Source: Rhodanobacteraceae bacterium
GTDB taxonomy: Bacteria; Pseudomonadota; Gammaproteobacteria; Xanthomonadales; Rhodanobacteraceae
Assembly (NCBI GenBank): GCA_025928585.1
Contig: JAICJG010000014.1
Location: forward strand, 1 to 37,954
Length of the DNA: 37,954 nucleotides
Direction of reading: 5' to 3'
This document shows, in pieces, positions 1-37,954 of the stretch (positions are counted from its first letter, which is position 1; the number at the start of each line of letters is the position of its first letter). Below the pieces are notes generated by a model that ran no database searches, was not told the origin of the DNA, and saw only the letters and a program-made list of their open reading frames with translations. The position numbers and the translations under genes are program-made.

Positions 1-93
1 CTGGTTGCGGCGTACTACGACCATGCGCATGCCGATGCAGCCGCCGGCAACGCCGTGCTCGCAGAAGTTGGCCGCGTTGCCGCAGAGCTGTGA
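1..93 (+). CDS. C-terminal fragment of an unidentified protein, truncated by window start
   Basis: Frame 1 reads LVAAYYDHAHADAAAGNAVLAEVGRVAAEL then TGA at 91-93; too short to identify. Confidence 0.4.
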   Translation: MVAAYYDHAHADAAAGNAVLAEVGRVAAEL

Positions 94-156
94 CCGTACA
101 GAGCGATCCGGATTGCGCTGCGCTCCATTCGGGCTACCCATCTGCGTGCCGCGCGA

Positions 157-717
157 TCAGCGATCGCTCCGTGCGGGTGGATGCGCGTGGCCTGATCGGT
201 AGGAGTGTTCGGCGGCCCAGCGGTGTCGCTGCTCGGGCGTCATCCTCCGCCAGCGTTCGCGCAGCGCGCGCCGCTCGTCCGGCGGCAGCGACTGGAACTT
301 GCGGAATGCTTCGCTGACCTTCGCGCGTTGCGCGGGCGTGAGGTTGCGGAAGGCACGCGCGTTTTCGCGCAATTGGCGGCGCTCCGCGGGTGTCATCGCG
401 GCCCATCGACGGAGGCGCTCGCGGATCTGCTGTTGATGGCGCGGCGGCAGGCTGACCCAGTGCAGCGCACGCTCGGCGAGCCGGTGCTGGCGCGCGGGAT
501 GCAGCCGGTTCCATTGCCCCTGCAGCGGTCCCAGCATCCGCCGCTGCCCGGCAGAGAGGCTGGACCATGCCAGCGGTGGTGCCGGTGCGTTCGCGGCCGC
601 GGGTGCGCGGGAAGCCTGCACCGGAACGACGGGGCCGGTCTGGGCGAGGGCGGCGGCCGGCGCGCCGACGAGGCATGCGGCGCCCAGCAGCCAACGTGGC
701 AACCTCGAAGCGCGCAT
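157..717 (-). CDS. DUF3106-type secreted protein
   Basis: ORF from MRASRLPRWLLGAACLVG (signal peptide) with LPPxxRxxxRxRxxRWxxMTPxERxxLRENxRxFRxLTPAQR repeats typical of DUF3106; start overlaps the upstream gene's stop. Confidence 0.75.
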   Translation of the reverse strand: MRASRLPRWLLGAACLVGAPAAALAQTGPVVPVQASRAPAAANAPAPPLAWSSLSAGQRRMLGPLQGQWNRLHPARQHRLAERALHWVSLPPRHQQQIRERLRRWAAMTPAERRQLRENARAFRNLTPAQRAKVSEAFRKFQSLPPDERRALRERWRRMTPEQRHRWAAEHSYRSGHAHPPARSDR

Positions 718-719
718 GG

Positions 720-1157
720 TCACCGGCTTCCCCGCGACGGGGCCTGGACGACCGCTGGTTGGGTAGCCAGCCAGCGGTAGAAATCGAGATCCTGGACCAT
801 GTCCATCTGGCTGCTGTCGACTTCGGGGATAACGGTTTCTTCGCTGTCGGCCGGCGCGGCCGCCCCCGGGGCCAATGCGATACGCGTCGTAGCCTGGCCC
901 CTCGGCCGGGCCGGATGCATCCACACCACGCCGGCCGCCAGCGCGCAGCACGCCGCGGCCCCCGCCAGCGGCGCCCACAGGCGCAGCGCGGAATGGGCCG
1001 CGCCCGCGTGCAGGGCCTTGCGCCGGGCCAGTCCCAGCCGCAACGCGTGGTACGAGTCCGTGTCCTCGCAGGCGCTCCTGAAGATGGTCCGGGCGCGCGA
1101 GACGACTTCAGCATCCGCCGGCAAGTCGTTGAATGTCTGGTCAGGAATCCTGCTCAT
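720..1157 (-). CDS. DUF3619-like membrane protein, possible anti-sigma partner
   Basis: MSRIPDQTFNDLPADAEVVSRARTIFRSACEDTDSYHALRLGLARRKAL... with a single TM segment; sits between the sigma factor and the DUF3106 gene with overlapping starts and stops. Confidence 0.65.
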   Translation of the reverse strand: MSRIPDQTFNDLPADAEVVSRARTIFRSACEDTDSYHALRLGLARRKALHAGAAHSALRLWAPLAGAAACCALAAGVVWMHPARPRGQATTRIALAPGAAAPADSEETVIPEVDSSQMDMVQDLDFYRWLATQPAVVQAPSRGSR

Positions 1158-1789
1158 CGCCAGTCCTCGAGTTGCGTACGCAGGGCATCCATGGCCCGCG
1201 ACAAATGGGTCTTGACGCTGCCCTCGCTGCAGCCCATCGCCTTCGCCGTAGCCGCGACATCGAGACCTTCGAGCACCCGCAACAGGAAGGCCTGCTGCTG
1301 GCGGCGAGGCAGCGCGCGGATGGCCTTCGACATCGCCGCGTGCGCCTGCCGTGAGGCCAGAGCGCGGGCCGGTTCGGGGCCGGAATCCGGCGCTTCCCAA
1401 ACCGGCAGATCCTCGTCGTCATCGCGTGGGCGCCGACCGGTCCACACCAGGATCCGGTTGCGGACCGCGCGCCGCCGCTGGAGGTCCGTGATGCGGCGGC
1501 GCAGGATGCCCCAGAAAAGCGGCGGCCATTCCGCGGGCGGCTTGTCCGAATAGTACCGAACCAGCCGCAGCATGGCGTCCTGCACGGCGTCCAGCGCCTC
1601 GTCGGGGTCGCGCAGGGCGATTTCCGCGACACGCCACGCGCGCCGCTCGACCGAAGCGAGGAACGCGTCGATCGTCGCCGCAACCGGACGCTGGGCGCCG
1701 CTCGCCGGCGGTTCTGCGGCCGCTTCGAGCGCCGCGATGGCGCTCATGTCGATCGGGGCAACGGGCGGGGCATCCGTGGTCTCGTACAT
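1154..1789 (-). CDS. RNA polymerase sigma factor, ECF/sigma-70 family
   Basis: MYETTD... DPDEALDAVQDAMLRLVRYY (region 2) and LPRRQQQAFLLRVLEGLDVAATAKAMGCSEGSVKTHLSRAMDALR (region 4 HTH). Confidence 0.85.
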   Translation of the reverse strand: MYETTDAPPVAPIDMSAIAALEAAAEPPASGAQRPVAATIDAFLASVERRAWRVAEIALRDPDEALDAVQDAMLRLVRYYSDKPPAEWPPLFWGILRRRITDLQRRRAVRNRILVWTGRRPRDDDEDLPVWEAPDSGPEPARALASRQAHAAMSKAIRALPRRQQQAFLLRVLEGLDVAATAKAMGCSEGSVKTHLSRAMDALRTQLEDWR

Positions 1790-1903
1790 CCGGGCTTGCC
1801 CCTGATAACGCAGCAGCGTGGGACGGGTTGACCGCCGCATGCGGGTCGCCCTTGCCGCTATGATGGGCCCGGGGTCCGCGGGCTCCCTGCAGGGAGGGGA
1901 AAC

Positions 1904-2212
1904 ATGATCACCGGTTTTCTTGCACTGTACATCTTCGTGTTGGCGGCGTTCACCGGCTACGAGATCATCAGCCGGGTCCCGGTGATCCTGCACACGCCGC
2001 TGATGTCGGGGTCCAACTTCGTGCACGGGATCGTGCTGGTCGGCGCGATGGTCGCGTTGGGCCACGCGGAAACGCCCGCCGAAATCGCCATAGGGGTGAT
2101 CGCGGTGCTGCTGTCCGCCGGCAACGTGGCAGGGGGCTACGTCGTCACCGAGCGGATGCTGGAGATGTTCAAGGCCTCCCGGCCGGCCGCCTCGAAAGAC
2201 CAGGCCCGGTGA
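1904..2212 (+). CDS. pntAb: NAD(P) transhydrogenase subunit alpha part 2 (membrane)
   Basis: 102 aa, three TM segments, HGIVLVGAMVALGHAETPAEIAIGVIAVLLSAGNVAGGYVVTERML; followed by pntB. Confidence 0.9.
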   Translation: MITGFLALYIFVLAAFTGYEIISRVPVILHTPLMSGSNFVHGIVLVGAMVALGHAETPAEIAIGVIAVLLSAGNVAGGYVVTERMLEMFKASRPAASKDQAR

Positions 2213-2330
2213 CGCCGGTCGTGCTGCCAGGCCGCGGGGAACCGGCGCGCGGACGGTGCAGCGGTCGCGCGCAACCGCCGAAGGCGCCGCTACGCGCCGG
2301 CGCGATCTTGCCACGCTCGGGGAAGCAGCA

Positions 2331-3800
2331 ATGACCTTGCCGTCGTACCTGTCGACCGTCGTCGATGCGGTCTATTTCGTCGCCGCCGTGCTGTTCATCT
2401 GGGGCCTGAAACGGATGAGTTCGCCGCGCACCGCGCGCCGCGGAATCATCTGGGCCGGCCTCGGGATGGCGGCGGCGATCGTTGTCACGTTCTTCCTGCC
2501 GGGGATGCACAACCTCGGCTGGATGATCGCCGCGATCGTGGTCGGCGTGGGGCTTTCGTGGTGGGTGGGCCGGCGGGTGCCGATGACCGCGATGCCGCAG
2601 ATGGTGGCGCTGTTCAACGGCATGGGCGGCGGCGCAGCGGCCGCAATCGGGGCGGTCGAGCTGATCCGTTTCAATGCCGCGCTCCAGCTCGCCATGAACC
2701 TTTCGGCGGCGCGGCCGGAAACTGCGTTCGCGACGTCCGGGCACCTGGGTTCGGTCGAACTGATCCTGGCGTTCGTCGGCGCGCTGATCGGCGCGATCTC
2801 GTTCACGGGCTCGCTGATCGCGTTCGCGAAGCTGCAGGGCTGGATGGACCGGCGCTTCGTGTTCCCGCTGCAGCGCTGGGTGAACCTCGCGATCTTCGCC
2901 GCGGCCATCGCGTGCGGCGCGCTGGCGCTCACCGCGGGACTCGAACACCACGCGTTCGCCTGGGGATTGCTGGTCGCTTTCTTCGCGCTGTCGCTGGCGT
3001 TCGGCATCGCGATGACGCTGCCGATCGGTGGCGCCGACATGCCGGTGGTGATCTCGATGTACAACGCCCTCACCGGCCTCGCGGTCGCGTTCGAGGGCTT
3101 CGTGCTGCAGAACGAGGCCATGATCATCGCCGGCATGGTGGTGGGCGCGGCCGGCACGCTGCTGACCCAGCTGATGGCGAAGGCCATGAACCGTTCGCTG
3201 GGCAACGTGCTGTTCGGCAACTTCGGCGCCGCTGGCGCCGGCGAGGCACAGGAAATATCGGGGGCGCTGAAACCGATCGACGCCAACGATGCCGCGGTGA
3301 TGATGGCGTACGCCGAACGCGTCGCTATCGTGCCGGGCTACGGCATGGCCGTCGCGCAGGCGCAGCACAAGATCTGGGAATTCGCCAGGCTCCTGATCGA
3401 GCGGGGTGTAAAGGTGAAGTTCGCGATCCATCCGGTCGCCGGCAGGATGCCCGGGCACATGAATGTGCTGCTGGCCGAGGCCGGCGTGCCCTACGACCTG
3501 ATCGAGGACATGGACGACATCAATCCGGAATTCCCGAACATCGACGTGGCGCTGGTGATCGGCGCCAACGACGTGGTCAACCCGGTCGCGCGCACCGACA
3601 AGAATTCGCCCATCTACGGCATGCCGATCCTGGACGTCGCGCACGCGAAGAACGTCATCGTGATCAAGCGCGGGCGCGGCAAGGGCTTCGCCGGGATCGA
3701 GAACGCGCTGTTCTACGCCGACAACACCCGCATGCTGTACGGCGACGGACAAGCGGCCGCAGGCGAACTGGTCGCGGGCCTCAAGACGCTCGACATCTGA
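2331..3800 (+). CDS. pntB: NAD(P) transhydrogenase subunit beta
   Basis: MTLPSYLSTVVDAVYFVAAVLFIWGLKRMSSPRTARRG...; VPGYGMAVAQAQHKIWEFARLLIERGVKVKFAIHPVAGRMPGHMNVLLAEAGVPYDLIEDMDDIN is characteristic of PntB. Confidence 0.96.
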   Translation: MTLPSYLSTVVDAVYFVAAVLFIWGLKRMSSPRTARRGIIWAGLGMAAAIVVTFFLPGMHNLGWMIAAIVVGVGLSWWVGRRVPMTAMPQMVALFNGMGGGAAAAIGAVELIRFNAALQLAMNLSAARPETAFATSGHLGSVELILAFVGALIGAISFTGSLIAFAKLQGWMDRRFVFPLQRWVNLAIFAAAIACGALALTAGLEHHAFAWGLLVAFFALSLAFGIAMTLPIGGADMPVVISMYNALTGLAVAFEGFVLQNEAMIIAGMVVGAAGTLLTQLMAKAMNRSLGNVLFGNFGAAGAGEAQEISGALKPIDANDAAVMMAYAERVAIVPGYGMAVAQAQHKIWEFARLLIERGVKVKFAIHPVAGRMPGHMNVLLAEAGVPYDLIEDMDDINPEFPNIDVALVIGANDVVNPVARTDKNSPIYGMPILDVAHAKNVIVIKRGRGKGFAGIENALFYADNTRMLYGDGQAAAGELVAGLKTLDI

Positions 3801-3948
3801 GGCGGTGAGGCAGACGAAATGCCGGGGACGGGCGAAACGAGCGGCGCGAGCGAAGTGCCTGTTGTGAGAAGTCAGGCCAGGGGATGACCGTTCCGGTGCT
3901 TGCCGACCGGAAGCGCCAATTCCTGGAGGTCGCTCGGCAGCACGGCGA

Positions 3949-4437
3949 TCATGGACGGTCGCCCCGAGATGTGAGCCGGGTGGCGAGGATCGCGGCGATG
4001 GTGGCGGCGCCCGCATACACCAGCACCGCGCCGGCATCGAGGCCGAGTTCGGCGACTTGCAGCGTCAAGCCGATGCCGCCGGTGCGGAAGGCCAGTCCGA
4101 ACGGAAACCCGGTGGTCGCGGCGATCCGCGCGATCGCGACCAGGCAGATCGCGTAGAAGCCCGCCAGCAATACCGCGAGCGCTGCGACCGCCCCGGCCCA
4201 GCGCGCGTACAGGCATCCGGACAGGTGCAGCACCAGCGCGAGCGGCAGCGCGAGGGCGAGGATCATCCAGCTCGGCCGGATGCCGAGCACCAGCGCCGCG
4301 AAGGCCGCCAGCGCGCCGGTGGCGAGGGTGCACATCAGCCAGCCGAATATCGACACCAACCCACCGGCCACGCGTGCGATCGCGGCCGGCCTGCGCGCGG
4401 GTTCGACGGGGGACTTGGAGTGGGCGGGTTCGTCCAC
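3949..4437 (-). CDS. Hypothetical integral membrane protein
   Basis: 162-aa ORF with about four hydrophobic segments; no family recognised. Confidence 0.65.
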   Translation of the reverse strand: MDEPAHSKSPVEPARRPAAIARVAGGLVSIFGWLMCTLATGALAAFAALVLGIRPSWMILALALPLALVLHLSGCLYARWAGAVAALAVLLAGFYAICLVAIARIAATTGFPFGLAFRTGGIGLTLQVAELGLDAGAVLVYAGAATIAAILATRLTSRGDRP

Positions 4438-4570
4438 GCGGGCTCAATCGATGAATCGTCCGGCCATGATAGACCAGCCGCCGAGGCGTCGCCCACGACG
4501 CCGGTCACGCAACGGAGGGTTGCAGTTGCGCTCCTGACCTCCATCATGAAGTGGCCGCCGGGGCGTTGCT

Positions 4571-5179
4571 ATGCTGGATGATGCGAAGCAGCACCCGATA
4601 CCTCCAACGAACGAACCAGTCATGTCCGGATTCAGTGCCAGCAGCGAACCCTTCACCCTGCAGCGCGACTGCCATGCGGTGCACGTGCCGTACGGCGACG
4701 TCGTGAACCTGCCTGCGGGCCAGACCGGGTACATCACCCAATCGCTCGGGGGCAGTTTCACGGTGTATGTCGAGGGCAGCCTGTTCCGGGTCGACGGCAA
4801 GGACGCAGACGCCCTGGGCAAGGCGCCGCCGGAAGCACTCTCGGTGCCGGAGAACGCGAACGACGAAGACGTCGAGGTCGTGGTGTGGGAACAGTTGCGG
4901 ACCTGCTTCGACCCCGAGATTCCGATCAACATCGTCGACCTCGGGCTGGTCTACGACCTCGCCATGGAGCACCTGGACGATGGCCGGCGCAAGGTCTACG
5001 TCAAGCTGACCCTGACCGCCCCCGGTTGCGGCATGGGTGACATCCTGGTCGAAGACGCGCGCACCAAGCTCGAGTTGATCCCGACCATTGCCGAGGCGCA
5101 GATCGACCTGGTGTTCGACCCGCCGTGGAACCAGTCGATGATGTCCGACGAAGCCAAGTTGCAGACCGGGATGATGTAA
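4571..5179 (+). CDS. sufT: SufT-like Fe-S cluster assembly protein (MIP18/DUF59 domain)
   Basis: CFDPEIPINIVDLGLVYDL ... LTLTAPGCGMGDILVEDARTKLELIPTIAEAQIDLVFDPPWNQSMMSDEAKLQTGM; an internal start at 4622 (MSGFSAS) is also possible. Confidence 0.85.
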   Translation: MLDDAKQHPIPPTNEPVMSGFSASSEPFTLQRDCHAVHVPYGDVVNLPAGQTGYITQSLGGSFTVYVEGSLFRVDGKDADALGKAPPEALSVPENANDEDVEVVVWEQLRTCFDPEIPINIVDLGLVYDLAMEHLDDGRRKVYVKLTLTAPGCGMGDILVEDARTKLELIPTIAEAQIDLVFDPPWNQSMMSDEAKLQTGMM

Positions 5180-5216
5180 AGGGGGGCGGGGCAACAGCAG
5201 CGTCGGCTGCCAATGT

Positions 5217-5705
5217 TCAGTCGGCTGCTTCGAAGCGGTTGGCGGCTCGATTCTTGCGCACGCCGCGGGGGTCCCAGATGCGGCCGTTCATCGCGATCCA
5301 CACGCCTTCGCCCAGGGTCTGCACGGCACCGACCGCGCATCCGATGTTGAACACCGCGTCCGAGCCCTGGAAGCGGGCCGGATTCAGGGCGCCGGTGAGG
5401 ACGATGGTCTTGCCGGCGATGCCCGCGAGTGCGCGCGCGGTGTCGACCATGCTGTCGGTGCCGTGGGTGATCAGCACGTGGCGGTGCGGCTGGCCTTCCA
5501 CCGCCGCGCGGATCGCCGCGCGGTCGGCATCGGTCAGGTCGAGGCTGTCCTTGCGCAGCACCGGGACCACCTCGAACTCGAAGGCGACTTCGAGCTGGGC
5601 GAGGATCGCGCCGATCTGCGGTGCGCCCACCTGGTAGTCGGACTTGGCATCGAAATAGACCTTGTCGATGGTGCCGCCGGTCGTGATCACGGTGAGGTGC
5701 TGCAT
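5217..5705 (-). CDS. Short asparaginase-domain protein (N-terminal asparaginase domain only)
   Basis: MQHLTVITTGGTIDKVYFDAKSDY ... VLITHGTDSMVDTARAL: both asparaginase catalytic motifs in a 162-aa protein. Confidence 0.85.
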   Translation of the reverse strand: MQHLTVITTGGTIDKVYFDAKSDYQVGAPQIGAILAQLEVAFEFEVVPVLRKDSLDLTDADRAAIRAAVEGQPHRHVLITHGTDSMVDTARALAGIAGKTIVLTGALNPARFQGSDAVFNIGCAVGAVQTLGEGVWIAMNGRIWDPRGVRKNRAANRFEAAD

Positions 5706-5943
5706 CGGGTGGATCCTGCGGGCGGCGACGGGACCCTCGATTATCGTGAAACCGGGGTCACAGTGCACTTTCACGCAACCGGCAGGATGGTTGGCATGCC
5801 CCAGCGCCCCAATTGCACGCCGACCCGGTTTTCGAGGCTGTTCCGCGCGGCGCGGGCTGCGCGGGGCGGAAACCCATGGCATAATCCGCTGTCTTTTGGG
5901 CAGACAGGCCGCCCGCGGCCGCCCCACCAACCGAGAATCTCGC

Positions 5944-6270
5944 ATGTTGTCGACGTTCATCGCCGCCGCCGCGGCGCCCGCAGCGGCGCCCCAATCGAAT
6001 CCGATCTATTCCTTCGGCTTCCTGATCCTGTTGTTCGTGGTGTTCTATTTTCTCCTGATCCGCCCGCAGCAAAAGCGCGCCAAGGAGCAGAAGAAGATGA
6101 TCGCCGAGCTGGCCCGGGGCGACGAAGTGATCGCCGCCGGCATCCTCGGCCGCATCGAGAATGTCGGCGAGCATTTCCTGACCGTGGAAATCGCCGACAA
6201 GGTGCAGATCCGGGTCCAGAAAGGGGCCGTCTCGACCGTACTCCCGAAGGGCACCCTGAAATCCGCGTGA
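5944..6270 (+). CDS. yajC: Preprotein translocase subunit YajC
   Basis: LILLFVVFYFLLIRPQQKRAKEQKKMIAELARGDEVIAAGILGRI; followed by secD and secF. Confidence 0.96.
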   Translation: MLSTFIAAAAAPAAAPQSNPIYSFGFLILLFVVFYFLLIRPQQKRAKEQKKMIAELARGDEVIAAGILGRIENVGEHFLTVEIADKVQIRVQKGAVSTVLPKGTLKSA

Positions 6271-6319
6271 GCGCATTTTCCGGGTCGCTGTCCCCTGCAC
6301 CAACTACTGCCTTTTGCCC

Positions 6320-8182
6320 ATGATCGACTTTCCCCGCTGGAAATACTGGCTGGTCGGCATCGCGATGGTGCTCGGCTTGCTGTATGCGGCGCCGAACGTG
6401 TACCGACCGCAGCCCGCCGTGCAGATCTCGCCGAACCGCGACGCCAAGATCGATGCCGCCCTGCAAAAGCAGGTCGCGGCCGATCTCGCCAAGCAGAATA
6501 TCCCGTACCAGAGCATTGCGATCGACAAGGACCGCATGCTGGTGCGGTTCGCGAATACGCAGGTCCAGTTGCAGGGCTCCGACACGCTGCGCCTCGCGCT
6601 CGGCGACGACTACACGGTCGCGCTCAACCTCGCCACCACCGTGCCGCAGTGGTTGCTGAAGATCGGCGCCCACGCAATGCCGTTGGGCCTCGATCTGCAG
6701 GGTGGCGTGCACTTCCTGCTGGCGGTCGATGAACAGGCGGTGCTGAAAAAGCAGCAGCAACGCTATCTCGACGACATCCGTTCGACGCTGCGCGACAAAC
6801 AGATCCCCCATGATGCGGTTTCCCTGAGCGGCGACGGCGTGCAGGCGGTATTCAAGTCGGCCGCTGATCGGGACCGGGCGGTGCGTGCCATCAGCGCGGG
6901 CACCACCGATCTGAACCTGGTCGACAGCCGTACCGCGGGCGGCGGTTATGCGCTGCAGGCCACCATCAAGCCGGACGTGCTGCAGAAACTCGCGCAGGCC
7001 ACCATCACCCAGAACGTGACGACGCTCCGCAACCGCGTGAACGCGTTGGGCGTGTCCGAACCCCTGATCCAGCAGCAGGGCCAGGACCGCATCGTGGTGG
7101 AACTGCCGGGTGTGCAGGACACCGCTGCGGCCAAGCGCGCGCTCGGCGCCACCGCCACGCTGGAGTACCACGCGGACGATCCGAACGTGAATCCGGTCGA
7201 CGCCGCGCGCACCGGCAACGTGCCGCCCGACGACCGCCTGTACTACATGAAGGACGGCACCCCGGTGGTGCTGAAGAAGCGCGTGATCGTCAGTGGCGAC
7301 GAACTGGTCGACGCCTCTTCGGGTTACGACCAGCAGACCGGCATGCCCGACGTCAACGTCACGCTCAACTCCGCCGGCGCCAGCAAGATGCTGGACTTCA
7401 CCACCGAGAATGTCGGGAAGCTCATGGGCGTGGTCTATATCGAGACGACGCCGGTAGTGAAGATGGTGAACGGCAAGGAAGTCCACAGTACCAAGACCAC
7501 CGAGACGGTAATCAGCAACGCGCGCATCGATGGCGTGTTCGGCAAGAAGTTCCAGACCACCGGTCTCTCCCAGCAGGAGGCGCAGACGCTGTCGCTGATG
7601 CTGCGCTCGGGTTCGCTGGCGGCGCCGATGAACATCGTCGACCAGCACGTGATCGGCCCCAGCCTCGGCCAGGACAACATCCAGAAGGGCGATCGCGCGA
7701 TCGTTCTGGGATTGGCCCTGGTCTTGCTCGCAGCCGCGATCTACTACCGCCTGTTCGGGCTCGTCGCGGACATTGCCCTGGTGTTCAACCTGCTGTTGCT
7801 GGTCGCCATCATGTCGATCGTCGGCGTGACCCTGACGATGCCGGGCATTGCCGGCATCATCCTGGCGCTCGGCATGGCCATCGACGCCAACGTGCTGATC
7901 TGCGAGCGCATCCGCGAGGAGCTGCGCAACGGCTCGACGCCGCTCGCATCGATCCGCACGGGCTACGAAAAGGCCTGGTCGGTGATCGTGGACGCTCACG
8001 TGACCCATCTGATCGCAGCCGTGGCGCTGATGACCGTGGGCGCGGGCGCAATCAAGGGCTTCGGCGTCACCCTTGCCATCGGCATCGTCGTTTCGCTGTT
8101 CACCTCGGTGACCATGACGCACGCGATCACCGCGCTGATCCATGGCGGACGCCGCCGGAAACTCAAGACACTCTGGGTCTGA
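6320..8182 (+). CDS. secD: Protein translocase subunit SecD
   Basis: MIDFPRWKYWLVGIAMVLGLLYAAPNVY ... LGLDLQGGVHFLLAVD ... GIAGIILALGMAIDANVLICERIREELRNG. Confidence 0.97.
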   Translation: MIDFPRWKYWLVGIAMVLGLLYAAPNVYRPQPAVQISPNRDAKIDAALQKQVAADLAKQNIPYQSIAIDKDRMLVRFANTQVQLQGSDTLRLALGDDYTVALNLATTVPQWLLKIGAHAMPLGLDLQGGVHFLLAVDEQAVLKKQQQRYLDDIRSTLRDKQIPHDAVSLSGDGVQAVFKSAADRDRAVRAISAGTTDLNLVDSRTAGGGYALQATIKPDVLQKLAQATITQNVTTLRNRVNALGVSEPLIQQQGQDRIVVELPGVQDTAAAKRALGATATLEYHADDPNVNPVDAARTGNVPPDDRLYYMKDGTPVVLKKRVIVSGDELVDASSGYDQQTGMPDVNVTLNSAGASKMLDFTTENVGKLMGVVYIETTPVVKMVNGKEVHSTKTTETVISNARIDGVFGKKFQTTGLSQQEAQTLSLMLRSGSLAAPMNIVDQHVIGPSLGQDNIQKGDRAIVLGLALVLLAAAIYYRLFGLVADIALVFNLLLLVAIMSIVGVTLTMPGIAGIILALGMAIDANVLICERIREELRNGSTPLASIRTGYEKAWSVIVDAHVTHLIAAVALMTVGAGAIKGFGVTLAIGIVVSLFTSVTMTHAITALIHGGRRRKLKTLWV

Positions 8183-8194
8183 CAACCTGTTTCC

Positions 8195-8214
8195 CCCTCT
8201 CCCGCGGGAGAGGG
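8195..8214. repeat. Perfect 20-bp palindrome CCCTCTCCCGCGGGAGAGGG in the secD-secF gap
   Basis: 10-bp arms, no loop, between the secD stop (8182) and the secF start (8241). Confidence 0.9.
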
Positions 8215-8240
8215 AACCCACGACGAGAAATCCGCAGTCC

Positions 8241-9203
8241 ATGGAAATCTTCCGCCACGACCTGAACATCAACTTCCTCGGGATGCGCAAGGTCAGCGTC
8301 GTCGTCTCGGCGATCCTGATCCTCGTGTCGATCTGGGCAATCACGGTCAGGGGCCTCAACTACGGCCTCGATTTCACCGGCGGCGTCCTGATCCAGGTGA
8401 ACTACGAGCGGCCGGTGGACGTCGGCGACGTGCGATCGGCCTTGGCGAAAGCCGGCTTCGACCACGCCATGGTGCAGAGCGTCGGCGGTACCCGCCAAAT
8501 TTCCATCCGCCTGCAACTGCCCAAGAATCTCGGCAAGCAGGAGAGTCCGGACAAGCTGGCGGGGACGCTTTCGCGGCAGGTGTTGTCCGCGTTGCAAGCC
8601 GGGCATCCTGGCGCCAGGCTTGCCCAGGCGCCCGATTTCGTCGGGCCCGAAGTCGGGCAACAGCTCAAGCAGAGCGGCATCTACGCCGTGATCGTGGTGA
8701 TCATCGGCATCATGATCTATCTCGGTGCGCGTTTCGAAAAGCGCTTCGCCATCGCCGCGGTGGCCAGCGAAGTCCACGACACCGTGATCACGCTCGGCAT
8801 CATCGCGCTGGTGCAGCGCGAATTCGACATGACCGTGCTGGCCTCGATCCTCGCGGTGGTCGGCTACTCGATCAACGACAAGGTGGTGGTGTTCGACCGC
8901 GTGCGCGAACTGTTCCGCGTGACCCGCAAGTCGCGGACACAGGACATTCTCAACCGCGCGATCAACAACACCCTCTCGCGGACCATCATCACCTCGGGCT
9001 TCACCGCGCTCGCGATGGCCTCGCTGTACCTGTTCGGCGGCGCCGCCGTGCACGGGTTTGCGATCACGATGTTGATCGGCATCCTGGTGGGCACGCTTTC
9101 CTCGATCTTCTTCGCCAGCCCGCTGCTGCTGTGGCTCGGGGTCTCCAAGAAGGACCTGATGCCGATGACCCGGGAAAATCCGGAGTTGGCGCGCCGGCCA
9201 TAG
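8241..9203 (+). CDS. secF: Protein translocase subunit SecF
   Basis: MEIFRHDLNINFLGMRKVSV ... GLDFTGGVLIQVNYE ... VVGYSINDKVVVFDRVRE. Confidence 0.97.
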   Translation: MEIFRHDLNINFLGMRKVSVVVSAILILVSIWAITVRGLNYGLDFTGGVLIQVNYERPVDVGDVRSALAKAGFDHAMVQSVGGTRQISIRLQLPKNLGKQESPDKLAGTLSRQVLSALQAGHPGARLAQAPDFVGPEVGQQLKQSGIYAVIVVIIGIMIYLGARFEKRFAIAAVASEVHDTVITLGIIALVQREFDMTVLASILAVVGYSINDKVVVFDRVRELFRVTRKSRTQDILNRAINNTLSRTIITSGFTALAMASLYLFGGAAVHGFAITMLIGILVGTLSSIFFASPLLLWLGVSKKDLMPMTRENPELARRP

Positions 9204-9421
9204 CTTGCGCGCTCGCCCGTGGGCGCGGGATCATGGACGCTTGGCCGGCCGTCGGCTGATCGCGGACCAGCCACCAGCATGGCCATCCCGGGCTGACCTT
9301 TTCGCGGCAGCCACTCCCGTTCCGATCGGGACCATGGACGTACCGCGCAACATCCACGACCTTTGCCTGCGCGGATCGTGCAGCGGTTGCCATGGACGGC
9401 GAGCCGCCTTGGTGGAACGGA

Positions 9422-12247
9422 TCAGCGCAGCGCCAGGAAATCGGTGCTGACCGCCATCCGCACGGCGTCGAGTCGCGGCCGGGCACGGCCCAACGCGCCG
9501 AGCAGCACATCGCGGGTCGCTTCGGCGCGCGCGATTTCCTCGTGGCGCACCGACCCGTTGCATTCGGCCAGCGCGCGCAGTCGTGCCACCCGCGCGTCCA
9601 GGGCTATGCGCGCCTGGGCTACCGCCATGCCGGTGACATCGAGCGCGCGTTCGGTCGCCAGCGCGGCGGTCCTTTCCAGCATCGGCGGCACGATCTGGGT
9701 GAGATAGCGGCGATAGCGGGAAATGTCGAGCGGCCGCTCGCGGGCGCGTGCGAGCGCCTGGGGAGACGGCACGTAGTCGCGTTGCGCGAGCCGCGAATCG
9801 ACCCGGATGCAGACCGGCGTCGGCGGCAGGAACCGCGGCGCATCCAGCCGCACGTCGGCGATGCATTCGAGCACGTACAGGGCTTCCAGCAGCACGGTGC
9901 GCGGCGGCAGCGACGGGTCGACGAGGAACGCGGCGTTTCCGAATTCCCCGGCCAGCAACAGGTCGCAGGCGCCCGCGACCAGCGGATGGTCCATCCGCAG
10001 GAGGTCGAGTTCCTCACGGGCGAGCGCGAGCCCGCGGTCCGGGGTCACGCGGCGCGGGCCGTCGACGAAGCCGGGCAGGGCATCGGTGGTCAGGAACTCG
10101 GGATCCAGCAGGAGACTGCCGTCGCCGAGCTCCTCGACGTGCACGCCGAACGGCTCGAAGCATTGCTGGATCAGGGCCTGCGTATCCGCATCCTCGTCGG
10201 CCGCGCGCATCGCCTCCAGCAGCGCGGTTCCCCCGGCGTGGCGGGTGGCGAGCTCCAGCAGCCGATCGCGGCCGTCGCGGATCGCCTGCGAAAGCTCGGC
10301 GTGGGTGCTGGCGGTCGCCGCCACCAGGTCGTCGAGTTCGGGATCGTCGGATTCGCCGCCCGCGGCGTGTGCGCGCGCGACCTCGACCAGCGTGTCGCCG
10401 AACCGGCGCAGCAGTTCGCGGCCGTCGGCCGGCGATTCGCGCAATACGCGCGTACCGTCGGCATGCCAGCGCACCAGCGCTTCCTGTGCGGTGCCCGGCA
10501 ACAGGGGCACGTGCAGGGTCACCGGATGGCGCTGGCCCAGGCGGTCCAGCCTTCCGACGCGCTGCTCGATCAGGTCGGGATCGAGCGGCAGGTCCCATGG
10601 CACCAGGCGATGCGCGAACTGGAAGTTGCGGCCCTCGGAACCGATTTCCGAACACAGCAGGAGGCGCGCGCCGTCGGGCTGCGCGAACCACGCGGCCGCG
10701 CGATCGCGTTGCAGCAGCGTCAGGCCCTCGTGGAACATGGCCACGCTCGCTCCCGTGCGGGTGCGCAGGGCCGCGTCGAGCGCCTCGACCTTGGCGCGGC
10801 TGCCGGCGATCAACAGGAACTTGTCGTCGCGGTGTGTTTCGAGCAACTGCACCAGCCACGGCAGGCGCGGATCGCCTGCGTAGTCGAGCGCGCGCTGTGC
10901 CGTCGCGTGCACATCGTCCTCGAACTCGGCCAGCAGGTCGGTGCCGGCGCTGGCCGCGGATGCCGGGAGACCGGTTGCGATTTCGAGCCGGCGCCCGGGA
11001 AATCCGCCGACCGTGTCGCGGCGGCTGCGGTACATCACCCGCCCGGTGCCGTGGCGGTCGATCAGGGCCGAAAGCAGCGCGTCGGCGCCTTCGGGATAGG
11101 CGGCGACCAGCGCGTGCAGGGCGGGATCGTGCGGGAAACGCTCGCACAGTCCGGCGCGCTCGGCGTCGTCGAGCGGCTCGCCGGCCGCGATCCGTTCGGC
11201 CACGGGCGAGAGCGCCGCGTAGCGTTCGGACTCCGCGAGGTAGGCCTCGAGACTGTCGAAGCGTGCCGGGTCGAGCAGGCGCAGGCGGGCGAAGTGCGCG
11301 CGACGGCCGAGCTGTTCCGGGGTCGCGGTCAGCAGGATCACGCTCGGTGCGATCGCGGCGAGTGCCTCGACCGCGCGGTACTCGGGGCTCGCGGTCTCCG
11401 GCGTCCACTCCAGGTGATGCGCCTCGTCGACCACCAGCATGTCCCAGCCGGCTGCGGCGGCCTGCGCCGTGCGTTGCGGAGCATGCGCCAACCACGACAG
11501 CGAAGCGATCACGAGTTGCTCGTCGTCGAACGGATTGGCGGTGGGCTCCGAGGATGTAACGGCCGTGCAGCGCTCCTCGTCGAGGATGGCGAAATCGAGC
11601 TGGAACCGCCTGCGTATTTCCACGAACCACTGCACCAGCAGCGCGTCGGGCAGCAGGATCAGCACACGCGCGGCACGGCCGGTCGCCAGCATGCGCGCGA
11701 TGAGCATGCCCGCCTCGATGGTCTTGCCGAGGCCCGCTTCGTCGGCAAGCAGCGTCCGTGGATGCTCGCGCTCCATGCAGGCCGCCACCACGCCGAGCTG
11801 GTGCGGCAGCAGGTCCACCCGGGCCGACAGGATGCCCCACGCGCCGGAATGCCGCGATGCCGCGCGCGCCAGCAGCACCTGCTTGCGCAACTCGTAGTGG
11901 TGCGGCCGGTCCACGCGTGCCGACACCAGCCGCGCGTCGGCGTGCGACAACGATTGCTCGTCGTCGAGCTGGCCTTCGACCAGTTCGCGCTTCTCGCCCG
12001 AGTACACGAGCAGGCCATCGCGCAGGTCGATCCGCTCGACCACGAACGACACGCCGCGGCCCGCGATACGTTGCCCGACGCGGAAGGTGGCGCGCGCAAG
12101 TGGTGCGCCCTGCGTCGAATAGTTGCGGACCACGCCGGACTTGGCGAACAGCACCTGCACGGCACGTTCGTCGACCCTCAGAATCGTGCCGAGGCCGAGC
12201 TCGGGTTCCGCGTCCGACATCCAGCGTTGACCGGGGGTGTAATCCAT
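9422..12247 (-). CDS. rapA: RNA polymerase-associated SWI2/SNF2 ATPase RapA
   Basis: MDYTPGQRWMSDAEPELGLGTI ... LADEAGLGKTIEAGMLIARML ... VVDEAHHLEW ... LLCSEIGSEGRNFQFAHRLVPWDLPLDPDLIEQRVGRLDRLGQ. Confidence 0.95.
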   Translation of the reverse strand: MDYTPGQRWMSDAEPELGLGTILRVDERAVQVLFAKSGVVRNYSTQGAPLARATFRVGQRIAGRGVSFVVERIDLRDGLLVYSGEKRELVEGQLDDEQSLSHADARLVSARVDRPHHYELRKQVLLARAASRHSGAWGILSARVDLLPHQLGVVAACMEREHPRTLLADEAGLGKTIEAGMLIARMLATGRAARVLILLPDALLVQWFVEIRRRFQLDFAILDEERCTAVTSSEPTANPFDDEQLVIASLSWLAHAPQRTAQAAAAGWDMLVVDEAHHLEWTPETASPEYRAVEALAAIAPSVILLTATPEQLGRRAHFARLRLLDPARFDSLEAYLAESERYAALSPVAERIAAGEPLDDAERAGLCERFPHDPALHALVAAYPEGADALLSALIDRHGTGRVMYRSRRDTVGGFPGRRLEIATGLPASAASAGTDLLAEFEDDVHATAQRALDYAGDPRLPWLVQLLETHRDDKFLLIAGSRAKVEALDAALRTRTGASVAMFHEGLTLLQRDRAAAWFAQPDGARLLLCSEIGSEGRNFQFAHRLVPWDLPLDPDLIEQRVGRLDRLGQRHPVTLHVPLLPGTAQEALVRWHADGTRVLRESPADGRELLRRFGDTLVEVARAHAAGGESDDPELDDLVAATASTHAELSQAIRDGRDRLLELATRHAGGTALLEAMRAADEDADTQALIQQCFEPFGVHVEELGDGSLLLDPEFLTTDALPGFVDGPRRVTPDRGLALAREELDLLRMDHPLVAGACDLLLAGEFGNAAFLVDPSLPPRTVLLEALYVLECIADVRLDAPRFLPPTPVCIRVDSRLAQRDYVPSPQALARARERPLDISRYRRYLTQIVPPMLERTAALATERALDVTGMAVAQARIALDARVARLRALAECNGSVRHEEIARAEATRDVLLGALGRARPRLDAVRMAVSTDFLALR

Positions 12248-12630
12248 TGCCGCTTCGCTGCGTGGAAACCGCCTATTATCGCGCGCCGCGACGTTTTCGC
12301 ACATTCATCGTCGTGCAGGCGAAGAAACAGGGTATTTCACGGCACGCAGCAACGACCGCGCCGCCGGAGCGACGCGAACGGCGTGGCCTGGCCCGAAGGT
12401 CCGGAGCGCAGGATGCCCCGGGGTTTGCCGGCGAGGGGCCGCGGCGACGCCGCGTCCGGCCTGCCGCCTTGAGCCGCGTTGCCCGGTACTCCCGTCGTGC
12501 GTCGCGTTTCCGACCATTGCCGCAGCAAGTTGTGGTGGACGCCGGTGAGCCGCTCGGCCGCGGTGGCAACGAATAGGGTCGATCCGGCACGCCGCGGCGC
12601 TGCATCGAACGCCTGTCCGGCGCGCAGACG

Positions 12631-12660
12631 AAAAAAGACGCCGCAATTGCGTGCGGCGTC
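12631..12660 (-). terminator. Rho-independent terminator downstream of the first M13 peptidase gene
   Basis: On the minus strand: GACGCCGCACGCAATTGCGGCGTC followed by TTTTTT; 9-bp GC-rich stem and U tract. Confidence 0.88.
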
Positions 12661-12691
12661 TGAAGTCCGAGCATGCAGCAGGGATGCCTTG

Positions 12692-12754
12692 CTGGTCCCT
12701 GGTCCCTGGTTCCGAGTCCCGAGTCCCGGTCCCGGTCCAGGGTCCCGGGTCCCC
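12692..12754. repeat. Degenerate heptamer array (GGGACTC/GGGACCC/GGGACCA units on the minus strand)
   Basis: Minus strand reads GGGACCC GGGACCC TGGACC GGGACC GGGACTC GGGACTC GGAACCA GGGACCA GGGACCA; abuts the stop codon of the M13 gene. Confidence 0.9.
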
Positions 12755-14907
12755 TACCAGATCTTCACCAGCTTGTCGCCGGTATGCGCCATCTTGCTCC
12801 CCGGCTTGCACTGGAACGCCTGTGCGAACTGCGGCATGTTGCTCGCCGCGGCGAACGCGCGGATCTTGTCGGGCGAGTGCGGATCGACGTTGAGCAGGAG
12901 CTCGGTGGTCTTCTCGCGGGAAGTGCCTTCCCACACGCGCGCCGAGTTCAGGAAGAAGCGCTGGTCCTCGGTCATGCCGTCGATCTTCTCGTCGGCTTCC
13001 TTGGGATCGGCCTTGAGCGCCGCCTGCAGCGCCGTGTAAGCAATGTTGAGGCCGCCGAGGTCGCCGATGTTCTCACCGAGGGTGAGCTTGCCGTTGACGT
13101 GCAGATCGGGTTTGTCGGAGATTGGCGTATACGCGTCGAACTGCTTGACCAGCGCCGCCGTGCGGGCGTCGAACTTCTTCTTGTCCTGCGGCGTCCACCA
13201 GTTGACCCGGTTGCCGTGGCCGTCGAACTGGCTGCCCTGGTCGTCGAAGCCGTGGCTAGATTCGTGGCCGATCACGTAGCCGATGCCGCCGTAGTTCACC
13301 GCGTCGTCGCCCTTGGCATAGAAGAACGGCGGCTGCAGGATCGCGGCCGGGAAGTTGATGGTGTTGGTGGTCGGGTCGTAGTAGGCGTTGATCGTCTGCG
13401 GCGTCATGCCCCATTCCTTGCGATCCGTGGCCTTGCCGATCTTGCCGATGTCGTAGTGGTAGTTGTATTTCGACGCTGCCTCGAGATTGGCGTACCACTT
13501 GCCCGGCTGGATGGCCAGGCCCGACCAGTCGCGCCATTCGCCCTTGTCGGGGTAGCCGATCTTGGGCAGGAACAGGGACCATTTCTCGAGCGCCTTCTTC
13601 TTGGTGGCCGCGCTCATCCAGTCGAGGTTCTCGATGTGCTCCTTCAACGCGTCGCGCACATTGGTGACCAGTTGTTCGGCACGCTGCTTGGATTCGGGCG
13701 GGAAGTACTTGGCGACGTACAGCTCGCCGAGTCCCATCCCCATCGCGCGGTTGACCGCGCCCACCACGCGCTTCCAGCGCTCCTTCTGCTCGGGCTGGCC
13801 GCGCAAGGTCTTGTCGTAAAAGTCGAAGTGGTTTTCCTGGAACGGTTGGCTGAGTGCCGTGGAGGCGTCGCTGACGAGGTGGAATTTCAGGTACGCCTGC
13901 CACTGGTTCACCGGGGCATGCGCCAGCAGCTTGTCGAACTCGGCGATGAACTTCGGCTGCGACAGCGAGAAGCCCTTGCCGACGTCGACGCCTTGGGTCT
14001 TGAAGAACTTGTCCCAACTGAAGTGCGGGCTGACCTTGTCCGCCTCCGCCACGGTCATGAAGTGGTATTCGTTGTCGAGATCGCGCAGTTCGGTCGGCGA
14101 CAGCGAGGCCTTGGCGAGCTCGGTTTCGAACTTCAATACTTCGTCGGCCTGCCTGTTCGCCTCGGCGTCCGGCGTGCCCACCAGCGCCAGCGACTTCGCG
14201 ATGTACTTGACGTACGCGTCGCGGATGTCCTTGTATTTCGGGGACAGGTAGTAGTCGCGGGTGGGAAGGCCCAAGCCGTCCTGGAAGACGTAGCCGATTT
14301 GCCGGGTGGCGTCCTTGAAATCGGCGCCCGATCCGAAGGAGAAGACATAGCTGTCGCCGTTGTTGTAGCTTGTGTCGATGAAGTTGGCGATGTCGGCCGG
14401 TGTCTTCAGCGCGTCGATCGCCGCGAGTTGCGGCTTGATCGGGCCGTAGCCCAGCTTGTCGATGGCCGCTTCGTCCATGCCCGCTGCATACAGGTTGCCG
14501 AGCTTCTGCTCCAGTGCGCTGCCCTTGTGCCCGTTGGCGCCCTGCGCGGCGGCCTCGAGGATCTGTTTCTGTTGCTGCATGCTGCGTTCGTGCAGGATGC
14601 CGAATGCGCCCCAGCGGGTCTGGTCGGACGGGATCGGATTGGCCTTGTTCCACTTCGCATTGACGTAGTCGGCGAAGTCGTTGCAGGGGTCGTACTGGTC
14701 GTCGAGGTCGAACGCGATCGGCTGTTCCGGAATGATCGCCACGGTCGAACCAGCGGCCGGAGCCGGCGCTGATTGCGTGGTCGCGGGCATCGCCGTCGAG
14801 GCGGCGGCCGCCGGGCTGTTCTGATTGTGGTCGTTGTTGCTGCAGCCGGCCACGGCCAGCGCCGCACCGATCGCCAATGCGACCGGGCTCAGCAGATGCT
14901 TGTGCAT
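12754..14907 (-). CDS. M13 family metallopeptidase, lipoprotein (copy 1)
   Basis: MHKHLLSPVALAIGAALAVAGCSNN (lipobox); GYVIGHESSHGFDDQGSQFD (HExxH); LGENIGDLGGLN (third ligand); NAYYDPTTNTINFPAAILQPPFF. Confidence 0.94.
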   Translation of the reverse strand: MHKHLLSPVALAIGAALAVAGCSNNDHNQNSPAAAASTAMPATTQSAPAPAAGSTVAIIPEQPIAFDLDDQYDPCNDFADYVNAKWNKANPIPSDQTRWGAFGILHERSMQQQKQILEAAAQGANGHKGSALEQKLGNLYAAGMDEAAIDKLGYGPIKPQLAAIDALKTPADIANFIDTSYNNGDSYVFSFGSGADFKDATRQIGYVFQDGLGLPTRDYYLSPKYKDIRDAYVKYIAKSLALVGTPDAEANRQADEVLKFETELAKASLSPTELRDLDNEYHFMTVAEADKVSPHFSWDKFFKTQGVDVGKGFSLSQPKFIAEFDKLLAHAPVNQWQAYLKFHLVSDASTALSQPFQENHFDFYDKTLRGQPEQKERWKRVVGAVNRAMGMGLGELYVAKYFPPESKQRAEQLVTNVRDALKEHIENLDWMSAATKKKALEKWSLFLPKIGYPDKGEWRDWSGLAIQPGKWYANLEAASKYNYHYDIGKIGKATDRKEWGMTPQTINAYYDPTTNTINFPAAILQPPFFYAKGDDAVNYGGIGYVIGHESSHGFDDQGSQFDGHGNRVNWWTPQDKKKFDARTAALVKQFDAYTPISDKPDLHVNGKLTLGENIGDLGGLNIAYTALQAALKADPKEADEKIDGMTEDQRFFLNSARVWEGTSREKTTELLLNVDPHSPDKIRAFAAASNMPQFAQAFQCKPGSKMAHTGDKLVKIW

Positions 14908-15040
14908 GGATGGGGTCCCTTGCGTTGCAAAAAAGGCGCGTAAGCGCCGGGTGAGCCCCGATTGTGCCAGTGCCGCCACGCGATGGGGCGCTACCGTGTC
15001 GAAAGTCATGGCGGACCCGCGCGGCGGAGTGCCAGGTTTT

Positions 15041-15171
15041 GCAGGTTGGGCTGATCCCGGACCGGTCCGCGAGCAGCCCGACAGCGGCCGAGCCGGTGCC
15101 GGCGGGATGAGCCACGACGCGCGTTGGGCTTCCCCCGGATCAGCTCCGGGGTCAGCACCGACCTGCAAGAG
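15041..15171. repeat. Dispersed intergenic repeat, copy A (GCAGGTTGGGCTGATCCCGG...TTGGGCTTCCCCCGGATC...ACCTGCAAGAG)
   Basis: Shares edge and core motifs with copies at 20931-21123 and 33019-33125; lies between the tandem M13 genes. Confidence 0.7.
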
Positions 15172-15284
15172 TACTCCGGCGTTGCACATTCCGTCGGCGC
15201 CGCCGGTTTCCCGGTGGCTGCACCACGACCGATGGCGCACCCCTGCGGATCGAGTGGTGCGCAAAGGCGTGGGCTTGGCGCCGG

Positions 15285-17444
15285 TTACCAGATCTTCACC
15301 AGCTGGTCGCCCGTATGCGCCATCTTGTCACCGGGCTTGCACTGGAACGCCTGCGCGAACTGCGGCATGTTGCTCGCGGCAGCGAACGCCCGGATCTTGT
15401 CCGGCGCATGCGGATCGACATTGAGCCGCAATTCAGCGGTCTTCTCGCGCGTGGTGCCCTCCCACACGCGCGCCGAACTGAGGAAGAAACGCTGGTCCTC
15501 GGTCATGCCGTCGATCTTTTCGTGGGCTTCCTCCGGATGGGCTTGCAAGGCTTTCTGCAACGCGGCGTAGGCGACGTTGAGGCCGCCGAGGTCGCCGATG
15601 TCCTCACCGAGGGTGAGCTTGCCATTGACGTGCAGGTCGGGTTTGCCGGGAATCGGCGTGTACGCGTCGAACTGTTTCACAAGTGCCGCAGTGCGCGCGT
15701 CGAATTTCTTCTTGTCCTGCGGTGTCCACCAGTTGGTGCGGTTGCCGTGGCCGTCGAACTGGCTGCCCTGATCGTCGAAACCGTGGCTTGATTCGTGCCC
15801 GATCACGTAACCGATGCCGCCGTAGTTCACCGCATCGTCGCCTTTCGCGTAGAAGAACGGCGGCTGCAGGATCGCGGCCGGGAAGTTGATGGTGTTGGTG
15901 GTCGGGTCGTAGTAGGCATTGACGGTCTGCGGGGTCATGTGCCATTCCTTGCGATCCGTCGCCTTGCCGATCTTGCCGATGTTGTAGTGGTAGTTGTACT
16001 TGTCCGCGGCCTCGAGGTTCGCGTAGAAGTTGCCGGGTTGAATGTCCAGTCCTGACCAGTCGCGCCACTCGCCCTTGTTCGGGTAGCCAATCTTCGGAAG
16101 GAACAGCGCCCACTTCTCGAGCGCCTTCTTCTTGGTCGCTTCGCTCATCCAGTCGAGGTTCTGGATGCGCTGCTTCAGCGCGTCACGGACGTTGGTCACC
16201 AGTTGCTCCGCACGCTGCTTGGCTTCCGGTGGGAAATACTTCGCGACGTACAGCTCGCCGAGCCCCATGCCCATCGCATCGTTGGTCAAGTCCACGACCC
16301 GCTTCCAGCGCGCCTTCTGCTGGGGCTGCCCGGCGAGCGTATGGTTGTAGAAGTCGAAGCGGTTTTGCTGGAAAGCCTGGCTGAGCGCCGGCGAGGCATC
16401 GCTGACCAGGTGGAATTTCAGATACGCCTGCCACTGCGGCATGGGCGCGGTCGCGAGCAGGTGGTCGAATTCCTTGATGAACTTGGGTTGCGACAGCGAA
16501 AAACCCTTGCCGACGTCCACGCCTTGCGCCTTGAAGAACTTGCCCCAACTGAAGTGCGGGCTGACCTTGTCGGCTTCGGCAACCGTCACGAAGTGATAGC
16601 GGTTGTCGAGGTCACGCAGCTCGGTCGGCGTCAGTGAGGCTTCGGCGAGTTCGGTTTCGAACTTCATCACCTCGTCGGCCTGCTTCTTTGCGTCGGCTTG
16701 CGGCGTGCCGACCAGTTGCAGCGACTTGGCGATGTAGGCGACGTAGGCATCGCGGATCTGCTTGTACTGCGGCTTGAAGTAATAGTCCCTGGTGGGCAGG
16801 CCAAGGCCGCTTTGGTTGACATAGCCGATCTGCTTCGCGGCGTTCTTGAAATCGGCCCTCGCAGAGAAGCGGAAAACGTAGCTGTCGCCGTTGTCGAAGC
16901 TCCGGTCGATGAAGTCCTGGATCTGCCCACGGTCCTTGAGTCCGTCGATCCTGGCGAGTTCGGGCTTGATCGGGTCGTAGCCCAGCTTGTCGATGGCCGT
17001 CGCATCCATGCCGGCCGCATACAGTTTCCCGAGTTTCTGTTCGAGCGCGGTGCCCTTGTTGTCCCTGGCGTCCTGCGCAGCGGCTTCGAGGAGCTGCCGC
17101 TGATCCTGCAGGCTCTGTTCGTACAACATGTAGAAGCCCCCCCAACTGGTCTCATCCGCCGGGATCGGATGGGCGGCGTTCCACTTCGCATTCACGTAGT
17201 CGGCGAAGTCGGTGCAGGGGTCATATTGGTTGTCGAGTTCGAATGCGATCGGCTGCGCCAGGGAGGCGCCGCCGGTGGAAGCCGGGGACGGAGCAGACAC
17301 CGTGTGCGCAGGAGCCGGTGCGACCGACGCGGGCTGCGCGGGGGACGAACCCGCCGTTCCGTGCGGGGACTGGCTGCATCCGGCTGTGGCGAGTGCCAGC
17401 CCGGTGGCCAGCGCGACGAGAGTAGTGATCAGGGGCTTGTGCAT
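15285..17444 (-). CDS. M13 family metallopeptidase, lipoprotein (copy 2)
   Basis: MHKPLITTLVALATGLALATAGCSQS (lipobox); GYVIGHESSHGFDDQGSQFD; LGEDIGDLGGLN; near-identical long blocks with copy 1. Confidence 0.94.
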   Translation of the reverse strand: MHKPLITTLVALATGLALATAGCSQSPHGTAGSSPAQPASVAPAPAHTVSAPSPASTGGASLAQPIAFELDNQYDPCTDFADYVNAKWNAAHPIPADETSWGGFYMLYEQSLQDQRQLLEAAAQDARDNKGTALEQKLGKLYAAGMDATAIDKLGYDPIKPELARIDGLKDRGQIQDFIDRSFDNGDSYVFRFSARADFKNAAKQIGYVNQSGLGLPTRDYYFKPQYKQIRDAYVAYIAKSLQLVGTPQADAKKQADEVMKFETELAEASLTPTELRDLDNRYHFVTVAEADKVSPHFSWGKFFKAQGVDVGKGFSLSQPKFIKEFDHLLATAPMPQWQAYLKFHLVSDASPALSQAFQQNRFDFYNHTLAGQPQQKARWKRVVDLTNDAMGMGLGELYVAKYFPPEAKQRAEQLVTNVRDALKQRIQNLDWMSEATKKKALEKWALFLPKIGYPNKGEWRDWSGLDIQPGNFYANLEAADKYNYHYNIGKIGKATDRKEWHMTPQTVNAYYDPTTNTINFPAAILQPPFFYAKGDDAVNYGGIGYVIGHESSHGFDDQGSQFDGHGNRTNWWTPQDKKKFDARTAALVKQFDAYTPIPGKPDLHVNGKLTLGEDIGDLGGLNVAYAALQKALQAHPEEAHEKIDGMTEDQRFFLSSARVWEGTTREKTAELRLNVDPHAPDKIRAFAAASNMPQFAQAFQCKPGDKMAHTGDQLVKIW

Positions 17445-17610
17445 GGGGGCTGCCTCTCGGTTCGCGGAAAGGGATGCCGCGCGCAGATGCGCAGTGATCG
17501 CAACCAAATCGTGACCATACGCCTGTGTACTGGCCGGGTAGCCTGCCGGAAGTCACGGCGACCCGGGCATGCGCCCGTGTTGCCGGGCCGCGATCGCTGC
17601 GCCGGCCGCG

Positions 17611-18186
17611 TCATCCGAGCAGAACGCGGTACAGCTCCCGATAGCCTGCCGACGGTTGCATGGGGTGGCTCTGCATCAACGCGATGCTGTCGAAGGTGAG
17701 TGCAGGGGGCGGCGCGGACAGTTGGCCGAACGCGCAGCCGGGCCGCAGGCGCGCCAGCGTGACATGCGGCCGGAACGGGCGAGCCTCGGAAGCGGACCCG
17801 GTGGCGCGAGCCTCCGTTTCGCAGGCGTTCGCGAGTTCCGCGAGCGTTGTGTCGTTGGCGAGTTCCAGCACCAGTTGGCGCGGCCGTGCGCGGTTCGGCC
17901 AGATGGCATAGCGGCGCGTGGCGAGCGGGTGCAATCGACGCGCCAGGGCCGGCAGGACTTCGGCGAGGCGCTGCTGTTGCGCGCGCGGGGCAGGGCCGAG
18001 GAACCGCAGCGTCAGGTGCAGCGCGTCGCGCTCCACCCATCGCAGGCGGCGGGCGGCGCCCGGGTGGGAGGCGGCGATTACGGCGCGGCACGCCAGCAGG
18101 CTTTCCGTGCCCGCGGCATCGGGAAGCAATGCGATGAAGCAGCGCGCGCCCTCGTCGAACGTGTGGGGCGCGGCCGCGGCGCTCAT
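17611..18186 (-). CDS. thpR: RNA 2',3'-cyclic phosphodiesterase (2H phosphoesterase)
   Basis: ALHLTLRFLG and RPHVTLARL (two HxTx motifs), start RCFIALLPD. Confidence 0.9.
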   Translation of the reverse strand: MSAAAAPHTFDEGARCFIALLPDAAGTESLLACRAVIAASHPGAARRLRWVERDALHLTLRFLGPAPRAQQQRLAEVLPALARRLHPLATRRYAIWPNRARPRQLVLELANDTTLAELANACETEARATGSASEARPFRPHVTLARLRPGCAFGQLSAPPPALTFDSIALMQSHPMQPSAGYRELYRVLLG

Positions 18187-18866
18187 GCGCCGGCGGTTTC
18201 GGCTGGCGTCCGTTGCGGCATGAGGTCCGGTTCGATGGCGGGCAACTGGCTGGGCCCGACCGCGCCACCGGAGACGAGGAACGCCATCGCCTGGTCCATG
18301 CTCCAGTCAGTCGCGATCAGGCGGTCCGTCGACACCAGTTCGAGGTAGCCGCCGGTCGGGTTGGGGGTGGTCGGCACATACACCGCCGCGATCTCGCGGC
18401 CGGCCGCATCCACGAACGTGCGGGTCACGAAACCGATCGATTTCAGTTGCGGCGACGGGAAATCGATCAGCACCACGCGCTGGGTGCCGCCGGGCTTGTT
18501 GCGCAACAGGGTCATCAGTTTCTTGACGCCGCCATAGATCGTGTGGACCAGTGGAATCCGTTCGAGCACCCGGTCGACGGCGCGCAGGATACGCCTCCCG
18601 AATACCTGCGTCGACAGCCAGCCCAGCAGATACAACGCGACGACGGTGAAGATGAAGGCGAGGATGGAAACCACCCAGTCGCGGTGCAGCGCGCGCGCCG
18701 CAACCGGGGCGCCGAGGCCCACCAGTTCGATGATGGTGGTCACGAGCGGTGCGCCGACACCCGCGAGCAGCGTGAACACGAACTTGAACACCACCCAGGT
18801 GATCCACACCGGAATGAATGCCAGGAGGCCGGTGACCAGGTAGCGCTTGATATGAAGTGCGGGCAT
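18183..18866 (-). CDS. DUF502 family membrane protein
   Basis: MPALHIKRYLVTGLLAFIPVWITWVVFKFVFTLL ... RIPLVHTIYGGVKKLMTLL ... VVLIDFPSPQLKSIGFVT ... VYVPTTPNPTGGYLELV; overlaps thpR by 4 bp. Confidence 0.92.
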   Translation of the reverse strand: MPALHIKRYLVTGLLAFIPVWITWVVFKFVFTLLAGVGAPLVTTIIELVGLGAPVAARALHRDWVVSILAFIFTVVALYLLGWLSTQVFGRRILRAVDRVLERIPLVHTIYGGVKKLMTLLRNKPGGTQRVVLIDFPSPQLKSIGFVTRTFVDAAGREIAAVYVPTTPNPTGGYLELVSTDRLIATDWSMDQAMAFLVSGGAVGPSQLPAIEPDLMPQRTPAETAGA

Positions 18867-19056
18867 GGACACGGCTGGGTACCCGGGATTCCGGCATTGT
18901 AGTGGAGCCACCCGCGATGGCTGCTGTGATCTTCCTCGCATGACTGACGCTGGCCATGGACCAGCGGCGAAATCGCGCGAGGGAGACTTCGTGGCGGCAG
19001 CGGCGCCTTGCTGCGCAGGCGCCGCTCGCCGAAATCCCGCGCTCCGAACGGGAATG

Positions 19057-19088
19057 AAAAAGCCGGCACGACTTGCGTCGCACCGGCT
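19057..19088 (-). terminator. Rho-independent terminator downstream of the S10 peptidase gene
   Basis: Minus strand AGCCGGTGCGACGCAAGTCGTGCCGGCTTTTT: long imperfect stem, GCAA loop, U tract. Confidence 0.85.
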
Positions 19089-19113
19089 GCTTGAGGACGG
19101 TCGAACAGACCGG

Positions 19114-20777
19114 CTATTTGCCGGACCGGTCGTTGCCCAGGTTGTCGGTCGACTCGATGAACTGCGCGGCTTCGTCGTGCAACTGCTTCAGCGAAGGCAC
19201 GTGCGCGTAGACCATGTGGCCGGACGGGAAGAAACCGTAGCTGATGTTCTTTTGCAACTTCTCCGGGATCGGCAGGTGGTGCATCTCGTAGATCGCAGTG
19301 TAGAACGGCGTGGCAAGGTCGTAGAAGCCGCCGAACAGCCGCACCTTCATGTCCGGGTTGTACTTCATCGCCACCGCGAGGTCGAGCATCACGTTGGGCG
19401 TGCCGCCGCGCGAGTAGCGCTGGCCCGGGGCCTTGTGCTTCCAGTCCCAGCTGAAGTCCTCGGCGCCGTACACCGACGGCCGGTACTTCATGCCTTCGCC
19501 GAACTTGAGCTCGTTGCGCACGTAGCCGTTGAACGCCGAAACATACGCGGAACTGATGGCCGCCGACTGCGGGTCGTAGTCGGACTCCTTGCCGAGCGGA
19601 TCCATGGTCGGACCCGAGAAGCGGGTATCCAGGCGGCCGGTGGTGGTGTCGCTGCCGTTTTGCAGTTCGTGCTCGAACATCCCGCCGTCCACGCGCAGGT
19701 CCGCCTTGAGCAGGTAGTCGACGGGCAGCCCCGTGTAGTCGTGCAGCTTCTCGGCGATCTCCTGTTTCTTCGCGGCGCTCAGGGTGGAGCCGGCCGCCAA
19801 GGCCTGCTCGTAGTCGGTCTTGGCGAACTGGATGACCTGCTTGAGCAGCGGCGCGAGGCTGCCGCCATTGAACTTCGGCAACCTGTGGTGGTACCAGGCC
19901 GTCGCGGCGTAGGTCGGCAGGCCGAGCACGTAGGACATGTCGATGCCCGGGTTCATGTTGGCGCCGTCGATGCTGAGCGAGAAGTTGAGGATCTGCGACA
20001 GCAGCATCACGCCATTCAGGTCGACGTTGTATTCGGTCTGCAGGACGTTCGAGAGCACCGCCGAGCGGGTGGTGCCGTAGCTCTCGCCGAACAGGTACTT
20101 CGGTGAATTCCAGCGGTTGTACTTGGACAGGAACTGGGTGATGAAGTGGGCGAAGGACTGGGCATCGCCATCGATTCCCCAAATCTGCTTGGCCAGTTCC
20201 TTGCGGTCCTTCTCGCGCGCGGCGTCGTCCTTGCCCTGCGGCAGCAGGCGGCCGAAACCGGTGCCCGGCATGTCGATGAACACGAGGTCGCTGGCGTCGA
20301 GCAGGCTGTAGTCGTTGTTGACGAGTTGGTAAGGCGCCGCCGGCGTATGGGTGTCGTCGTTGGTGACCACTCGCCGCGGGCCCCATGCGCCCATGTGCAG
20401 CCACACGGTCGAGGAACCGGGGCCGCCGTTGTAGATGAAGGTGACCGGGCGCTTGGACGGATCGACGCCCTGCTTGAAGTACGCGAAATAGCTCATCGCG
20501 ATTTCGGGCGTGGACTCCTTGGAGCCGGTGCCGTTGATCACCATGGTGCCGGCCACTGCCTGGTAGCTGATCGTCTTGCCCTCGACGGTGACGGTGCCGT
20601 GAGTGGTGGACGACATCGGCGTCGACAGGCGCTGGACCAGGCTCTCGCGACCGCCCTCGGCCTGGCTGGCGCCGCCCTGTGCGGAGCTGCTGGCGCTGGC
20701 CGGCGGCGCGGCGAAGGCGGGGACGCTGCACAGCAGCAGCGAGGCGATGGCAACGGCTAGACGATTGGATTTCATGG
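19114..20777 (-). CDS. S10-family serine carboxypeptidase-like protein, secreted
   Basis: MKSNRLAVAIASLLLCSVPAFAAP signal peptide; FIYNGGPGSSTVWLHMGAWGPRRV; YLFGESYGTTRSAVL (GESYG nucleophile); FYDLATPF and FPSGHMVY. Confidence 0.92.
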
Positions 20778-20930
20778 ACGCTCCGGCTGATCTGATCGAG
20801 TGGTCTGGTCGAACGGAACCCGAGCGCGTGGCCGCGTTCGGGGACACCCGAGTATGCGCGTGGACGTGTCGATCGTCATACGCCACAAGTCATGCATCGA
20901 ATGCGTGCTGGAGGCGACCCGCACGTTCCG

Positions 20931-21123
20931 GTAGGTTGGGCTGATCCCGGGCTTGTGCCGGGAGAAGCCCAACCGTCGACCCGGAAGGGGACGCGGCAGC
21001 GGTTGTGGGCGGATCAACGGGCTTGTTGTTGGGCTTTGCTGCGCTCAGCGCCAGCCTACAAGAGCCCAACGGGGCGGAGGAGGCGGTTGGGCTCCGTTGC
21101 GCTCGACGGCAACCTGCAAGAGG
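20931..21123. repeat. Dispersed intergenic repeat, copy B (GTAGGTTGGGCTGATCCCGGGCTTGTGCCGGGAGAAGCCCAAC plus two further TTGGGCT...CCTRCAAGAG segments)
   Basis: Three related segments in the gap between the S10 gene and the kinase-like gene. Confidence 0.75.
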
Positions 21124-21139
21124 TCCCGACGCTGCCTGA

Positions 21140-23332
21140 TTAGCGGTCGGCGTCTGCGACGGCCGGCGCCGCGTGCGTGGCATCGATCACGCGCACCACG
21201 CGGAAACCGACGTTGGTGTAGCCGATGTCCGAATCCGCGGTGCCGCGCCGCCCCAGCGGCGTCTGGTGGCCGCCGTCGCGCCAGGAAAGCCCGCGGAAGA
21301 CCCGCTCCCCCTTGCTGCCGCCCGCCAGCCATTCGCTGACATTGCCGTACAGACCGTACGCGCCCACGCTGCTCGGCAGGTAATGCCCGACCGGCGCGGT
21401 GCGCGCCGCGCCGTCGTTGCACGACAGGCGGTCGTTGTCCATGGCGCTCTGGCGGCTGACATCGTCGACGTTGCCGAGCTGGCAGGGCGTCCCTTTCGGA
21501 ACGCCGTGCGCGGCGCGCAGCCATTCGCCGCCGGTCGGCAGCCGGTAGGGTTCGCCGGTTGCCTTCGAGAGCCATGCTACGTACGCCTCGGCGTCGTTCC
21601 AGCTCACGCATACCGCCGGATGATCGTCCTGCTGCTTGAACCCGGGAGCCTGCCAGGTCAGGTGCTGGAACCGCGAGAACAGGTTGTAGGCCTCCAGGCA
21701 ACGCGACGCCGGGCGATGGGTGGCGCGCACGAACGCGGCATAGTCGCCGCGGGTGACCGCGACCCGTTCGATGGCGAAGGCCGGTGCGTGGCCCGCCGCC
21801 GGCACGTACACGAGCGCGGGGCCGCCGCGGTCCTGCAGCCGATCGCCGGCGACCGGGGTGGCCGCGCGGCGTTCGGCCGCGGCGAGGTCGAAACCTGCAG
21901 GGTAGGTCGCGGGCAATGCCTTGGCGAGCGGCTTCAATTCGGCCAGCCGGCGCGCGTCGCGCTTGTCGGCCGCCGCGACCATCGCCTCGCCGACCTGCCG
22001 TGCGAAGTCCACCCGGCCGGCACGCCAGTCGCGGCGGGCCACCGGTCCCGCGTGGGCCGCAAGGAGGTCCGCCCGCTTCAACAGGACGATCGCACGCGGC
22101 ACGCGCTGGTCCTGCCAGGCACCATCAAGCCGCTTGCGCAGCGTCGCCAGCATGGCATCGACGCCCGCGGTTGCGCCAGGGTTGCCGGGATCGAGCAGCA
22201 GTGCGGCGAGATATTGCTCGGCCGCGTTGTTGCCGGCCGGCGCGAACAGGTGCCCGGCCGCGCGCGAGGCGTCCGCCTGCCGGATCAATGCATAGGTGCG
22301 GGTCTCGATCGATGACGCCGTGCTCGGGGGAGCCGGGGTTTCCGCGGGTGCCTTAGGTGCCGCGGTCGCGGCCATCGCGGGTATCACGACCGCTTCGGGA
22401 CGGGCCGCGGCCCGCGGGCGCGAACCCAGGGTCGCCCACGCCGCGGCGGTCAGGATCAGCGCCGCGGCCAGTCCGCCGAGTCCGATCGCCCAGCGCGGCA
22501 CGTGCGTACGCTCGCTGGGTCGCTGGCCCTTGCCGATGGCGTGATGGCCATCGATCGCGGTCAGCGCGTCGGCCATCTCCTCGGCGCTCTGGAAGCGTTC
22601 CTCGGGCGATTTGGCCAGAGCCTTGTCGATCCACGGTTGCCATGTGCTCACCATGGGCGGCAAGCGCGGGACCGGCTGCTCGATGTGGGCGACGGCAGTG
22701 GACACCGCGTCGCTGCCCTCGAATGGCAACGACCCGGACAGGAACTCGAAGGCGAGGATGCCGACGCTGTACAGGTCCGAGCGCTGGCCGGGTGCCGCGC
22801 CGCGCGCCTGTTCGGGGCTCAAGTACGCGCCGGCCGACGCATGCCGCAGGCCGAGCTCCGCCGCGCAGCGGGCGATTCCGAAATCGGCGAGCCGCGGCTG
22901 GCCGCGCTCGTCCAACAACACGTTGGCAGACTTGATGCCGCCGTGCACGATCCCGCGCCGGTGGGCGTTGCCGAGCGCGTCCAGCAGGGCCCGCAACAAT
23001 CCCGCGACGTGCAGCGGGCGGGTGCGGAGGTTGAGGTGCGACAGGCGCGCGCTCAGCAGGAACGGCATCGAGTGGAACAGGCGCCCATCCGCGGTGCGGC
23101 CAATCTGGTGGATGCCAACGATGTTCGGGTGCGAGAGCCGGGCATTGGTGCGCAGCAGTTGCTCGAAACGGCCCACCGCGTTGTCGTCCAGCGGGCGCCA
23201 CAGCTTGATCGCGACCTGGCGCTCGAGCGAGCGCTGGGTCGCCTCGTACACGGTCGCGACGCCGCTGGTGCCGACCGGCCGGACCAGCCGGTAGCCGGGA
23301 ATCTCGATCTGGTGTGGAGTCGTGTCGTTCAT
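21140..23332 (-). CDS. Ser/Thr kinase-like domain, TM segment and C-terminal SUMF1/FGE-sulfatase domain (probable pseudokinase)
   Basis: MNDTTPHQIEIPGYRLVRPVGTSGVATVYEATQRSLERQVAIKLW; GIVHGGIKSANVLLDERGQPRLADFGIARC; TM AIGLGGLAAALILTAAAWATL; C-term PYRLPTGGEWLRAAHG ... GAYGLYGNVSEWLAG ... VFRGLSWRDGG ... NVGFRVVRV. Confidence 0.9.
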   Translation of the reverse strand: MNDTTPHQIEIPGYRLVRPVGTSGVATVYEATQRSLERQVAIKLWRPLDDNAVGRFEQLLRTNARLSHPNIVGIHQIGRTADGRLFHSMPFLLSARLSHLNLRTRPLHVAGLLRALLDALGNAHRRGIVHGGIKSANVLLDERGQPRLADFGIARCAAELGLRHASAGAYLSPEQARGAAPGQRSDLYSVGILAFEFLSGSLPFEGSDAVSTAVAHIEQPVPRLPPMVSTWQPWIDKALAKSPEERFQSAEEMADALTAIDGHHAIGKGQRPSERTHVPRWAIGLGGLAAALILTAAAWATLGSRPRAAARPEAVVIPAMAATAAPKAPAETPAPPSTASSIETRTYALIRQADASRAAGHLFAPAGNNAAEQYLAALLLDPGNPGATAGVDAMLATLRKRLDGAWQDQRVPRAIVLLKRADLLAAHAGPVARRDWRAGRVDFARQVGEAMVAAADKRDARRLAELKPLAKALPATYPAGFDLAAAERRAATPVAGDRLQDRGGPALVYVPAAGHAPAFAIERVAVTRGDYAAFVRATHRPASRCLEAYNLFSRFQHLTWQAPGFKQQDDHPAVCVSWNDAEAYVAWLSKATGEPYRLPTGGEWLRAAHGVPKGTPCQLGNVDDVSRQSAMDNDRLSCNDGAARTAPVGHYLPSSVGAYGLYGNVSEWLAGGSKGERVFRGLSWRDGGHQTPLGRRGTADSDIGYTNVGFRVVRVIDATHAAPAVADADR

Positions 23333-23632
23333 CATCTCGCAGACACTGTACGCTGGCCGTGGCCGGCGTTCCATGCACGGCCGGCGACGGACGCTGCCAT
23401 CCCGCCGCTGCGATCAAAGCCCGGATGCGCCAGCCGGCGATCTGCATGCACGAAAAATGCCAGTGCCCGCCCGGGCGCGGCGGCCGGCCAACGGACGAGT
23501 GGGCGTCACCGGGAGCGCGCGCCGCGTATCCGGCTGCGGCCGTTCCCGATCGTGAGCACCCGGGCGCGCGGGCAACGTATGGCAGCCACGGCTCCTTCGC
23601 CCGCCGCAGGGTCCGCGCGCGCATCCGCGGGG

Positions 23633-24538
23633 TCAGAACAGCAACGAGGACATCTTGCGGCGGGTTGCCGAGACGAGCCCCTCGTCGTGGACGATCCGGA
23701 AGGCATCCAGCAATCGGCGGCGGGCCAGGCCATCGCTCCAGTTGCGGTCGGCCGCGAGGATCGCGAGCCAGTGATCCATCGCGGCGCTGGCGTCGCCGCC
23801 AAGCAGTTGTCGCACCGCGAGGCCGTCGTGCGCGGCAAGGTCGCTCGGGTCGCCTTGCACCCGGCCCAGCAGCTCGCTCGCGGCCGGAATGGCCGAAAGC
23901 GACTGGTGCATCGCGAGCAGCGCGGCCAGTGCCTTGGCGCGGTCGTCGCCGGCCAGCTCGACGGGCAGGGCATCCAGCGCCTCCTGCGCCTTGCCGGTGT
24001 CGCCGCCGCGTGCACGCGCCAGCGCAAGATCGAGCTTCAATCCCGCATTGTCGGGCTCGTCCGCGAGGGCCTTTTGCAGTCGCACCACCGACTCCTGCGG
24101 CGTTTCGACCGCCGGCGTGCCCTCGTCCAGCTCCTGGGCGGGCGCCTCGATGCGCGCGGCGGGTTCCACGTGGTGGCGCTTCAGGAACTCGCGCACCTGC
24201 GATTCGGGCAAGGCGCCGGAAAACGCATCCACGATCTGCCCGCCCTGGATCAGCACCACCGTCGGGATGCTGCGTACCCCGAACATCCCGGCGAGCTGCT
24301 GTTCCTTGTCGCAGTCGATCTTGGCGAGCTTGAACGCGCCCGCGTATTCGTCTGCGAGCTTTTCCAGGATCGGCCCGAGCGTCTTGCACGGCCCGCACCA
24401 GGTCGCCCAGAAATCCACCAGCACTGGGGTTTCGAGCGAAGCCTGCAGGACATCGGTTTCGAAATTGGCCTCGCCGGCCTCGAAGACCTGGGTGCCGGCA
24501 GGCCGGGCTGCGCTGTCGGATTTGGCGACGGAATTCAT
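23633..24538 (-). CDS. Thioredoxin-domain protein with TPR-like C-terminus (CnoX/YbbN-like)
   Basis: PVLVDFWATWCGPCKTLGPILEKLADEYAGAFKLAKIDCDKEQQLAGMFGVRSIPTVVLI; C-terminal TPR-type helices. Confidence 0.93.
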   Translation of the reverse strand: MNSVAKSDSAARPAGTQVFEAGEANFETDVLQASLETPVLVDFWATWCGPCKTLGPILEKLADEYAGAFKLAKIDCDKEQQLAGMFGVRSIPTVVLIQGGQIVDAFSGALPESQVREFLKRHHVEPAARIEAPAQELDEGTPAVETPQESVVRLQKALADEPDNAGLKLDLALARARGGDTGKAQEALDALPVELAGDDRAKALAALLAMHQSLSAIPAASELLGRVQGDPSDLAAHDGLAVRQLLGGDASAAMDHWLAILAADRNWSDGLARRRLLDAFRIVHDEGLVSATRRKMSSLLF

Positions 24539-24563
24539 GGACGACTCAATGGAGGTGGGCGGA

Positions 24564-25952
24564 TCACATTCCAAGGCTGGATTTGAGGTCCGCCGCGGTC
24601 GGCTCGCCGTTCCGCTTGTATACGGTGCCGGCCTTCATCACGAAGTCGATCTTCTTCATCAACGAAATGTCCTCCAGCGGATTGCCCGGGACCGCGACGA
24701 CGTCGGCGTACTTGCCGGTCGTGATGCTGCCGAAATCATTCTGATGCTTCAGCAACGTCGCAGCGTGCGTGGTTGCCGCCTGGATCGCATACATCGGCGG
24801 GATACCCGCCTGCACCATGTACACGAATTCCTGCGCGTTCTCGCCGTGCGGATAGACGCCCGCGTCGGTGCCGAACGCGATCTTGACGCCGGCCTTGTAA
24901 GCCTTGCCCGCGGTGGCCAGGATCTTCGGGCCGACTTCCAGCGCCTTGCGCGCGACCTGTGGCGGGTACCACCCTTCCTTCGCCTTGCCCATCACGTATT
25001 CGCCGGCGATGATCGTCGGCACGTACCAGGTGCCGCGCTGCTTCATCAGTTTCATGTCCTGATCGTCCATGAAGGTGCCGTGCTCGATCGAGTCGACGCC
25101 CCCGAGCACCGCGCGACGGATCGCTTCCGCGCCGTGAGCGTGCGCGGCCACGGTGAAGCCGTAATCGTGCGCGGCCGCGACCACTGCCTTGATCTCGGCC
25201 AGCGTCATCTGTGGATTTTCGGAACTGGAACTTTCATCCAGCACGCCGCCCGATGGCATGATCTTGATCAAGTCCGCGCCGTCCTTGTAATGCTGGCGCA
25301 CCGCCTTCCATGCGTCCGCGGGCGAATTGATGATGCCGTCCTTGGGGCCCGGGTTGCCCTGCAGGTCCCAGCGGTAGCCATCAGTCGGATCGGCGTGGCC
25401 GCCGGTGGTGCCGATGAACTTGCCGGCGGTGAAGATGCGCGGTCCCGCAATCTCCCCGGCATTGATCGCGTTGCGCAACGCGATCGAAGAGTTGTCGTGC
25501 TCGCCGAGATTGCGGACGGTGGTGAAGCCCGCCAGCAGCGTGCGCCGCGCGAACACCGTGCTTTCGATCGCGTAGTCGGCCGGGTTCAGCCGGAACTGGT
25601 CGCTGTAGCTGGACTTGCTGAACTGCGACGTCAAATGCGTGTGCGAATCGATCAGCCCCGGCAGGCAGGTGTCGTTCGCGGGCATGTCGATGACCTTCGC
25701 GCCGTCGCGGTTCACCGAGCCCGGCACCACTTCCTTGATGCGTTCGCCGTCGATCACGATGCTGGTCGCGCCCAGCATTTTCCCCGCGAGCGTGTCGATC
25801 ATGTGCGCGCAGTGGATCACCGTGAGTTCGGGCGCGGGCGCTGCATTCGCGACGGGCGCTGCGGCCGCCTGCATCGTGCCCAGCGTGAGCGCGGTGATCG
25901 CCAGCGTTAAGTGAAGTTTGCCGACGATGCCGCTGCGCGTTGACGGATGCAT
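24564..25952 (-). CDS. Secreted amidohydrolase family protein
   Basis: Signal peptide; CLPGLIDSHTHL, HAHGAEAIRRAVLGGVDSIEHGT, FGTDAGVYPHGENAQEF: amidohydrolase metal-binding motifs. Confidence 0.92.
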   Translation of the reverse strand: MHPSTRSGIVGKLHLTLAITALTLGTMQAAAAPVANAAPAPELTVIHCAHMIDTLAGKMLGATSIVIDGERIKEVVPGSVNRDGAKVIDMPANDTCLPGLIDSHTHLTSQFSKSSYSDQFRLNPADYAIESTVFARRTLLAGFTTVRNLGEHDNSSIALRNAINAGEIAGPRIFTAGKFIGTTGGHADPTDGYRWDLQGNPGPKDGIINSPADAWKAVRQHYKDGADLIKIMPSGGVLDESSSSENPQMTLAEIKAVVAAAHDYGFTVAAHAHGAEAIRRAVLGGVDSIEHGTFMDDQDMKLMKQRGTWYVPTIIAGEYVMGKAKEGWYPPQVARKALEVGPKILATAGKAYKAGVKIAFGTDAGVYPHGENAQEFVYMVQAGIPPMYAIQAATTHAATLLKHQNDFGSITTGKYADVVAVPGNPLEDISLMKKIDFVMKAGTVYKRNGEPTAADLKSSLGM

Positions 25953-26068
25953 GGTGCTCCCCTCGATTGGCCGAGCGCGCATCTTAGCGGCACATTGGCA
26001 GCAGGGCCGCCGGGTGTGACTCGGGCTGGCGGTTTGTTTCCGAATCTCGCGGCAACAGCAGGCCTTGA

Positions 26069-26450
26069 AGGTCGATCGAAGTCTTCCGCACCATCCGGCC
26101 GGGCGACGTCTTCGGCATGCCTGGGTTCGAGGGGCGGGCGAAGACACTCGCCGAGATGGATGCCGCCGTCGCGGGAGAAGTGAAGCAGTGACATGCCCGC
26201 GGTCGATACGGACGTCGTCGTTCGTGACCTTGCCGGGGGCGATGCAGCGCAGGCGCGTGCCGCGCGCAGGCTGGTCGATGGCGGCGACATCGCGTTGTCG
26301 TGCACGGTGTTGCTGGAAACCGAATGGGTGCTGCGCAGCCTGTATGGATACGATCCGCAGCGTATCCGCGCGGCCTTGACGGCGCGGGAGAGTAGGAGTC
26401 GGCTCCCGTCGGCCTGCACGCCGCTTGGCGCTTTTGCTGCACTGCGGTAG
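26069..26450 (+). pseudogene. Remnant of a VapBC-like toxin-antitoxin pair (antitoxin C-terminus plus N-terminal half of a PIN-domain toxin)
   Basis: Frame before 26191 reads SIEVFRTIRPGDVFGMPGFEGRAKTLAEMDAAVAGEVKQ*; one base later ATG at 26193: MPAVDTDVVVRDLAGGDAAQARAARRLVDGGDIALSCTVLLETEWVLRSLYGYDPQRIRAAL, then unrelated sequence and a stop. Confidence 0.75.
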
Positions 26451-26495
26451 GCTGGCCGCTTTCCCCACCGTTCGCTGCCGGATCGCATCACCGCC

Positions 26496-29246
<2,751 letters not shown>

Positions 29247-29405
29247 ACACGCCTCGTGGCGCGGGTTGCCGCTGCTATCCTTTGGCAGATTCGGTATTTC
29301 GGGCAGCCCGGGCGCCGCATGCTTTTCTTCCGGCTTCCGCAGCAAGGGGGGCTCGGGGTTGGCTCTTGTGCTCGTGCGACTGCATTCCCCGGCGCTGGCG
29401 CGCCG

Positions 29406-29427
29406 ACCCCGTTCCTCGGAAGGGGGT
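29406..29427. repeat. Inverted repeat ACCCCGTTCC-TC-GGAAGGGGGT in the leuS-lptE gap
   Basis: 9 of 10 bases pair; inside an unusual 230-bp intergenic spacer. Confidence 0.6.
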
Positions 29428-29476
29428 GTTTGCAGGCTTGCACCTTTGAATCTGATGCGTCGCGGGAGCTGATTCG

Positions 29477-30037
29477 ATGCGGATCCCAAAGTGGCTGGTC
29501 TTGCTGGCGTGCCTCGCCACCGCCGCTGCGCTCGCCGGCTGCGGATTCCACCTGCGCCGGAGCGCGGCCCTGCCGGCGCCGATGGCGCAACGCGTCTACC
29601 TCGACGTCAATGGCGGCGGGGAATTTCCGCGCTCACTGGCCGCGGCATTGCGGGCGAGCAAGGTCGAAGTGCTGGACGCGCCGGAGCCGGGGGTGCCGAC
29701 CTTGTCCGTGCCCGTTGCGGCGTTCTCCTCGCGGCTCCTGACGAGCAGCGGATTCCAGCGCGTGGGCGAATACGTCGTGGGCTTCGAGGTACAGTTCCAG
29801 TTGACCGCTGGCGACGGAACAGTGCTCCTGCCGAGGCAGACGATCGACCTTTCGCACGAATTCGCGATCGACCAGACCCAGTTCTCGGCAATCTCCAGCG
29901 AAACCGAGACGATCGAACGCAGCCTGGTGCGCGAGATGACCGCCGCGGTAATGCGCCGGTTCGAGGCGCGGGCGGCGCAGTCGCCATCCTCCGCCGCGCC
30001 CACGTCCGGGCCCGCCTCCGGTGGCAGCGCGGGCTGA
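29477..30037 (+). CDS. lptE: LPS assembly lipoprotein LptE
   Basis: LAGCGFHLRR lipobox; conserved position between leuS and holA. Confidence 0.92.
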   Translation: MRIPKWLVLLACLATAAALAGCGFHLRRSAALPAPMAQRVYLDVNGGGEFPRSLAAALRASKVEVLDAPEPGVPTLSVPVAAFSSRLLTSSGFQRVGEYVVGFEVQFQLTAGDGTVLLPRQTIDLSHEFAIDQTQFSAISSETETIERSLVREMTAAVMRRFEARAAQSPSSAAPTSGPASGGSAG

Positions 30038-30040
30038 GTC

Positions 30041-31069
30041 GTGACGATCGAACCGGACGGCTTCCCCGGGACCCTGGCCAAGGGCGACCTCGCGCCGGTG
30101 TACCTGCTGGGCGGCGAGGAACCGCTGCAATTGCAGGAAGCCGGTGACGCGTTGCGGGCGCGCGCCCGCGCACTCGGCTTCACCGAACGCGACGTGCTGG
30201 ACGTCGAGCCGAACTTCGACTGGGACCGGCTGGCGCGGAGTGGCGCGAGCCTGTCGCTGTTCGCCTCCAGGCGCCTGATCGAATTGCGCCTCCCGACCGG
30301 CAAGCCCGATCGCGACGGAGCCGCCGCGATCACCGAGTGGTGCAAGTCGCCGGCACCCGACACCGTATTGCTGATCAGCGCGATGCAGTGGAGCAAGAAG
30401 CACGAAGGCGCCTGGGTGAAGGCGGTCGAGCGTGCCGGCCGCTACGTGCGATTGCAGGCACCGCGCGTCGATCAATTGCCGGCCTGGATCAGGGCGCGCA
30501 TGCGCGCCCACGGCTTTGCGCCTTCCGCCGACGCGGTCGCGTTGTTGGCCGCGCGTGCGGAGGGCAACCTGCTCGCGATCGCCCAGGAGATCGACAAGCT
30601 CGCGGGGTTGCGGGGCCCGGGCCCGGTGGAGGCGCAGGAGCTGGAGGCGCTCGGCGAAGAGAATGCCGTGTACGACGTGTTCCGCCTCACCGACGCTGCG
30701 TTCGGCGGCGACGCGCTGCGCGCGCTGAAGATCGTTGCGGGGCTGCGTGCGGAAGGCGAGGAGCTGATCCCGATGATGGGTTGGGTGCTGAACCAGCTCG
30801 ACCTCGCGCTGCGGCTCGCATCTGCGTCCGATTTTGCGAGCGCGGTGCGCAACGAGTACAACTTCTGGCCCGCGCGCCAGAAGCTGTTTGCCGGTGCGTT
30901 GAAGCGCGCCGGTCGCGGCGACGCGCACTGGCGGCGCTGTCTTGCCTGGTGCGCGAGGATCGACCGGATGGCGAAGGGCCGCGAGGCGGGCGACCCGTGG
31001 CGCGAGATGGAACGGCTCATGGTCGCGATCGCGCAGCCGCGCGCGGCCGACGTGTTGCTGGCGGCATGA
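30041..31069 (+). CDS. holA: DNA polymerase III subunit delta
   Basis: LAPVYLLGGEEPLQLQEAGDALRARA ... GNLLAIAQEIDKLAGL; GTG start; conserved neighbourhood. Confidence 0.93.
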   Translation: MTIEPDGFPGTLAKGDLAPVYLLGGEEPLQLQEAGDALRARARALGFTERDVLDVEPNFDWDRLARSGASLSLFASRRLIELRLPTGKPDRDGAAAITEWCKSPAPDTVLLISAMQWSKKHEGAWVKAVERAGRYVRLQAPRVDQLPAWIRARMRAHGFAPSADAVALLAARAEGNLLAIAQEIDKLAGLRGPGPVEAQELEALGEENAVYDVFRLTDAAFGGDALRALKIVAGLRAEGEELIPMMGWVLNQLDLALRLASASDFASAVRNEYNFWPARQKLFAGALKRAGRGDAHWRRCLAWCARIDRMAKGREAGDPWREMERLMVAIAQPRAADVLLAA

Positions 31070-31203
31070 AGAAGAGCAGGATCCGTCCGCGAATGAACGC
31101 AAAGTGTGTGAATGAAGTAGCGCAGGATCGGTCCGCGAATGAACGCAAAGGGCGTGAATGAAGAAGCGCAGGATGGGTCCGGAAATGAACAGGAAGAATG
31201 CGA
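31066..31203. repeat. Tandem repeat, 3 x 46 bp, overlapping the holA stop codon
   Basis: ATGAAGAAGAGCAGGATCCGTCCGCGAATGAACGCAAAGTGTGTGA / ATGAAGTAGCGCAGGATCGGTCCGCGAATGAACGCAAAGGGCGTGA / ATGAAGAAGCGCAGGATGGGTCCGGAAATGAACAGGAAGAATGCGA. Confidence 0.95.
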
Positions 31204-31273
31204 ATAATCCAGCACGGTTCGACCTCGTCTGCGCTTGTCCGCCTTCCTTTGCGGATTGCGATTGCCTCTCATC

Positions 31274-31948
31274 ATGAGCGCGATGCGGCCTTTCGCGGTC
31301 TTCGGCGGCACCTTCGACCCCGTCCACAACGGACATTTGCGTGCCGCGTGGGAAGCCTCGGAAACGCTGGGCGCCGACGTGCACCTGGTTCCAGCCAAGG
31401 TACCGCCGCATCGCCCGCAGCCGGTTGCCGATGCCGCGCGGCGCGTGGCGATGCTGCGCGCCGCGCTGGCAGGGCAGGACCGCCTGCGGCTCGACCTGCG
31501 CGAACTGGAGCGCGAGGGTCCGTCGTACACGTTCGATACGCTGACCTCGCTGCGCGCGGAAATCGGCGATGCACGCCCGCTGGTGCTGGTGGTCGGCGCC
31601 GACGCCTTCGCCGGACTTGCGACCTGGCATCGCTGGCGTGAGTTGTTCGGATTGGCGCATATGTGCGTGTTGACCCGGCCCGCGCAGATCCCGGCGCTGC
31701 CCGATGCGCTCGCGGCGGAGGTCGCCGAGCGGCGGATCGGCGATCCGGCGGCCCTGCGCGAAGCAGCGGCGGGCCGTGTCCTCGACACGGTCGTGACCTC
31801 CCTCGGGATCTCCGCGACCCGGATCCGGGAGGAGCTGGCGCACGGCGGCGAGCCGCGCTGGCTGGTCCCGGATGCCCTGCTGGCCGATCGGTCGCTGCTT
31901 GCGCCGTACCGGGAAAGCCGGCAGCAGCGAGCAGGGAGCAGGGAATAG
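31274..31948 (+). CDS. nadD: Nicotinate-nucleotide adenylyltransferase
   Basis: MSAMRPFAVFGGTFDPVHNGHLRAAWEASETLG ... TSLGISATRIREEL. Confidence 0.95.
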   Translation: MSAMRPFAVFGGTFDPVHNGHLRAAWEASETLGADVHLVPAKVPPHRPQPVADAARRVAMLRAALAGQDRLRLDLRELEREGPSYTFDTLTSLRAEIGDARPLVLVVGADAFAGLATWHRWRELFGLAHMCVLTRPAQIPALPDALAAEVAERRIGDPAALREAAAGRVLDTVVTSLGISATRIREELAHGGEPRWLVPDALLADRSLLAPYRESRQQRAGSRE

Positions 31949-32000
31949 AGGCAGCGAAAGCGCGCGGCGCCATCGCGGTTGGCTGCTTTGTCCTGCTCCC
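31921..32000. repeat. Heptamer-like repeat at the nadD 3' end and an inverted repeat spanning its stop codon
   Basis: AGCAGCG AGCAGGG AGCAGGG AATAGAG; GGGAGCAGG (31934-31942) pairs with CCTGCTCCC (31992-32000), with inner GCAGC/GCTGC pairing. Confidence 0.75.
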
Positions 32001-32096
32001 CTTTACCCTGCCGGTGACACTTGCGATCTTCCCCCGCGAGTGCATACTGAAGGCGCGCAATCCGCGCGCCTTCTCGAGGCCGAGGCCTTCCACAAC

Positions 32097-32504
32097 TTGA
32101 CCCGCCAGACCGAACGCCGTTCCGCGGCCACTGCTGTCCCGCATACCCCCTCCTTTGCGACCCTGCGCCGACGCGTGCTGGCCGCCCTCGACGAGCTGAA
32201 GGCCCACGACGTCCGTGAAATCGACGTGCGCGGACGTACCTCGATCGCCGACCTCCTGATCATCGCCTCGGGAACCTCCTCCCGCCACGTCAAATCGATC
32301 GCCGACGAGGTGGTCAAGTTCGCCAAGCGCGCGGGGATGTTGCCGCTCGGCGTCGAAGGGCAGGACGAAGCCGAATGGGTGCTGGTCGACCTCGGCGACA
32401 TCATCGTCCACGTGATGCTGCCGCGCATCCGCGAGTTCTACGGTCTGGAGCGCCTCTGGACCGTGGGCGACCGGGTGCCGGACGCCGAAGCCGCCAACGG
32501 CTGA
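32097..32504 (+). CDS. rsfS: Ribosome silencing factor RsfS
   Basis: REIDVRGRTSIADLLIIASGTSSRHVKSIADEVVKFAKRAGMLPLGVEGQDEAEWVLVDLGDIIVHVMLPRIREFYGLERLW; TTG start is a best guess. Confidence 0.93.
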   Translation: MTRQTERRSAATAVPHTPSFATLRRRVLAALDELKAHDVREIDVRGRTSIADLLIIASGTSSRHVKSIADEVVKFAKRAGMLPLGVEGQDEAEWVLVDLGDIIVHVMLPRIREFYGLERLWTVGDRVPDAEAANG

Positions 32505-32534
32505 GGATGTCTTGAGCGCTGCTCTGCAATCCGC

Positions 32535-33005
32535 ATGCGCGCGAAGCTGATCGCGGTCGGCGAACGCATGCCGCGATGGGTGGCGGAGGGATTTGCGGAA
32601 TACGCGAAGCGTCTCTCTCGCGACCTCCCGCTGGAACTCGTCGAGATCAAGCCCGGTGCCCGCGGCAAGGGCCGCGACGATGTGCGGGCGATGGCCGATG
32701 AAGGCGAGGCGCTGCTCGCCGCTTTGCCGCGAGACGCGCACGTCGTCGCGCTGGAAGGCCGCGGAACCGCATGGACCAGCGAACAACTGGCGGATCGATT
32801 GTCGAACTGGCGCATGGCGGGCCGCGACCTCGCATTCCTGATCGGCGGACCCGATGGTCACGCGCGCGACGTGTTGCAACGCGCCGACCAGTGCTGGTCG
32901 CTCGGGCCGCTTACGCTCCCGCACATGCTGGTGCGCCTGCTCGTCGCCGAGCAATTGTATCGCGCAGTGACAATTTGCAGCGGCCATCCGTATCACCGCG
33001 GATGA
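32535..33005 (+). CDS. rlmH: 23S rRNA (pseudouridine1915-N3)-methyltransferase
   Basis: MRAKLIAVGERMPRWVAEGFAEYAKRL ... FLIGGPDGHA ... LTLPHMLVRLLVAEQLYRAVTICSGHPYHRG. Confidence 0.96.
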   Translation: MRAKLIAVGERMPRWVAEGFAEYAKRLSRDLPLELVEIKPGARGKGRDDVRAMADEGEALLAALPRDAHVVALEGRGTAWTSEQLADRLSNWRMAGRDLAFLIGGPDGHARDVLQRADQCWSLGPLTLPHMLVRLLVAEQLYRAVTICSGHPYHRG

Positions 33006-33018
33006 ATGCGGGCAGTCC

Positions 33019-33125
33019 CCTCCCGGACCTGTTCCGGGAGAAGCCCAACATTCGTCGCGTCTATGGCGGGGGGATGAAGGCGCCCGTCACTGGGCTTCGT
33101 GCGCTCGGCACCACCCTGCAAGAGC
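33019..33125. repeat. Dispersed intergenic repeat, copy C (CTCCCGGACCTGTTCCGGGAGAAGCCCAAC...TGGGCTTCGTGCGCTCGGC...CCTGCAAGAG)
   Basis: Hairpin CTCCCGGA/TCCGGGAG (33020-33027, 33033-33040); same edge motifs as copies A and B. Confidence 0.75.
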
Positions 33126-33177
33126 GCTGCGACGGTTAACGCTACCATCGTGAGCAACCCGAAGGACGCGAGGTTGC

Positions 33178-34992
33178 ATGGCGATCGATCTTGGTGTGGT
33201 GCTCACCGTGCTGCTGGTGGTGGGCTTCCTCGCCCAATGGCTGGCGTGGCGGATGCGGCTGCCCGCGATCCTGTTCCTGCTGCTGATCGGCATCGCGCTG
33301 GGCCCGGCCACGGGGCTGTTCAACCCCGACAAGGCGCTGGGCGCGTTCCTGTTCCCGACGGTCTCGCTTGCGGTCGCATTGATCCTCTTCGAGGGCAGCC
33401 TGACGCTGCGCTTCTCGGAGCTGCGCGGCATCGGTCGTTCGGTGCGCGGCCTGGTCAGTTACGGCGCGGTGCTGGCGCTCCTGATGTTGGCTGCGGCAGC
33501 GCACTGGATCGCGGGTTTGCGGTGGGAAGTCGCGTTCCTGTTCGGCGCATTGACCTGCGTAACCGGGCCCACGGTGATCACGCCGATGCTGCGCACCTTG
33601 CGGCCCGACGCGCGCATTGCCAGTGCACTGCGCTGGGAAGGCATCATCCTCGATCCCCTCGGCGCGCTGTTCGCGGTGCTGGTGTTCGAGGCGATCGTGT
33701 CGCACCAGCAGGGTCATTCGCTCGCGGTGTTCGGCGCCACCGTCGGCATCGGGGCTGCGATCGGGATGGTAGTCGCGGCCGGGCTCGCCGTGCTGCTGTA
33801 CCGGCAGATGATCCCCGAGTACCTGCAGGCGTACGGAACGCTGATCGCGGTGCTGGGCGCTTTCACGCTTTCGAACCAGTTGGCGCACGAGTCGGGCCTG
33901 GTGGCGGTGACGTTGATGGGGATCACCCTGGGCAACGTGCGCCGGATCCACATCGACCACATCATGGACTTCAAGGAACACCTGTCCACGTTGCTGGTGT
34001 CGCTGCTGTTCGTGGTGCTGGCCGCGCGCCTGCACTGGCCGCTGCCGCCGGGCATGTTGATGGCCGGCATCCTGGTGTTCCTGGTCGCGCAGTTCCTGAT
34101 CCGGCCCTTCACGGTGCTGGTCGGAACGGTGGGCGGTGGCATGACCTGGCGCGAGCGCGCGCTGGTCGGCTATGTCTCGCCACGCGGCATCGTGGCGGCG
34201 TCGGTGTCCTCGCTGTTCGCACTGCGCCTGGGTGAGTTGGGGGTGGCTGGCGCCGGCGCGCTGGTGCCGCTGGTATTCATCCTGATCATCGCGACGGTAG
34301 TCCTCCAGAGCGCCACCGCACGGCCACTGGCGCGCTGGCTCGGCGTCGCGGCACCCGATCCGACCGGCGTGTTGATCTACGGTTCCGATGAAGTCGCGCG
34401 CGGCATCGCCACGGCGCTGGTGGAGCAAGGTTTCCAGGTCATCGTTGCCGACGACGATTGGGATGGCATCAGCAAGGCGCGCATGGGTGGCCTCAGCACG
34501 TTCTACGGCAATCCCACTTCGCAGCATGCGGAGTTGAATCTCGACCTGACCGGCATTGGGCGGTTGCTCGCGATGTCCGTGCGACGCGAGATGAATTCGC
34601 TCGCGTGCATGCACTATCGGGCGGAGTTCGGCCGCGAGCGCGTCTATCGACTGCGGGTGCTGGCCCCCGAGGAAAGCGGCAATCGCGCGGCGTTCGCCGG
34701 CAGCCTGCGCTCCAGGGCGCTGTTCGGCAACGACATGACGCACACGCGCTTCAGCGAACTGCTCGCGGCCGGATGGCGGATCAAGGCCAACGCGTTGACG
34801 GTCGCGTTCGACTGGCCGGCCTTCGTCGCACAGCATGGCGCGGATACGGTGCTGCTGTTCGGGATCGAGCCGGGTGGCAAGCTGCGCGTCGCGAGCAACC
34901 GTCGTCGAACCGAGCCGCGCAGTGGCTGGACGGTGATCGCGCTGGTTCCGCCGGCTGCTGCCGAGGCTGCTCCCGCACACGCACCCGTTTGA
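33178..34992 (+). CDS. Cation:proton antiporter (CPA family) with C-terminal TrkA-N-like domain
   Basis: Multi-TM LPAILFLLLIGIALGPATGLFNP ... ALILFEGSLTLRFSELRGIG ... TCVTGPTVITPML ... GYVSPRGIVAASVSSLFALRLGE; soluble C-terminus GVLIYGSDEVARGIATALVEQGFQVIVADDD. Confidence 0.9.
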   Translation: MAIDLGVVLTVLLVVGFLAQWLAWRMRLPAILFLLLIGIALGPATGLFNPDKALGAFLFPTVSLAVALILFEGSLTLRFSELRGIGRSVRGLVSYGAVLALLMLAAAAHWIAGLRWEVAFLFGALTCVTGPTVITPMLRTLRPDARIASALRWEGIILDPLGALFAVLVFEAIVSHQQGHSLAVFGATVGIGAAIGMVVAAGLAVLLYRQMIPEYLQAYGTLIAVLGAFTLSNQLAHESGLVAVTLMGITLGNVRRIHIDHIMDFKEHLSTLLVSLLFVVLAARLHWPLPPGMLMAGILVFLVAQFLIRPFTVLVGTVGGGMTWRERALVGYVSPRGIVAASVSSLFALRLGELGVAGAGALVPLVFILIIATVVLQSATARPLARWLGVAAPDPTGVLIYGSDEVARGIATALVEQGFQVIVADDDWDGISKARMGGLSTFYGNPTSQHAELNLDLTGIGRLLAMSVRREMNSLACMHYRAEFGRERVYRLRVLAPEESGNRAAFAGSLRSRALFGNDMTHTRFSELLAAGWRIKANALTVAFDWPAFVAQHGADTVLLFGIEPGGKLRVASNRRRTEPRSGWTVIALVPPAAAEAAPAHAPV

Positions 34993-35000
34993 GTACGAAC

Positions 35001-35058
35001 CCGTTCGCGTCGAGCCCTTCGACAATCTCGGGACAGGCTGCGTGAGCCTGGCGAACGG
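35001..35058. repeat. Intergenic inverted repeat CCGTTCGC...GCGAACGG with internal GAGCCCTTCGACAATCTCGGGACAGGC
   Basis: 8-bp perfect outer arms at 35001-35008 and 35051-35058, 8 bp after the antiporter stop. Confidence 0.7.
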
Positions 35059-35203
35059 AGTCGAAACGCCGATCGTCATTGCTTCGACGTCGGCCCTTCG
35101 CGCCTGCGCGCAAGACGAACGAAAAAACCCGGCGAGGCATGGCTGAGCCTGCAGCCTCCGCAGCCGACGTTCGATCGCTTCGGTGCGCCGGTATGCTGGC
35201 GCG

Positions 35204-35776
35204 ATGCTTTATCTGGCCTCGCAATCCCCGCGTCGGCGCGAGTTGCTCGCGCAACTTGGCGTCCGGTTCGAAGTCGTCGCGGTGGATGTGCCCGAAGAGC
35301 GCACGCCGGCCGAAACGCCACGCGACTACGTCGAACGGGTGGCGCGCGAAAAAGCGCTGTCGGGATTGCGCACGGCATCGACGACCGATGCGGCGGCGGT
35401 GGTGCTGGGTGCCGACACCGAAGTGGTGCTGGACGGGCGGGTATTCGGCAAGCCTTGCGACGCCGCTGATGCGGCGGGGATGCTGCGGGCGTTGTCCGGC
35501 CGCACGCACCGGGTGGTCTCGGTGGTGTGCTGCGCGAGCCGGAGCGCGACCGGAATCGCGGCGTGCGAATCGGAAGTGACGTTCGCCGATCTGGATGATG
35601 CCCGGATCGCGCGCTACGTCGCGACCGCCGAACCGTTCGGCAAGGCCGGCGGCTACGCGATCCAGGGCAGGGCGGCCGCCTTCATCGCGCATCTTTCCGG
35701 AAGCTACTCGGGGGTGATGGGACTGCCGCTGTTCGAGACGGCGGGGCTGCTGCGCGCGGCCCATCGCGATGCCTGA
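35204..35776 (+). CDS. maf: Maf family nucleoside triphosphate pyrophosphatase
   Basis: MLYLASQSPRRRELLAQLGVRFEVV ... VLGADTEVVLDGRVFGKP ... GGYAIQGRAAAFIAHLSGSYSGVMGLPLFET. Confidence 0.94.
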   Translation: MLYLASQSPRRRELLAQLGVRFEVVAVDVPEERTPAETPRDYVERVAREKALSGLRTASTTDAAAVVLGADTEVVLDGRVFGKPCDAADAAGMLRALSGRTHRVVSVVCCASRSATGIAACESEVTFADLDDARIARYVATAEPFGKAGGYAIQGRAAAFIAHLSGSYSGVMGLPLFETAGLLRAAHRDA

Positions 35777-35869
35777 TGCGTGGGAGTTGCCGCGCCTGCT
35801 GCATCGACAGCCGAGGCCGTGGCGGGCTATAAGGGGCCCCCGCATCCCGCCGCACGGGCCCGCCGGCAC

Positions 35870-37348
35870 ATGACCGAGGAAATCCTGATCAACGTCACAC
35901 CCCGCGAGGCACGGGTCGGCGTGGTCGAGAACGGCATGTTGCAGGAGGTGCACATAGAACGTACCGGCCATCGCGGTTACGTCGGGAACATCTATTGCGG
36001 ACGCGTGCAGCGGGTGATGCCCGGCATGCAGGCCGCGTTTGTCGACATCGGCCTCGAGCGGAGCGCCTTCCTGCATGCGGCCGACGCGTCACGGCCGATC
36101 CTCGCGGCCGATCCGATCGAGGGCGTCGCGCAGCCGCCCCCGGTGCCGCCGATCACCGAAATGGTTCACGAAGGCCAACGGGTGATCGTGCAGGTCATCA
36201 AGGATCCGATCGGCAGCAAGGGTGCGCGCCTTTCCACCTATCTTTCGATCCCATCGCGCTATCTCGTGCTGCTGCCCGGCAGCGCGACCCTCGGCGTGTC
36301 CGCGCGGATCGAGGACGAGGTCGAGCGTGAGCGGCTCCGCGGCATCCTCGGCGAGCTCGCCGAAGGAAGCGCCGCGGGGCTGATCGCCCGCACCAACGCC
36401 GAGGGCCTGGAGCGACAGGAACTCGCCGAGGATGTCGCCTACGTCCGCAAGGTCTGGGAGTCGGTCCATGAAGGCATGGAAGGCGCACAGCCCGGCGAGC
36501 GGATCTACGAGGAGCCGCCGCTGCCATTGCGTGTCCTCCGTGACTTGATGCACGACGACATCGAGAAGGTGCGGGTAGACTCGCGGGAAACCTTCGAACG
36601 TACGCTGGTGTTCGCCCAGCGGTTCATGCCAGGCCTCGCGGTGCGCGTCGAACATTACGCCGGCGAGCGGCCGATATTCGACCTGTACGGCGTCGAGGAC
36701 GAGATCCAGAAGGCGTTGCGCAAGGAGGTTCCGCTGAAGTCCGGCGGCTACCTCGTGATCGACCAGACCGAGGCGATGACCACGATCGACGTCAACACCG
36801 GCGGCTATCTCGGTTCGCGCAACCTCGAGGAAACCGCGTTCCGCACCAACCTCGAGGCCGCGCAGGCCGCGGCGCGCCAGCTCCGGCTGCGCAACCTCGG
36901 CGGCATCATCATCATCGACTTCATCGATATGCACGACGAGTCGCACCGCCGCCAGGTGCTCGCGACGCTCGAGCATTCGCTCGCCGGCGATCGCGCTCAG
37001 ACCCACATAGTGAGCCTGTCGCCTCTCGGGCTGGTCGAGATGACGCGCAAGCGCACACGCGAGAGCCTGGAGCACCTGCTGTGCGAGCCTTGTCCCGCGT
37101 GCGAGGGACGCGGATTCGTGAAGACGCCCGAAACCGTCTGCAACGAGATCTTCCGCGAGATCTTGCGCCAAGGCCGGCAGACGTCGAGCCGCGAGCTGCT
37201 GCTCCTCGCCCATGCCGACGTGATCGAGCTGCTGCTCGAGGCGCAGGCGGCGCCATTGGATGAGCTCAAGGCCCAGATAGGCCTGCCTGTCCGGCTGCAG
37301 GTCGAGGGACTCTACGGCGTCGATCAGTTCGACATCGTGCACGCCTGA
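35870..37348 (+). CDS. rng: Ribonuclease G
   Basis: MTEEILINVTPREARVGVVENGMLQEVHIER ... GYLVIDQTEAMTTIDVNTGGYLG ... GGIIIIDFIDM ... LCEPCPACEGRGFVKT. Confidence 0.96.
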   Translation: MTEEILINVTPREARVGVVENGMLQEVHIERTGHRGYVGNIYCGRVQRVMPGMQAAFVDIGLERSAFLHAADASRPILAADPIEGVAQPPPVPPITEMVHEGQRVIVQVIKDPIGSKGARLSTYLSIPSRYLVLLPGSATLGVSARIEDEVERERLRGILGELAEGSAAGLIARTNAEGLERQELAEDVAYVRKVWESVHEGMEGAQPGERIYEEPPLPLRVLRDLMHDDIEKVRVDSRETFERTLVFAQRFMPGLAVRVEHYAGERPIFDLYGVEDEIQKALRKEVPLKSGGYLVIDQTEAMTTIDVNTGGYLGSRNLEETAFRTNLEAAQAAARQLRLRNLGGIIIIDFIDMHDESHRRQVLATLEHSLAGDRAQTHIVSLSPLGLVEMTRKRTRESLEHLLCEPCPACEGRGFVKTPETVCNEIFREILRQGRQTSSRELLLLAHADVIELLLEAQAAPLDELKAQIGLPVRLQVEGLYGVDQFDIVHA

Positions 37349-37469
37349 ACGATCGCGCCGGGCCGGGGCCGGGCAGACTGGGCACGCCGGCGCAGGCTGG
37401 CAGGGCAAGAATCCGGCGCCTCCGACGACACCATTGCCGGCGACCTCCGACGACCCCATAGTAGCCCCC

Positions 37470-37954
37470 ATGCCCCTGGTCGCTGCGATACAGATGACGT
37501 CCGGCCCGGACGTCTCCGCCAATTCGCGGGAGGCGCGTGCCCTCCTGGAAGAGGCGGCGAGTCGCGGGGCGCAGCTTGCGGTACTGCCGGAGAACTTCGC
37601 TTTCATGGGGCTGTCCGACGGCGATAAGCGCCGTGTCGCCGAGGACGACGGCCGCGGTCCCGTGCAGGACTTCCTCGCGGAGAGCGCCAGAAGGCTGGGA
37701 ATATGGCTCGTCGGCGGCACCATGCCGCTGCGGGGGGCTGCCGACGGCCGCGCCGCCGCGGCATGCCTCGTCTACGACTCGGCCGGGGAGCGCCGCGCCC
37801 GCTACGACAAGATTCACCTGTTCGATGTCGAGGTGCCCGAGCGCGCGGAGAGCTACCGCGAATCAGCCAACGTAGCGCCGGGCTCGACGCCGGTGGTCGT
37901 GGATACGCCCGTGGGACGCCTGGGGCTTTCCGTGTGCTACGACGTGCGGTTTCC
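37470..37954 (+). CDS. Carbon-nitrogen hydrolase (nitrilase superfamily, Nit-like), truncated by window end
   Basis: MPLVAAIQMTSGPDVSANSREARALLEEAASRGAQLAVLPENFAFMG ... ARYDKIHLFDVEVP ... VGRLGLSVCYDVRF: Glu, Lys and Cys catalytic motifs. Confidence 0.93.
   Translation, partial: MPLVAAIQMTSGPDVSANSREARALLEEAASRGAQLAVLPENFAFMGLSDGDKRRVAEDDGRGPVQDFLAESARRLGIWLVGGTMPLRGAADGRAAAACLVYDSAGERRARYDKIHLFDVEVPERAESYRESANVAPGSTPVVVDTPVGRLGLSVCYDVRF

Follow-up and report, generated by a model that had tools for sequence, protein, structure and literature searches.

The 46-bp array between holA and nadD

Between holA and nadD, on the forward strand of the window (the whole 37,954-nucleotide stretch of DNA that was analysed), a tandem array of 46-bp units is followed by a loop region and a decayed right arm. 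The features are listed below, where G009 denotes a sister species.

30041–31069, forward strand: holA, DNA polymerase III delta subunit, the upstream gene (open reading frame; relatives in 60 of 61 genomes)
31066–31111, forward strand: left-arm unit 1 (TRF, in-register comparison)
31112–31157, forward strand: left-arm unit 2, paired with the right arm by the covariance model (model match 31116–31271)
31158–31203, forward strand: left-arm unit 3, at 76% identity to unit 1; like the G009 element, it passes into the loop through its terminal GCGAATAATCCA
31204–31227, forward strand: loop region, limits approximate
31228–31262, forward strand: decayed right arm TCTGCGCTTGTCCGCCTTCCTTTGCGGATTGCGAT, limits approximate (model alignment E 1.7e-10; lines up with the intact G009 right arm)
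31274–31948, forward strand: nadD, the downstream gene, its start most likely at ATG 31274

TRF placed the array at 31066–31190 with a period of 46, 2.7 copies, 88% matches and a score of 194, which makes it the top-scoring tandem array in the window. Compared in register, the identity to unit 1 is 100% for 31066–31111, 89% for 31112–31157 and 76% for 31158–31203. At period 46 the best self-match reaches 76 of 92 positions; the highest value in 60 Markov-shuffled versions of the whole window, scanned over all periods from 10 to 119, was 52. The holA gene ends at 31069 with the TGA at 31067–31069, and unit 1 begins at A31066, the A of ATGA. These results uphold an earlier sequence-only reading of this DNA, which had described three tandem 46-bp units at 31066–31203, the first two alike and the third diverged, beginning at A31066 so as to hold the holA stop codon and arising by stepwise duplication. 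The copy number of three units comes from one assembled genome per species. Two short heptamer arrays are also found in the window (TRF), GGTCCCG × 8.9 at 12694–12753 and CGGGACT × 4.4 at 28362–28392.

The ATG at 31066 overlaps the holA stop as ATGA and opens a frame of 31 codons; the 31-residue peptide previously proposed for it is correctly translated and is the tail of the open reading frame 30337–31161. That this ATG starts a translated small peptide is nevertheless extremely improbable. The orthologous G009 element (GCGTGAGG) has neither the ATG nor a matching frame, arm units differ among copies and among relatives, the frame is not kept, and a 46-bp unit does not divide into whole codons. 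On the same grounds, the view that the array is not a peptide was sound.

The units are single arms of a dispersed hairpin element

Searched with the array DNA, six further species of the genus gave partial matches, nearly all of them half of a near-palindrome. Each 46-bp unit corresponds to a single arm of an inverted repeat and runs between successive A-rich ends, a relationship that the sequence-only reading had overlooked. The parent element is a dispersed palindrome, roughly AAAAGCA..GTCCGCAAATGAACGCAAATGAACGCAAATAA followed by a loop and the mirror arm, with a length of 100–144 bp (median 116). The A-rich outer end AAAAGCA is followed by GTCCGC AAATGAACGC AAATGAACGC AAATAA, a short variable loop and then the reverse complement, each arm of ~40–46 bp being made mainly of 10-bp units of GCRAATGAAC type mirrored about the loop. 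The A-rich motifs at the arm ends are only partly kept (outer in 36 and inner in 18 of 48 left arms).

We built a covariance model from 12 other loci, with the window copy not included. The model matches the window at 31116–31271, with E-values of 1.2e-8 in the genome search and 1.7e-10 on the window alone with filters off, and in the alignment the partner of unit 2 is the decayed right arm near 31228–31262, which is weak when taken alone. Over both strands of the window's own genome there are 26 model matches in at least 11 distinct places (at least 10 besides the window), and in G009 there are 80 matches in about 40 places. Copy number in this uncultured genus ranges from 0 to about 40 per genome, with no element in 5 of 16 genomes, and weaker model matches occur outside the genus in four other genera of the same family. 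The sequence-only reading had proposed searching the 46-mer against this genome and its relatives; related arms are indeed dispersed in the genus, but the 46-bp tandem is in none of the other scanned elements, where the sole recurring period is 10 bp.

Rfam returned no covariance-model match up to E = 1 for positions 30900–31450, phages gave no element match, and element sequence strings are absent from open-access papers (subscription papers and figures lay outside the scope). The family is apparently unnamed, a provisional statement.

The holA–nadD junction in relatives

A clean, intact single hairpin lies at holA–nadD in G009 and G007, a variant with 9-bp units in G004 and G013, and a degraded copy in G012. 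Seven relatives (G001, G002, G003, G005, G006, G008 and G014) have no insert here, because the conserved GGTFDP motif of nadD follows the end of the holA match after a gap of just 26 bp. Filled and empty sites are thus both found, but the relatives are too diverged for the borders of the insert or a target duplication to be placed, and the holA tree is too weakly resolved for gains and losses to be counted. In common with G009, the window has the arm–loop string GCGAATAATCCA and the nadD start context, and its copy therefore descends from a hairpin at holA–nadD.

As RNA, the G009 copy at this junction folds at −55 kcal/mol (z = −6.9), whereas the array region of the window is no more stable than its shuffles (z = +0.2); the window copy is therefore a relic, presumably without function. 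The structural or binding role earlier favoured for the array is not supported, with z = +0.20 against shuffles and only one arm pair or nothing at this place in relatives. A protein-binding array was rejected, as the 46-bp tandem has no counterpart in relatives or in other copies. The single copy with a conserved peptide that the sequence-only reading had set against itself is present in one respect: relatives hold single-arm copies, but the peptide is not conserved.

We are highly confident that the array is a triplication of the left arm within one decayed copy of a dispersed, non-coding hairpin repeat at holA–nadD. The array is a local accident in that copy, and the dispersed hairpin is the real unit. 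We propose that a palindromic repeat entered the holA–nadD operon junction in part of the genus, and that the transcript of a live copy would fold as a long hairpin between the two cistrons, just after the stop codon of the first. In the window, the right arm has decayed through point changes and the left arm has been duplicated in tandem to three copies. Slippage during replication or unequal recombination is the probable cause, acting between the A-rich stretches AAGAGC/AAGAAGCGC, which are alike at the two arm ends. Intact copies probably form intercistronic hairpins in the transcript, with a possible effect on mRNA ends.

Different sequences also occupy this junction. In G011 (L021) and in other genera (L034, L036, L037), unrelated inverted repeats of CCCTCTCCC / GGGAGAGGG type lie at holA–nadD, and the junction seems to accept inserts repeatedly.

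Elements lie mostly behind stop codons and between co-directional genes

Placement was assessed for 54 elements from four genomes, with genes called by a simple codon-usage caller. The flanking gene pairs are co-directional in 46 of 53 cases, convergent in four and divergent in three. Against a background of 400 kb of G014, in which 226 of 327 gene pairs are co-directional and account for 57% of intergenic bases, the co-directional preference has p = 0.0025 (gene pairs) or 2e-6 (intergenic bases), for copies that were ranked by model score and are not independent where they have a junction in common. Of 50 elements, 41 lie at a distance of −40 to +20 bp from the upstream stop, and 26 contain or overlap it; upstream proteins gain element-coded tails, SANERK, SVRE and TVRK among them. 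Part of this stop adjacency is expected, because such junctions offer little other room.

Elements occur in either orientation, and at 13 junctions at least two of the fetched copies coincide, almost always in different species. At truA–trpF, several element-free relatives have an overlapping ATGA stop/start, and in G009 and G000 the element lies between the gene body and the ATGA. At scpA–scpB, 10-bp-unit elements are found in G000, G007, G009 and G014, 9-bp-unit elements in G011 and G013, and a short remnant in G004. By itself the array is a relic of little consequence; what matters is that long hairpins are placed inside core-gene operons (holA–nadD, scpA–scpB, truA–trpF), recur at the same junctions across species, and often provide the upstream stop codon.

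The 9-bp-unit subfamily (GCGAAGAAC GCAAAGAGC GCGAAG) fills junctions that bear 10-bp-unit elements in sister species, namely holA–nadD, scpA–scpB and truA–trpF in G004, G011 and G013 (L019, L017, L212, L221, L231, L233). A further variant (GACACGGATAAAAGCGGATA..., GACGCGGATCAACGCGGATCA...) separates two metH-like reading frames in each of two species (L136:3251–3359 and L107:3249–3354), and its two arms are altered alike.

As 10 leaves a remainder of 1 when divided by 3, three units can place TGA/TAA in all three frames. A three-frame stop cassette is nevertheless no more than speculative: the transcribed-side arm is not significantly better than the other arm (p = 0.18), and the 9-bp-unit subfamily lacks most such stops.

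Function or mobility of the elements

The preference for co-directional junctions and for the site behind a stop codon, together with the junctions occupied in several species, would suit a selected functional intercistronic RNA (an mRNA stabiliser, RNase site or attenuator) of which the window variant still works. Pairing likewise exceeds shuffles on all five measures. However, the excess of covariation is small, in an alignment that contains each element on both strands and whose cell counts are thus not independent. No covariation is seen at the variable base of each unit (pair 25–195); the arms are therefore not tightly held as RNA pairs. The fold is lost in the window copy, the copies in this genome score 37–69 bits against 80–100 for the fetched G009 copies, and the genus genomes without any element further weigh against this explanation, which we regard as unlikely.

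Bidirectional intrinsic terminators are less likely still. In intact copies a strong stem is indeed bordered by A-runs and T-runs (AAAAGCA ... TGCTTTT), but the T-run is several bases off the GC-rich stem, convergent gene pairs (4 of 53) are below expectation, and the elements lie inside core-gene operons.

We give roughly even chances to the elements being non-autonomous REP/MITE-like mobile DNA, served by a transposase favouring stop codons or short operon junctions, with the window copy a dead insertion. Consistent with mobility are the dispersal of copies in either orientation at such variable number per genome, the filled and empty sites at holA–nadD, scpA–scpB and truA–trpF, and the ATGA on either side of the insert (31066–31069 and 31274–31277), which flanks it at holA–nadD only. 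Against it, many junctions are common to several species and so give no sign of recent movement, and no Y1_Tnp (RAYT) gene adjoins an element. Thirteen PF01797 (Y1_Tnp) loci were found in 7 of 16 genomes, around which the element model R1 gave one marginal match (16 bits, >1 kb away), and no REP-type transposase lies within about 1.5 kb of the elements. A RAYT-mobilised REP was accordingly rejected.

Similar units in distant bacteria

Units of RAACGCRAAT / RAACRCRGAT form recur in long intergenic palindromes in several genera of the family, in another family of the order (f10), in a family of another class (f49), in Chromatiaceae, in Skermanella and possibly in Nostocales plasmids. Pairs of adjacent 10-bp units are present in f49 (GTTCATCTGTGTTCATCTGTGG) and in many genomes of f10, where they are often opposed and about 90–130 bp apart; a reversed control pattern gave zero matches. 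Gene neighbourhoods in these two families are similar, mostly between co-directional genes. The plasmid matches include eight places in Candidatus Thiodictyon syntrophicum and a near-perfect palindrome in Skermanella, while those in Nostocales have one arm in common and gave no clear full palindrome.

It is conceivable, though we lean against it, that these 10-bp-unit palindromes form one undescribed, widespread class of hairpins with stop codons as its settling places and some mechanism that moves or homogenises it. The likeness may reflect either shared descent or convergence. Should the class prove genuine, whatever moves it and any influence it has on operon mRNA could be tested directly.

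Two arrangements in these families differ from the rest. In f10, opposed arms are exactly 389 bp apart rather than ~100 bp at G582:C23:17175–17583, G593:C1:2105742–2106150 (L261) and G615:C17:1631211–1631619, which would be either a longer element that is conserved or an insertion of gene size between the arms. In f49, L177:1390–1560 (G356) has at least five 10-bp units (GTTCATCTGYGTTCATCTGTG...) in a run on one side, an expansion of the 10-bp unit and not of the whole arm.

Comparison with known repeat families

As dispersed palindromes near gene 3′ ends, the elements resemble REP, BIME and REPIN sequences, including the GTAG- and CGTC-tagged REPs (PMC3733652), and GTAG REPs too are reported to provide neighbouring ORFs with their stop codon (PMC3733652). 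Unlike REPs of 20–40 bp, they span 100–144 bp with arms of 10-bp units, and they show no constant tag (within 30 bp of the ends, GTAG in 3, CGTC in 10 and GACG in 11 of 54). In contrast to the REPIN system, they have no neighbouring RAYT gene.

The elements are inverted-repeat, dispersed, non-coding and within the about 50–400 bp of MITEs. They are like the MITE-type sequences ERIC, RU/RUP and Correia/NEMIS (PMC2229807) in being non-coding inverted repeats of about 100–150 bp, dispersed and possibly transcribed as hairpins, but unlike them in being nearly all arm. Petrillo et al. 2006 (PMC1590033) describe the Ype, Efa and Bor stem-loop families from Yersinia, Enterococcus and Bordetella, which by that account are likewise enriched at coding-sequence 3′ ends; arms of 10-bp units apparently set the present elements apart from them. 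Like stem-loop families, the elements combine a stable hairpin, many copies and enrichment at gene 3′ ends, with the window copy itself lacking the fold. Our verdict is that the dispersed hairpins are a new family of a known kind, the bacterial intergenic palindromic repeats.
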